Below, in pieces: positions 1 through 49,337 of a stretch of DNA of 49,337 bases (position 1 is the first letter of the stretch; each line of letters opens with the position of its first letter). The stretch lies in assembly GCF_004762035.2 (NCBI RefSeq), contig NZ_SIJK02000030.1, positions 1-49,337 of the forward strand. The letters are read 5' to 3'. Position numbers and translations under genes: made by a program. The notes under the pieces were generated by a model. That model saw only the letters and a program-made list of their open reading frames with translations. It had not been told where the DNA came from and did no database searches. Source of the DNA: Candidatus Chloroploca mongolica. GTDB taxonomy: Bacteria; Chloroflexota; Chloroflexia; Chloroflexales; Chloroflexaceae.

Positions 1-54
1 GGGAACCGGCAAATCTAGTTGACACCAGGCGGCAAATCTAGTTGACATTTAACA
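1..54. mobile_element. Possible insertion-sequence end with twin direct repeats
   Basis: A 17-base direct repeat GGCAAATCTAGTTGACA occurs at 8-24 and 31-47, and the stretch ends in TTTAACA at about 54. On the reverse strand it begins TGTTAAATGTCAACTAG. Multiple internal direct repeats next to a TG..CA terminus are known from IS21-family ends, so this may be the end of an element lying to the left of the window. No transposase is visible here, so the family is a guess. Confidence 0.35.
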
Positions 55-63
55 AACGGGGGG

Positions 64-255
64 GCCATGGGCTGCTGCGCCCCTACAGCGAACCAACCGC
101 ATCCGTGGTGCGGGGCCTTTACCCCGGCGATGGCGGGTGACGGGCCGGCGATCACGGCGATGGCGGGTGACGGGCCGACGAGTAGGGGCGCAGCAGCCCA
201 TGGCGCGTGCCGTAACCGCATCGCCCACCACATCGCTGCTGCGCCCTACAGCTTC
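64..255. repeat. Dispersed ~200-base repeat, copy A
   Basis: This copy is flanked by inverted arms, GGGCTGCTGCGCCCCT near 68-83 and AGGGGCGCAGCAGCCCA near 183-200. A third related arm, CATCGCTGCTGCGCCCT, lies near 231-247. Inside is a 30-base tandem duplication built on GGCGATGGCGGGTGACGGGCC. Copy B at 1586-1790 shares the arms, the CAACCGCATCCGTGG segment and the CATCACATCGCTGCTGCGCCC tail in the same order. No gene is seen in 1-256. Confidence 0.75.
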
Positions 256-256
256 G

Positions 257-484
257 TTACGCAGCAAAATCAAAGACGGGCGCACGCAGCACCCTTTGAG
301 GGGCCGGTCGTGACTGGACAATAGCCTGTAGGCGCACAACAGTTTCCGGCGCAAACAGACGTTCACCCGTTTCGACATTGACGCGTGCCGGAACGTGCTC
401 AACGACAATAATTTCATCGCCAAGCTCAAGAATATACGTAACCTCTTGCGCCTCAAAATGCTCATTCCACGTATATGTGCTCAT
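257..484 (-). CDS. YgiT/MqsA-like small protein (solitary antitoxin-like)
   Basis: A 75-residue protein. I chose the ATG at 484 because GGAGGAG lies just upstream; the frame is open further upstream but looks non-coding. The segments EVTYILELGDEIIVVEHVPARV and ETGERLFAPETVVRLQAIV match the C-terminal half of the YgiT-type zinc-finger family, the antitoxin component of MqsRA-like or DUF4258/YgiT toxin-antitoxin pairs. The CxxC zinc ligands of classical members are absent: the usual Cys-x-x-Cys-Gly-Glu position reads NVETGE. No toxin gene is adjacent; the next gene upstream (595-1374) is a membrane protein. It may be an orphan antitoxin or a regulator from a Cys-less subfamily. The family match is fairly secure; the function is inference. 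Confidence 0.68.
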   Translation of the reverse strand: MSTYTWNEHFEAQEVTYILELGDEIIVVEHVPARVNVETGERLFAPETVVRLQAIVQSRPAPQRVLRAPVFDFAA

Positions 485-594
485 CGTGTACTCCTCCGTA
501 TGCGATGCTCTATCCATCAACGGATCCCTGCATCTGCGATGCGATGGGCCGTCTTTTGCGTTCTTTGCGTTCTTTTGCGGCCAAGAACGTGGTT

Positions 595-1374
595 TTAATC
601 TTTTACCTGGCACGCGCTGTCAAACTGAACCCGAACATTCACGTCGCGGATGCGGAAATCATAGCCTTCATCGTCATATTCAATGGTCGCTACGGCATTG
701 GCAGGCGCGCCGCGCTCTAGCGCCACCTGCCACAGGTCGGCAAAGGCGCAGGTGGGGGCGGGCAGGAAGGTAAACGTATCAGTGGCGGGGGCATCAATGT
801 CGCGGGTCATGCCCTCATTGACGTAGGTGTAGGTCACGCTGCCGCCCGAACCGCGCGACGAAACGCGTCCCTGTTGACCGGGGCGATAGGCCTGAATCGT
901 CACGCGCCGATACCATGTCCCCAAGCCTCCTGCGCCAATAGGCGGCGCATCCGCAGGTGGCGCTACTTCCAGTGCAAACTCGGCGTTGACTCTGGGCGAA
1001 GGCGTATAGCTAGCGGTCAAGTCCAGCGTGCCATCTGGGCGCACAAACTGGGCATCGAGGCTGATGAGTTGCGCGCCCTCACCTGCGAAGGCTTGCAGGG
1101 AGGCATACGCGGCGATGGGATCATAGTTGGCGGGGTCGCCTTGGACGGGGCGCGACTGAATAGTTTCATAGCCCGTCACCCGCGAGACGACCGACGTGAG
1201 GATATTCGGGGCAAACACGGCCAGCACCGCCGCGCCAAGCCCGATCAGCGTGGCAGCCGTGACGATGAGCATGATGAAGCTCATGATACAGCCCGTTCTG
1301 GGGCGCGCTCCACCGACATTCAACTGCACCACGACCGGTTCACCCGCCTGGTTTTTTGGGTTTTCTTGCGTCAT
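595..1374 (-). CDS. Hypothetical single-pass membrane protein
   Basis: A 259-residue protein of no family I recognise. A short polar N-terminus (about 1-28, with several prolines and glycines) is followed by one hydrophobic segment at about 30-58, then a roughly 200-residue soluble domain that would be extracytoplasmic in an N-in topology. The soluble part is rich in beta-strand-like stretches and acidic patches near the C-terminus (EYDDEGYDF). The stop lies 111 bases upstream of the YgiT-like gene start, on the same strand, so the two could be co-transcribed. The gap between them contains a TTTGCGTTCTTTGCG repeat. The reading frame is long and well formed, so I regard it as real although nothing shows its job. 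Confidence 0.7.
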   Translation of the reverse strand: MTQENPKNQAGEPVVVQLNVGGARPRTGCIMSFIMLIVTAATLIGLGAAVLAVFAPNILTSVVSRVTGYETIQSRPVQGDPANYDPIAAYASLQAFAGEGAQLISLDAQFVRPDGTLDLTASYTPSPRVNAEFALEVAPPADAPPIGAGGLGTWYRRVTIQAYRPGQQGRVSSRGSGGSVTYTYVNEGMTRDIDAPATDTFTFLPAPTCAFADLWQVALERGAPANAVATIEYDDEGYDFRIRDVNVRVQFDSACQVKD

Positions 1375-1585
1375 AATGGCCCCCTAGCCATACGATCGAG
1401 CATGGTTTGATGCAGGTCATTATATGGAATCTGAAATACGAATGCCAGACCTCAGCACACGGAGGCAAGAATGCGTAGAGTGAACAATAGGACGATAACT
1501 CCTGCGCATCGACCCGGAGGCCGGTGCGCAGCAAGCGAACCTATGGTCGCAGCAGCGATGGGGAGGGGCCTGGGTTCAACAGGTG

Positions 1586-1790
1586 GGCTATGGACTGCTG
1601 CGCCCTTACAGCGAACAACCGCATCCGTGGCGGGGTGCCCCCACCCCGGCGATGTCGGGTAACGGCCCGGCGATCCCCTGGCCTCGGATGACGTCTCGGC
1701 AAGCGGAAGCGTCGGGGCGCAGCAGCCCATGCGCCTCCCTCAACCGCCCCGTCCATCACATCGCTGCTGCGCCCTGCCGTAGGTATGGAG
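1586..1790. repeat. Dispersed ~200-base repeat, copy B
   Basis: Second copy of the repeat at 64-255, in the same orientation. It reads CTGCTGCGCCCTTACAGCG, CAACCGCATCCGTGG, CACCCCGGCGATGTCGGGT, GGGGCGCAGCAGCCCATG and CATCACATCGCTGCTGCGCC in order. It lacks the internal tandem duplication of copy A. The rest of the 705-base gap between 1374 and 2080 holds nothing I can call as a gene. The two copies bracket the 257-1374 gene pair. Confidence 0.75.
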
Positions 1791-2010
1791 CGATCCTCGG
1801 TGACGGGTGGATGGGTGGGGATGGTGGGGGCACGGCGACGCCGTGCCCCAACGGGGGCGCACGGTATCGGCGAAGGGGCCTCCCGGTCCGGGGATGGCGA
1901 GTATAGCATAGCGTACGCACGTGCTTGGTAAAGACATCCTAAAGTAACGTAGAAAACAAATCAGCGTTGCATAGTAAATCTACTCCCTTGCCCGCGTGGG
2001 AGGTGCATCT

Positions 2011-2041
2011 TTGGAATGCGTCCGAGAAGGCCGTGTATAAT
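2011..2041 (+). promoter_or_regulatory. Candidate sigma-70-type promoter for the PAP2 gene
   Basis: A perfect TATAAT lies at 2036-2041 with TTGGAA at 2011-2016. The 19-base spacing is slightly long. The predicted transcript would start near 2048, giving a leader of about 30 bases before the ATG at 2080. Inferred from consensus only. Confidence 0.4.
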
Positions 2042-2079
2042 CGGTGTCACATAATGACCAGTCTCGAGAAGGAGCAATC

Positions 2080-3057
2080 ATGGAAGCCATCTGGGAGTGG
2101 GGTAGCGCGCTGGTTTTAGCCCTCCAGCCGGACAGTGGTGCACTCGCGTTGTTCTGGCGGGCCTTGAGTGTTCTTGGTGATGAGGTCTTTTTTCTGTTGT
2201 TGATGCCATTGCTCTTCTGGTGTATCAACCCGATCCTGAGCATTCGCGTGGGCATGGTATTGTTGCTCAATACCACGGTCAACACGGCCTTCAAACTGGC
2301 TCTGGCGGGGCCGCGGCCCTTCTGGTACAGTGCGGAGGTACGGGCGCTGACCGCTGAGGGTTCGTTTGGCATTCCTTCGGGCCATGCGCAGAATACGGTT
2401 GGGGTGTGGGGGGCGCTCGCTACCGGCATTGCTCGCCCCTGGGCCTGGGCCGGGGTGGGGGTGTTGGCGATCCTGGTCGGCCTCTCGCGGATGGCCCTGG
2501 GGGTGCATTTTCCGAGCGATGTGCTGTTGGGTTGGCTGCTGGGAGGGTTGACGCTGGCGGCGTTTATGGCTTGGAGCGAGCCGATCTGGCAGCGGGTGAA
2601 GGATCAAGCCTTGAACGTGAAGCTCGCGCTGACCTTCCTGGCTTCGCTGGTGCTGGTCGCCGTGCCAACCCTGGTGCTGGCGCTGCTGGGTGAGCGCGAT
2701 CTGCCTGCCATCTGGCTTGAGAATGCGGCCATGGCCTTACCCAACGATCCGATCCATCCCTGGTCACTCGAAACAGCGGTGACCGTCGGCGGTACCTGGT
2801 TTGGCTTTACCGCCGGGGCCTTGCTGCTCTGGACGCAGGGAGGACTGGACGTGCGCGGCCCCTGGTGGCAGCGGGGGCTCCGCTTTGTGCTGGGGATCAT
2901 TGTCGTGATCGTGCTCTGGGCGGGCCTGGGCGCGCTCTTCCCTCGTGATGCGACCTTTGTGGCAGGGATGCTGCGCTATGTGCGCTATACCCTGATCGGC
3001 TTCTGGATCGCTTTTGGTGCCCCCCTGCTCTTTCGCCGCCTAGGCCTGGTGGCGTAG
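2080..3057 (+). CDS. PAP2-family membrane phosphatase
   Basis: A 325-residue integral membrane protein of the type 2 phosphatidic acid phosphatase superfamily, which removes phosphate from lipid or isoprenoid phosphates at the membrane. The three-part signature is complete: K72..R79-P80 in KLALAGPRP, PSGH at 99-102 (catalytic His), and SR136-137..H143..D147 in SRMALGVHFPSD. The start is set at the ATG preceded by GAAGGAG six bases upstream; a GTG at 2044 in frame is less likely. After the core, the C-terminal 170 residues carry further membrane segments not needed for catalysis, making the protein longer than a minimal PAP2 (about 200 residues). The substrate (undecaprenyl pyrophosphate or phosphatidic acid) cannot be told from sequence. 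It stands alone on its strand. Confidence 0.9.
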   Translation: MEAIWEWGSALVLALQPDSGALALFWRALSVLGDEVFFLLLMPLLFWCINPILSIRVGMVLLLNTTVNTAFKLALAGPRPFWYSAEVRALTAEGSFGIPSGHAQNTVGVWGALATGIARPWAWAGVGVLAILVGLSRMALGVHFPSDVLLGWLLGGLTLAAFMAWSEPIWQRVKDQALNVKLALTFLASLVLVAVPTLVLALLGERDLPAIWLENAAMALPNDPIHPWSLETAVTVGGTWFGFTAGALLLWTQGGLDVRGPWWQRGLRFVLGIIVVIVLWAGLGALFPRDATFVAGMLRYVRYTLIGFWIAFGAPLLFRRLGLVA

Positions 3058-3174
3058 CAGGGCGATTGCATCTTCTTCCGTCGCCGTGAACGGCTCGGCT
3101 TCTGGCGAGCGAAGGCAGGGCGATTGCATCATACGAAACCGGATAAAAATAGGCTCTCTGTGGCAGCATGTGCA

Positions 3175-3367
3175 TGCAACCAGTGGCGCACACGGCGGCG
3201 CCCGGCCCTGTAGGGGCACCCGCAAGGGGTGCCATAGGGCACCCGCAAGGGGTGCCATAGGGCACCCGCAAGGGGGGCCCCTACAGGGCCGGGCGCCGGG
3301 CTCGGTGTACGGGCACCCCTTGCGGGTGCCCTGGTGGGGTGCATGCACGGAAGATGCAATCGCCCTG
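3175..3367. repeat. Composite mobile-looking repeat, copy 1
   Basis: It starts with TGCAACCAGTGGCGCACACGG and ends with CGGAAGATGCAATCGCCCTG. Between these lie head-to-tail units of GGGCACCCGCAAGGGGTGCCATA (three at about 3215-3290) and the inverted GTAGGGGCACCCGC / GGCCCCTACAGGGCC pair. The same element occurs in inverse orientation at 8502-8684. Extra copies of the terminal motif GGGCGATTGCATC lie at 3061-3073 and 3118-3130, and its inverse at 3499-3514, so the 3058-3541 gap appears to be layered copies. No gene is present in this 484-base gap. Confidence 0.8.
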
Positions 3368-3541
3368 CGAGCGAAGGCCACTTTCGTGGCCTGATCCAGC
3401 CGGCGAAGGCCGGCTTTGCCCTCCGTAGCCGAGGCGTTGACGCCGACGGTGGGGGCGGATGGGCGCGTTCTGACACTCTGACGGCCCTCACCAACGGAAG
3501 ATGCAATTGCCCTAGGTGGCGTAGCAAGCGGTCGTGTGCGG

Positions 3542-5599
3542 TCAGACCGTCTTCTCGATCACCAGCAGCAGTTGTCCTTCCTGGACGATGTCGTTCAGCT
3601 TGACGCAGATCTCGGCGATGCGGCCATCGAAGGGGGCGAGGATGGCATTCTCCATCTTCATCGCCTCGAGGTTCGCTACCTCCTCGCCTTTGCGGATGAT
3701 ATCGCCGACCTGGATCGGGCCGCGCTTGGGGTTGCCGATCCGCCACACGCTGCCGTTGATCGGGGCACCGATGTCGCCGGTGGCTTTGGCGCGCCGGATC
3801 TCAACTTTCTTGGCGCGGGGCGTTGCGACGGGGTAGACGCGGGTCACATTGTTGACCTTCATCACGACATGGATCACGCCCTCGTGCTCGGCCCCGACCG
3901 ACACCAGTTCAATGCAGCACGGTTTGCCGTCGAGTTCGAAGTTGACCTTTTGGCCGGTGCGCAGGAGCCCGTTGCGCCAGACATCGGTCGGCAGCACCAG
4001 GGGGGCCACGCCGTACTTTTCACGGAACTCGATGAAGCTGAGGGCATCTTTCGGGTGCATCAGATAGAGGACGAACTCCTCCTCGGTCGGTGTGCGCCCG
4101 ATGGCCTCGGCTAGGCTCTGGCGGATCTTGGCGAGGTTATCGTCCGTGAGTGTCTCGAGGGGGGAGAGATCGGTGCGTCCCTTGATCTTCGTCTGCCACT
4201 CGTCACCGAAGGCGCTCTGGTAGACCCAGTCGGCTGGCCAGCCAACAGGCAGTCGCCCGTAGCTCCCCACCAGTAGGTTCTTGAAGTCGCCGGGCGCGTT
4301 GCGGAAGAGTTGTAGCAACTCATCGCGTTCGGCCTCACTCATCGCCGCGAGGTTTTGCCCCTGCTCCTCAACGAATGTGCTGAGCAAAGTGATGAGCCGC
4401 TTGACCCCGGCTTCGCCCTGCTCCTTCGCGTAGCGGTTGACGATCCCGCTGCAGGTAACCCAGGTGATCTGCGAGCCGGGGGTGACGTCAAAGTAGTGGA
4501 CGATCTGGTTGTAGAGGCCCATCACGCGCAGCACTGCCGGCATGAGGTGCAGAAAGCCGCCCTTCTCGGCCTGCTCGAACGAACTGGGGAAGGCTCCGCC
4601 GGGCATGCGGTGCTTGGTCACGCCGTGGTCGTAGCCCTTGAAGGGCGACTCGGCCCACTCGTAGTGCCCGATCCACTCGCGCACCTTCTGGTTGGCCTGT
4701 TCGGCGACTGGCCGGTTGAGGTGGACATGGATGCCACCCTCCTCGAAGTAGGCCTGCACCCCGAGGATCGGCGGGTGGCCGTAGAAGCGCACCAGCGCGT
4801 CTTCTTGCACATCGACGATCTTGGCCCCGGCCTGAGCGGCGGCGAAGAGCGCGGGCAGGGCCAACCCGTCGGTGACATGGCGGTGGTAGTGGATCAGCAA
4901 CTCGGGGTAGTGCTGCTTGATGGTCGTCACCAATTGCCCGATCCGCGCCGGGTTGCCGACGCCGGCCATGTCCTTGATACAGAGCATGATCTCATCGACA
5001 CCGCCGCAGAGGGCGACGATCTCGCGCACGACACCCAGATAATACGCATCGGTAGCCCAGTCGGCGACCGTGAACGAGATCGCTGGCTCGAACAGACGCC
5101 CGCGCTTCATGACCGTCTCGGCGACGGTGCGCATGTTGCGCACATCGTTGAGGAAGGAGAAGCAACGCCAGACATCAATATCCACCTGCGAGACGGCGTA
5201 CTCGATCACATTCTTTGGGTAGGGCCGGTAGCCCCACATATTCGTCTCGCGAATCAGGGTCTGAAGCAAGACATTTGGCATCAATTGCCGCAGCAGCCGG
5301 GTCTCCTCGAAGGGGCTCTCGCGGCGGTTCATGATCCCGACGTGCCAACGCGCCCCGCCATGGGTCTCGGCGCTAAACAGGCCCATCGTATTGAACAGCG
5401 GAGCCAGCGCCTTCAGGTCGAAGATGCGGTGGCGATTCTTGAAGTCCGACTGTCCCGCGTCGCGCATGCTCACCGAGGTGAGGCAGACGCCATCAAGGTC
5501 GCGCACGGCCTGAACAAGCTCGCGTGCCGTCATCCCCGGACGAACGAAGGTGTAATCCCCCTGGGCACCAGTGGGCTGGATCGTCGTGCTCGTCTCCAT
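3542..5599 (-). CDS. Biotin-dependent carboxyltransferase with biotinyl domain (pyruvate carboxylase subunit B / OadA-like)
   Basis: A 685-residue protein with an N-terminal HMGL-like TIM-barrel carboxyltransferase, a PYC/OADA conserved domain and a C-terminal biotinyl domain with the biotin-accepting lysine in EAMKMEN. The barrel shows RDAGQSDFKNR, the CIKDMAG lysine motif (carbamylated metal-site Lys in pyruvate carboxylase) and the HYHRH histidine pair of the metal site. With the biotin carboxylase encoded immediately upstream it should carboxylate pyruvate to oxaloacetate in the cytoplasm. A decarboxylase role is possible, but no sodium-pump beta subunit is nearby. The ATG at 5599 has TGAGGAG upstream and starts 8 bases after the preceding stop. 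An ATG-like start at 5617 would overlap that gene. It is co-transcribed with 5608-7062. Confidence 0.88.
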   Translation of the reverse strand: METSTTIQPTGAQGDYTFVRPGMTARELVQAVRDLDGVCLTSVSMRDAGQSDFKNRHRIFDLKALAPLFNTMGLFSAETHGGARWHVGIMNRRESPFEETRLLRQLMPNVLLQTLIRETNMWGYRPYPKNVIEYAVSQVDIDVWRCFSFLNDVRNMRTVAETVMKRGRLFEPAISFTVADWATDAYYLGVVREIVALCGGVDEIMLCIKDMAGVGNPARIGQLVTTIKQHYPELLIHYHRHVTDGLALPALFAAAQAGAKIVDVQEDALVRFYGHPPILGVQAYFEEGGIHVHLNRPVAEQANQKVREWIGHYEWAESPFKGYDHGVTKHRMPGGAFPSSFEQAEKGGFLHLMPAVLRVMGLYNQIVHYFDVTPGSQITWVTCSGIVNRYAKEQGEAGVKRLITLLSTFVEEQGQNLAAMSEAERDELLQLFRNAPGDFKNLLVGSYGRLPVGWPADWVYQSAFGDEWQTKIKGRTDLSPLETLTDDNLAKIRQSLAEAIGRTPTEEEFVLYLMHPKDALSFIEFREKYGVAPLVLPTDVWRNGLLRTGQKVNFELDGKPCCIELVSVGAEHEGVIHVVMKVNNVTRVYPVATPRAKKVEIRRAKATGDIGAPINGSVWRIGNPKRGPIQVGDIIRKGEEVANLEAMKMENAILAPFDGRIAEICVKLNDIVQEGQLLLVIEKTV

Positions 5600-5607
5600 A
5601 ATTCTCC

Positions 5608-7062
5608 TCACATCCAACTCTGCGAACCCAGGGCGGAGATCTCGGCCACGTACTGGGCGACCCGGAGCATCTCATCCTCGCTGGTGCGCTCGGAAAAGCC
5701 CGAGACGAGCTCTGGCAGGTGTTGCTCGATAAACTTAGTCGAGAAATCGCCAGACACGAACTTGGGGTGCCTGATGATGCTCAGCAGCAGCGGGGCGAGG
5801 GTCTTGACCCCTTCAATGCGCAGATCGCCGGTGAGGGCGCGATCCATCACGCGCAACGCATCGGCCCGGTCGGCCCCCGAGGCCATCAGGAGCATGAAGA
5901 GCGAGTCGTAGTACGGCGGGATATCCTCACCCTCGGTGGTACCGAGCAGCACGCGCACATTGGGGCCCAGGGGCGTGCGCAGGCGGGTAATCTTGCCGAA
6001 CGACGGGCCGAAGGTTTTGGGATCCTCGGCGTTGAGGCGCACCTCGAGCGCCCAGCGGTTCGGGACGACATCGAGTTGTTTAATCGGCAGCGGCTTGCCC
6101 TCAGCGACATCGAGCATAATGCTGACGATATCCAGGCCAGTGATCAACTCGGTAATGCCGTGCTCGACCTGCAGACGGGTGTTGACCTCAAGGAAGTAGA
6201 AGCTCTGGGTTGCAGGCTCGAAGATGAACTCGACCGTGCCTGCCGAGGTGTAGCCGATGCGGCGCATCAGGCGCGCCGCCGTGACACAGATCTCCTGGCG
6301 AAGGTCATTCTCGAGGGTCGAGGGTGCCTCCTCAATAATCTTCTGATTGCGCCGCTGGAGCGTACACTCGCGCTCGAAGAGATGCACCACGTGGCGGTAC
6401 TCATCGGCCACGATCTGCACCTCAATATGGCGGCCATGCTCGATATACTTCTCGACGAGCACAGCATCGTCGCCAAAGGACTTCTTGGCCTCAGAGCGGG
6501 CCTGGACGAGGGCCTGAGCGATCTGTTCCGGCTGATCGACCCTGACCATGCCCTTGCCGCCGCCGCCCGAGACCGCCTTGATAATGATCGGAAACGCGAT
6601 CTCTTGCTCGCGCATCCAGGTGCTGATTTGCTCAGCGCTGGTCACATGCTCGATCCCCGGCACCGTCGGCACATTCGAGCGTCTGGCGATCTCCTTGGCC
6701 CGAATCTTATCGCCCATCAGCCGGATTACCTCGGGGGAAGGGCCGATCCAGATCAGGCCAGCATCGATCACCTGCTGGGCAAAGTCGGCATTCTCGGCGA
6801 GGAAGCCCCAACCGGGGTGGATCGCGTTCGAGCCGCTGCACAGCGCGGCCTCAATGATCCGGTTGGCGTTGAGATACGACACGATCGGCGGCGCATCGCC
6901 AATGTGGATGGCAGTGTCAGCCATGAAGACATGGTAAGCGAGGCGATCAGGCGTACTGTACACCGCAGTCGTGGGAATCTTGCGATCACGGCATGTGTGC
7001 ATAATCCTCACCGCCGGGACGCCACGATTGGCTACCAACACTTTGCGGATAGTACGTTGCAT
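5608..7062 (-). CDS. Biotin carboxylase subunit (pyruvate carboxylase subunit A-like)
   Basis: A 484-residue ATP-grasp enzyme that carboxylates biotin on the partner carrier domain with bicarbonate and ATP. It shows the N-terminal fold motif at 10-19, HPGWGFLAEN at 82-91, the glycine-rich ATP loop in SGGGGKGM, ERECTLQRRNQK and EVNTRLQVEH. Three family positions are unusual: NRGVPAVR replaces the common NRGEIAxR, HPGWGFLAEN replaces HPGYGFLSEN, and VEHGITE replaces VEHPVTE. The start is the ATG at 7062, with AGAAGG upstream; the open frame continues to 7173, but the family alignment begins at QRTIRKVLVANRG. It is first gene of a two-gene minus-strand operon. The ISAs1 element at 7160 was inserted about 100 bases upstream and may have altered its promoter. 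Confidence 0.9.
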   Translation of the reverse strand: MQRTIRKVLVANRGVPAVRIMHTCRDRKIPTTAVYSTPDRLAYHVFMADTAIHIGDAPPIVSYLNANRIIEAALCSGSNAIHPGWGFLAENADFAQQVIDAGLIWIGPSPEVIRLMGDKIRAKEIARRSNVPTVPGIEHVTSAEQISTWMREQEIAFPIIIKAVSGGGGKGMVRVDQPEQIAQALVQARSEAKKSFGDDAVLVEKYIEHGRHIEVQIVADEYRHVVHLFERECTLQRRNQKIIEEAPSTLENDLRQEICVTAARLMRRIGYTSAGTVEFIFEPATQSFYFLEVNTRLQVEHGITELITGLDIVSIMLDVAEGKPLPIKQLDVVPNRWALEVRLNAEDPKTFGPSFGKITRLRTPLGPNVRVLLGTTEGEDIPPYYDSLFMLLMASGADRADALRVMDRALTGDLRIEGVKTLAPLLLSIIRHPKFVSGDFSTKFIEQHLPELVSGFSERTSEDEMLRVAQYVAEISALGSQSWM

Positions 7063-7159
7063 AACGATAACCTTCTTCTGTCGCCTGAACTGCCGATAAA
7101 AAATTCGTGATAAGTATAGCAGAGCTACGCCGGATGTCAAGGCCGGGGTCTGCCGCGTG

Positions 7160-8486
7160 CAGGGCTTGAGCAAAGTCCGTACGTTCGGCTACAAAAGAAC
7201 ACCCGGTCTGTTCGTATGGAGCTATATGACAACCATGCTGACAAACGAGGTGTTCACCATGCATGATACCACCGAGCCCATGACGTTTGACCTGCCGACG
7301 GAGATCCCCTTTGCCTTTAGCCTGACCGCCCTGGCCGAACATCTTGCACCGCTGGTGGATCAGCGCAAGCGCCGGGGCAAGCGGTATCCACTCGTTCCCT
7401 TGCTGGTGATCGCCGTGCTCGCCAAACTTGCTGGCTATGCTCGTCTTGAAGACCTCAGCGATTGGGCGCGCCTGCGGGCGGCCGACCTGACCGCGCTCTT
7501 CGGGTTGTCGCGGCCCACCATGCCCCACCAGGCGACCTGGAGCCGTGTCTTTGCTCACGCGATCGACCTGAACGACTTCGAGGCGCGGCTGACCGACTTC
7601 TTCTTGGCCCAACGCCAATGTGCCGAGGTGCCGGAACGCGGGAGCATCGTGCTCGCCCTCGACGGCAAAACCCTGCGTGGCACCATTCCGGCTGGGCAGA
7701 ACCGTGGGGTCCATCTGCTGGCGGCCTTTCTCCCCGCCGAGGGCATTGTGCTGGCCCAGGCCGAAGTTGAGCGGAAAGAAAATGAAATCGTGGTCGCCCC
7801 AACGCTCCTAGCCCGGTTGCCCTTAAACGGGGTCGTGGTCGTGGGCGATGCGCTCCACACGCAACGGGCCATCAGCATCAAGATTGTGGAAGCCAAGGGT
7901 GACTTTCTATGGTTTGTGGACCAGAACCAACCCACCGTGCTCAATGATATTAGCCAGTTGTTTGTCGAGCCCGAGGTGACCAAGGGTTGGAGCCTCCCGC
8001 CGACGGATTTCGAGACCGCGCGGAGCTGTGAGAGCGGCCACGGACGGGTTGAGGAGCGCATCATCACGGTGAGCAGTATGCTGCAAAACGACACCCCCTG
8101 GCCCTATCTGGCGCAGGTCTTCAAGCTTGAACGGCGCTGGTGGGACGCGAAGGGCGAGCACGACGAGGTGCGCTACGGGTTGACGAGCCTCCCGCGCCGG
8201 ATTGCGGCTCCAACCGTCCTGCTGCAGATCACGCGTGCGGAGTGGGGCATTGAGAACGGGTTACACGACCGGCGCGATGTGACGCTCGAAGAAGACGCCT
8301 GTCAACTACGACGAGGACGGGCACCACAGACCAATGCCGCACTCAACAACCTGGTTATCAGCCTCGTGCTGTCCAGTGGCGCAACCAATTTGGCCGCAGT
8401 GCAGCACCAGTTTGCCTACGCGATCGACCGGGCCTTCGCCCGGACAGCCTTCGCCGCCGGTCGGCTCTGACTTTGCTCAAGCCCTG
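7160..8486 (+). mobile_element. Complete ISAs1-family insertion sequence with 10-base target duplication
   Basis: Perfect 18-base terminal inverted repeats, CAGGGCTTGAGCAAAGTC at 7160-7177 and its complement at 8469-8486, enclose one transposase gene. The flanks are identical direct repeats CTGCCGCGTG at 7150-7159 and 8487-8496, the target-site duplication (family range 8-10 bases). Intact ends, duplication and open reading frame indicate a recent insertion that is probably still transposition-competent. The transposase stop codon overlaps the right terminal repeat. Confidence 0.95.
7259..8470 (+). CDS. ISAs1-family transposase (H-repeat type)
   Basis: A 403-residue DDE-type transposase. It contains the associated N-terminal domain (about 15-100, with KRYPLVPLLVIAVLAKLAG) and the catalytic core: first Asp in VLALDGKTLRGT, second in VVVVGDALHTQ, and the Glu in the C-terminal WGIENGLH block. 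These are hallmarks of the ISAs1/H-repeat group. I chose the ATG at 7259 because GAGGTG lies six bases upstream; in-frame ATGs at 7226 and 7235 are alternatives. An apparent upstream start at 7157 lies in the target duplication and so outside the element. Length and motifs are complete, with no frameshift or stop. Confidence 0.93.
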   Translation: MHDTTEPMTFDLPTEIPFAFSLTALAEHLAPLVDQRKRRGKRYPLVPLLVIAVLAKLAGYARLEDLSDWARLRAADLTALFGLSRPTMPHQATWSRVFAHAIDLNDFEARLTDFFLAQRQCAEVPERGSIVLALDGKTLRGTIPAGQNRGVHLLAAFLPAEGIVLAQAEVERKENEIVVAPTLLARLPLNGVVVVGDALHTQRAISIKIVEAKGDFLWFVDQNQPTVLNDISQLFVEPEVTKGWSLPPTDFETARSCESGHGRVEERIITVSSMLQNDTPWPYLAQVFKLERRWWDAKGEHDEVRYGLTSLPRRIAAPTVLLQITRAEWGIENGLHDRRDVTLEEDACQLRRGRAPQTNAALNNLVISLVLSSGATNLAAVQHQFAYAIDRAFARTAFAAGRL

Positions 8487-8501
8487 CTGCCGCGTGCGGG
8501 T

Positions 8502-8684
8502 CAGGGCGATTGCATCTTCCGTGTATGCACCCGCGAGGGCACCCGCGAGGGCACCCGCCAGGGCACCCGCCAGGGCACCCGCAAGGGGTGCCCCTACACC
8601 GGGGCCCGACCCCCGGCCCTGTAGGGGCACCCCTGGCGGGTGCCTCGTTGTTGCCGGGTGCCGCCGTTTGCGCCGCTGGTTGCA
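8502..8684. repeat. Composite mobile-looking repeat, copy 2 (inverse of 3175-3367)
   Basis: Reading the reverse strand, this copy runs from GGTGCAACCAGCGGCGCAAACGG to GGAAGATGCAATCGCCCTG, the same ends as copy 1. Its interior differs: the tandem unit here is GGGCACCCGCSAG (about 12 bases, five contiguous units at 8529-8590) rather than the 23-24-base unit of copy 1. It lies five bases beyond the right target duplication of the ISAs1 element. Confidence 0.8.
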
Positions 8685-8856
8685 CCCTATGTGCTAGACT
8701 ACCCTTGGACACCATGCTCCCAAAAACCCGTTGTATGCAGGGCGGTGCGAGAGGATCGTTGTGATGACGACCCACCGCCCCGAACAGCCAGGTCCCGCCG
8801 CCGAAACGCTTGACACAGAAACCCCGGTATAGCCTCCGTCATCCTGGTCGTCCGCC

Positions 8857-8995
8857 CAACGCATCGCCATCCTTGACGAGGATGATGCCTATCCTCACGG
8901 TGCCCCCCGGCGGGGTGCGTTGCTTCGCCGCCACGGGCTGTCCACCTCCCATCTTTCGAAGTGGTGTGCCCAACGCAAGCGGGGCACGTTGACGA
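8857..8995 (+). pseudogene. Remnant of an HTH transposase (IS3-type OrfA-like) N-terminus
   Basis: Frame translation gives QRIAILDEDDAYPHG then GALLRRHGLSTSHLSKW and CAQRKRGTL. This closely resembles the helix-turn-helix region of small transposase subunits (common form ALLRREGLYSSHLxxWRRQRExGAL). There is no start codon context and nothing homologous before or after, so only about 46 residues survive. The 8685-8856 stretch before it contains nothing I recognise. Confidence 0.5.
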
Positions 8996-9102
8996 CCCAG
9001 ACGACCCTACCCGCAGGGCGGCCAGCCCTGCGACCAGGACAGTCCTTCCCGACGCGGCAGGGCTGGTCATCACCATTCCATCATTGTTTCAGGAGAGTTG
9101 CA

Positions 9103-9790
9103 ATGTCTCGAGTCCCCGCGCCTACCAAGCCTGGTCGCATCGAAGGTATGCCCTGTGTCTTTCCCAACGCCGTGGGTCTCGATATCGGCGGCACCGAGAT
9201 TTTGGCTGTGGTTGCGCCCGATCGCTGTGCTGAGCCCGTACGAGTTTTCGGTACGTTTCCTCCTGACCTCCACGCCCTGGTCGACTGGCTGGTCTCGCTG
9301 GGTATTGACACCGTGGCACGTGAGTCGACCGGGGTCGCCTGGGTGCCCATCGACGAATTGCTGGAGCAGCGGGGCATCACGCCCTATCTGGTCAACGGTC
9401 GCCACGTCACGATGGTGCCGGGGCGTAAGAGCGACTGGAACGACGCCCAGTGGCGACAGAAGCTCCATGCCCTTGGGCTGCTCCAGACCTCGTTCCGGCC
9501 TGACGTGGCGATCTGTGCCTTCCGCACCCTCGTTTGACGCCTACTTCAGGGCGATGCGGGCGCGCAAGGGGCCGCAGCAGGCCACCGCGGCGACAGCCCA
9601 CAAGCTCGTGCGCACGGTCTATTCCATGCTGCTGCGCGGTGAGCCGTTCTGTGAGGAGACCACGGCCGCCTACGAGGAGCAGCCCAACGAGCATGAGCTC
9701 AAGCAACTTGCTCGGTGCGCACAGAAGTTCGGCTACCAGCTCGCCCTCGTGCCCGCTACGGACACACTTGCTCCCGTGGAAGCCCCATGA
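9103..9790 (+). pseudogene. IS110-family transposase, internally deleted and frameshifted
   Basis: The first part (145 codons, ATG at 9103 with AGGAGAG upstream, stop near 9537) is the N-terminal RuvC-like DEDD domain: VGLDIGGTEI with the first Asp, then RESTGVAW and the conserved GRKSDWNDAQW. After RPDVAICAFRTL the frame ends. Another frame continues immediately with FDAYFRAMRARKGPQ, ATAHKLVRTVYSMLLRG, the extreme C-terminus of IS110 transposases. Roughly 200 residues that should lie between these, including the transposase_20 core with its catalytic serine, are missing. The gene is dead through an internal deletion plus frameshift. It abuts the HsdM wreck, whose N-terminus is also missing, so the insertion may have contributed to breaking that gene. 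Confidence 0.85.
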
Positions 9791-9817
9791 CCGGAGGGAT
9801 TTCTCAGGACAGCGGTG

Positions 9818-10553
9818 TTAGGTTCCGCATACCGCTGGAACCAGTTGGTCACCCAGGACGGCGACGCGCTGGAAGTCCAGTACCGCCATACGCTAGAGAA
9901 CCTGGGTAGCGAACCGGGACTCATCGGCACCATCTTCAAAAAGGCCCAGAACAAGCTCACCGATCCGGCCAAGCTCAAGCGCATCGTCTCGCTGATTGCC
10001 AGCGAAGGCCCGTGGATCGGCATCGGCGTGGACGTAAAAGGCCAGATTTACGAGGGCCTACTGGAACGCCGCAGAGGTAAAGTCTGGCGCGGGCCAGTAC
10101 TTTACCCCGCGTCCGGTGATCGAGGCGATCGTCGCATGCGTCCGTCCCAAAATCGGTGAGACCGTGTGCGACCCCGCGTGCGGCACCGGCGGCTTTCTGC
10201 TCGCCGCCTACGAATGTATGAAGAGCCAGTCCCACGACAAAGAGTTGCTGCGCAAGCTACGCAGCCACGCGCTGACTGGCGTAGACATCGTGGACGAAGT
10301 TGTGCGCCTCTGCGCAATGAACCTCTATCTGCATGGCATCGGCAACGGCGGCAGCCCCGTCCGCCAGGGTGACGCCCTAGCAAAGGCACCCGGTGTCAAT
10401 TACGACCTCGACATCTTCTGGCTCAAGGACGACAGCCTCGAAGACATCGATGCCCTGCCCGCCCCCGACCTCATCGCCGCCGAAATCGTCGAAAACCTGG
10501 AAGCGGCGCTAGAACAGTTCCGCAGTGTCGCGGCAGAGCTAGAGAAGGGGTAA
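9818..10553 (+). pseudogene. Type I restriction-modification DNA methyltransferase (HsdM), decayed
   Basis: The first frame gives YRWNQLVTQDGDALEVQYRH, TIFKKAQNKLTDPAKLKRIV and DVKGQIYEGLLER, the N-terminal helical domain of N6-adenine methylases of HsdM type. Near 10065 a one-base frameshift occurs; the next frame continues NAAEVKSGAGQYFTPRPVIE, then the SAM-binding motif DPACGTGGFLLAAYE. After GDALAKAPGVNYDL the sequence jumps to a C-terminal helix (EDIDALPAPDLIAAEIVENL). The catalytic (D/N)PPF motif and surrounding target-recognition-proximal region are therefore deleted. The 5' end is lost next to the IS110 remnant. No hsdS or hsdR is present nearby. Confidence 0.85.
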
Positions 10554-10563
10554 GGCTCGCTCA

Positions 10564-10854
10564 CTACGTCCGCTTCCGGCGTCGGCGCGGCACGTTCAGA
10601 TCCCGATCAAGAATGATGATCGACGGCTCGTCATCCACGTCCGGCTCCGGCTCGGGGCCGAGCGGCAAGGAGTTCATCATCCGCCCGAAGAAGAGGAATG
10701 CTTGACCTGCCGCGATCACCGCGACCAACAGAGCCATCTCGAGCCCCACCCCCGGCAGCATCCAGGTAAGCAGGAAAGCGAGACCAATGCTCAGGCCAAG
10801 CAGCAACGCCAGCACGATCATGAAGAGAACAAGCAAACCCAACAGCAATCCCAT
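10564..10854 (-). CDS. Small membrane protein with basic tail
   Basis: A 96-residue protein of unknown family. Two or three hydrophobic segments fill residues 1-65. Then come an acidic/proline linker (PLGPEPEPDVDDEP), a short hydrophobic strand and a highly basic end (VPRRRRKRT), which by the positive-inside rule would be cytoplasmic. The ATG at 10854 is chosen because GAGGGG sits five bases upstream; a GTG at 10866 is in frame. It is separated from the upstream Lnt gene by about 280 bases that include a dispersed-repeat fragment. Confidence 0.65.
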   Translation of the reverse strand: MGLLLGLLVLFMIVLALLLGLSIGLAFLLTWMLPGVGLEMALLVAVIAAGQAFLFFGRMMNSLPLGPEPEPDVDDEPSIIILDRDLNVPRRRRKRT

Positions 10855-10993
10855 CGTACCCCTCACATTGCCTCGTGCAGCAGCACGTCAAGCAGTTCAA
10901 CCATCCACTGAAGCCGGCACTCCCTTCGGCAGCAGAGCAGAAAACGTACGTTGTCGACATTGAATGTCACTGAAGTCACGTGCGAATTCTGAC

Positions 10994-11004
10994 ATAATAG
11001 CACA
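10994..11004 (-). promoter_or_regulatory. Candidate extended -10 element for the small membrane protein
   Basis: On the minus strand ATATGTGCTATTATG contains a TGnTATTAT extended -10. The same 15 bases with one difference (ATATGTGCTATAATG) occur upstream of the UvrA-like gene at 29821-29835. It would give a leader of about 130 bases. Consensus evidence only. Confidence 0.25.
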
Positions 11005-11010
11005 TATTAT

Positions 11011-11067
11011 AATCTGCGTAATCTGCGGACGATCGGGATGACTTTGCCGCAGCCCTGGTTCCAATGC
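11011..11067. repeat. Half copy of the GCAGATTAC inverted-repeat element
   Basis: It contains AATCTGCGTAATCTGCGGAC, GATGACTTTGC and AGCCCTGGTTCCAATGC, matching one half and the outer flank of the complete copy at 29664-29778. The other half is absent, so this is a truncated copy. Confidence 0.65.
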
Positions 11068-11136
11068 GCCCTGGCCGCTGTGCTGCTTGGGCGGTCATCG
11101 GTCGTGATGGGCGTGATCTTGGCTGGACCGGCGTGC

Positions 11137-12618
11137 TCACCCTGGAAGCACGCGGAGACCAATCAGGATCACCACGATGCCTACGGTCAGCCAGCCAAAC
11201 CAGTCGCCCCAGCGCGTGTACAAGGTACGCTCGTCGAGCACAAAGGTCGTTCCTGTGATTACCTGGCGCGTATCAATGCTACTCTGGGCGCTCATTCGCC
11301 CATAGGGGTCGATCACCTGGGCGATACCAGACACTGAGCCGAGCGCGAATGCCACCCGGTTCTCGACCGCTCGAAAAACGCTATCGGCAGCGTGGTACGG
11401 CGGGAACCATGGCGTGCCAAAGTCAGAGTCATCGGGCATCAATACGATCTGTGCCCCTTGCTGCGCTAGGCGGCGTGTGATGGTCGTGATGTGGCGATCC
11501 CAGCAGACCCCAAGCCCCACACGTCCGTAGGGCGTCGTGAAGACCTGATGGTTCGATGGCCCTGCCTGAAACCCTGCGGCCCGCTCACCATCCGTGATAT
11601 TGACTTTGGCCTGACGCCCGATCTCGGTGCCGTCTGGCCCGATCAAGAGAGCGGTATCGTACTTGCCCGTCGGCGTCTGCCAGACCATGTCCACGACCAG
11701 GTAGGTTTGCAACTCACGGGCAAGGGTGGCGAGTTGCGGGCGAATCAGGGCATCATCAATCGCGGCGATCTCGTGTTCGGGCCAGACGACAAAGGCCGGG
11801 TCTGCGGCCCTGGCCGAACGGGTGAGGGCGGCATTGACCGCAAAGATCGCCTGGGACTGGGCAGGCGTACTGGCCTGGTACCCGGCTGCGTCCGCTTCAC
11901 CGCTCGCCTGGATCACCGGGTCGGTGTTGGCGAGATCGACTGTTGCTACGACCGTAAAGCCATTGGGCGGCAGGGGGTCTATGGTCAGATAGCCCCAGCC
12001 GACGATGGCGCCCACAGCGGTCAGGGCGATGATTGGCTCGAGGGTGAACGTCTTGCGGCGAAGCAGCACACTCACGAGGTGCGCCAGGGCGACATTCGCC
12101 AGCATGAGCATGAAGGCCAGGCCAGGGAGTCCGGTCAGGGTGAGCACTTGCAGTGCGGGCGGGTTTTGCCACTGGCTATTGGCGAGCAACGCGAACCACC
12201 AGGCACCGGTGACTGGCGCGGCGTAGCGCAGGAACTCAGCGGCCGTCCAGGCGAGAGGGAGGGCGAGCATGCCAAGGAGTACACTGCTGGGCGCGTGTGC
12301 AGCAGCTTGGCCACGCAGCCAGACACCAAGTTGGATGAGCGCGGCGTAAAAGAAGCCGACGAGCACCATCAGCGCAAAGCCTGACGGACCAAGGACGAAG
12401 GGATACCAGCGGTGAGCGCTGATCGCCCAGATCAGACCAAAGGGGAGGGCGATACCGAAGGCGGCGCTGGCCGAGCGATCATCAAGAGCGATCAGCAAGG
12501 GCACCAGCGCCACCCAGGCAAGCCAACCCATATCGATGCCCGGCATCGTGAGCGCCAGCAGAGTGCCGCTGAGGGCGCTGAGGGCGAAGCAGGTGAGCAG
12601 TGATCGAGCCTTTGTCAT
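11137..12618 (-). CDS. lnt: Apolipoprotein N-acyltransferase
   Basis: A 493-residue inner-membrane enzyme that transfers an acyl chain from phospholipid to the N-terminal diacylglyceryl-cysteine of apolipoproteins. It has six or more hydrophobic segments in residues 8-215, then an extracytoplasmic nitrilase-fold domain at about 222-470 and a final membrane helix. The catalytic triad is visible: Glu281 in WPEHE, Lys338 in RQAKVNI and Cys372 in GVCWDR. Family motifs are looser than in proteobacterial Lnt, so a related carbon-nitrogen hydrolase fused to a membrane domain remains possible, but the architecture and length (about 500) fit. No clear ribosome site precedes the ATG. It is not in an operon; the next minus-strand gene upstream is the deazaflavin-type oxidoreductase. 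The FG-GAP lipoprotein at 16365 would be a natural substrate. Confidence 0.85.
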   Translation of the reverse strand: MTKARSLLTCFALSALSGTLLALTMPGIDMGWLAWVALVPLLIALDDRSASAAFGIALPFGLIWAISAHRWYPFVLGPSGFALMVLVGFFYAALIQLGVWLRGQAAAHAPSSVLLGMLALPLAWTAAEFLRYAAPVTGAWWFALLANSQWQNPPALQVLTLTGLPGLAFMLMLANVALAHLVSVLLRRKTFTLEPIIALTAVGAIVGWGYLTIDPLPPNGFTVVATVDLANTDPVIQASGEADAAGYQASTPAQSQAIFAVNAALTRSARAADPAFVVWPEHEIAAIDDALIRPQLATLARELQTYLVVDMVWQTPTGKYDTALLIGPDGTEIGRQAKVNITDGERAAGFQAGPSNHQVFTTPYGRVGLGVCWDRHITTITRRLAQQGAQIVLMPDDSDFGTPWFPPYHAADSVFRAVENRVAFALGSVSGIAQVIDPYGRMSAQSSIDTRQVITGTTFVLDERTLYTRWGDWFGWLTVGIVVILIGLRVLPG

Positions 12619-12653
12619 TGGATTGATGCCTGATCAGGAAGCCATTGGTCGGC

Positions 12654-13160
12654 TTACAGCTTGTCTGGGGTCATCACCATAATAGGAATGCTTCGTGCGT
12701 GGATGCGCTGCTTGTACAGAGGATAGCCAAAATACGTGTTTGATGCATACTGCCAGAAGCGTGCATACTCCTCATCGACCGCTTCATGTGCCAGGTACGT
12801 ACCCGTTTTGCCGGTGAGCGAACATGTGGCCCGCGGGTTAGCTTTGAGGTTGAAATACCATGCCGGATACTGCTTTTGGCCCCAGTTTGTCGCGATGATC
12901 GCAAAGTTGGCCGGATCGCGCTCGTCGCGGATGCAGAGCAGCGGAACCGTGCGCGGCAATCCGCTCTTGGCCCCCGTCGTGGTCACGCTAACGACGGGGA
13001 GGCCGGTAAACAAGCTGGTCATCGTCAGACGACCGCCCGACAACCGCAAGGCGATGCCGTCAACGAAATGAAGCGTGCGGGCATAATACCAGGATCCTGG
13101 TGACGAGGCCGCGATTTTCTGCATGATCAAACGAAAGGGAGCGTACTGCTTGGATGGCAT
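12654..13160 (-). CDS. Deazaflavin-dependent nitroreductase-family oxidoreductase (DUF385)
   Basis: A 168-residue protein of the F420H2-dependent Ddn/DUF385 group, which has a split-barrel flavin-binding fold and reduces quinones, nitro compounds or other electrophiles. Diagnostic stretches are TTTGAKSGLPRTVPLL, the IIATNWGQKQYPAWYFNL block and NPRATCSL, which line the cofactor site in this family. The ATG at 13160 is preceded by AGGAGA; the GTG at 13163 is one codon upstream. Its presence implies, but does not prove, that the host makes or scavenges coenzyme F420. It lies 35 bases upstream of the lnt start on the same strand and may be co-transcribed. Confidence 0.87.
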   Translation of the reverse strand: MPSKQYAPFRLIMQKIAASSPGSWYYARTLHFVDGIALRLSGGRLTMTSLFTGLPVVSVTTTGAKSGLPRTVPLLCIRDERDPANFAIIATNWGQKQYPAWYFNLKANPRATCSLTGKTGTYLAHEAVDEEYARFWQYASNTYFGYPLYKQRIHARSIPIMVMTPDKL

Positions 13161-13180
13161 CACTGGTCTCCTGAGTCTTC

Positions 13181-13324
13181 TTATGCCTTACCTTCATCCG
13201 CCAGGGCTATTGTACCATCTGGCCCAATAAGGATGACGACGAACTGAGGGTCGAGGGCCATCGCTAGCGTGGCGACGTACAGGCCGAGGGCGCGCGCCTG
13301 AAAGTCGAAGATCAAGGTACGCAT
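13181..13324 (-). pseudogene. Stump of a ROK-family sugar kinase C-terminus
   Basis: Translation gives ARALGLYVATLAMALDPQFVVILIG, strongly like the (A)xxLGxxxANLxNLLDPExVVIGGG helix-strand of ROK kinases (glucokinase, N-acetylglucosamine kinase). Nothing else of the roughly 300-residue enzyme is present. The rest of 13325-13548 holds no gene I recognise. The resemblance is short, so confidence is limited. Confidence 0.4.
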
Positions 13325-13548
13325 CAGTCGATTGCTGGAGCAGGTTGGTCGACACGGACGACGGCCCACTGTGATGGGCAGGTCGCATCACGCGCAGCCG
13401 CTTCAGGCCACGCACACGACGACGACGCGCACAACGCGCAATGCGAAGGGCCGGGGGAAGAGAAAGCAGAGACGGATGTTGCGTTCAATGAGCGCAAGGC
13501 GACCGCAGCCTGCAACCTCTGGCGAGCCCTGAGCGTCTGAACCGATGT

Positions 13549-14199
13549 ATGCCGATCATGTTCAAAAACCTGCGCCGCCTCATCGTTGTGGGCCTCGGGT
13601 TGAGCCTGCTTATTCCGCTCGTCGCCCTGAGCTACAGCCATCTCGCAACAGCCCCGTTCCGCGTCACCACGCCGACCGACGCACCCCCAACGCGGGTCGC
13701 GGTCGTCTTTGGGGCGGGCGTTCGCGGTGATCGCCCGACGCGCATCCTGGCCGAACGCATTGAGGGCGCGGTCAACCTCTACCACCTCGGGCGGGTGGAG
13801 AAGCTCCTCATGACGGGCGACAACAGCCACGCCACATATGACGAGGTGACCGTGATGGCCCGCTATGCTGCGAGTCTCGGCGTACCGATGCGCGACATCA
13901 CCCTTGACTACGCGGGCTTCTCGACCTACGAGTCGTGCTATCGGCTCCAGCCGATCTTCGGGGTTGAGCAGGCCGTGCTCGTTAGCCAACGCTACCATAT
14001 GCCCCGCGCCGTCTATACCTGTCGTGCCTTAGGGGTAGATGCCGTTGGCGTTGGCGTCCCGGATTGGGGCCGGTATGCACCGCCCGTGCTAGCTCAGTAC
14101 ACAGCGCGCGAAGCCTTGGCGACGGTGAAAGCCCTGCTTGATGTCCATGTCACACGGCCACGCCCAACCTTCCTCGGGCCATACGAAGGCATCGAGTAA
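13549..14199 (+). CDS. SanA/YdcF-like (DUF218) membrane-anchored protein
   Basis: A 216-residue protein with an N-terminal membrane anchor (about 8-28) followed by a DUF218 domain. SanA-type signatures are VVFGAGVRGDRPTRILAERI near the start of the domain, LLMTGDNS, YDEVTVMARYA and DYAGFSTYESCYR. SanA of enterobacteria affects vancomycin exclusion and the envelope barrier; the biochemical activity of this group is unsettled. No strong ribosome site precedes ATG 13549; an ATG at 13558 is three codons later. The last 50 bases overlap, on the opposite strand, the 3' end of the truncated DinB gene. Confidence 0.87.
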   Translation: MPIMFKNLRRLIVVGLGLSLLIPLVALSYSHLATAPFRVTTPTDAPPTRVAVVFGAGVRGDRPTRILAERIEGAVNLYHLGRVEKLLMTGDNSHATYDEVTVMARYAASLGVPMRDITLDYAGFSTYESCYRLQPIFGVEQAVLVSQRYHMPRAVYTCRALGVDAVGVGVPDWGRYAPPVLAQYTAREALATVKALLDVHVTRPRPTFLGPYEGIE

Positions 14200-14554
14200 G
14201 GCCCCGCTCAGGTGGATCATCACCATACCCTTGATTGATATGGTCTTCGCTCAATTCGTCTACGTACGCAAACCAGGCAGCTTGTTCGAGTTGCCAACGG
14301 TGCTTCAGCGCCGCCACATCGCCAAAATCGTCGGCCTGCAGGATCGCATCCCCGTCTTGAGCTTGCAATACCATGCGCCAGCCGTACTCGGTATCGAGCG
14401 TATGCACGAGCATACCGCGCACACTCCCCCAGCCAGAATCCGGGGTGTGTTCGCGGGTAAACTCGTCCGCTGAAATACGCTCGCATGCGGCAAGGATGCG
14501 GTTGTTTGCCCAAAAATTGAAGTGGATCAACGTAGCGATTTCGCTCTTGTTCAT
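14150..14554 (-). pseudogene. DinB-like metal-dependent protein, 3' truncated
   Basis: The start at 14554 has GGAGGG six bases upstream, and the first ~110 codons match the DinB four-helix fold: LIHFNFWANNRIL with the first helix, MLVHTLDTEYGWR containing the first metal His, and YVDELSEDHINQGYGDD. The usual last helix with the HxxxH pair (HGTHHRxE) is missing. Instead the frame runs antisense into the sanA-like gene (PPERGLTRCLRMARG) and stops at 14150. About 50 residues and two of three metal ligands are lost, so it is probably non-functional. In frame upstream of the ATG, about 33 codons (DQWDVQIEIVIRSGAVERL) also look protein-like, hinting at a former fusion or a lost neighbour. Confidence 0.6.
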
Positions 14555-14720
14555 TGCCGGCCCTCCTTCTTGTTCGAGCCGCTCAACCGCGCCGCTGCGA
14601 ATGACAATTTCAATCTGGACATCCCACTGGTCGGCATCAAACTGCTCGTACCATATCTATTTTAGTACAAATTTCTCCACTCCCATCAAGGTTTGGGTTG
14701 CCATTCGCTGTTGCAGCTTT

Positions 14721-14754
14721 GTTGCAGCTTTGTTGCATGCAACAAAGCTGCAAC
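14721..14754. repeat. Perfect 34-base palindrome
   Basis: The arms are GTTGCAGCTTTGTTGCA and its exact complement, centred on GCATGC. An extra direct copy of TTGCAGCTTTG sits just before it at 14711-14721. It lies in an 864-base gap (14555-15418) in which I see no gene; GTTATACTGTG near 15045 is an isolated -10-like string. There is no T-run, so it is not a classical terminator. Confidence 0.8.
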
Positions 14755-15418
14755 AGTGGGGTATGCTAGGTAGGAAATAGATAAGGCTCATAGCCAATGC
14801 TGGCGCTTGGATCTCCATGGCCATCGCCTGATTCTGACCAACGACTGGATCCGAACGAATCAACCTGACGAACCATCCCCAGGAAGATACAAGACCTGCT
14901 TGGTCGCCCGACGGGACGAGAATTGCCTTTAGCTCAAACAGGGGTGGCCCCAGACCATTTCATAGAGACATATATGTGATGAATGCGGATGGATCGGGCA
15001 TAGGCGCCAACAAGATTGCTTTAGCGAATGCAATAGAGATCAGTTATACTGTGAATCGAATCCTTAATTGCTGTGTGTTTAATGTCAGGCCTCGCTTGTA
15101 GGGTAGAATGGCGGCTGAACGAACGAAGATACGGTGCTGGTTGTCAAGGGCCAATCTCACGAATTCGGTGGGGCGCCTTCGGCGACCGGAGACGACCTGC
15201 CCACACCAAGCCGAGCCTCTCGAAGGCTGCGGGCACCCCACTCCGGCTGTGCTACTGGGTGTGGACAGCTCGTCTCCGGTGTGGATGACCGAACAGGTCG
15301 CTCGTTGCAAAGCGACGGCGTCGGACTGAACAGACGCGCCGTCCTGTCGCTCGGGTCGAACGGACGTCGTTTGGTCACCACGGCAAAGGCCAGGTGCATC
15401 AGCAGGTGAACAAACCCT

Positions 15419-16189
15419 TCAGCGCAGCGTCCGGGAGGCTTTGCCGATGAAGAGATCCACCGGTGTCGTGATGAGCGGATGGCCTGGAACATGGAATGGG
15501 CCAACGAGGCTGCCTGGCGTCACGTTGGGCACCTTGCCACCGGAGAGTACGCTGACAAAGGCGTCCAGGTCAGCCGCATTGCGGGCATGCTTGGCATCGC
15601 TGGTTTTGGGCGTTATGAATTCATGCACCAGCAGGATCGCTCGGGCGTCGTTCCTTCGCTCTGCCTCGCACAGCGCTCCTGCACACGCGGTCAGCAGTTG
15701 GTAGCGGAGCACGCCAAAGCCAGGGTCTTCGTCGGCGCACGGTCCAAACAAGGCTTCTGCTAACTGTTTGACCCTGATGAGCCCTTTTGACCGCGGATTC
15801 TTATGCCCTTTTGCTTGTGCCGCACGGAGGGTTTGCGCAACCGTGGCCCCGTACGGTTCGTCCGCTTTGGCCTCAACCGTCATGAGATACGGCCCGAACG
15901 AATCCTCCAGAGAGACAACGAGATCCCCGTTGCTTGGTTCACCGGGGAATCGGTCGAAGCGGAGCTTCGCTTCCGGTTCGGCGTCCCACGCCAGCAGTGG
16001 CCCAAAGCGATCGTGGGTGGCAAGGAGGGCGGAAATTTCAGGCGGCACCTCCTCACCGCTTGCAAGCCAGGCACGGGCGACTTCTTGGGCACTGCGGCCC
16101 TCAACCCATTGACGTGCGTGCTTGGGGCCGGCATACTTCGCCCAATCTTCCAGTGAAGCGAGGATGCGGCCCGCCTTTTTGACCGGCAT
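15419..16189 (-). CDS. Uncharacterised protein with possible PD-(D/E)XK nuclease core
   Basis: A 256-residue protein, probably of the DUF6946-type hypothetical family. The ATG at 16189 is chosen from the GGAG about eight bases upstream and because homology-like sequence starts at PVKKAGRILASLEDWAKYAG. The middle has DLVVSLEDSFGPYLMTVEAKADEPYG. The spacing of Asp, then Glu-x-Lys on a hydrophobic strand resembles the PD-(D/E)XK catalytic arrangement of restriction and repair nucleases. The rest is mixed alpha/beta with no signal peptide or membrane segment, so it is cytoplasmic. It is flanked by gene-poor sequence on one side and a divergent lipoprotein gene on the other, so context gives no help. 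The fold assignment is inference. Confidence 0.6.
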   Translation of the reverse strand: MPVKKAGRILASLEDWAKYAGPKHARQWVEGRSAQEVARAWLASGEEVPPEISALLATHDRFGPLLAWDAEPEAKLRFDRFPGEPSNGDLVVSLEDSFGPYLMTVEAKADEPYGATVAQTLRAAQAKGHKNPRSKGLIRVKQLAEALFGPCADEDPGFGVLRYQLLTACAGALCEAERRNDARAILLVHEFITPKTSDAKHARNAADLDAFVSVLSGGKVPNVTPGSLVGPFHVPGHPLITTPVDLFIGKASRTLR

Positions 16190-16364
16190 CGAGGTGCTCC
16201 TGCTGATACGCGGTGCGATCGTCGATCGCTGCCAAACGTCCATGGTATCCCAGAGGGGAATGATAGCACATGAGGCGAGAGGAAGGGTCTTCATACCGTA
16301 CTCTGGTACCGCCGCTTCACGGTACAGCAACTGAAGCTACCTGTTTCGTATCGAAGAGGGTGCC

Positions 16365-17636
16365 ATGAACCGGATAGTCCCGACCATTACGGAATCCGCG
16401 GATGAACTGAAGATCTTGCTGAAGGCTGAGGATGACGTCAAGGCGGCTATCTCCAACCGCCGCTATCGCTTGCTGTTCTTGTTGCCGCTCCTCGTATTGA
16501 CCGGATGTATCGGGCTCTTTGAGCGCCCACCGCAGGTCAGACAGGTCGCGCTCGCCGATCTGAACGGCGACGGCGCACAGGATATCGTCGTGGCAAACGG
16601 TCGTTTTGGCGAGCCGTACACGTTCCCCAGTGAAATCCAGTATCAGATCTTGTACAACGACGGCGCCGGCAACTTCACCGCCAGCGCACGCCTGCCGGTC
16701 GAGATGAGCTTCGGTGCCCTGGCGCTTGGCGATGTTGATGGAGATCAGTTCATCGACGCCGTGTTTCTGCCCAACCCCACGATCATTGTGAATGATGGCG
16801 CAGGGACGTTGGCGCACCCGCATGCCGTCGAACATGAGGGCTGGATCAGCGGTGGAGTCGCCCTTGCCGATCTGAATGGGAATGGCCGCCTGGACATCTT
16901 TGTCGCCAACTGCTGCGGTGGGGTCAGCTTTCCTGCTGCCGGTGCCCCCGTCCGCTTGATCCCGGAGAACATGGTGTTCTTCAATGCTGGGAACGGCGCC
17001 TTCCACGACTCCGGTCAGCGCATGGGACACGCGGGGAGTACGGCGGTCGCCCTGGGCGATCTGAACGGCGACGGCAGCCCCGACGCCTTTGTCGCCAACG
17101 GGTTGACGTTCCTCCAGATTCACGGCGACCCCGTGTGGGAAACGCCCAACGAGGTCTGGTTCAACGACGGCGACGGCATGTTTACCGATAGCCTGCAAGC
17201 GTTAGGGCAGCGTGAGAGTTGGGCCGTGGCGCTCGGGGATGTCAACGGAAACGGATTCCTGGACGCCGTGGTCGGCAACGCCGGCCCCGATGAGATCTGG
17301 ATCAATGATGGGCAGGGCTTCTTTACGTTGCTTGGCGAAGTGAACAATGGCCCAACCCGGCAGGTGTTCCTCGTCGATCTTGATGGCGACGACGTCCTGG
17401 ATCTGGTGACGGCCGGCAACACCCGCGCACGCGTCTGGCGCAATGACGGCCAGGGGCAGTTGCGCGAAATTCGTTCGCGCATTCGGTACAGCGCCAATGA
17501 CGCGGTAGGCGTGGGCGATATGGATGGTGATGGCCTGCCGGACATTGTGGTCGCGGATGTGCGCGGCTGCCAGGTCTGGTTTAATCAGGGCGATGGGCGT
17601 TTTCAGACCCGCCGCGGTGCCCGTTGTGGTCGCTAA
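16365..17636 (+). CDS. FG-GAP/VCBS-repeat lipoprotein
   Basis: A 423-residue predicted surface lipoprotein. After an unusually long 30-residue polar N-region, a hydrophobic stretch ends in the lipobox LTGC, with Cys48 as the acylation site. Seven calcium-binding FG-GAP repeats follow: DLNGDGAQDIVVAN, DVDGDQFIDAVF, DLNGNGRLDIFVAN, DLNGDGSPDAFVAN, DVNGNGFLDAVVGN, DLDGDDVLDLVTA and DMDGDGLPDIVVAD. Together they should form one seven-bladed, integrin-alpha-like beta-propeller. The ATG has GAAGAGGG upstream. The real start could be an internal non-ATG codon nearer the signal peptide, because no downstream ATG precedes the hydrophobic core. It is a likely adhesion or binding protein and stands alone. 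Confidence 0.88.
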   Translation: MNRIVPTITESADELKILLKAEDDVKAAISNRRYRLLFLLPLLVLTGCIGLFERPPQVRQVALADLNGDGAQDIVVANGRFGEPYTFPSEIQYQILYNDGAGNFTASARLPVEMSFGALALGDVDGDQFIDAVFLPNPTIIVNDGAGTLAHPHAVEHEGWISGGVALADLNGNGRLDIFVANCCGGVSFPAAGAPVRLIPENMVFFNAGNGAFHDSGQRMGHAGSTAVALGDLNGDGSPDAFVANGLTFLQIHGDPVWETPNEVWFNDGDGMFTDSLQALGQRESWAVALGDVNGNGFLDAVVGNAGPDEIWINDGQGFFTLLGEVNNGPTRQVFLVDLDGDDVLDLVTAGNTRARVWRNDGQGQLREIRSRIRYSANDAVGVGDMDGDGLPDIVVADVRGCQVWFNQGDGRFQTRRGARCGR

Positions 17637-17968
17637 TGGGAGTCTGTTTGGCTATAACGAAAGGATTTTGATCTAGACAGCTCTTAGGCAGATCATTATC
17701 AATTTCCTTCTCGCGCACCGTAATCTCAGTGACCAGATCGCGACCAGCACGGCGGGTAAGCACGGCTTTGCGCCGCGATCGCACGACCTCAGCGCCATCG
17801 GCATCACGCAGATAGGTCGTATTGCCGCGCCGGTCATGGCCTACTCGCAGAATTGCAGATCTTGGCGAGCGCGCGTGGGCGTCAAACTCACCGACGAAGT
17901 TCGTCACCCGCGTGCAAGCCGCTTCGGTCGCCCCTCGCTTTACAGATGCTCGCCTTTAGGTGCGAAAG

Positions 17969-18292
17969 CCCAGCGCGTTCACGCCTGGGATGAAGCACCC
18001 TGCTTGAGCGGCTTTCGCTCATGTGTTGCACCAAGCACGTATCCATGGTACACTTGTTCGTCATGAGGTGTGCGCATCTCATGCACGTTTCCAACTGAGT
18101 TTTGGGCGTTCCGACGAAGAATCCATCGTCGGGTAAAAAGCTCATGGTCATGTGGCGCGCTGGTTCGGCGGAAGGGGCCAACCTGAGAGTCAGCACAGAC
18201 AAGCGCATCGAAGAGGCCACACCCCACCCATGTTCTCTTCGGAGGACGAGACTGGGGCGGCAGTCTCTGAAGCCCAAGCGTTTACGCTTGGG
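17969..18292. repeat. Pair of related hairpins, possible IS200/IS605-derived or terminator structures
   Basis: CCCAGCGCGTTCACGCCTGGG (17969-17989) and CCCAAGCGTTTACGCTTGGG (18273-18292) are near-identical imperfect palindromes in the same setting (AAGCCCA..TGGGA). A third hairpin, GAGACTG..CAGTCTC, is at 18248-18267. The last is five bases past the USP stop, so on the minus strand the pair could terminate that gene. The GAAGCCC-hairpin-GGGAG pattern also recalls IS200/IS605 right ends. In the 661-base gap 17637-18297 I find no convincing gene; an open minus-strand stretch at 17581-17907 is unrecognised. Confidence 0.4.
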
Positions 18293-18297
18293 AGCCG

Positions 18298-18720
18298 TCA
18301 CTTCATCACCAGAACTGGACATGGAGCACGCTGCGTTAGGGCCAGACTCACACTGCCCAAGATCCGATCGCGCCACGGGTGCTCGCCGTGCGATCCGATC
18401 ACAAGCAAGGTGGCGCCCCATTGCTCGATCTGTTCAAGGATGGCTTCGTCAGGACGGCCTTCAAGCACGGCCATTTCAACCTCGATGATCCCCATGCCAC
18501 GCAGGCGCTCGCGTACCTGATCGACGCAGGCGGCGGCTTCCTGGCGTCTGGCTAACAAGGCATAATGGAGGTAGGGCTCGCTCATCGCAACTGGTGGGGC
18601 TGCGGCAACGTTCAACACCAGGACATGCGCGGCGTAACAATGCGCTAATGAGGCGACATAGTCGACTGCTCGCTCGCATACTGGCGAACCGTCGGTCGCG
18701 AAGGCGATACGTTCAAACAT
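18298..18720 (-). CDS. Universal stress protein (UspA family)
   Basis: A 140-residue single-domain protein. Residues 3-10 form the first strand ending in Asp (RIAFATDGS), and the nucleotide-binding loop GSHGEHPWRDRILGS fits the G-2x-G-9x-G(S/T) ATP motif of ATP-binding Usp proteins. The start at 18720 has GAGGAGG upstream. It is last gene of a probable minus-strand operon with the CNNM protein (84 bases upstream) and the PGPGW protein. Adjacent hairpins may terminate the transcript. A role in stress or energy-limitation adaptation follows from the family. Confidence 0.92.
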   Translation of the reverse strand: MFERIAFATDGSPVCERAVDYVASLAHCYAAHVLVLNVAAAPPVAMSEPYLHYALLARRQEAAACVDQVRERLRGMGIIEVEMAVLEGRPDEAILEQIEQWGATLLVIGSHGEHPWRDRILGSVSLALTQRAPCPVLVMK

Positions 18721-18803
18721 CGTGAACCTCCTCACAGGTCTGGGGCAATGCACACGATCAGATGCGGCGAAACGTGGGTTCCATCCAGGCAACCCTCACC
18801 GCA

Positions 18804-19841
18804 TCAGGTCTCGGATGGTTGCTCAAAGCGGTTCTGATTCTTCCGGCGCGCCTCGGCTTGCAGGTCGGCGACCCGGTCGGTTTCGTCCACAATTTCGCCG
18901 GTGAGCACCTCAAGTACATCTTCAAGCGAGACCACGCCGGCAAGGCCGCCATACTCATCAATGACGACCGAGAGGTGCTGGCGCGTCTGGCGGAAGACTT
19001 CCAGCAGTTTGTCGGCCCGAATGCTGGCGGGCACAAAGTTTGCCGGGCGCATCAGCGCTGAGACGACCTGCTGTTCCTGCCCAGCTAACAACGCCGCGAG
19101 CAGTTCGCTTCGTAACGCGATGCCGCGCACTTCGTCAATGGAATCACCAATGACAACCAGCCGCGAATGTTCAGCATTCAGCATCGTTTCGCGTGCCTCA
19201 GCAAGCGTATCGTCGGCGAGGAGATAGGTGATACTGACCCGCGGGGTCATAATATGGCCGGCGACCGTATCGTTGAGACGGAAGACGCGCTCGATCATTT
19301 CCGACTCGTCACGCTCGATGACCCCTTCCTGCTGACCAATCCGCGCCAGCAGGCGAATTTCGGCTTCGTTCGTCGTGGGTGCCTGGTTCGTGCTGACAAT
19401 CGGTGAAACGATGCGTTCGATGAGCCAGACAATCGGCGTAAAGAGGATCGTCAAGAACTGGACAGGCCTGGCCACGATTGGCGCGATCGTCGCGGCATAA
19501 CGCTCGCCAAGCGTCTTTGGGATGATCTCACTAAAGATGATCACGGCGAGTGTGAGCGAGGTTGAAAAGACGCCAATCCACTGGCTGCCAAAGACTTCCG
19601 TCGCCAGGTTACCGATCAGCAGGCTCCCGCCGATATTCGCGACATTATTCAGCACCACAATCGTGCTGATCGGACGCGCCATGTTTTCGCGGATCTGCAA
19701 CAGGGCCTTAGCTGAAGCCCCACCGCCTTCGGCGAGTTGGCGAACCCGCACCATGCTGACCGAGAAGAGCGCCGCTTCGGCTCCAGAACAAACGGCTGAG
19801 ACACTCAGCGTCAGGAAGATGATGAAAAAGAGTAAACTCAT
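18804..19841 (-). CDS. CNNM/CorC-type membrane protein (DUF21 + CBS pair), short form
   Basis: A 345-residue protein with an N-terminal DUF21 transmembrane domain (about 1-165, with EAALFSVSMVRVRQLAE and the conserved IIFSEIIPKTLGE) followed by two CBS domains (about 190-330, with HIMTPRV and VIDEYGGLAGVVSLEDVLEVLTGEIVDE). Such proteins are implicated in magnesium/cobalt transport or membrane ion homeostasis; old annotations say hemolysin. It lacks the C-terminal CorC_HlyC domain present in the paralogue at 23038-24333. The ATG at 19841 starts the family homology; a TTG at 19886 would add 15 residues. It lies 56 bases after the PGPGW gene and in the same orientation as the USP gene. Confidence 0.88.
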   Translation of the reverse strand: MSLLFFIIFLTLSVSAVCSGAEAALFSVSMVRVRQLAEGGGASAKALLQIRENMARPISTIVVLNNVANIGGSLLIGNLATEVFGSQWIGVFSTSLTLAVIIFSEIIPKTLGERYAATIAPIVARPVQFLTILFTPIVWLIERIVSPIVSTNQAPTTNEAEIRLLARIGQQEGVIERDESEMIERVFRLNDTVAGHIMTPRVSITYLLADDTLAEARETMLNAEHSRLVVIGDSIDEVRGIALRSELLAALLAGQEQQVVSALMRPANFVPASIRADKLLEVFRQTRQHLSVVIDEYGGLAGVVSLEDVLEVLTGEIVDETDRVADLQAEARRKNQNRFEQPSET

Positions 19842-19897
19842 ATGGGTTGATACGTGCCGTAGCTCTACAAAAAGAAGGTCCTTCAAGCCAGTGTTAC

Positions 19898-20359
19898 TTA
19901 GCGGCGATGCTCACCCTGGCGGTGGTGTCTCGCGCTCACATTGCGGAGCATCGGTCTGATCTGCGCACGCGTGCGTTGAATTTGCCGATACGCGAACTGT
20001 GCGGCATGCCCAAGCAGTCCAGGACGTTGGCCGAGGCGACGCAGGTTCAAGCGCAACAAGACCCAACTCCGGCGGATCAAATGATGCCGTCGCCCAACGA
20101 GCAGAACACCAAGGACGAAGAACGGGATGCCTGGCCCTGGTAAAATCATACCCAGGATCCCGATGATGATCAATAGCCAACCTACGATCTGGCGGAGCAC
20201 CAACCAGGCCTGATAAAGGTTGAATCTGAACAGCCGATGGGTGAGAATAAGTACCATGGCAGCGAGCAAGCTGCTTAATACGACAAGGGTAGCATCAAAA
20301 AACGGATCCAAAAAAATACGCACTGTGTTGATCTCAGCCACCATCCAGCGACTCTGCAT
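19898..20359 (-). CDS. PGPGW-motif membrane protein
   Basis: A 153-residue protein with an amphipathic start, two closely spaced membrane segments (about 22-45 and 55-88) and a very basic soluble tail (about 90-153, more than ten Arg). The second membrane hairpin carries GILGMILPGPGIPFFVLGVLLVGRR, the PGPG signature of the small TMEM/PGPGW family, whose function is unknown. The start at ATG 20359 is tentative; ATG 20344 is five codons in and neither has a strong ribosome site. It appears to be first gene of an operon with the CNNM protein and the universal stress protein. Confidence 0.75.
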   Translation of the reverse strand: MQSRWMVAEINTVRIFLDPFFDATLVVLSSLLAAMVLILTHRLFRFNLYQAWLVLRQIVGWLLIIIGILGMILPGPGIPFFVLGVLLVGRRHHLIRRSWVLLRLNLRRLGQRPGLLGHAAQFAYRQIQRTRAQIRPMLRNVSARHHRQGEHRR

Positions 20360-20604
20360 ACTTCATATGATACCAACAAAAGCTTTCACCGTGATGAATA
20401 CGACGTAACAAGAAGCTAACAGGGGGACATGCTATACTTGACTCCGATGCAACCGTAAGCCAAGGTTTCAGGGAGCTTTCCAGTTAGCGCTCATCGTCGT
20501 GTCGACTTCACTCGGCTGAACTGGAAGCCGACTGAAGTCGGCACTACCGTCGAGGGTAAAGCTGATCCGGCCCTTCTGAAACCATGTCTAAAAGCAATCT
20601 TTTT

Positions 20605-20691
20605 CAAAGAAGCGCACGCGAAGGCGCGAAGGCGCGAAGGGGTGAGAGCACCTACGCGAAAATCTTTGCGCCGTTGCGCCTTTGCGTCAAA
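20605..20691. repeat. GCGAAGGCGCGAAG / CCTTTGCGCC dispersed element, copy 1
   Basis: It begins TCAAAGAAGCGCACGCGAAGG and ends GCGCCTTTGCGTCAAAA, an imperfect palindrome of about 87 bases with a central ACCTACGCGAAAA. Related copies are at 22836-23035 and 27034-27151, with a fragment at 46425-46449. The preceding 20450-20600 stretch has two CGACTTCA(C/G)TCGGC half-palindromes and no gene. Confidence 0.75.
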
Positions 20692-20738
20692 ATAGCTGCC
20701 TTCTTTGCAAGAGTAGTGGGTCTAAAAGGAGAAGGGTG

Positions 20739-21413
20739 ATGACGACGATCCTGGTGGTTGACGACGACTTAAAGATTGCCCGCGTCGTAAGTCGAGGGTT
20801 ACGCTTTGAAGGCTTCGCGGTTCATACGGCCGTCAATGGTCCAGAAGCCTTGCGCATCGCACGCGACGATCCGCCGGATTTGGTCATTCTTGACGTGATG
20901 CTGCCTGACATTGATGGCCTGGAAGTCTGTCGGCGGTTGCGACGCGGGACAAACACGCCTATCCTTATGCTCACAGCCCGTGATTCGGTGCCGGATCGGG
21001 TGGCAGGATTGAACAGTGGTGCCGATGATTACCTGGTCAAACCGTTTGACTTCGACGAACTGCTGGCCCGCGTCCGTGCGTTGCTGCGCCGCACTCAGCC
21101 TGCCTCGGGAGACCTGCTCGTCTTTGCTGACCTACGCCTGAATGGTGCGACCTACGAGGCCTTCCGGGGCGAGCGGCGGCTCGATTTGACGGCCCGAGAA
21201 TTCGCTGTCCTGCACATTCTCATGCGCTCACCACGTCATGTCCTGACGCGTGAACAGATCATGGAGCGCGTCTGGGGCAACTATGACGTTGAAAGCAACG
21301 TGGTCGAAGTCTATATCGCACGCCTACGGGATAAGCTCGAGAGCAATCACGAGCCACGCCTCATTCACACCATGCGTGGGATTGGCTATAGCCTGCGCGA
21401 GGAAGCCCTATGA
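20739..21413 (+). CDS. OmpR/PhoB-family response regulator
   Basis: A 224-residue DNA-binding response regulator. The receiver domain (1-118) shows the acidic pair DDD at 8-10, phosphoacceptor Asp52 (VILDVMLPD), the Thr in LTARD and Lys about 101 in VKPFDF. A C-terminal winged helix (about 128-224) carries the typical [25 protein letters not shown] and [12 protein letters not shown]. The start at 20739 has AAAAGGAGAAGGG upstream. Its stop overlaps the start of the histidine kinase gene by four bases (ATGA), implying translational coupling. The regulon is unknown; the neighbouring CNNM, USP and PGPGW genes suggest envelope or ion stress, but that is inference. Confidence 0.94.
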
Positions 21414-22828
21414 AGCGCCCTGCCTCGCTCCGCCTCCGGCTTACAATCCTGGTCACGGTGCTGACGGGAGCGGCCATTTGCTTGTTTGCCCTGATCTTCT
21501 ACCTGATCTTGCAGGCCAACCTGCTTGCTGAGATTGATGTGCGGCTCCAGGAGCGGGCAGCGTTGGTGCGCGAGGAGTTGATTGCGGCCAAACTGTCGGG
21601 GGCGAGCACCAACCTGCCCAATCTGCCGCCTCTGGTCGAGTTCAGCGCCCCGGGCATCTACGTGGAACTGCGTGCGCCGTCTGGCGATCTGCTCGCCTCT
21701 TCACCGAATCTGGGCGCGGATCGCCTGCCAGAGGCGTTGCCGTTGCTCGCCACGGCCCTGGAAGGCCCCCAGGTCATTGAAACTGTCCAGGCCGGCGATC
21801 ACGAAGATCTGCGGTTACTCGTTACCCGTGCGCCAGCCACGCTTGCACCGGATGCATTGCTGCTCGTCGCCGAGTCGCTCGAACCGATTGAACGTACGCT
21901 GGCGCAAGCGCGGATCCTGTTGCTGATCTGCGGCATCGGAGCGCTGCTGTTTGCTGCCAGCAGCGCTGCCGTCTTGACGGGCATCGCCCTCGCACCAATG
22001 GCGCGCCTGACCCGCACGGCGGCCTCGATTGCCGCGACTGGCGACTACCACGAGCGACTGCCTGATCCTGCGCGCCGCGATGAGGTGGGCCAGCTTGCGG
22101 CAACAATCAATGATCTTGTTACAACCGTCGAATCGACCCTGGAACAACAGCGTCGCCTCCTGGCTGACACGTCGCACGAACTGCGCTCACCCCTGACCGT
22201 GGTACTGGCGAACCTCGCTTTGTTGCGGCGTGACCTCGCACCCGCCGAACGCCAACTGTGTCTCGATGAGGCGAGCGATGAAGCGCAGCGCATGCGCCGC
22301 CTAGTCAACGATTTGCTGCTCCTTGCGCAGGCCGATGCCACGCAGGTGATTGCGCGTGCCTCGGTGTCGCTGGATATGCTCGTGGCCGAACTGACGACGA
22401 CCAGTGTACGGCTGTTTGCGACCCACTGCTTTACCCCCGTCATCGCGCCCGGCCTCGTGATCGAGGGTGATCGCGAGCGTTTGACCCAGGCCTTGCGCAA
22501 CCTGATCGAGAATGCTGTCCGCTATACGCCGCCTGGCACAGAGGTGACCGTACACTTGGAAGCGCTTGCCAACGATATGGCCGCCATCACCGTCATTGAT
22601 AACGGCCCAGGCATTGCGCCCGAACATCTACCGCATCTATGGGATCGTTTCTATCGGGTCGAACAGACACGTTCGCGCACCACCGGTGGGATGGGCCTGG
22701 GCCTGGCGATTGTGAAGTACATTGTCGAAGCGCACGGCGGCAGCGTCGCGGTACAGAGCAGGGTGGGTCAGGGTTCCGCCTTTCGTATGCAGCTACCGCT
22801 TGCGATCGGGGCCTCGGCTAGCCATTAA
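21410..22828 (+). CDS. Sensor histidine kinase (HisKA type)
   Basis: A 472-residue membrane kinase. TM1 at about 10-38, a periplasmic sensor of about 130 residues with no recognised fold, TM2 at about 168-195, a HAMP domain (about 192-245), HisKA with phosphoaccepting His256 in [10 protein letters not shown], and an HATPase_c domain with the N box (NLIENAVRY, about 365), the G1 box DNGPGIAP and the G2 box GGMGLGLAI. It overlaps the response regulator upstream by four bases and should phosphorylate it. A dispersed GCGAAGG/CCTTTGCG repeat array begins eight bases after the stop. Confidence 0.94.
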
Positions 22829-22835
22829 GACCATT

Positions 22836-23035
22836 TCAAAGAAGCGCACGCGAAGGCGCGAAGAGGTACGCACCTTCGCGAAAACCTTTGTGCCTTTGCG
22901 CCTTTGCGCCTTTGCGCCTCTGCGTCAAAGAAGCGCACGCGAAGGCGCGAAGGCGCGAAGAGGTACGCACCTCCGCGAAAACCCTTGCGCCTTTGCGCCT
23001 TTGCGTCAAAGAAGCGCACGCGAAGGGGTGCGCAC
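22836..23035. repeat. GCGAAGG / CCTTTGCG element, tandem copies 2-4
   Basis: Two complete copies and the start of a third are arranged head to tail, each beginning TCAAAGAAGCGCACGCG (22835, 22925, 23006). The array fills the gap between the convergent stops of the histidine kinase and the second CNNM gene. Each unit can fold back on itself, so it may act as a bidirectional terminator. Confidence 0.8.
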
Positions 23036-23037
23036 CT

Positions 23038-24333
23038 CTAGGTTTTGTTGGTCAGCAAGATGCGGTCAACGCGCCGTCCGTCCATATCGACGACCTCGAA
23101 CCGCCAGCGATCCCAGTCCACATAATCGCCTGTAGTGGGAATATGGCCGAGCAACGTGATGACCAGGCCAGCGAGCGTATCATAACGATAGATCGCTTCG
23201 TCTGGCAGGTCTTCTACCTCCAGGAGTACTTTCAGATCATCAGTTGGGAGACGCCCATCAATGAGCCATGAACCATCCTCGCGGCGCACAATGAATTCGG
23301 GTTCAGGTTCATCAAATTCATCTTCAATGTTGCCCACAATCTCTTCGAGCACATCTTCCAGCGTGATCAGACCTTCCACCCCACCTTCTTCGCCAACGAC
23401 AATCGCCATATGCCGCTGCTGTTTGCGAAACGTCGCCAGGAGTTGAGCGGCCAGACTATGTTCGGCGACATAGAGGGGCGGGCTGATGACGCTCTGCACC
23501 AGCGCATCGTTGCCTTCGCGGTGATAGAGCATCAGCAAATCACGGACATGGACAATGCCAATGATCTGGTCAGGCGTATCCTGATAGATCGGAAAGCGCG
23601 AGTAGCCCTCCTCCAGCACCTGATGCATGATCTGACCCAGGGTTGCCTCAGCCTCGATCATAACGATGTCGCGCCGCGGGGTCATAATCTGACGCACTTG
23701 CTGATCGCTAAACTCAAAAATACTCTCAATGAGTTGCTGCTCGTGCAACGTGACCTCGCCCCCAGACGTACCTTCACGAACCAGGGCCTGAATATCTTCT
23801 TCCGTCACCTGCGCCGGGAGGGTCTTATCGAGACCGAGGAGGCGCAGCACCAGTTGGGTAGAAAAGGCGAGCAAGCTGACTACCGGGCTACTCAGCCGGG
23901 CAATGAAGGTCATTGGGGTTGCAATCAGGATGGCATACTGCTCAGCCTTGAGCAACGCAAGCCGCTTGGGCACCAGTTCGCCAAAAACCAGGGTGAAGAA
24001 GGTTATCACCAGAACCACAATGCCAAACGCGAGTTGGGTCGCATACGGCCCAACCACAGGCAGGCTGCTTAGCGACGGCGACAGACGTGCGGCAATGCTG
24101 GCACCGCCAAACGCGCCGGTGAGAATACCAATCAGCGTAATGCCAACCTGGACGGCAGAGAGAAAGCGATTGGGATCGTCTTGTAACCGGAGGGCCGCCG
24201 TCGCACCGATACTTCCATCGGCAGCCTGCTGCTCCAACCGTCCCCGTTTTGCGCCCAGGATGGCCAATTCTGTGCCTGCAAAGATTCCATTGGCCAGAAT
24301 CAATACCAGGATAATGATAATTTCAAAGGTCAT
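23038..24333 (-). CDS. CNNM/CorC-type membrane protein with CorC_HlyC domain
   Basis: A 431-residue protein with four hydrophobic segments in a DUF21 domain (about 1-175; GTELAILGAKRGRLEQQA and the conserved FGELVPKRLAL), two CBS domains (about 195-320; QIMTPRRDIVMIEAEAT, EGGVEGLITLEDVLEEIVGNI) and a C-terminal CorC_HlyC transporter-associated domain (about 335-425; WLIDGRLPTDDLKVLL, HIPTTGDYVDWDRWRFEVVDMDG). It is the longer paralogue of the 18804-19841 gene. ATG 24333 matches where family members begin. The likely role is metal-cation efflux or homeostasis. Its terminal stop sits inside repeat-rich sequence. Confidence 0.9.
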   Translation of the reverse strand: MTFEIIIILVLILANGIFAGTELAILGAKRGRLEQQAADGSIGATAALRLQDDPNRFLSAVQVGITLIGILTGAFGGASIAARLSPSLSSLPVVGPYATQLAFGIVVLVITFFTLVFGELVPKRLALLKAEQYAILIATPMTFIARLSSPVVSLLAFSTQLVLRLLGLDKTLPAQVTEEDIQALVREGTSGGEVTLHEQQLIESIFEFSDQQVRQIMTPRRDIVMIEAEATLGQIMHQVLEEGYSRFPIYQDTPDQIIGIVHVRDLLMLYHREGNDALVQSVISPPLYVAEHSLAAQLLATFRKQQRHMAIVVGEEGGVEGLITLEDVLEEIVGNIEDEFDEPEPEFIVRREDGSWLIDGRLPTDDLKVLLEVEDLPDEAIYRYDTLAGLVITLLGHIPTTGDYVDWDRWRFEVVDMDGRRVDRILLTNKT

Positions 24334-24595
24334 ACTGATCGTGCTACCTTCTGTGGTGTGATGCTGAGGGCATCTGGAGCGGAATGCCACCAGCATGTCG
24401 CTCGATACCCATCCAAGCCAAACGCAATGGCTGTGCTTATCTTATCAGAAGCGTGGCTTGGGCGCTATCAGACTGTTAGACGATGTAATATCTGGGGACT
24501 GACCAGTACACGAGTTTTGAGGCCCAGGGTCTAGCGGCCCGAGAAGAAAAAACGCAGCGCTGACCAGGAAATTCGCGTAGACGCAGCAACATGAT

Positions 24596-24647
24596 CACCA
24601 GGCCAACGTGCTGCTCTGCATATGCAGAGCAGCACGTTGGCCTGGTG
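24596..24647. repeat. Perfect 52-base palindrome
   Basis: Each 26-base arm begins CACCAGGCCAACGTGCTGCT and the two meet at GCATATGC with no loop and no mismatch. It lies 25 bases past the CsbD gene stop (minus strand), so it may form the 3' end of that transcript, but no T-run follows. The remainder of 24334-24595 shows nothing recognisable. Confidence 0.85.
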
Positions 24648-24671
24648 TGTGATACGGCCTATTGATAAAGC

Positions 24672-24971
24672 CTACTGGTTCGCCTTCTGGCGGCTTTTGC
24701 CCTTGAGTTCTTTGGCCTTGCCTTCTGCCTGCATCTGCTCGTTGTTGATCAGGCTTCCGATCGTGCCTTCAACCTTGCCCCCGACCTCCTCGCCGATGCC
24801 TTTGATCTGCTCATCCGCTTTCGCCACGGCCTGGCGAGCCTGGCCCTCGACCTTCTGAACGTGTCCTTCTGCCTGCATCTGCTCGTTACCTATGAGATCG
24901 CCGATGCCTTCCTTCACCGCCCCTTTGACTTCCTCCACCTTGCCCTTTGCGCGCTCAGTTCCGTTATCCAT
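24672..24971 (-). CDS. CsbD-family stress protein with two CsbD repeats
   Basis: A 99-residue, very hydrophilic, Lys/Glu/Gly-rich protein with two CsbD-type modules: about 5-55 (AKGKVEEVKGAVKEG.. GNEQMQAEGHVQKVEGQARQAV) and about 58-95 (GGKVEGTIGSLINNEQMQAEGKAKELKG). CsbD-type proteins are small general-stress proteins, abundant in stationary phase or under osmotic or oxidative stress, with no known enzymatic activity. ATG 24971 is chosen; ATG 24989 (six codons upstream) is possible, and ribosome-site evidence is weak for both. The upstream 24972-25372 stretch contains no further gene. Confidence 0.9.
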   Translation of the reverse strand: MDNGTERAKGKVEEVKGAVKEGIGDLIGNEQMQAEGHVQKVEGQARQAVAKADEQIKGIGEEVGGKVEGTIGSLINNEQMQAEGKAKELKGKSRQKANQ

Positions 24972-25372
24972 CTTCTTATATCCTTTCATTTGCCCGCTGA
25001 AGTGACTGTTGTTGCTTGTGCTGCTGCCCTTATGAAGTTGAACCTTAATCCGCCGAGGAATGCGCTGACAATGCTGATGATTCTTAAGTATAATCCTGGG
25101 CGTAGCAAGCAGGTAGCAGGTAAACGGTTTGTTCGCGGTCAGGTTTTTCCTGTCAATGCCAGGATGGTGAGCGTTGCCGCTTAAGACAAAACAGATCTTG
25201 AAGGGTTGGGGCCGCAGGCCCTGTATGTCCATGGGGATGAGCCAAAAACTGTTCGTCTGGCGGGTGCAGTACTGACCAACTTTGCATACGCTCTGTTTAT
25301 CATCTCTCCTTCGTACCCAACGTGGGACACGATGTTTGGTGACCCCAATTCAATTGAAGGAGTTGAGTGACG

Positions 25373-27022
25373 ATGGCAAGCGATTCAGGCGATGTGGCTG
25401 ATACGAGAAGAACGGTGACGGACGTACCGACGGTACCATCACCGCGCCAGTACGACGACCCGCAGCGCTGGTGGATTCTGGCGGCTTGCTGCACGGTCGC
25501 CTTTGCCTTGCAAGCCGAGCCATTTTTATGGATGATTGGCTACGAGATTCCTTCGTCGGCCTTCGGGACAGGCTGGAACGAGTACCGTATTCTCGCCAGT
25601 CTGGGTGTCTTGCTCTTTGTGGCCTTCCAGATTATCGGCGGCGTCCTGGGTGATCTGCTTGGCCGACGCAAGATCCTGCTGATCGGCGCGGTGGGGGCGA
25701 CGCTCTTCAACCTATTCTCGCTGCTCGCCCCCAATTTGCTGGCGCTCACCCTCTTACGGGCGATGGTTGGCGTGATGGGTGCCCTGGCCTTCCCGCTTAC
25801 CCTGGCGCTGATCCGCCTGACCTTTGAGGGCACCGAGCGCACGCGGGCGCTGGTGATTTACACCTTTGTGACGGGTGTGGGGGTGCTGGCGAGTCTGCTT
25901 GGCATTCCGTTTGAGTATTGGTGGGGCTGGCGTGCGGCGCTCGTCTTGCCGATCGTTGTCGGTGCGATAGGCCTCTACCTTGCCTGGCGTTATGTTCCAG
26001 AAAGCCGTGCCCAGGGCGGCTTCGGGCGCTTCGAAGCGCTCACCGCTGCGGCATGGGCGATGGTTTTTCTGGCCGCCATGTTTGGCCTCGTGATGGCCCG
26101 CCTTAGCGGCACCTGGTTCAACCCGATCACCGTCACGGCGGGCGTTTTCAGTGCGCTCGGCTTGCTGCTGCTGATCGTCTGGACCCAATTTGCCCGTCGG
26201 CAGAACCTCTTTCGTGGTGCGGCAAACGAGGTTCCGCGCCACTTCCTGTCGCTGTTGCTGCTCGTCTCGGCGGCCCTCAGCTTTGGCTTGGTGGGCTATG
26301 CGCAGATGCTGTACGGCTTCTTTTTCACTGCGCGGCAGCTTCCGGGTTTCATTGCTGGGGTCGCACTGGCACCGGTCTTCCTCGGGAATCTCTTCATCCT
26401 ACGTTGGGCCGCCCGCTTTACCACCAGTCAGCCGGCCTATGTATCGGTGGGCGGCGGCCTGGCGGCGATGGGCGTGGCGATGTTGCTCACCGCGCTGGCG
26501 CGCCCGAATACGCCCTACCTGTTCATTATCCCGATGATGATGCTGTTCGGCATCGGCTTCCTGATCGCCTCGGCCTCGTGGGCCTACTTCTTCTTTGCGG
26601 CCCTGCCAGCCGACCTGATCGGCCTCAGTTCAGGGCTCAACCGGGCTGCCGGGCTCATCGGCAGTGGCCTGTCCGGCGTATTGCTCGCTACCGTCCTGGC
26701 GTTGAGCGGAACTGCCGACTTCAAGCTGCGCATGGCCGATCTGACGCTGACCCCGCAGCAGCAAGCCGTCGCGCTGCAAGCCGTTGATACGGCTCTTCGC
26801 CAGGGTATCACCGCCGACGACATTGCCCAGGCACCGGGCGCAATCGTCGGTCTTGGGCTAATGGCGGCGTACCGCGAAGCCTTTAGTGTTGGCGTCGCCT
26901 CGGCCCTGATCCTGGCAGGTGCCGTCTGCCTGGCCGTTGCCGCCGTCGCGTGGTTCTGGTTGCGTGGCGTGAAGCGTGCTGCGGACGATACCGGTGAAAC
27001 TCGTTCACAGGCCAATGAGTAG
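25373..27022 (+). CDS. MFS transporter (DHA2-like, about 14 membrane segments)
   Basis: A 549-residue major facilitator permease. After a 30-residue polar N-terminus there are about 14 hydrophobic segments. Loop 2-3 carries MFS motif A (GVLGDLLGRRKILL), and PLTLALIRLTFEG with the following GIPFEYWWGWRAAL resembles motif C and its surroundings in the DHA2 drug/proton antiporters. A 45-residue hydrophilic insert (DFKLRMADLTLTPQQQAV..) lies between the last two segments. The substrate is unknown. GAAGGAG lies 10 bases before ATG 25373 and 4 before GTG 25367; either may be used. A dispersed repeat follows directly after the stop. Confidence 0.88.
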   Translation: MASDSGDVADTRRTVTDVPTVPSPRQYDDPQRWWILAACCTVAFALQAEPFLWMIGYEIPSSAFGTGWNEYRILASLGVLLFVAFQIIGGVLGDLLGRRKILLIGAVGATLFNLFSLLAPNLLALTLLRAMVGVMGALAFPLTLALIRLTFEGTERTRALVIYTFVTGVGVLASLLGIPFEYWWGWRAALVLPIVVGAIGLYLAWRYVPESRAQGGFGRFEALTAAAWAMVFLAAMFGLVMARLSGTWFNPITVTAGVFSALGLLLLIVWTQFARRQNLFRGAANEVPRHFLSLLLLVSAALSFGLVGYAQMLYGFFFTARQLPGFIAGVALAPVFLGNLFILRWAARFTTSQPAYVSVGGGLAAMGVAMLLTALARPNTPYLFIIPMMMLFGIGFLIASASWAYFFFAALPADLIGLSSGLNRAAGLIGSGLSGVLLATVLALSGTADFKLRMADLTLTPQQQAVALQAVDTALRQGITADDIAQAPGAIVGLGLMAAYREAFSVGVASALILAGAVCLAVAAVAWFWLRGVKRAADDTGETRSQANE

Positions 27023-27033
27023 GCGGTGACGTA

Positions 27034-27151
27034 CCTTGCGCCTTTGCGCCTTTGCGCCTTTGCGTCAAATCAACTAAGCTGACGCAAAGGCGTGAAGGGT
27101 GCGCTCACCTACGCGAAAAACCTTGCGCCTTTGCGCCTTTGCGTCAAATCA
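27034..27151. repeat. GCGAAGG / CCTTTGCG element, copy 5
   Basis: Two outward CCTTTGCGCCTTTGCGTCAAAT arms (27034-27069 and about 27121-27151) flank an inverted GACGCAAAGGCGTGAAGG at about 27082 and CACCTACGCGAAAAACC. It fills the gap between the convergent MFS and coiled-coil genes, the same position type as the 22836-23035 array. Confidence 0.75.
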
Positions 27152-27175
27152 ACCGCACGCCAAAGTACGGTGCCA

Positions 27176-27970
27176 CTAGCGGCGGCGGGCGGGACGGGTG
27201 CTTCGCTCCTCGCGCTGCCGACCGAACATCCACCCCCAGGCATGCGCGGCAAGGCTGAGCTGGCCGAGGGCAAAGAGTACCAGGAGGGCGCTGATGGTGG
27301 TTGTACTCACCGTTGACCAGAAGGTGAGGGCCTGGCGAACATCGATCAGCGCCAATTGCACGGTGCTGGTGCGCTCCCTGCCCTCGGCAAGCGTGGCGCG
27401 CACCTGGCTCAGGCGTTCTTCGAGCCGGTCGGTGGCAGACTGGAGGAGCACGTTATCGCGCGTTTCGATGGCCGTACGCACAAGACGGGTCTGATCGCGG
27501 GCGGCAGTGATCTCGCTATCAAGGGTCGTCAGCGGATTGGCAAGGGTGGGCACGTCGAGAAAGGGCAACTGGTTGAGTTGCTCGATGCGCTGGTTAAAGC
27601 GCTCTAAGCCCTCACGGAGGCGTTGGGCACGAGAGGTGAGTTGTTCCAGCGCAGGTTGCAGTTCCTCAGTAACGACCTGCTGCATCTGTTGCGCCACTGG
27701 CCCATTGGCCCGTTCGGTACGCAAGAAGGCCAAACTGGTTTGCACCAACCTGAGCCTCTCTTCTACCTCAGCAACATTACTGTCAAGGGTGTCAATTGTC
27801 TGAATCGCCAGATCGAGGTAGTCGGTAATGACATCGACCATGGCAAGTGTCGTCTCATCGACGGTGGCTTTGGCGATCCAGGCCCCGATCGTCCCGGTCG
27901 CAGCGAGCAGGAAGGTCAGCAGCGCAAGGACGAAAAGAATGCCCGCGAAGATTCTGCGCAACAGTGCCAT
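27176..27970 (-). CDS. Membrane protein with long coiled-coil domain
   Basis: A 264-residue protein with a membrane segment at about 5-35, a predominantly helical Leu/Glu/Gln-rich middle (about 45-215) with heptad-like spacing (VEERLRLVQTSLAFL, LTSRAQRLREGLERFNQRIEQLNQL, RLEERLSQVRATLAEG) and a second membrane segment at about 222-250 before a basic tail. Topology would place the coiled coil outside the cytoplasm. No family is recognised. ATG 27970 has AAGGAG five bases upstream and starts 18 bases after the GAP-family stop, so the two are an operon. It may be a scaffold or partner of that transporter; this is inference. Confidence 0.75.
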   Translation of the reverse strand: MALLRRIFAGILFVLALLTFLLAATGTIGAWIAKATVDETTLAMVDVITDYLDLAIQTIDTLDSNVAEVEERLRLVQTSLAFLRTERANGPVAQQMQQVVTEELQPALEQLTSRAQRLREGLERFNQRIEQLNQLPFLDVPTLANPLTTLDSEITAARDQTRLVRTAIETRDNVLLQSATDRLEERLSQVRATLAEGRERTSTVQLALIDVRQALTFWSTVSTTTISALLVLFALGQLSLAAHAWGWMFGRQREERSTRPARRR

Positions 27971-27988
27971 AGTTCTCCTTTGGACGGC

Positions 27989-28663
27989 CTATCTATTCAG
28001 GAAGCCATTTACGCCGTCCCATGTGAATAACAAGCCGAACACCAGCGCGGCCGTGATGGAGATCGGGCGATTGTAGGTTGTGAGCCATGCGGTCGCACGC
28101 TGAAGGAACGCACGGGAACGCTTTGGTGCAACTGCGACGAAAAGCACTGCGAGGATGAGCAGGATCTGTGCGAAGAAAATGTAGGCCGCGTACGCGATGA
28201 TCGCGCTGGTTTGGTCGATCTCCGCCCCGTTGATGATGGCAAGGGCCGAGAGGGTGAAGGCCCAGAGTTTCGGGCCGATCGCGATGCCCAGCGCACCCAG
28301 GCCAAAAGCCTTGAGGGCGGTGGTCTGGTCGAGTGACTGTATCCACTTTGGCGGTGGTTCGTCTGGATCCTCTTCCTTGCGCCATTTCTTGAACGAAGCG
28401 ATCAGGAGCAGGATGCCAAGGATGAGCTTCAGCGTTGCAGCCACGAGACCGCTCTCTCCCGCTGCATCGTCTGATGAAGCTGCCAGTAATGCGCCAAAGA
28501 GCAATCCCTGGGCCACGCGAATGAAGGTCATGCCGAGGACGAAGGCGGCGGCCTTGAGCAGGCCGCCCGGGCTGGCGAGCAGCAACAGGACAATGATGAG
28601 CCAGATGGGGGCCAGGACGTTGCCGAGGATCATCGGCAGCAGTTCGCCAAACAGGGCGTTCAT
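27989..28663 (-). CDS. GAP/Sap-family (LysE-superfamily) membrane transporter
   Basis: A 224-residue protein with six hydrophobic segments, split by a charged loop at about 92-112 (KKWRKEEDPDEPPPKW). N-terminal LPMILGNVLAPIWLIIVLLLLASPGG and the following FVLGMTFIRVAQGLLFG match the GAP family (related to mycobacterial Sap, linked to export of peptidoglycolipid/sulfolipid, and to the LysE superfamily). It is probably an exporter. ATG 28663 has AAGGAGA five bases upstream. It is cotranscribed with the coiled-coil membrane protein downstream. Confidence 0.82.
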   Translation of the reverse strand: MNALFGELLPMILGNVLAPIWLIIVLLLLASPGGLLKAAAFVLGMTFIRVAQGLLFGALLAASSDDAAGESGLVAATLKLILGILLLIASFKKWRKEEDPDEPPPKWIQSLDQTTALKAFGLGALGIAIGPKLWAFTLSALAIINGAEIDQTSAIIAYAAYIFFAQILLILAVLFVAVAPKRSRAFLQRATAWLTTYNRPISITAALVFGLLFTWDGVNGFLNR

Positions 28664-28847
28664 GGAGATTCTCCTTGGTATGAGCGGCTCACGTTGTGAT
28701 CGACTCTCGTGCTCCCATCGTTTTGCCAGGGAATTGGCGTATATCGGGAGCGTAGAGTTGGGCTACTCTATATTACAGCATATGCGCGAGCAGTTGATAC
28801 GCGGCACAATGATGGTTTCGCTCCGACCCAGTTGAATGGGTGCGCAC

Positions 28848-29504
28848 CTATCCGGCTGGATCAGGAGACCTGCCAGGTGTGCGCCACAGCGATCCTGGGG
28901 GTACCGGAGGATCGTCTCGGCGCACACCTGACAGGTCTGACTGGTGGTCGGCGAGCCAGGCGACAACCTGCCCTGCATGGGTGTCGGGCGGGAAGATTGG
29001 GTAGAAGACGTGCTCAATCACTCCGTCGTGCAACACGAGGGTCAGGCGTTTGATCAGGCGCATCCCGTCGACGGTGAAGGTGGGCAACCGCAAGGCGGTG
29101 GTCAAGCGGAACTCGGCGTCGCTGAGGATGGCGAAGGGCAGATGCAGCCGCGCTGCAAACTCCTGCTGATACGCGGTATCCTGGGTGCTCAGGCCGAAGA
29201 CCGTCGTACCCCGAGCGCGAAGCTCGGCATGGTGATCCCGGAAGCCACATGCCTCTGGGGTGCAGCCGCGAGCACCGGGGATAGTGTCCCAGTCGGTAGG
29301 GAGCGCCTGGCCGGGCACGCCGGTGCGCGGGTAGCAATAGACGAGCGTGCGACTGGGCAGTGCGGCAAGGTTGACCGTGCTTCCATCGGTCGCGGTGAGC
29401 GCCAGTGATGGCACGGCACAGCCGACAAGGTGGGCGCATGCACCGTCGTCCTCGGGAACGGGCAGGTCGGCGGGGAGTTGCTCAAAGCTGGTGGGTTGGC
29501 TCAC
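28848..29504 (-). CDS. Peroxiredoxin (AhpC/TSA, Bcp-like) with repeat-derived tail
   Basis: A 218-residue thioredoxin-fold peroxidase. The redox centre is an expanded Bcp-type motif, CYPRTG then an insertion, then ARGCTPEACGFRDHHAEL, with peroxidatic and resolving cysteines five residues apart. Later family elements are GLSTQDTAYQQEFA and LPFAILSDAEFRL. It reduces hydroperoxides using a thiol partner. The start appears to be GTG 29504 (AGGAG nine bases upstream); the nearby ATG is out of frame and meets a stop after one codon. The homologous domain ends near VVAWLADHQ. The last ~30 residues (GVRRDDPPVPPGSLWRTPG) are encoded by the inverted repeat at 28866-28938, so the original 3' end has been replaced. 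Confidence 0.85.
   Translation of the reverse strand: MSQPTSFEQLPADLPVPEDDGACAHLVGCAVPSLALTATDGSTVNLAALPSRTLVYCYPRTGVPGQALPTDWDTIPGARGCTPEACGFRDHHAELRARGTTVFGLSTQDTAYQQEFAARLHLPFAILSDAEFRLTTALRLPTFTVDGMRLIKRLTLVLHDGVIEHVFYPIFPPDTHAGQVVAWLADHQSDLSGVRRDDPPVPPGSLWRTPGRSPDPAG
28866..28938. repeat. Inverted repeat inserted in the 3' end of the peroxiredoxin gene
   Basis: The arms AGACCTGCCAGGTGTGCGC (28866-28884) and its complement at 28920-28938 differ at one base. Inner GCGATCCT / AGGATCGT strengthens the hairpin. It supplies the peroxiredoxin C-terminus and lies 10 bases after its stop's genomic position (28848-28850). Confidence 0.75.
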
Positions 29505-29592
29505 GACATGGCTCTCCTGACAAAATGGCGGCTTGCTGAGATTGTACCATTGCTCCGCACCGCCACGCATACGTTGCCCGGTGACATTGGAA

Positions 29593-29643
29593 GGGCTACG
29601 CTGAAAATGGGGGAACCACGTTCCCCCATTTTCAGCGTAGCCC
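29593..29643. repeat. Perfect inverted repeat, 24-base arms
   Basis: The left arm begins GGGCTACGCTGAAAATGGGG; the right arm is its exact complement after a 3-base loop. It is followed directly by TGGTTGGAATGC, the flank motif of the element at 29664-29778. Confidence 0.85.
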
Positions 29644-29663
29644 TGGTTGGAATGCTAGGGCTG

Positions 29664-29778
29664 ATGCAAAGTCATCTCGATCGTCCGCAGATTACGCAGA
29701 TTACGCAGATGCGGAAGCTTTAATCTGCGTAATCTGCGTAATCTGCGGACACTATCTAACCCTACTGGGACTTTGCAC
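29664..29778. repeat. GCAGATTAC element, complete copy with 10-11-base terminal inverted repeats
   Basis: It starts ATGCAAAGTC and ends GGACTTTGCAC. Inside, GTCCGCAGATTACGCAGATT and its inverse ATCTGCGTAATCTGCGGAC form a long hairpin around GCGGAAGCTTTA. Direct copies of AGCCCTGGTTGGAATGC flank it at 29639-29655 and 29780-29796. A complete inverse copy lies at 40062-40176 and a half copy at 11011-11067. The 29505-29886 gap holds no gene. Confidence 0.8.
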
Positions 29779-29825
29779 CAGCCCTGGTTGGAATGCACGG
29801 TGAGGGTGTGCTGTGCGTTCATATG

Positions 29826-29834
29826 TGCTATAAT
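29826..29834 (+). promoter_or_regulatory. Candidate extended -10 promoter of the UvrA-like gene
   Basis: TGTGCTATAAT includes a perfect TATAAT at 29829-29834 with an upstream TGn. There is no good -35, as is usual for extended -10 promoters. It is about 53 bases before the start codon. Confidence 0.4.
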
Positions 29835-29886
29835 GCCGCGAAGTATAGCGGTTTGCACCATGTAATGGTTCCCTGCGGAGGTTTGT

Positions 29887-32295
29887 ATGGCTCCTTCCAA
29901 TCAGCACCCCGCCGATTGCCACGATCTGATTCGCGTCAAGGGTGCGCGCGAGAACAATCTGAAGGATGTCCATGTTGCGATTCCCAAGCGTCGGCTGACG
30001 GTCTTTACTGGGGTCTCGGGGTCGGGCAAGTCGTCGCTGGTGTTCGGTACCATCGCCGCCGAGTCACAACGCCTGATTAACGAGACCTACAGTGCGTTCG
30101 TGCAGGGTTTTATGCCAACCCTGGCGCGGCCCGAGGTTGATGTGCTGGAAGGGCTGACGACGGCGATCATCGTTGACCAAGAGCGTATGGGCGCGCATGC
30201 CCGCTCCACTGTCGGCACCGCCACCGATGCCAACGCGATGCTGCGGATCCTGTTCAGCCGCCTTGCTCAGCCGCACATTGGGCCTCCTACCGCCTACTCG
30301 TTCAACGTCCCGACGCGTACTGCCAGCGGGTCAATGAGCGTTGACAAGGGCAAAGGCGAGAAAGTCGTGGTGCGCGATGTTGTCTACCACGGCGGCATGT
30401 GCCCGCGCTGTGAGGGCATGGGCAGCATCAGCGACATCGACTTGAGCCAGCTGTACGATGCGAGCAAGTCGCTCGCTGAGGGGCCGTTCACGATTCCGGG
30501 GTATAAGGCGGGTGGTTGGGAAGTGCGGATCTACGCCGAATCGGGTTTCTTCGACCCGAACAAGCCGATCAGCCAATATACCAACCAAGAGCTCCACGAC
30601 TTTCTCTACAAGGAGCCGGTTAAAATTAAGTTCAACGGTATCAATTTGACCTACGAAGGGCTCGTTCCCCGTGTGCAGAAATCGTTTCTCTCCAAGGACA
30701 TCGAGGCGCTGCAACCGCATATCCGTGCCTTCGTGGAGCGGGCGGTGACGTTCACAATCTGTCCTGATTGCAACGGTACCCGACTCAATGAAGGGGCCCG
30801 GTCGTCCACGATCAACGGCAAGAACATTGCCGATGTCTGCGCGATGCAGATCAACGATCTGGCCGTGTGGCTGCGCGACCTGAACGAGCCGTCGGTGGCC
30901 CCGCTGCTCGCCAAGCTCCAACACCTGCTCGATTCGTTTGTGGAGATCGGGCTGGGCTACCTCAGCCTCGACCGTCCGTCGGGTACCCTGTCGGGTGGCG
31001 AGGCGCAGCGCACCAAGATGATCGGGCATCTCGGCTCGTCGCTCACCGACGTGACCTACGTCTTCGATGAGCCGACGATTGGGCTGCACCCCCACGACAT
31101 CCAGCGCATGAACAACCTGCTGCTGCGGCTGCGCGATAAGGGTAACACGGTTCTGGTCGTTGAGCACAAGCCAGAGGTGATCGCCATCGCCGACCACGTC
31201 GTTGACCTCGGTCCTGGCGCCGGTACCGCTGGTGGTGAGGTGGTTTTCGCGGGCACGGTTGACGGATTGCGGGCCAGTGGCACGCTCACCGGGCGTCATC
31301 TGGAGGACCGGGCCTCGCTGAAAGCATCGGTACGGACGCCGTCGGGAGTGCTGGCGGTGCGCGGTGCTTGCACGCACAACTTGCAGCATGTCGATGTTGA
31401 CCTTCCACTCGGCGTGCTCGTCGTCGTGACCGGCGTGGCCGGGTCGGGCAAAAGTTCGCTGATCCACGGCTCGGTGTCGGGACGGGACGGCGTGGTGGCG
31501 ATCGAGCAAGCCCAGATCCGCGGCTCGCGACGGAGCAACCCGGCGACTTACACTGGTCTGCTTGACCCTATTCGCACGGCGTTTGCGAAAGCCAATGGCG
31601 TGAAACCAGCGCTGTTCAGCGCCAACTCCGAGGGCGCCTGCCCTACCTGCAATGGTGTCGGGGTGATCTATACCGACCTGGGGATGATGGCCGGCGTCAC
31701 CACCGTCTGCGAGGAGTGCGAGGGTCGCCGGTTTCAAGCGTCGGTGCTGGAGTATCGGCTCGGCAGGCTCAACATTGCTGAGGTGCTCGACCTCACGGTC
31801 GATGAGGCGGTCGGCTTCTTCGCTGACGGCGCGGCGCGTACACCGGCTGCGCAGGCGATTCTCCGGCGTCTGGCCGACGTAGGACTGGGCTACGTGCGGC
31901 TCGGCCAACCGCTCACGACGCTATCGGGCGGCGAGCGGCAGCGGCTCAAGCTCGCAACGCACATGGGTGGCGACGCCAGGGTCTACGTGCTCGACGAGCC
32001 GACCGCCGGGCTGCACCTGGCCGACATCAAGCAGTTGCTCGATCTGCTGGATCGGCTCGTCGAAGCGGGAACATCGGTCATCGTGATCGAGCATCACCAG
32101 GCAGTGATGGCGCATGCCGACTGGATCATCGATCTCGGCCCGGGCGCGGGCCACGACGGTGGACGGATCGTCTTTGAAGGTACGCCGGCTGACCTGGTGG
32201 CGGCGCGATCAACGCTGACCGGCGAGCACCTGGCGGCATTCGTCGAGAGCCATCCGCAGGTTGCCATCCCAGGCCCTGCCGAACGCCGCATCTAG
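29887..32295 (+). CDS. Short UvrA-like ABC ATPase (UvrA2/DrrC class)
   Basis: An 802-residue tandem ABC protein. Walker A motifs TGVSGSGKSS (41-50) and TGVAGSGKSS (515-524), signatures LSGGEAQR (368-375) and LSGGERQR (about 680), and DEPTIGLHP / DEPTAGLHL Walker B regions are intact. Zinc-finger cysteines are present at 172-175 with 292-295 (CPRC, CPDC) and at 585-588 with 608-611 (CPTC, CEEC). At about 140 residues shorter than UvrA (about 940), it belongs to the UvrA-like group that includes UvrA2 and the daunorubicin-resistance protein DrrC. These bind DNA and are linked to damage tolerance or drug resistance but may not recruit UvrB. GGAGG precedes ATG 29887. Its stop overlaps the convergent kinase gene stop by four bases (CTAG). 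Confidence 0.9.
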   Translation: MAPSNQHPADCHDLIRVKGARENNLKDVHVAIPKRRLTVFTGVSGSGKSSLVFGTIAAESQRLINETYSAFVQGFMPTLARPEVDVLEGLTTAIIVDQERMGAHARSTVGTATDANAMLRILFSRLAQPHIGPPTAYSFNVPTRTASGSMSVDKGKGEKVVVRDVVYHGGMCPRCEGMGSISDIDLSQLYDASKSLAEGPFTIPGYKAGGWEVRIYAESGFFDPNKPISQYTNQELHDFLYKEPVKIKFNGINLTYEGLVPRVQKSFLSKDIEALQPHIRAFVERAVTFTICPDCNGTRLNEGARSSTINGKNIADVCAMQINDLAVWLRDLNEPSVAPLLAKLQHLLDSFVEIGLGYLSLDRPSGTLSGGEAQRTKMIGHLGSSLTDVTYVFDEPTIGLHPHDIQRMNNLLLRLRDKGNTVLVVEHKPEVIAIADHVVDLGPGAGTAGGEVVFAGTVDGLRASGTLTGRHLEDRASLKASVRTPSGVLAVRGACTHNLQHVDVDLPLGVLVVVTGVAGSGKSSLIHGSVSGRDGVVAIEQAQIRGSRRSNPATYTGLLDPIRTAFAKANGVKPALFSANSEGACPTCNGVGVIYTDLGMMAGVTTVCEECEGRRFQASVLEYRLGRLNIAEVLDLTVDEAVGFFADGAARTPAAQAILRRLADVGLGYVRLGQPLTTLSGGERQRLKLATHMGGDARVYVLDEPTAGLHLADIKQLLDLLDRLVEAGTSVIVIEHHQAVMAHADWIIDLGPGAGHDGGRIVFEGTPADLVAARSTLTGEHLAAFVESHPQVAIPGPAERRI

Positions 32296-35200
32296 TCGTA
32301 TTGCCTGACGTTTTTCGCTTGCCAGTGCAAGCTGATCGTCGTGCCCCCGCCGGGCTCGCTGTCAAGCGTGAGCTGTGCCCCGATCTCGCTCGCTCGCTCT
32401 TGCATAATCTCTAGGCCCAGGCCGCTGTGTGACCCATGCGTTGGAGCAAAACCTCGGCCGTCGTCACTCACCCGTAAGAAGACCTCATCCGGGCTGCAAT
32501 CGAGGCTCACCACAATCGTCGTAGCGGCGGCATGTTTGACCGCATTGTTCAGACTTTCCTGTGCGATGCGGTAGCAGGCCAGTTGCACGTCCGGGGCCAG
32601 AGTACAGTCATTGGCGATCTTCACCGTGATCGTGACGGCGCTGTGGCTGCCGCGCAGCGAGGTAGCAAGGATCTGCACGAGCCGCCCCAGGGACATCTCG
32701 GTTAAGGTTTTGGGCCGTAACTCCAGCAGCAGCGTACGCATCTCGGCCAACGCACCAGCGGTCAGTCGGCGCAACTCTTCTGCGCCGACAATGGCCCGTT
32801 CGGGCGAACGCGCCAGGGCATCGGGCAGAGCCTCGGCGATCAGGCTGGCAGAGAAGAGGGTCTGCGTGACAGCGTCGTGCAACTCGCGGGCCACGCGGGC
32901 GCGTTCTGCCAGGGTCGCGGCACTCCGCGCGTGTTCGCGCAGGCGATCATTCTCGAGCGCGAGCGCGACCGGGCTGATAAAGGGCTCGAGTTGCGCGATC
33001 TCCAGCGAACCATAGCTATCTGGCTGCGGGTGGGTGAGCACCAGGACACCAATCACCCGCTCTTGCACGAGCAGTGGCACCACCAGCCATGCCTGGGCAC
33101 TCACCGACTGCCCGAGCATCGTGCCAACATAGTCCAGTGCTTTGCCATCAATGTCGGCAGTCCTGAGCACCTGGGTCGTTCCTGCTGCAAGGACGTGATG
33201 GAGCAACGGGATCTGGCCGAGATCAAGGTGTAGTGGGTCACTGCGCTGCGCGAGTTTCTGGCTTCGCAAGGCGCGAAGGGTCAGCGTCTGTTCTTTGAGC
33301 GTGAAGATTGCTCCGGTACTAAAGGGTACCACCTCCCCGATCTGATCGAGGATACCGCCGAGCAGCGCATCGAGATCGAGGCTCATGATCAGCGTACGCT
33401 CGAGTTGCACCTGGCGTTCCAGGCTGCTGTTGGCGTTGGCGAGAGCGGCGGTGCGGGTAGCGACTTCGGCCTCGAGCCGATGACGCTGGCGCTCCTCCCC
33501 TCGCAGGCGCAGACCCACCCCACCAACGGCGCTCCCCAGGATGAGCATACCGCTCAGCAGGGTGAACCACCACGTTTGCCACCAGGGCGGTACAACGGTG
33601 ATGCGTAGCCGCCGTAGCGCGTCACCCCAGACACCCTCGCCATTGGCGGCCTGAAGCTCGAAGGTGTAACTGCCCGAGTTGAGGTTGGTGTAGGTGGCGA
33701 GGCGGCGCTCGCTGTCGACCTCGACCCACTCTGGCGCGAAGCCAACCAGGCGATAGCGGTAACGTGCCGCATCGGGCGCACGATAGTCGAGGGCGGTGAA
33801 CTCGAGACTGAGCACCTGATCGCGATAGGTGAGGTGCAGTTCGCTCGCCGCATTGATCGTGGTGGTCAGGGGTGCCGTAGGGCCGACGACAAGCGGTTGG
33901 TTGGCGACCAGCACATTGGTAAACACCACCGGTGCGACGTCGGTCTGCGGTCGCACGTCGCTAGGAAAAAAAGTGACCAAGTTGTCGAACCCGCCCATGA
34001 TAAGTTCGCCAGAGCGCGTGCGTGCCGAGCCGTTCAGCGGGAAGCCCCCTGGTGGTAAGCCTGACGAGGCAGCGGTATAGGCCACGCTCTTGCCGGTGCG
34101 CGGGTCGAAGCGGATCAGACCCTGGTTTGACGTGAGCCAGAGGTTGCCCTCGTTGTCCGGTTGGATGCCATTCAGCTTGGCGCTCAGTATCCCTTCGGCG
34201 ACGGTGTAGCGCGTGAAGCGTCCGGTAGCCGGGTCGATTCGATTCAACCCGCCATTCCAGGTAGCCGCCCAGAGCATGCCCGCCGGGTCGGCATAGAGTG
34301 CCAGGACGGTGTTCGACCCCGGTGTGTTCGGGTCGTTTGGATTGTGCCGATAGTTGGTGAAGCGACCAGTCGCCTGGTCGAGATGACTCACCCCGGCACC
34401 CTCGTGGCCGAGCCAGAGGTTGCCCCACTGGTCTTCGACGATCGCGCCGACGTTGTCCGAACTGATACTGGTCGGATCGTCAGGATCGTGGCGATACCGG
34501 GTAAAGCGTTCGGTTTGTGGATCGAGGCGAAGCAGTCCGCCGCCCCGCGTGGCGATCCAGATCGCCCCGTCGCGGCTCTCGTACAGGTCGAAGATGTCGC
34601 CGTGGCTCAGCGCCTCAGGATTGGCGGGGTTGGCGGGGTAGTGGACGAACTGGCCGGTCGTGCGGTCGAAGCGGTCGAGGCCGGTGTGGTAGCCGATCCA
34701 CAGCGTCCCGTTCCTGTCGAGCAGCAGGGCCTGGGGCCGGTTGCCGGCGGGGCTGTTGGGGTCGGCAGGGTCGTGGCGGTAGTGCGTCACTACGCCTCGC
34801 TCACGGTCGAAGCGGGCGAGGCCCGATTCGGCCACGCCGAGCCAGAGCGCGCCGTCTCGATCTTCGGCGGTGGCCCGCATCATCCCAGGCCGGAGGGCGT
34901 TGGGCTGGGCCTGCGGGTCGGGGCTCGCCGTGTGAACCGTGAAGGGCCCTGGCTGGAGGTTCACCATCGCAACGCCACGATCCTCCGTTCCGACCCAGAG
35001 CAACCCATCTTCACTCGGAAAGAGTCGTTCGATGCTCTCGGTCGCCAGCCCACCACCTTGCACCACGAGGCTATTGAAGTTGGTGAAGCGACCGCTTGCT
35101 ACGTCGAACTGTACAAGACCGCCGCCATACGTGGCGACCCAGAGCTCGCCCGGGGTTGTCTCGGCAAGATCCACCACGTTGCTGTTTGGCAGTCCGGCGT

Positions 35201-36050
35201 AGCTGGTGAAGTGTTGGGTTGTCTCGTCGTAGCGGTAGAGGCCGGCACCGGTGACGCCGATCCACAGCACTCCGGTGCTGTCGCGAAAGAGTGTCGCAAC
35301 CGCATCGCCACCGATCGAGTTCGGGTCGGCGGGGTTATGGCGCTGGGTCGTGAACCATCCGGTCGCAGGCTCGAACCGATTCAGCCCGCCCCCTGTGGCA
35401 ACCCAGAGCCCGCCGCGCCCATCGTCGAGTATATCTGTAACCCGATCATCGCTCAGGCTGAACGGGTCGCTCGGGTCGTGGCGGTACCGGGTGAAACGTC
35501 CCGTCGCACGGTCGAGCCGGTTCAGGCCTCCATCCAGTGTGCCGACCCAGAGGGTGCCCGCCGCATCCTCGAAGATGGCACGCACGGCGTTGCTGCTCAG
35601 ACTGGTTGGGTCGGTGGGGTCGTGGCGGTAGAGGGTGAACTGCTCGCTGTGTGGGTCGTAGCGATTGAGGCCACTCGCGAGCGTGCCTATCCAGAGCATG
35701 CCCTCACGGTCAGTATAGAGCGTTTCGATCTGACCACTGACGGGCGTGTTCGGGTTGGTTGGATCGGGACGGTAGATGACAAAACGATGGCCGTCGTAGC
35801 GCGTCAACCCCTCGAGGGTGCCGAGCCAGAGAAAGCCGAAGTGGTCGCGGGCAATAGCATACACCGTAGGGTGGGGAAGCCCCTCGGCAATGCTCAGCAT
35901 CCGCACCTTTAATTGCCCCGCAGCCATAGCCGCCTCGCCCGCACCGACACTGTGGACAGGGGCAAGCAGCATCAGCATCAGGACGACAACTACCGCCCAG
36001 CGTGTGACGCACGCGTATGCACGTATGGGAGAACCGGTGAAGCTGTGCAT
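32292..36050 (-). CDS. Large hybrid-sensor histidine kinase: beta-propeller, Y_Y_Y, GAF, HisKA_3
   Basis: About 1252 residues. After a signal/anchor (about 15-40) come roughly 14 propeller strand repeats (WLGTLEGLTRYDG, LWIGTLASGLNRYDP and similar, about 50-690) of the Reg_prop type. Then a Y_Y_Y Ig-like domain (about 745-815; YRYRLVGFAPEWVEVD), a membrane helix (VTVVPPWWQTWWFTLL..), a coiled-coil linker, a GAF domain (about 880-1030), HisKA_3 with His near 1058 in ARELHDAVTQTLF, and HATPase_c (SLNNAVKHA, DDGRGF). Such double-propeller sensors in Bacteroidota detect polysaccharide fragments. HisKA_3 kinases normally pair with NarL-type regulators; none is adjacent, but one lies at 44685. The start is uncertain: ATG 36119 adds 23 residues, while ATG 36050 gives a clean signal peptide. 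No receiver or DNA-binding domain is fused. Confidence 0.88.
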   Translation of the reverse strand: MHSFTGSPIRAYACVTRWAVVVVLMLMLLAPVHSVGAGEAAMAAGQLKVRMLSIAEGLPHPTVYAIARDHFGFLWLGTLEGLTRYDGHRFVIYRPDPTNPNTPVSGQIETLYTDREGMLWIGTLASGLNRYDPHSEQFTLYRHDPTDPTSLSSNAVRAIFEDAAGTLWVGTLDGGLNRLDRATGRFTRYRHDPSDPFSLSDDRVTDILDDGRGGLWVATGGGLNRFEPATGWFTTQRHNPADPNSIGGDAVATLFRDSTGVLWIGVTGAGLYRYDETTQHFTSYAGLPNSNVVDLAETTPGELWVATYGGGLVQFDVASGRFTNFNSLVVQGGGLATESIERLFPSEDGLLWVGTEDRGVAMVNLQPGPFTVHTASPDPQAQPNALRPGMMRATAEDRDGALWLGVAESGLARFDRERGVVTHYRHDPADPNSPAGNRPQALLLDRNGTLWIGYHTGLDRFDRTTGQFVHYPANPANPEALSHGDIFDLYESRDGAIWIATRGGGLLRLDPQTERFTRYRHDPDDPTSISSDNVGAIVEDQWGNLWLGHEGAGVSHLDQATGRFTNYRHNPNDPNTPGSNTVLALYADPAGMLWAATWNGGLNRIDPATGRFTRYTVAEGILSAKLNGIQPDNEGNLWLTSNQGLIRFDPRTGKSVAYTAASSGLPPGGFPLNGSARTRSGELIMGGFDNLVTFFPSDVRPQTDVAPVVFTNVLVANQPLVVGPTAPLTTTINAASELHLTYRDQVLSLEFTALDYRAPDAARYRYRLVGFAPEWVEVDSERRLATYTNLNSGSYTFELQAANGEGVWGDALRRLRITVVPPWWQTWWFTLLSGMLILGSAVGGVGLRLRGEERQRHRLEAEVATRTAALANANSSLERQVQLERTLIMSLDLDALLGGILDQIGEVVPFSTGAIFTLKEQTLTLRALRSQKLAQRSDPLHLDLGQIPLLHHVLAAGTTQVLRTADIDGKALDYVGTMLGQSVSAQAWLVVPLLVQERVIGVLVLTHPQPDSYGSLEIAQLEPFISPVALALENDRLREHARSAATLAERARVARELHDAVTQTLFSASLIAEALPDALARSPERAIVGAEELRRLTAGALAEMRTLLLELRPKTLTEMSLGRLVQILATSLRGSHSAVTITVKIANDCTLAPDVQLACYRIAQESLNNAVKHAAATTIVVSLDCSPDEVFLRVSDDGRGFAPTHGSHSGLGLEIMQERASEIGAQLTLDSEPGGGTTISLHWQAKNVRQYD

Positions 36051-36292
36051 ACGATGAAGTATAAGGTCGTATGACGGAGGGCGGACTATCCTCTTGGATA
36101 GGCGGATGCTTGTCCTCATCTGCCCCGTTCTAACTATCTACAAGAGCCATCAGCAAACCAAGCAAACAGTTCTTCCGCCACGGACGCGACTGTTATATAA
36201 TCATTGAGCACAACGTACTGATATCTACATGAATAATCTGTCAACGACGTTTCCTGACATGCTCGCGACCGTGTCATCTGGTAGCGCATATG

Positions 36293-36345
36293 GTAGCGCG
36301 GGCTTCCAGCCCGCGTGGGGTTTGCGGGCTGGAAGCCCGCGCTAC
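36293..36345. repeat. Inverted repeat with 22-base arms (GCGGGCTTCCAGCCCGC type)
   Basis: The arms begin GTAGCGCGGGCTTCCAGCCC, and each half is itself palindromic. The loop is 9 bases. It lies in the 458-base gap 36051-36508, which otherwise has a GAAGCATCTCGGGTG dispersed-repeat fragment and no gene. Confidence 0.8.
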
Positions 36346-36415
36346 TATGGTGTACGTAGCACCTGTTGCTTCGGAACGTAGCGAAGCATCTCGGGTGTGG
36401 GGACGCCTGAGTGTC

Positions 36416-36448
36416 AGACCTCAAAGGTCTTCAAGACCTTTGAGGTCT
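36416..36448. repeat. Perfect palindrome AGACCTCAAAGGTCTT, 16-base arms
   Basis: Two exact 16-base arms around a single C. It is about 60 bases upstream of the LURP-one gene start. Possible terminator of upstream transcription or a regulatory hairpin; not provable from sequence. Confidence 0.8.
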
Positions 36449-36508
36449 CAGAACGGTCAACGAGCCTGAAACCTTGGTTCATACCAAGAACGAAAGGATG
36501 AGCAAACA

Positions 36509-37069
36509 ATGCGCGGACGACAACAAGCTCGGCGCGAAGATCGCCAACAGGAGCGTGAAACCTTCGGACGCCGTGGAACTGCGGTGCGCTACCAGGTACG
36601 CCAGCGGATGGTCGCTATCGGCGACGATTTCTGGATCGAAGATAGCGACGGCCGACGTGCGTATAAGGTTGACGGCAAGGCGCTGCGCATCCGCAAGACC
36701 TTGCTTATTGAGGATCTTCAGGGCAACCTGCAGTGTCGAGTCCAGGAGCGGATGCTCCGCGTGCGCGACACGATGGAGATCGAGGGGCCTGATGGCAAGA
36801 CCATGGCAACGGTGCGTAAGGCGCTCATCACTCCGGTGCGCGACCGCTGGACCGTGAAGATCGGCGGTGGGCCTGACCTCGAGGTACAGGGCAATATTCT
36901 CCACCACGAATATACCATCGGCGACGGCGACCGCAAGATTGCCGAGGTCTCGAAGAAGTGGTTTCGTCTGCGCGATACCTATGGTGTCGCGGTGGAGCCA
37001 GGTCAGAACGAGGGGCTGATCCTCGCGGTGGCGATTGTGATCGATATGATGGCTCACGGTGGACGATAG
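36509..37069 (+). CDS. LURP-one-related (DUF567) protein
   Basis: A 186-residue protein with a basic N-terminus (first 20 residues rich in Arg and Gln) followed by a LURP-one/Tubby-like beta-barrel: YQVRQRMVAIGDDFWIED, AYKVDGKALRIRKTLLIED, LRVRDTMEIEGPDGKTMATVRK, VQGNILHHEYTIGDGDRKIAEVSKKWFRLRDTYGV. These fit the repeating strand pattern and the final W-F-R-x-R-D-x-Y-G-V segment of the family. The fold is related to phospholipid scramblases; the bacterial function is unknown. Start ATG 36509 follows AAAGGATGAG. It is first gene of the plus-strand block that ends with the sulfatase, SulP and regulator genes; a 38-base palindrome separates it from the next gene. Confidence 0.85.
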   Translation: MRGRQQARREDRQQERETFGRRGTAVRYQVRQRMVAIGDDFWIEDSDGRRAYKVDGKALRIRKTLLIEDLQGNLQCRVQERMLRVRDTMEIEGPDGKTMATVRKALITPVRDRWTVKIGGGPDLEVQGNILHHEYTIGDGDRKIAEVSKKWFRLRDTYGVAVEPGQNEGLILAVAIVIDMMAHGGR

Positions 37070-37076
37070 AATCTTT

Positions 37077-37114
37077 CGTTGGTGGGCGGGCGAAGCTTCG
37101 CCCGCCCACCAACG
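37077..37114. repeat. Perfect 38-base palindrome between LURP-one and DUF6325-like genes
   Basis: The arms are CGTTGGTGGGCGGGCGAAG and its exact complement. It begins 8 bases after one stop and ends 22 bases before the next ATG. It could attenuate transcription or protect the upstream mRNA from decay. Confidence 0.85.
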
Positions 37115-37136
37115 ATAATGGAAATGAGGAACAGCA

Positions 37137-37964
37137 ATGCAAAGCGGACCAATCCAGGTGCTTACATTTGCGTTTGACCGCGTTGACCGGTTCGAGGGCC
37201 AGATTTTGCGTGAGCTCGACGAGTTGCGCAGCCACGGCATGATCCGGATTCTTGACCTGCAGTTTGTGCTGAAAGAGGCTGATGGCACTGTTCATACCCT
37301 CCACGAGCGGGATTTGCCCGATGGCAGTGTGAGGAGCTTCGGTACCCTGATCGACCCGCTGCTCGGCCTCGTGGCGACGGTCGAGACCTACACCGAGCAA
37401 GCACCAGGAGCCGAGACCATGCTGAGCCCCGAGCACGGGGCTGGGCTTGACCTTGATGTGATCCGTGCGGCGGTCACTGACCTTGCGCCCGGAACGGCCG
37501 CCGCGCTCGTGCTGGTAGAGCACGCCTGGGCGCTTGGTCTTGGGGCCGCAATCACTGAGGCCGGGGGCCACATGGTTACCCAGGGCTTCCTCACCCGCAA
37601 TGCGTTGCTCGCCGTTGGTCAAGAGCTCAACGCGATCGTTGAGGCCGAGGTCGCCATCGAGCGGGCGGCTGCGGCGCGTGGTGCGGCACTGCTTGATACC
37701 CTTACCACGCTGACTGCCGCCGAAGAAGTTCAGCGCGAGGCGATGGCCTCGGCGATTACCACTGTCGTTGGCGTCGAAGCGTTCCGTTCCACCGTCGCCG
37801 CCGAGGCCGTGCGCGCCCTCGTCGTCGCCGGCTTGCTCACCGAGGCGGATGCCCCTGAGGCAATCGACATCCTGGTCGACGCCGAACTGATCAGCGAAGC
37901 TACGCTTGATGAGGCGAGTGCCACCGCCGATGCCATCCTCGCTGAGCTCAGCCAGGACTGGTAA
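37137..37964 (+). CDS. DUF6325/DUF1269-like protein with SHOCT-like C-terminus
   Basis: A 275-residue protein. The N-terminal ~150 residues match the DUF6325/DUF1269 group: GPIQVLTFAFDRVDRFEGQI, then LRSHGMIRILDLQFVLKEADG, and ALVLVEHAWALGLGAAI with GGHMVTQGFL. The C-terminal 120 residues are Ala-rich helices ending in two SHOCT-like modules (VRALVVAGLLTEADAPEAIDILVDAELISEATLDEA). The function is unknown; homologues often neighbour stress or membrane proteins. GAGGAACAGC precedes the ATG. It sits 28 bases upstream of the maturase gene, likely in one transcript. Confidence 0.82.
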   Translation: MQSGPIQVLTFAFDRVDRFEGQILRELDELRSHGMIRILDLQFVLKEADGTVHTLHERDLPDGSVRSFGTLIDPLLGLVATVETYTEQAPGAETMLSPEHGAGLDLDVIRAAVTDLAPGTAAALVLVEHAWALGLGAAITEAGGHMVTQGFLTRNALLAVGQELNAIVEAEVAIERAAAARGAALLDTLTTLTAAEEVQREAMASAITTVVGVEAFRSTVAAEAVRALVVAGLLTEADAPEAIDILVDAELISEATLDEASATADAILAELSQDW

Positions 37965-37992
37965 GCCGCGCTGTCGTATAGAAGGAGGAGGC

Positions 37993-39384
37993 ATGGTCGC
38001 CCTCAGCACAGGTGCCAATCCCACCGCGCCGGTCACGTCCAACGGGGCGCGACCGTCCGCGTTTCACGTCCTTGCCAAGCCCACCGGGGCGATCTGCAAC
38101 CTCGACTGCGCCTATTGCTTCTTCCTCGCCAAAGAGCAACTCTATCCCGGTTCCCGGTTCCGCATGGCCGACGATGTCTTGGAGGCCTACATCGGCCAGT
38201 TGATCGCCGGTCACGCCAGTGACCACGTCACGATTGCCTGGCAGGGCGGCGAGCCGACCCTGATGGGTCTCGACTTCTTCCGTCACGCCATGGCGATCGC
38301 CGAGCGCCACCGCCGCCCAGGGATGCGCTTCGAGCACACTATTCAGACCAACGGCACGCTGCTCGACGACGAGTGGGGTGCCTTCTTCAAGGAACACGGC
38401 TTCCTGGTCGGCATTAGCCTCGACGGCCCCGCCCACCTGCACGACATCTATCGCTATGATAAGGGCGGCAAGCCGACGTTCGACAAGGTCATGCGCGGCG
38501 TGCGCTTGCTCCAACAGCATGGCGTCGACTTCAATGTGCTCACCACCGTCAACAGCGCCAACGCCGAGCATCCGCTCGAGGTCTATCGCTTCTTGCGTGA
38601 CGAAGTTGGCACCGACTGGATGCAGTTCATCCCGGTGGTCGAACGGATCAACACCGACGGGCGGGCGCTGATCCAGGAGGGCGATACCGTCTCGGAGCGC
38701 TCGGTAGGGGCCGAGCAGTTCGGGCGCTTCTTAACGACGATTTTCGATGAATGGGTGCGGAACGACGTGGGCAAGGTCTTTGTGCAGACCTTCGAGGCAG
38801 CCGCTCGTAGCTGGCTCGGTCTTAGCCCGCGGATGTGTGTCTTTGACCAGACCTGTGGCCTCGGCCCGGCCCTCGAACACAACGGCGACCTCTACACCTG
38901 CGATCACTTTGTTGAGCCAAAGCACAAGCTCGGCAACATCAAAGACGTGCCAATGATCGAACTGGTGAGTTCGGATCAGATGAAGAAGTTCGGCCAGGAC
39001 AAACGCGATACGCTCCCACAATACTGTCGGCAATGCCCGGTGCGCTTTGCCTGCAACGGCGAATGCCCAAAGAACCGCTTCATCCTGACCCCCGATGGCG
39101 AACCGGGGCTAAACTACCTCTGCGCGGGCTACAAAGCCTTTTTCACTCATATCGATCAGCCGTTGCGGATCATCGCCGGCTTGCTTCGTCAGGGGCGCAG
39201 CGCCGCCGAAGTCATGCCGATCCTCGCGCGCGCCGACGCCGAGTTTGCGCGCCTCCTGGCAAAAGCAGGGCGCAACGACCCCTGCCCCTGCGGGAGTGGG
39301 CGCAAGCTCAAGCACTGTCACGGGGCGCAGCCTGCTCGGGCGAAGACCGGGGCGGACTCGCCCACTAATACCATTTACCGTTGA
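37993..39384 (+). CDS. Anaerobic sulfatase-maturating enzyme (radical SAM/SPASM) with SEC-C tail
   Basis: A 463-residue radical SAM enzyme that oxidises the active-site Cys or Ser of sulfatases to formylglycine. The [4Fe-4S] motif CNLDCAYC (C35, C39, C42) is followed by WQGGEPTLMGLDFF and the SPASM cluster cysteines (CVFDQTCG, YTCDHFVEPKHKLGN, YCRQCPVRFACNGECPKNRF). A 20-residue SEC-C zinc motif (NDPCPCGSGRKLKHCHG) is added at about 432-448. In other proteins this motif binds zinc and mediates contacts with SecB or the ribosome, and it could dock the enzyme onto nascent sulfatase; that is inference. The start at 37993 has GAAGGAGGAG directly upstream. The sulfatase 900 bases downstream has the matching CxAxR target. 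Confidence 0.93.
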   Translation: MVALSTGANPTAPVTSNGARPSAFHVLAKPTGAICNLDCAYCFFLAKEQLYPGSRFRMADDVLEAYIGQLIAGHASDHVTIAWQGGEPTLMGLDFFRHAMAIAERHRRPGMRFEHTIQTNGTLLDDEWGAFFKEHGFLVGISLDGPAHLHDIYRYDKGGKPTFDKVMRGVRLLQQHGVDFNVLTTVNSANAEHPLEVYRFLRDEVGTDWMQFIPVVERINTDGRALIQEGDTVSERSVGAEQFGRFLTTIFDEWVRNDVGKVFVQTFEAAARSWLGLSPRMCVFDQTCGLGPALEHNGDLYTCDHFVEPKHKLGNIKDVPMIELVSSDQMKKFGQDKRDTLPQYCRQCPVRFACNGECPKNRFILTPDGEPGLNYLCAGYKAFFTHIDQPLRIIAGLLRQGRSAAEVMPILARADAEFARLLAKAGRNDPCPCGSGRKLKHCHGAQPARAKTGADSPTNTIYR

Positions 39385-39470
39385 GGAGGCCGCATTGTCA
39401 CTCTGAGTACCACATGGCCTGTGGGCCAGTGATGCCGTGAGCAACCAGGGTGTTGCACCGGCCCGCCCAT

Positions 39471-39654
39471 GTCACCCCGAACGAACGTGAGGGGTCTTCC
39501 ATGACGATCAGGGCAGATTCCTCACTGCGCCTGCGGCTTCGTTCGGAATGACCGCAGAGGCGTTGCGATCCGACCATGAGGTTTGTTTCTCAGGAGCGAA
39601 GCGAAGGGTCTCGGGCGTCCCGACGACACAGATGCTTCGCTGCGCTCAGCATGA
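39471..39654. repeat. Two copies of a GCGAAGCGAAGGG / CTTCGCTGCGCTCAGCATGAC inverted-repeat family
   Basis: First unit 39471-39552: GTCACCCCGAACGAACGTGAGG paired with CTTCGTTCGGAATGAC. Second unit about 39590-39654: CAGGAGCGAAGCGAAGGG paired with CTTCGCTGCGCTCAGCATGAC. A related fragment (GAAGCATCTCGGGTG) lies at about 36383. The 39385-39790 gap contains no gene. Confidence 0.7.
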
Positions 39655-39790
39655 CAATGCGGCACCTTCAAGCGGAATTGGTATAACCTATCGTTTCCGT
39701 GACCGACAATTGCCTATCCAGCATCATTTGCCTGGCCCAACCGAATGCTATGTGTCTGATAACGCCGCTGCACGCGGCAGGAGATCTTTT

Positions 39791-40033
39791 ATGAGTTTTC
39801 AGGATTGGATGCTTTGGATCCTATCGGTCACGCTGCTCAGCATCTACATCGCCGCCGTGTTTACCGTCTGCCGTCTCACCTTCCAGAAGGGCTACGGGAT
39901 ACTCGGCATCATCGGCATCTTCTTCCCCATCCTCTGGCTGATCGGCGCGATCCTGCCAGCCAAGCCGGGCTCGCGATTCGCACTCCAGCAAGAACTGGCG
40001 ATGAAACGCCAAGCTGAGCAAGCGTCACGCTAA
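39791..40033 (+). CDS. Small two-pass membrane protein
   Basis: An 80-residue protein with two hydrophobic segments (about 6-27 and 37-58) joined by a short polar turn (RLTFQKGYG) and followed by a basic/Gln-rich tail (SRFALQQELAMKRQAEQ). AGGAGA seven bases before ATG 39791 supports the start. It lies between the sulfatase maturase and the sulfatase on the same strand, but about 400 bases from the former, so it may have its own promoter. It resembles the short membrane proteins with a WLIGAILPAKPGS ending but no characterised family is recognised. Confidence 0.78.
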   Translation: MSFQDWMLWILSVTLLSIYIAAVFTVCRLTFQKGYGILGIIGIFFPILWLIGAILPAKPGSRFALQQELAMKRQAEQASR

Positions 40034-40061
40034 CGGCACTGCCTGCGCGGGCGCAGGGCTC

Positions 40062-40176
40062 ATGCAAAGTCCCAGTAGGGTTAGATAGCATCCGCAGATT
40101 ACGCAGATTACGCAGATGCGGAAGCCCTAATCTGCGTAATCTGCGTAATCTGCGGACGATCAGAAGGACTTTGCAT
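40062..40176. repeat. GCAGATTAC element, complete copy in inverse orientation to 29664-29778
   Basis: Exact 11-base terminal inverted repeats, ATGCAAAGTCC at 40062-40072 and GGACTTTGCAT at 40166-40176, enclose CCAGTAGGGTTAGATAG and the CCGCAGATTACGCAGATTAC / AATCTGCGTAATCTGCGG hairpin. The reverse complement matches the 29664-29778 copy throughout. Confidence 0.85.
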
Positions 40177-40284
40177 CAACCCTGTGCGTAGGGGCAAGCT
40201 CTGGTAGGGAAGCGCCCACACGGAACTATTTACTGCCCGTTTTTGAATGTGTCTTAAGTCTATCCGGAAAGTGAGGACTTGCAG

Positions 40285-41823
40285 ATGACCGACAAGCAAC
40301 CGAATATCCTGCTCATCTGGGGCGACGATATCGGCATCACCAACCTGAGTTGTTACAGCGATGGGTTGATGGGCTATCGTACGCCCAACATTGACCGCAT
40401 TGCCAACGAGGGCATGCGTTTTACCGACAGTTACGGTCAGCAGAGTTGCACCGCGGGCCGCTCGGCTTTTATCACCGGCCAGAGTCCCTATCGCACCGGG
40501 CTCACCAAGGTGGGCATGCCGGGGGCGGATAAGGGCATCCAGCCCGAGGATCCCACGATCGCCGAGTTGCTCAAGCCGCTGGGCTACGCCACCGGTCAGT
40601 TCGGCAAGAACCACCTCGGCGACCGCAACAAGTACCTGCCCACCGCCCGTGGCTTTGACGAGTTCTTTGGCAATCTCTATCACCTCAACGCCGAAGAGGA
40701 GCCAGAGCACGTGGACTACCCGCCCGAGGCGGACTTTCCTAACTTCACGCAGATGTTCGGGCCACGCGGCATGATCCGCTCGTGGGCCACCGACGAGGAC
40801 GACCCGACCGAGCATCCGCGTTGGGGTCGCGTCGGCAAACAGCGCATTGAGGAAGTCGGCCCGTTGACCCGCAAGCGCATGGAGACCTGCGACGTCGAGT
40901 TCGTTGAGGCTACCCAGGACTTTATCAAACGCGCCCATGCCGACGACAAGCCCTTCTTCGCCTGGCTCAATACCACCTGGATGCACTTCCGCGTCCATCC
41001 ACCGGCCCACGTGCTTGGCCAGGCCGGGCGCTGGCAGTCCGAGTACCACGATGTCATGGTCGAACACGACAAACACGTGGGCCGCGTGCTCGACCTGCTC
41101 GACGAGCTTGGCATCGCTGACAATACGATCGTGATGTACTCGACCGATAACGGCCCGCACATGAACACCTGGCCCGACGGCGCGATGACCCCCTTCCGCA
41201 ACGAGAAGAACTCGAACTGGGAGGGTGCCTATCGCATCCCGATGCTGGTGCGCTGGCCTGCCGAGATCAAGGCAGGCACGATCTCCAACGAGATCATCAG
41301 CCTCGAGGACTGGCTACCCACGCTGCTCGCCGCCGCCGGTGAGCCAGAGATCGGGGCCAAGCTCAAGGAGGGCCACCAGGTCGGCGACACGACGTACAAA
41401 GTTCATCTGGACGGCTACAACTTCCTGCCACACTTCACTGGCGAGGAGGCAAAGGGGCCGCGCCAAGGCTTCTTCTACTTCTCGGACGATGGCGACCTGG
41501 TGTCGCTGCGTTACGACAACTGGAAGGTGGTCTTCGCCGAGCAGCGCATGGCCGGAACCGTCCAGATCTGGGCCGAGCCGTTCGTCTTCCTGCGCATCCC
41601 CAAGATCTTCAACCTGCGCACTGACCCGTATGAACGGGCGGACATCACCTCGAACACCTACTGGGACTGGATGATCGACCGGGCCTACATGATCTACGCG
41701 GCCCAGTTCATCGTGCAGCAGTTCCTCGCGAGCTTCATGGCCTTCCCGCCGCGCATGAAGGCGGCCAGCTTCGGTATCGATCAGGTGATGGCGAAGATGG
41801 AAGAGGCGTTGAGCAATAACTAA
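40285..41823 (+). CDS. Cys-type sulfatase (arylsulfatase family)
   Basis: A 512-residue hydrolase of sulfate esters. The formylglycine motif is C55-T-A-G-R59 (SCTAGRSAFITGQ), the CxAxR form matured by anaerobic radical-SAM enzymes, one of which is encoded upstream. Metal ligands Asp14-Asp15 (IWGDDIG) and the later STDNGPH with Asp-Asn, plus GKNHLGD and the Lys in NEKNSNWEGAYRIP, are in place. No signal peptide is visible, so the enzyme is predicted to be cytoplasmic, unusual for polysaccharide sulfatases. The C-terminus has a hydrophobic patch (MIYAAQFIVQQFLASFMAF). GTGAGGA lies seven bases upstream of ATG 40285; a TTG at 40279 is less likely. A hairpin follows the stop. Confidence 0.93.
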   Translation: MTDKQPNILLIWGDDIGITNLSCYSDGLMGYRTPNIDRIANEGMRFTDSYGQQSCTAGRSAFITGQSPYRTGLTKVGMPGADKGIQPEDPTIAELLKPLGYATGQFGKNHLGDRNKYLPTARGFDEFFGNLYHLNAEEEPEHVDYPPEADFPNFTQMFGPRGMIRSWATDEDDPTEHPRWGRVGKQRIEEVGPLTRKRMETCDVEFVEATQDFIKRAHADDKPFFAWLNTTWMHFRVHPPAHVLGQAGRWQSEYHDVMVEHDKHVGRVLDLLDELGIADNTIVMYSTDNGPHMNTWPDGAMTPFRNEKNSNWEGAYRIPMLVRWPAEIKAGTISNEIISLEDWLPTLLAAAGEPEIGAKLKEGHQVGDTTYKVHLDGYNFLPHFTGEEAKGPRQGFFYFSDDGDLVSLRYDNWKVVFAEQRMAGTVQIWAEPFVFLRIPKIFNLRTDPYERADITSNTYWDWMIDRAYMIYAAQFIVQQFLASFMAFPPRMKAASFGIDQVMAKMEEALSNN

Positions 41824-41829
41824 ACTATG

Positions 41830-41856
41830 GTGTGGGAGAACCAGGTTCTCCCACAC
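41830..41856 (+). terminator. Hairpin after the sulfatase stop
   Basis: Perfect 13-base arms GTGTGGGAGAACC around a single A, six bases after the stop, followed by TCCCTTAATCT. It is weak as a terminator for lack of a T-run. It ends 11 bases before the HAD gene start, so it may be an attenuator or processing site. Confidence 0.45.
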
Positions 41857-41867
41857 TCCCTTAATCT

Positions 41868-42809
41868 ATGACAACTCACAACCTTGCCAGTTGGAACGAC
41901 ACGCCGACCTGCCAGGCGATCCTCAATTTCGTGGACGCCGTCACCGACGAAACCAGTTCGTGCTACGTGCCGCCCGCCGAGCGGGTCGCCGTCTTCGACA
42001 ACGATGGCACGCTCTGGTGTGAAAAGCCGCTCTACGCGCAACTCGATCTGTTGCTACGCAAGTTGGTCACGCAGGCCGAGCAAGACCCGGCCCTGCGTGC
42101 GCGACAACCGTGGCAGGCAGCGTATCACAAAGACTACGCCTGGCTGGGGGGGGCGATCACGCGCTATTACCAGGGTGATCACACCGACGTGAGGCTCATG
42201 CTTAACGGCATCCTCGCCCTCGCTGATGGCCGGGACGTCGAAGAGGTCGAGGCCGAGGCTGCGGCCTTTGTCTCCCATGAGCGCAACCCCACCCTCGGCC
42301 GTACCTATGCCGCAGTGGTCTATCAACCGATGCTCGAGTTGCTGCGTTTTCTCGAAAGCCACGGCTTCACCTGTTATATCGTCTCGGGGAGCGGGCGCGA
42401 GTTTCTGCGTGGCATCGCCGAGGCACTCTACGCCATCCCCCGTGAGCGCGTGATCGGCAGCACGGTGGCCTATGCCTATGAAGTGCGTGACGGTGTCGGA
42501 ACGATCGTGCAGAAGGCCGAGCTTGATGTGGTTGACGACGGGCCAAATAAGCCCATCCAGATCTGGGGTGTCGTTGGGCGCCGCCCGATCCTTGCCGCAG
42601 GCAACTCCAACGGCGACCTGGCGATGCTCCAGTACGCGGGCGACCTTGCGCTGCCGGCGCTGCGCCTCCTCCTGCTGCACGACGATGCCGAGCGCGAGTT
42701 CGCCTATACAGCCGGTGCCGAGCACGCCCTGGAAGCGGCCCATACCCAGGGCTGGACAGTGATCAGCATGCGCGACGACTGGCGTCAGGTCTTCCCGGAC
42801 GTCGGGTAA
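41868..42809 (+). CDS. HAD-superfamily phosphatase (phosphoserine-phosphatase-like)
   Basis: A 313-residue soluble hydrolase. Motif I is VAVFDNDGTLW, with nucleophile Asp44 and acid/base Asp46. Motif II is the Ser in CYIVSGSGREF (about 172), and motif IV is GNSNGDLAML with the metal Asp. A helical C1-type cap (about 60-150, with YYQGDHTDVRLMLNG) sits between motifs I and II. Overall it resembles the SerB-like/haloacid dehalogenase-like proteins of about 300 residues often found beside sulfatases and SulP permeases. The substrate is unknown. The ATG at 41868 follows the sulfatase hairpin closely, without a strong ribosome site, so translation may depend on that structure. Confidence 0.87.
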   Translation: MTTHNLASWNDTPTCQAILNFVDAVTDETSSCYVPPAERVAVFDNDGTLWCEKPLYAQLDLLLRKLVTQAEQDPALRARQPWQAAYHKDYAWLGGAITRYYQGDHTDVRLMLNGILALADGRDVEEVEAEAAAFVSHERNPTLGRTYAAVVYQPMLELLRFLESHGFTCYIVSGSGREFLRGIAEALYAIPRERVIGSTVAYAYEVRDGVGTIVQKAELDVVDDGPNKPIQIWGVVGRRPILAAGNSNGDLAMLQYAGDLALPALRLLLLHDDAEREFAYTAGAEHALEAAHTQGWTVISMRDDWRQVFPDVG

Positions 42810-42818
42810 CTATCTTTG

Positions 42819-42881
42819 CCTGGGAGCGAGGGCGTCCTGCCCTCGGGGAGCCTTCGAGGGCGGGACGCCCTCGCGCCCAGG
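42819..42881 (+). terminator. Long imperfect hairpin between HAD and SulP genes
   Basis: The arms CCTGGGAGCGAGGGCGTCCTG and CGGGACGCCCTCGCGCCCAGG pair over about 27 bases with two mismatches. It starts nine bases after the HAD stop. There is no T-run. Confidence 0.4.
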
Positions 42882-42965
42882 ATTACCCGACATGTGAGCA
42901 CGTACGATGTCAGCAGCTAATTGGGCGTAAATCCTGCACGCAACGGTTTTTGGAAAGCGAGAACC

Positions 42966-44651
42966 ATGAATCTTCCGTTCCGGGGTCGGCAGTTCTTCAA
43001 CCGCGCCACCGTCCGCGAGGATCTCAGCGCCGGTCTGGTGCTGGGCATCCAGAGCATCCCCGGTGGGTTGGCCGCGGGCCTGCTTGCGCTGGTCAATCCA
43101 GTCTACGGCCTCTACAGCTACATGACCGGCGTGATCACGGGCGCGTTCTTCACCAGCTCGGTCTTTATGTCTGTGCAGGCCACCAGTGCAATGGCGCTGA
43201 TCATCGCCAGCGTGCCCCTGGTGACGCAGGCGTCGGATCCCAACGTCCCGCTCTTCACATTGGCCCTGTTGACCGGAGTGCTCATGCTCGCGGCGGGCTT
43301 GTTCAAGCTTGGCCAGTTGGTGCGCTTCGTGCCCAACTCGGTGATGGTCGGCTTCGTCAACGCCGTCGCCCTGCTGATCATCCTGGGGCAACTGGATGAC
43401 TTCACCGGCTACAATAGCTCGGGGCCGAACCGTGTGGTCAGAACTTTCGATCTCCTGCGCAACATGGAGCAGGTTCATGTGCCGACCCTGGCGGCCGGGG
43501 TGCTGACGATCATTCTGATCCTGACCCTCGAGCGGACGCAACTGAAGGCGCTGGGCATGGTGATCGCGCTCTTCTTCGTCTCGCTGATCGTCCCCCTGGC
43601 TGGTGCCGAGCAGATTGCTCTGGCGAGGGATATTGCCGACATCCCCAGTTCGCTGCCAATGCCCGTGCTGCCGTCGCTGGCGCTCGTGCCCGTGCTGCTC
43701 ATCCCCGCGCTCTCGCTCGCTTTTGTCGGGTTGGTGCAGGGCGCGAGCATCAGCGCGTCAGTTGCCAACCCCGATGGCCGTTTCCCGAATGCATCGGGCG
43801 ACTTCGTTGGGCAAGGGGCAGCGGGCATTGTCGCCGGGGTGCTTCAGGGCATGCCGGTTGGTGCGTCGATGTCGGCCACGTCGCTGGTCATCGGGGCGGG
43901 TGCCCGTTCACGCCTGGCCAACATCGTGGCCGGCATCGTGATCGCCCTGGGCATCCTGCTCTTCGGGCGGTTGGTGGGCCTGATAGCGATGCCCGCCCTG
44001 GCGGGACTGCTGATCGTGATCGGTTTCCGTACGCTCAGGCTCAGCCAGGTGGTGACGGTCTGGAAGACCGGGGTGGTTCAGCAGACCGTGATGCTCTTGA
44101 CGTTTAGCGCCGGGCTGCTGGTTCCGTTGCAATACGCCGTGTTGATGGGCGTGGGCCTGGCGGTGCTGCTGTACGTGTTCCAGCAGTCGAACCGGGTGCG
44201 GGTGGTAACCCTGAAGATCGAGCCGGGGCAGTTCCCCGTCGAGGGTGAGCCACCAGCAGAGGTGCCTGGTCGCCAGGTGACCATTCTGGTTCCCTACGGC
44301 AGCCTCTTCTTCGCCGCCGCCCCGGTCTTCAACGCGCAACTTCCGACGGTCACAGAAAGCTCACGCAACGCCGTCGTGATCCTGGTGCTGCGGGGCGAGA
44401 CAGAGTTAGGCAGCACCTTCATGGATGTAATTGCCCGCTATGCCGAGGCGCTGCGCGGGCAGAATAGTCGGCTGATGCTGTCAGGGGTGGCACCCTCCGT
44501 CGAGATTCAGCTCGAGCGGACGGGGCTGTTGTATGCCCTCGGTCGAAAAAATATTTTCATCGTGGACGAACGTGTTGGTCACGCGCTCCAAGAGGCGATG
44601 GACGCCGCCGAGCGTTGGATTGACGCACAACCGTTGGCAGGCAGAACGTGA
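42966..44651 (+). CDS. SulP/SLC26 anion permease with STAS domain
   Basis: A 561-residue membrane transporter of the sulfate permease family, exchanging or co-transporting sulfate, bicarbonate or other anions. The N-terminal LSAGLVLGIQSIPGGLAAGLLALVNPVYGLY is the family's first-repeat signature. Ten or more hydrophobic segments follow, including the SVANPDGRFPNASGDFVGQG and GMPVGASMSATSL region, then a cytoplasmic STAS domain (about 430-550; VTILVPYGSLFFAAAPVF). The start ATG 42966 follows GGAAAGCGAG; an in-frame start at 42921 is inferior. In this context sulfate is a reasonable substrate, but SulP homologues are also bicarbonate transporters. It ends 33 bases upstream of the NarL-type regulator, likely in one transcript. 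Confidence 0.9.
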   Translation: MNLPFRGRQFFNRATVREDLSAGLVLGIQSIPGGLAAGLLALVNPVYGLYSYMTGVITGAFFTSSVFMSVQATSAMALIIASVPLVTQASDPNVPLFTLALLTGVLMLAAGLFKLGQLVRFVPNSVMVGFVNAVALLIILGQLDDFTGYNSSGPNRVVRTFDLLRNMEQVHVPTLAAGVLTIILILTLERTQLKALGMVIALFFVSLIVPLAGAEQIALARDIADIPSSLPMPVLPSLALVPVLLIPALSLAFVGLVQGASISASVANPDGRFPNASGDFVGQGAAGIVAGVLQGMPVGASMSATSLVIGAGARSRLANIVAGIVIALGILLFGRLVGLIAMPALAGLLIVIGFRTLRLSQVVTVWKTGVVQQTVMLLTFSAGLLVPLQYAVLMGVGLAVLLYVFQQSNRVRVVTLKIEPGQFPVEGEPPAEVPGRQVTILVPYGSLFFAAAPVFNAQLPTVTESSRNAVVILVLRGETELGSTFMDVIARYAEALRGQNSRLMLSGVAPSVEIQLERTGLLYALGRKNIFIVDERVGHALQEAMDAAERWIDAQPLAGRT

Positions 44652-44684
44652 GACCGATCGAATATGAGCAGCGCGGAGGAGTTT

Positions 44685-45320
44685 ATGACCAACCCACCTA
44701 TTCGGGTGCTCTTAGTTGACGATCACGCTGTGGTGCGGGGAGGCCTGCGCTACTTCCTCGCAAGCTCCGACAACATTGAGATTGTCGGCGAGGGCGCAAA
44801 CGGTAGCGAAGCGCTCGAGCTCGCCGCGCAACTCGCGCCCGACGTGGTCATTATGGACATGATGATGCCGGTGATGGATGGGCTTACCGCCACGCGGGAG
44901 CTACGGCGGCGCTTTCCGCAGGTACGTGTCCTGGCACTGACCAGCTTCGGCGAAGGCGAGATCGTCCAGCAGGCGTTGCAAGCCGGGGCGATCGGCTATC
45001 TCCTGAAGGACGCCCAGGGCAGCGATCTGGTCGCAGCCATTCGTGCGGCCTTCGCCGGTACACCGGTGCTCAGCCCCGATGTTACTAGGGCTTTGGTGAG
45101 CGCCCTGAATGCCCCGCCAATCCCCGGTGGCGACCTCTCCGAGCGCGAACGCGAGGTGCTGCGTCTGATGGTTGCCGGCTTGAGCAACGAGCAGATCGCC
45201 GAGCAACTCTTCATCAGTCGCAACACCGTACGCCATCACGTCCACAACATCCTCAGCAAGCTGTCGGTCGCCAACCGTACCGAAGCCGTTGGCCTGGCAG
45301 TCCAACACAAGGTAGTGTAA
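44685..45320 (+). CDS. NarL/FixJ-family response regulator (orphan)
   Basis: A 211-residue response regulator. The receiver domain has Asp12-Asp13 (LLVDDH), phosphoacceptor Asp58 (VVIMDMMMP), Thr in ALTSFGE and Lys in LLKDAQG. The C-terminal LuxR-type HTH (about 148-211) reads [47 protein letters not shown] sits four bases before ATG 44685, so I prefer it to ATG 44664. No histidine kinase is adjacent; the HisKA_3 kinase at 32292-36050 is the obvious candidate partner in the window. It is last gene of the plus-strand block and is followed by a strong hairpin. Confidence 0.92.
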
Positions 45321-45406
45321 GGCCGAAGCATTCGCCCCCCAATCAACCTGGTTTTCGCCAATCCCTGAGGTGGTGAAGGCTACATCCTCCAAGTACCATT
45401 GGTATA

Positions 45407-45454
45407 ATGCAGCGCAGGCGGGGCGACGTCTAAGTCGCCCCACCTGCGCTGCAT
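45407..45454. terminator. Hairpin between convergent regulator and DUF1350 genes
   Basis: The 21-base arms (ATGCAGCGCAGGCGGGGCGAC and its complement) carry one mismatch, around a 6-base loop. It lies between two convergent stops (45320 and 45481), a typical place for a bidirectional terminator. Confidence 0.6.
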
Positions 45455-45480
45455 ATTGTGAAACTGCCCCGGTGGGCTTT

Positions 45481-46350
45481 TCACGCAAGCTGTGCCTTGA
45501 GGCTGCGTGGCGCACGGTCGCGGCGACGCCCAAGCTCGGCGAGAAATTCCAGCGCGGTCTGCTCGATCGCCCGTGGCACCGACTTGCTCCCAATCAGGCT
45601 TGCCGACCGCAGGCTATAGACCATGTCACCATAACGGATGCCAACCGGCTCGAGGTGATCACCGGCCAGTTCGCGGTGCAGCACCGGATACGAGGTTCGT
45701 GCTTCCAGTGTCTGGAGGAACCAGGCCACATCGCTGACCTCGGGCGAATCGTGGGCGCGCCCGGCAATCGTATCCTGATCAAATGAGATGAGCGCCGTCA
45801 ATCCAAAGAGATCATCCTGCTCAATCAAGCGTTGCGTCTCGGCCCGGGAAGGCCGCACGCCCAGGCCAAACTGATCCAACAAGCGAGGCACAACTGGTAG
45901 AAACGGCACTGCATCCCTGGTGTCTGACATATCGGGGGCCAGCAAGAGGGACGGCTCATCAAGAATACCAGTACGGGTTGCCGATGCCAGGCTCATCCCT
46001 GGCAAGACAAACTTGCCCGTGGCACTATCGGTGAACGCTTCAAGCAGGGCCAGATACTTACAGCCAACGCTATGCCCCACCCAGGCCTGTGGGAGTTCGG
46101 CCAGCTTGGGGAGCCGTTCACGCAGCGTGTCGCGCTCAACCAGAAGCTGTTCCGCAATCAGATCGTGGCGAAAGCCGAACTGAAACGGCACCACAATCAG
46201 GCTATACCCCGCCTCAAACAGACTCTCCAGAAAATGGGCATACGCCGTCGTTGGCAACTGTCCAAAAAACTGCCCCCCATAAAACGTAATCACCCCGATC
46301 GGGCGCGGGTGCAAGGCGACAAAACTCCTTGAAACGCGTCGGTAACGCAT
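45481..46350 (-). CDS. DUF1350 alpha/beta-hydrolase-like protein
   Basis: A 289-residue protein of the DUF1350 family, known mostly from cyanobacteria and plastids. Landmarks are VITFYGGQFFGQLPTTAYAHFLESLFEAGYSLIVVPFQFGFRH near the N-terminus, and AWVGHSVGCKYLALLEAF with the nucleophile-elbow-like G-H-S-V-G. The predicted fold is an alpha/beta hydrolase; activity is unknown. ATG 46350 has AAGGAG seven bases upstream. A CCTTTGCG repeat fragment lies upstream at 46425-46449. No operon partner. Confidence 0.87.
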   Translation of the reverse strand: MRYRRVSRSFVALHPRPIGVITFYGGQFFGQLPTTAYAHFLESLFEAGYSLIVVPFQFGFRHDLIAEQLLVERDTLRERLPKLAELPQAWVGHSVGCKYLALLEAFTDSATGKFVLPGMSLASATRTGILDEPSLLLAPDMSDTRDAVPFLPVVPRLLDQFGLGVRPSRAETQRLIEQDDLFGLTALISFDQDTIAGRAHDSPEVSDVAWFLQTLEARTSYPVLHRELAGDHLEPVGIRYGDMVYSLRSASLIGSKSVPRAIEQTALEFLAELGRRRDRAPRSLKAQLA

Positions 46351-46424
46351 GCGTGCTCCTTTGCTGTCGTCACACGAGGGTCTTCGCGATCTGAGACACC
46401 TACGATGCCGGTAAGTATACCATC

Positions 46425-46449
46425 TGCGCCTTTGCGCCTTTGCGTCAAA
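46425..46449. repeat. Fragment of the CCTTTGCG dispersed element
   Basis: TGCGCCTTTGCGCCTTTGCG followed by TCAAAT, matching the right arm of the copies at 20605-20691 and 27034-27151. No left arm is present. Confidence 0.7.
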
Positions 46450-46575
46450 TCATCAGAAAACCTCGTTGCCAGACGAACAATGTGTGCCGCCATTGCAAAA
46501 ACAAGAGTCTTTTGCCCCTCTCTGGTACAGATGAGATAGAGAGCGTTATCTCTCCAGATAATGAGGAGCAAAGCG

Positions 46576-47040
46576 ATGCCAACGATCAACCGCCCTCACC
46601 TTACCCTACGTGAACATGACGTGATGCGTCTCATTCTTTGTGGGCACAACGACGGCCAGATTGCGGCCCAGCTCTATCTTGGCCTCCAGACCGTCACCAC
46701 CTATGTTCAGCATGCCTGTCACAAACTTGGCGCGGCGAACCGTACCGTTGCCGCGCTCAAGTATGACCTCTATTATGGCACGCCACTCACCGCATGCACC
46801 TCTTGCGCGCCCCCACTGAGCCCACGTGAGCAGATGGTGATCGAAATGGTTGCCAGCGGTGCAAGTGATCGCGTGATTGCCGCCCACCTGCACCTCTCGC
46901 TCTCCACCGTGCGCCAGCACATGCTCAGCCTGCGCCAGAAACTTGGTGCCCCTAACCGCATTGCAGCGGCGGTTGAGTACTATCGCCAGGTAAGACTTTT
47001 GTCTTATATGAAAATGACAGGTAGCACGTCGCGGCATTGA
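46576..47040 (+). CDS. Receiver-less regulator with two LuxR-type HTH domains
   Basis: A 154-residue protein made almost wholly of two GerE/LuxR helix-turn-helix domains in tandem: about 7-65 (HLTLREHDVMRLILCGHNDGQIAAQLYLGLQTVTTYVQHACHKL) and about 83-140 (LSPREQMVIEMVASGASDRVIAAHLHLSLSTVRQHMLSLRQKL). A short linker contains CTSC. There is no receiver, ligand-binding or membrane domain. It could bind a direct-repeat site as an intrinsic dimer. GAGGAG seven bases before ATG 46576 fixes the start. It lies 104 bases upstream of the C39-like gene on the same strand and may control it; that is inference. Confidence 0.85.
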   Translation: MPTINRPHLTLREHDVMRLILCGHNDGQIAAQLYLGLQTVTTYVQHACHKLGAANRTVAALKYDLYYGTPLTACTSCAPPLSPREQMVIEMVASGASDRVIAAHLHLSLSTVRQHMLSLRQKLGAPNRIAAAVEYYRQVRLLSYMKMTGSTSRH

Positions 47041-47144
47041 ACCCTACCATGTCATGGGATAGTGTGTCGAGAGAAAGCAGTGACTTTGCTTGTCCGCTTG
47101 CTTGATGATTGATTGCCCTCGCATCATTGTAGGAAGGCTTTGCT

Positions 47145-49337
47145 ATGAATCGCCCGTCCTTGCTCGCGAGAATGACTAGCCTGGTGATCTTCACCATACT
47201 CATTATCCTGCTCGCCGCACCTAATCTGCGACACGCAACGGTAGGTGCGACTATCTTGGCTCGTGAATCGTTGCCCGCTGTTCCAGCGCAGTTTGAGACT
47301 CACCCTGTCTTGTCTGAGCCTGCATTCGCAACGCTTCGTGCGACCTTGCCGATGACGGCAACAACCACGCTGACAGAGCTTCCGCTTCAGGTTGAACGCA
47401 CCCAAGTGTGGTTGCCTTTAATCCGGCATGCGCCGAGCGAGCGTACTGCTATCTGGCAGCCACTCGTCAATACGCAACAGGGCTATCGCCTTTGGTATCC
47501 TTCAACCGGGAAAGCGACGCTCTATCAACCTGAGGGAGTGCTGCACATCTTGGTTGATCATGCTACTAGCCCGTTGGTAGTGCAAATGTTTGCGAATCCG
47601 GATCAGCTCTCTCTGGAAGAATGGTTAGACTCACCATCCAACCATCGCTCTGCAGCTACTGCCGCAGCCTGTCAACATCTAGTGGTTAATCAGCATGATG
47701 CGTGTGCGTATCGCTTGTTTGCTGGAGATCATTGGAATACCCATCTGTTGCTTACGTATGCTACGGATGTTTATGAGTTCATTTATCCGTTTGGGGGTTC
47801 ACAAGAAGGGGTTTTTGCGGACATCGTTGCCACTTTCATTCCTGGGCTTGCGCCAGATGCAACTGATCAAGGTTTTACTCTCATTGATCGTGAGGCTGCA
47901 CCGCCAATGCTTGCTCAGGAAATCGCCCCTATCAGCGTGCCCTACTTCAATCAAGGTGATGCGCGGTGGGCTTCGCATCGACTGGGAACATGTAGTGTAA
48001 CGATTGGAAGCCATGGATGTGCGATGACTTCTATGGCGATGCTCTTCAATTATTATCAGCCTTCGTTTACCGACCCTGCTGCACTGAATCAATGCCTGAC
48101 GAATAAAGGAGGGTATCTGAATGGATGTCTGCTCTATTGGCGCAATCAGTGTATGCCTGCGGGGGTAACATACTCAGGATCTGGTGACATTGATACGGAG
48201 CTCCGCAACCGACGCCCGGTGATTGTAGGTGTCGATGGTGGAGCACACTGGGTTGTTGTGATCGGCAGGCGGAGTGATGGCCGATATACGATTAACAATC
48301 CCAGTTCATATTCAACCTCTACTCTTGGTCCTTCAGTCCTTGATCCTGGCAGAATATCGGATATTCGCCGTTACAATGGGACGGTTCCCCCACCCCCAGA
48401 GATGGCTATTGATAATCCGGCACATGGAGCCTCGGTCAATCGCGATATTCTCATCAGAGGCTGGGCGATGCATCGCGCTGCGGCAAGCGGCACCGGTGTC
48501 GATGCGGTTCATATCTATTTTGATGGGCCCGCTGGAAGTGGGGCCCACGGTGTGGCTGCGACGTATGGTACGCGTCGTGATGATCTTGCTGCTGCGCATG
48601 GCGAGCGTTTTCGCTATGTTGGCTTTGAGTTTGTGATCAATTCGGCTCAATTGAGTCTTGGTCAGCATACGTTGTATGTCTATGCGCGGAGCACGGTGAC
48701 CGGCGAGTGGCAGCTGCAGACGCGCACATTTACGGTGGTCAATATCCCCCCGAATATGCCGACGCACGCAACACCCGCGAATGGAGTCACCCTGGTTGGG
48801 CCGACGGTTACGTTTACCTGGAATGATGCTGGTGATCCCGATAATCGCCCGCGTGACTATCGTGACTATGTGCTGCAAGTGATCAATAGCGCAGGCACGG
48901 TTGTCGCTGAGATGCCCTGGGCCGCGACGACCCGTTGGCAGACCAACCTAGCCGATGGAGCCTATACCTGGCGTCTGCAGGCCGGTGATGGTGCCGAGGG
49001 CAGTGGCTGGTCATCCAATTGGTCCTTTACTGTGCGGACGATCTATACGGTCAGCGGTCAGGTGACTGATGCGAATGGCGCTGGCCTCGCCGGGGTGACG
49101 GTCAGCGATGGAACCCGCAGTGCGACGACCAACGCCGAGGGCGCGTATACGCTGAACAACGTGCCACCGGGAACCTATACGCTGACCCCGACGAAGGAGG
49201 GGTATCGCTTTGAGCCAGCGACACGGAATGTGACGGTCAATGGCAATGTGACCGGACAGAATTTTGCGGCCCGTCTGTTGACCTATACGGTCAGCGGTCA
49301 GGTGACTGATGCGAATGGCGCTGGCCTCGCCGGGGTG
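47145..49337 (+). CDS. Secreted C39-like cysteine peptidase with CarboxypepD_reg-type repeats (partial)
   Basis: The first 731 codons; the frame is open to the window edge with no stop. AGGAAGG precedes ATG 47145. A signal/anchor (about 8-28) is followed by an unrecognised region (35-260). Next comes a C39_2-type papain-fold domain (264-405): VPYFNQGD, catalytic Cys292 in GSHGCAMTSMAMLFNYY, His368 in GGAHWVVVIG and Asn385 in NNP. Then come an Ig-like domain (about 412-515), a fibronectin-like domain (about 520-630), and tandem 80-residue beta-sandwich repeats from residue 634 (YTVSGQVTDANGAGLAGV). Codons in the N-terminal half use more A/T than neighbouring genes. It is probably a cell-surface or secreted enzyme or adhesin. 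Confidence 0.87.
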   Translation, partial: MNRPSLLARMTSLVIFTILIILLAAPNLRHATVGATILARESLPAVPAQFETHPVLSEPAFATLRATLPMTATTTLTELPLQVERTQVWLPLIRHAPSERTAIWQPLVNTQQGYRLWYPSTGKATLYQPEGVLHILVDHATSPLVVQMFANPDQLSLEEWLDSPSNHRSAATAAACQHLVVNQHDACAYRLFAGDHWNTHLLLTYATDVYEFIYPFGGSQEGVFADIVATFIPGLAPDATDQGFTLIDREAAPPMLAQEIAPISVPYFNQGDARWASHRLGTCSVTIGSHGCAMTSMAMLFNYYQPSFTDPAALNQCLTNKGGYLNGCLLYWRNQCMPAGVTYSGSGDIDTELRNRRPVIVGVDGGAHWVVVIGRRSDGRYTINNPSSYSTSTLGPSVLDPGRISDIRRYNGTVPPPPEMAIDNPAHGASVNRDILIRGWAMHRAAASGTGVDAVHIYFDGPAGSGAHGVAATYGTRRDDLAAAHGERFRYVGFEFVINSAQLSLGQHTLYVYARSTVTGEWQLQTRTFTVVNIPPNMPTHATPANGVTLVGPTVTFTWNDAGDPDNRPRDYRDYVLQVINSAGTVVAEMPWAATTRWQTNLADGAYTWRLQAGDGAEGSGWSSNWSFTVRTIYTVSGQVTDANGAGLAGVTVSDGTRSATTNAEGAYTLNNVPPGTYTLTPTKEGYRFEPATRNVTVNGNVTGQNFAARLLTYTVSGQVTDANGAGLAGV
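49044..49337 (+). repeat. In-frame 240-base tandem repeat, array continues beyond window
   Basis: TATACGGTCAGCGGTCAGGT starts at 49044 and again at 49284, exactly 240 bases (80 codons) apart. The following 54 visible bases are identical, so the units are recent duplicates. They encode carboxypeptidase-regulatory-like modules of the C39-like protein. Confidence 0.9.

What the first reader, a model, noticed from the sequence alone, without database searches (positions are those of the whole stretch)
36509..45320. Candidate cytoplasmic sulfate-ester system with maturase, sulfatase, HAD phosphatase and SulP
A maturase and a CTAGR sulfatase without signal peptide occur with a HAD phosphatase, an anion permease and membrane/LURP-one proteins. 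A cytoplasmic sulfatase would need its substrate imported or made inside, unlike secreted polysaccharide sulfatases. The MFS, GAP/Sap, coiled-coil and CsbD genes at 24.7-28.7 kb may be part of a wider stress-linked neighbourhood. I cannot say whether this grouping has been described.
Basis: partly seen in the sequence, partly recalled or inferred. Interest (0 to 1): 0.65.

Follow-up and report, generated by a model that had tools for sequence, protein, structure and literature searches.

The report
Portable cytoplasmic sulfatase module with maturase
A green phototrophic bacterium carries a compact gene cluster that makes and activates a sulfate-removing enzyme inside the cell, and relatives of this cluster turn up in many bacteria and some archaea, which suggests a shared but still unexplained use for removing sulfate from molecules.

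Summary
At 36.5-45.3 kb, on one strand, lie a LURP-one protein, an unnamed protein (g2), a radical-SAM sulfatase maturase, a CTAGR sulfatase without signal peptide (the only sulfatase found in the genome), a HAD phosphatase, a SulP permease and a NarL-type regulator. The genome is a Candidatus Chloroploca relative. The grouping is not strain-specific: all seven genes recur in another genus of the family, and parts of the set recur in many of 80 loci (13 phyla) that encode sulfatases 65-97% identical. Of these 80, 40 have an oxygen-dependent maturase (FGE), 20 an anaerobic one, none both, 20 neither. A HAD directly behind the sulfatase agrees with it in having or lacking a signal peptide in 36 of 36 loci, though few independent switches underlie this. 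Sulfur nutrition looks unlikely here: no PAPS/APS-reductase-family gene was found, while a PAPS synthase with sulfotransferases was. I read it as a portable module that desulfates an anionic ester, here in the cytoplasm, with SulP moving substrate or sulfate; the substrate is unknown. Of the genes at 24.7-28.7 kb only the Sap-like one recurs near the cluster. Paper searches found no description of this grouping.

The parts
27989..28663 (-). SfLAP / 'Sap, sulfolipid-1-addressing' membrane protein; possible outer member of the cluster
   Evidence: PF11139 100.6 bits; homologue at the upstream end of the cluster in L036 and between maturase and sulfatase in L040, and beside the sensor kinase in L113
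32292..36119 (-). Sensor histidine kinase with Reg_prop propeller, Y_Y_Y, GAF and HisKA_3; divergent from the cluster
   Evidence: Pfam; kept next to the cluster in a second genus, 74% identity (L113), and in L032 and L034; pairing with the regulator at 44664 is inferred
36509..37069 (+). LURP-one-related (LOR) protein
   Evidence: PF04525 61 bits; in 8 of 80 sulfatase loci, Chloroflexota and Methanobacteriota
37137..37964 (+). g2: 275-aa protein without Pfam family; N-terminal half remotely related to DUF1269, helical tail
   Evidence: no Pfam hit; hhalign to a DUF1269 set 98.4%, E 1e-14, residues 1-149; model pLDDT 68, no PDB match with E<=0.001
37993..39384 (+). radical-SAM anaerobic sulfatase maturase with C-terminal SEC-C motif
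   Evidence: TIGR03942 480 bits over cut-off 349; PDB relatives 4k36/4k37 anSME
39791..40033 (+). 80-aa membrane ORF, poorly conserved; probably not part of the module
   Evidence: ATG behind GGAG, partial in two sister species; no Pfam family over cut-off
40285..41823 (+). FGly-type sulfatase, CTAGR at residues 55-59, no signal peptide
   Evidence: PF00884 177 bits; sole PF00884 match of the genome; CTAGR in 80 of 81 rows, 1 gapped there; model pLDDT 85, Z 39.3 to 7aj0 and 37.4 to human steroid sulfatase
41868..42809 (+). HAD phosphatase (DNDGT motif), 44 nt behind the sulfatase
   Evidence: PF12710 54.8 bits; closest solved chain 4ovy, E 1.7e-70, named only as a HAD hydrolase
42966..44651 (+). 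SulP anion permease with STAS domain, divergent clade
   Evidence: PF00916 179 bits, PF01740; TIGR00815 below cut-off; 66-70% identity to SulP beside the sulfatase in L036, L037, L040, L042
44664..45320 (+). NarL/LuxR-type response regulator
   Evidence: PF00072 + PF00196; kept at the end of the cluster in L032, L034 and L113

Best explanation
A horizontally spreading desulfation module. The radical-SAM maturase turns Cys55 of the sulfatase into formylglycine without oxygen (the host genus is described as supposedly obligately anaerobic). The sulfatase then hydrolyses an anionic organic sulfate ester in the cytoplasm. The HAD phosphatase, encoded 44 nt behind it and probably on the same transcript, works on the same pool of molecules in the same compartment (inferred). 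The SulP permease moves the anions: it brings in the ester or, because this cell seems unable to reduce sulfate, expels the freed sulfate, possibly as an exchange (inferred). LURP-one and g2 are lipid- or membrane-facing accessories (inferred). The propeller sensor kinase and the NarL-type regulator at the two ends probably control the cluster (inferred). The purpose is more likely remodelling, detoxifying or gaining carbon from the ester than sulfur nutrition. Shown here: gene content, lack of a signal peptide, intact catalytic motif, conservation, at most one maturase type per locus, no PF01507 match. Not shown: substrate, activity, transport direction, operon.
For: Gene identities. Sole PF00884 match of the genome. 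Patchy distribution, as expected of transfer: 3 of 201 genomes drawn from the phylum have the sulfatase at E<=1e-100, yet relatives at 65-97% identity occur in 80 loci (a capped list) of 13 phyla including archaea. Linkage by profile search: FGE in 40, HAD in 30 (38 by blastp), rSAM maturase in 20, SBF transporter in 18, SulP in 13 of 80 loci; in the 44 loci with full flanks, hits at 0-5 kb versus 5-10 kb are FGE 30:0, HAD 21:0, SBF 9:1, SulP 6:2. FGE and rSAM never occur together (0 of 80; 20 have neither), and the type needs at least 4 changes on the best sulfatase tree. HAD within 300 nt behind the sulfatase: signal-peptide state agrees in 36 of 36 loci, 26 both without and 10 both with. 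HAD is rare in the phylum: 6 of 201 genomes at E<=1e-20, and the 3 sulfatase genomes are among them, though in G205 on another contig. Whole cluster kept in another genus (L113). No PF01507 match.
Against: The compartment match rests on few independent switches: 1-2 contrasting pairs on the trees, sign test p 0.5 to 1. Widening the distance limit to 700 nt adds one mismatch (L060), and HADs further off or on the other strand mismatch in L050, L051, L088, L092, L101 and in second copies of L079 and L086. Many relatives show no HAD (42 to 50 of 80 by the two methods) and no SulP (67 of 80) in the stretch held, so neither seems essential. The transport and lipid roles are inferred from families only. 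The SulP scores below the NCBIfam sulfate permease cut-off. 20 of 80 loci have no maturase within the stretch, some of them with full flanks.
Confidence: 0.5

Rival explanations
1. Sulfur scavenging: sulfate esters are imported and desulfated so that the sulfate can be assimilated, as with known bacterial alkyl/arylsulfatases.
For: Maturase, sulfatase and anion permease together; SBF symporters, a family that carries organic anions (recalled), recur beside the sulfatase in 18 of 80 loci. Chloroflexus aurantiacus has a sulfate reduction operon with cysH (PMC3150298, passages).
Against: The window's genome has no PF01507 (CysH, CysD) match while 14 of 14 controls do, and only one ATP-sulfurylase, the fused one.
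Confidence: 0.15
2. Turnover or editing of home-made sulfated glycans or lipids: the cell makes PAPS and sulfates a glycoconjugate, and the cytoplasmic sulfatase removes sulfate from precursors or breakdown products.
For: Fused ATP-sulfurylase/APS kinase, glycosyltransferases and a sulfotransferase sit together on contig C72, with two more sulfotransferases 10 and 34 kb on. Sap/SfLAP by the cluster. A second LURP-g2 pair in the genome is followed by a DUF1269-diacylglycerol-kinase fusion.
Against: No linkage of the sulfatase cluster to C72 is known; I did not test whether other sulfatase genomes have sulfotransferases. Related sulfatase-HAD pairs carry signal peptides in other bacteria.
Confidence: 0.25
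3. A formylglycine enzyme of the same fold whose main substrate is a phosphate or phosphonate ester, with the HAD removing the second phosphate.
For: FGly phosphonate/phosphodiester hydrolases exist (recalled); repeated partnership with a phosphatase.
Against: Nearest solved relatives by sequence and by fold are sulfatases; the NCBIfam phosphoric/sulfuric ester hydrolase PehA model scores 53 bits against a cut-off of 900.
Confidence: 0.07
4. Chance grouping or strain-specific island of unrelated genes.
For: Gene order varies between phyla and some members are missing in most loci.
Against: Near/far contrast and recurrence over 13 phyla; whole set kept in another genus.
Confidence: 0.03

Closest known systems
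Type I formylglycine sulfatases (SulfAtlas family S1)
   Same: PF00884 domain, CTAGR site, invariant catalytic positions across 37 rows; best fold matches PsFucS1 7aj0 Z 39.3, human steroid sulfatase 1p49 Z 37.4, arylsulfatase A about Z 37
   Different: Only 27-29% identity to these three; no signal peptide; subfamily could not be assigned
Pseudomonas aeruginosa arylsulfatase AtsA (S1_4; entry listed in PMC5066984, passages)
   Same: Cys-type enzyme without secretion (recalled for AtsA); a review places Cys-type sulfatases typically in the cytosol (PMC3920027, passage)
   Different: 24% identity, Z 30.6, rank 43 of the 50 rows shown; no PF01507 match in this genome, so hardly a sulfur-starvation supply line
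Anaerobic sulfatase-maturating enzyme (anSME, TIGR03942)
   Same: Over the equivalog cut-off; relatives 4k36/4k37
   Different: Carries a C-terminal SEC-C motif, found by a strict pattern in 17 of 22 maturases of these loci, the window's included
FGE-sulfatase pairs of aerobes, e.g. M. tuberculosis Rv0711/Rv0712 (recalled)
   Same: Sulfatase beside its own maturase
   Different: There oxygen-dependent FGE; here radical SAM; loci of this one sulfatase clade have the one or the other, or neither
Polysaccharide utilisation loci with sulfatases
   Same: Propeller sensor kinase resembles sensors of such loci (recalled)
   Different: No glycosidase or Sus-type uptake pair among the cluster's proteins, sulfatase not exported

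Membership tests
Formylglycine sulfatase (S1) | PF00884 domain over cut-off | tested here: met
   177 bits, cut-off 25
Formylglycine sulfatase (S1) | C-x-[PA]-x-R site at the nucleophile | tested here: met
   CTAGR at 55-59; 80 of 81 aligned rows, 1 row gapped there
Formylglycine sulfatase (S1) | Metal and catalytic residues (roles recalled): D14, D15, K108, H110, H234, D288, N289, K308 | tested here: met
   all invariant in 37 rows; roles not checked residue by residue against a structure
Formylglycine sulfatase (S1) | Cys converted to formylglycine; sulfate ester hydrolysis | not testable with these tools
   needs mass spectrometry and assay
Arylsulfatase AtsA subfamily S1_4 | closest to P. 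aeruginosa AtsA among S1 subfamilies | tested here: inconclusive
   1hdh is listed at Z 30.6, rank 43 of 50, against Z 39.3 for 7aj0; no subfamily profiles at hand
Anaerobic sulfatase maturase (anSME) | TIGR03942 over cut-off; radical SAM plus SPASM | tested here: met
   480 bits versus 349; PF04055, PF13186
HAD superfamily phosphatase | PF12710 over cut-off, DxDGT motif | tested here: met
   54.8 bits versus 27; DNDGT
HAD-IB subfamily (TIGR01488/01490) | score over subfamily cut-off | tested here: not met
   21.7 versus 45 and 24.5 versus 98.3 bits
SulP/SLC26 permease | PF00916 and STAS over cut-off | tested here: met
   179 versus 23.2 and 27.6 versus 22.6 bits
Sulfate permease subfamily TIGR00815 | score over cut-off | tested here: not met
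   199 versus 380 bits; sulfate as substrate is therefore not shown
LURP-one-related (LOR) | PF04525 over cut-off | tested here: met
   61 versus 24.5 bits
DUF1269 (for g2) | PF06897 over cut-off | tested here: not met
   no hit; remote relation by profile comparison only
Sulfur assimilation pathway in this genome | PAPS/APS reductase or CysD (PF01507) | tested here: not met
   0 matches in G000, 14 of 14 controls positive; atypical reductases were not searched for

The most novel reading that the evidence does not exclude
The sulfatase, its maturase and the HAD form a general 'sulfo/phospho-ester editing' module of the cell envelope, shared by bacteria and archaea: sulfatase and phosphatase together strip sulfate and phosphate from one amphiphilic molecule (a sulfated lipid or lipid-linked glycan), on the inner face of the membrane in most hosts and outside in others. 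LURP-one, DUF1269-like, SfLAP and DUF202-type proteins would handle the lipid, and SulP would discharge the sulfate. The module swaps its maturase with the oxygen habits of the host.
Probability: 0.2. Interest if true: 0.75.

Novelty: new variant of a known kind. Interest (0 to 1): 0.5.

Why it matters
Cytoplasmic sulfatases are known, but their natural substrates mostly are not (recalled). A gene set that recurs around one tight sulfatase clade in 13 phyla gives a defined, testable system: which molecule carries the sulfate, why a phosphatase often goes with it, and why an organism that apparently cannot reduce sulfate keeps it. It also gives a natural comparison of two unrelated maturases serving the same sulfatase clade.

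Tried and rejected
Strain-specific island: rejected. Small membrane ORF as a conserved member: rejected. Sulfur nutrition as main role: disfavoured. SulfAtlas subfamily assignment: not possible; the passages of the SulfAtlas paper that I saw do not treat location ('cytoplasm' and 'signal peptide' occur 0 times). Fold of g2: model too weak, no match with E<=0.001.

Fold search of the sulfatase: its first 20 rows lie within 4 Z units and are all S1 sulfatases with different substrates, so it does not tell the substrate. Seven paper searches bore on the grouping or on such sulfatases; the listings, capped, showed no paper that describes it. Searches were on the organism and its sulfur metabolism. 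Of the papers I saw passages or the abstract, none whole.

Corrections made on the way: the wrong one of two HAD copies stood for Variovorax (L079, L086); one search uses the right one. In one search the membrane ORF was cut short; one search repeats it whole. began the maturase one codon before its ATG. The first gene-picking run missed genes in G+C-rich loci; searches replaced it. HAD counts differ by method: 30 of 80 loci by profile with a coverage limit, 38 of 80 by blastp (my count); FGE is 40 by profile and 41 by clustering. The signal-peptide calls come from a rule of my own (positive N-end, hydrophobic run, small residues after it), not from SignalP. L097 was left unclassified in the tree count, and L175 and L176, which the rule called signal-less, were left out there too. 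For L061 the start was read because the hit was a fragment. The five Catellatospora sulfatases have long charged N-ends and an unsure start. The 300-nt limit for 'directly behind' was set after seeing the data; at 700 nt there is one mismatch (L060).
Full report
What is there. The window is contig C84 of a 6.3 Mb, 99.84% complete genome. Its sulfatase is 97% identical to that of Candidatus Chloroploca asiatica, and two further genomes of its own genus carry it, so it is a Chloroploca-type anoxygenic phototroph. A paper on that genus describes a monoderm-type envelope, gas vesicles, supposed obligate anaerobiosis and a soda-lake habitat (PMC6180586, passages read). From 36509 to 45320, all on the + strand, lie LURP-one, g2, radical-SAM sulfatase maturase, sulfatase, HAD phosphatase, SulP and a NarL-type regulator. 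A propeller-type sensor kinase runs the other way from 36119 to 32292.

The sulfatase. It is the only PF00884 match in the genome. CTAGR lies at residues 55-59, and in 37 aligned relatives the residues that I recall as metal and acid-base residues of S1 sulfatases are invariant. The protein starts five residues before the core, so no signal peptide is possible. The model (pLDDT 85) matches the 50 solved sulfatase entries shown at Z 30-39, best PsFucS1, then human steroid sulfatase and arylsulfatase A. This confirms the fold but does not tell the substrate.

Distribution. Within the phylum the gene is rare: 3 of 201 drawn genomes at E<=1e-100. These 80 loci carry 50 genus-level labels (family or title where no genus is given) and fall in 13 phyla: Chloroflexota, Actinomycetota, Pseudomonadota, Cyanobacteriota, Acidobacteriota, Planctomycetota, Myxococcota, Thermodesulfobacteriota, Nitrospirota, Bacillota and three archaeal ones. 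The patchiness and the mixing of phyla in the tree point to transfer between lineages. Some records are metagenome bins whose names may be wrong (L095).

Neighbourhood. I built profile models of recurrent neighbours and searched all 80 loci. Loci with each family: FGE maturase 40, HAD 30, DUF202 23, rSAM maturase 20, SBF transporter 18, DUF1622 15, SulP 13, HdeD/DUF308 13, a second longer sulfatase 10, DUF1269 9, LURP-one 8, methyltransferase 6, DUF1254 6, g2 4, AI-2E 4, SfLAP 2, DUF389 2, propeller kinase 2, the window's MFS 1, CsbD 0, coiled coil 0. A blastp count gives HAD in 38 of 80. As a control within the same loci, hits in the nearer and the further 5 kb of the 44 loci with full flanks were FGE 30:0, HAD 21:0, DUF202 10:3, SBF 9:1, HdeD 9:2, DUF1622 8:1, SulP 6:2, second sulfatase 5:2, rSAM 4:1, methyltransferase 3:0, DUF1254 3:0, LURP-one 2:0, DUF1269 2:1, DUF389 1:0, AI-2E 0:1, MFS 0:1. 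The main neighbours thus cluster around the sulfatase rather than being spread over the stretch.

All six plus the regulator and the kinase stand together in the window, in L032 and L034 (same genus) and in L113 (another genus of the family, 70-88% protein identity by gene). LURP-one, rSAM maturase, sulfatase and SulP also stand together in L035, L036, L037 and L040 (further Chloroflexota), with HAD in L035 and g2 in L037. A Methanolobus archaeon (L045) has LURP-one, DUF1269, rSAM maturase, sulfatase and SBF. The SulP of L036, L037, L040 and of a Desulfocapsa (L042) is 66-70% identical to the window's; one SulP of L035 is 47% identical, and those beside other sulfatase branches 24-29%. L158 (genome G239) holds FGE, SulP, SBF, DUF1254, the second sulfatase, g2, HdeD, DUF1269 and LURP-one within 20 kb without this sulfatase clade.

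Maturase swap. FGE needs oxygen and the radical-SAM enzyme does not (established knowledge). No locus has both (0 of 80), 60 have one, and 20 have neither in the stretch held, some with short and some with full flanks. On the best sulfatase tree, a quick one, the type needs at least four changes (labels there 41 FGE and 19 rSAM plus the window, from the clustering). I take this as evidence that the cysteine is really converted in vivo and that the module adapts to the oxygen habits of its host. 17 of 22 rSAM maturases, the window's included, carry a SEC-C tail by a strict pattern.

HAD and compartment. In 30 sulfatase genomes that I picked from the 80 for taxonomic spread, HAD homologues occur in 24, one match in 17 of these and two or three (pieces counted) in 7. 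Crossed, 18 of the 30 have it in the fetched sulfatase stretch, 6 have it elsewhere and 6 have none. One copy in some 5 Mb would be expected in a 21-kb stretch in well under 1% of genomes (my arithmetic). A second set came from 150 genomes of the order of L108, 22 of which have the sulfatase (29 loci). Where the HAD lies on the same strand within 300 nt behind the sulfatase, both lack a signal peptide in 26 loci and both have one in 10 loci, with no mismatch; the window makes it 27 (L165, a repeat of L108, not counted). Against this: the limit was chosen after seeing the data, at 700 nt L060 is a mismatch, HADs placed elsewhere are mixed, and the trees allow only one or two independent contrasts, so the match is not statistically independent evidence (sign test p 0.5 on the HAD tree and 1 on the sulfatase tree). 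I take it as a hint, not proof, that the two enzymes work in the same compartment on the same pool.

Sulfur metabolism of the host. PF01507, which covers PAPS/APS reductases and CysD, has no match in the genome, although the same search finds it in 14 of 14 control genomes. One ATP-sulfurylase exists, fused to an APS kinase. It lies in a region with glycosyltransferases and a sulfotransferase about 5 kb away, and two more sulfotransferases follow on the same contig. In Chloroflexus aurantiacus a similar fused enzyme (Caur_2113) is listed with a sulfotransferase of the next locus number (Caur_2114), apart from a reduction operon with cysH (PMC3150298, passages). The simplest reading is that this Chloroploca relative kept sulfation and lost, or never had, the known reduction route. 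An unusual reductase as in Methanothermococcus (PMC10322725, abstract) is not excluded. So sulfate freed by the sulfatase probably does not feed cysteine synthesis, and sulfate esters could be made inside the cell.

Other hints. g2 is remotely related to DUF1269 (hhalign 98.4%, E 1e-14). The genome has a second LURP-one/g2 pair on contig C131, followed by a DUF1269-diacylglycerol kinase fusion and a DUF1622 protein, without a sulfatase. Together with SfLAP near the cluster this suggests, but does not show, a link to membrane lipids.

Conclusion. It is best described as a portable desulfation module built on a known enzyme class: a new variant of a known kind. The substrate and the reason for the HAD and SulP partnership are open. 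Seven paper searches on the grouping or such sulfatases showed no description of it; most subscription journals and all preprints are missing from that library.

Noticed in passing
L155 7998-11366 (own genome, contig C131): Second LURP-one/g2 pair (78% and 54-55% identity to the window's), followed by a DUF1269-diacylglycerol kinase fusion and a DUF1622 protein; no sulfatase there.
   Followed up: partly
L195 8978-16167 and own contig C72 to about 181 kb: Fused ATP-sulfurylase/APS kinase with glycosyltransferases and three sulfotransferases, in a genome without a PF01507 match: a likely sulfated-glycan locus.
   Followed up: partly
window 39747-39916: About 170 bases, with the first half of the small membrane ORF, are absent from the matching place in Ca. 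Chloroploca asiatica (L032); only 38 of 80 residues match there.
   Followed up: partly
L064, L070, L074, L100: Four mycobacterial loci carry two tandem copies of the sulfatase (64-68% identity to the window's); HAD follows the second.
   Followed up: no
L158 3174-19900 (genome G239): A stretch of under 20 kb with FGE, SulP, SBF, DUF1254/1214, a second type of sulfatase, a chloride channel, g2, HdeD, DUF1269, LURP-one and a family-15 glycosidase, but not this sulfatase clade.
   Followed up: partly
L095: Record titled Bifidobacterium breve (a MAG) whose sulfatase and HAD group with Mycobacterium; probably a misbinned contig.
   Followed up: no
L117, L118, L119 (genome G030): One draft genome (7% contamination) has three full sulfatase copies and one partial one, with FGE beside one copy and rSAM maturase beside others, on separate contigs.
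   Followed up: no
window 29887-32295: ABC-type ATPase (UvrA-like by recall) between the redoxin gene and the sensor kinase; it breaks the SfLAP-kinase neighbourhood that is direct in L113.
   Followed up: no
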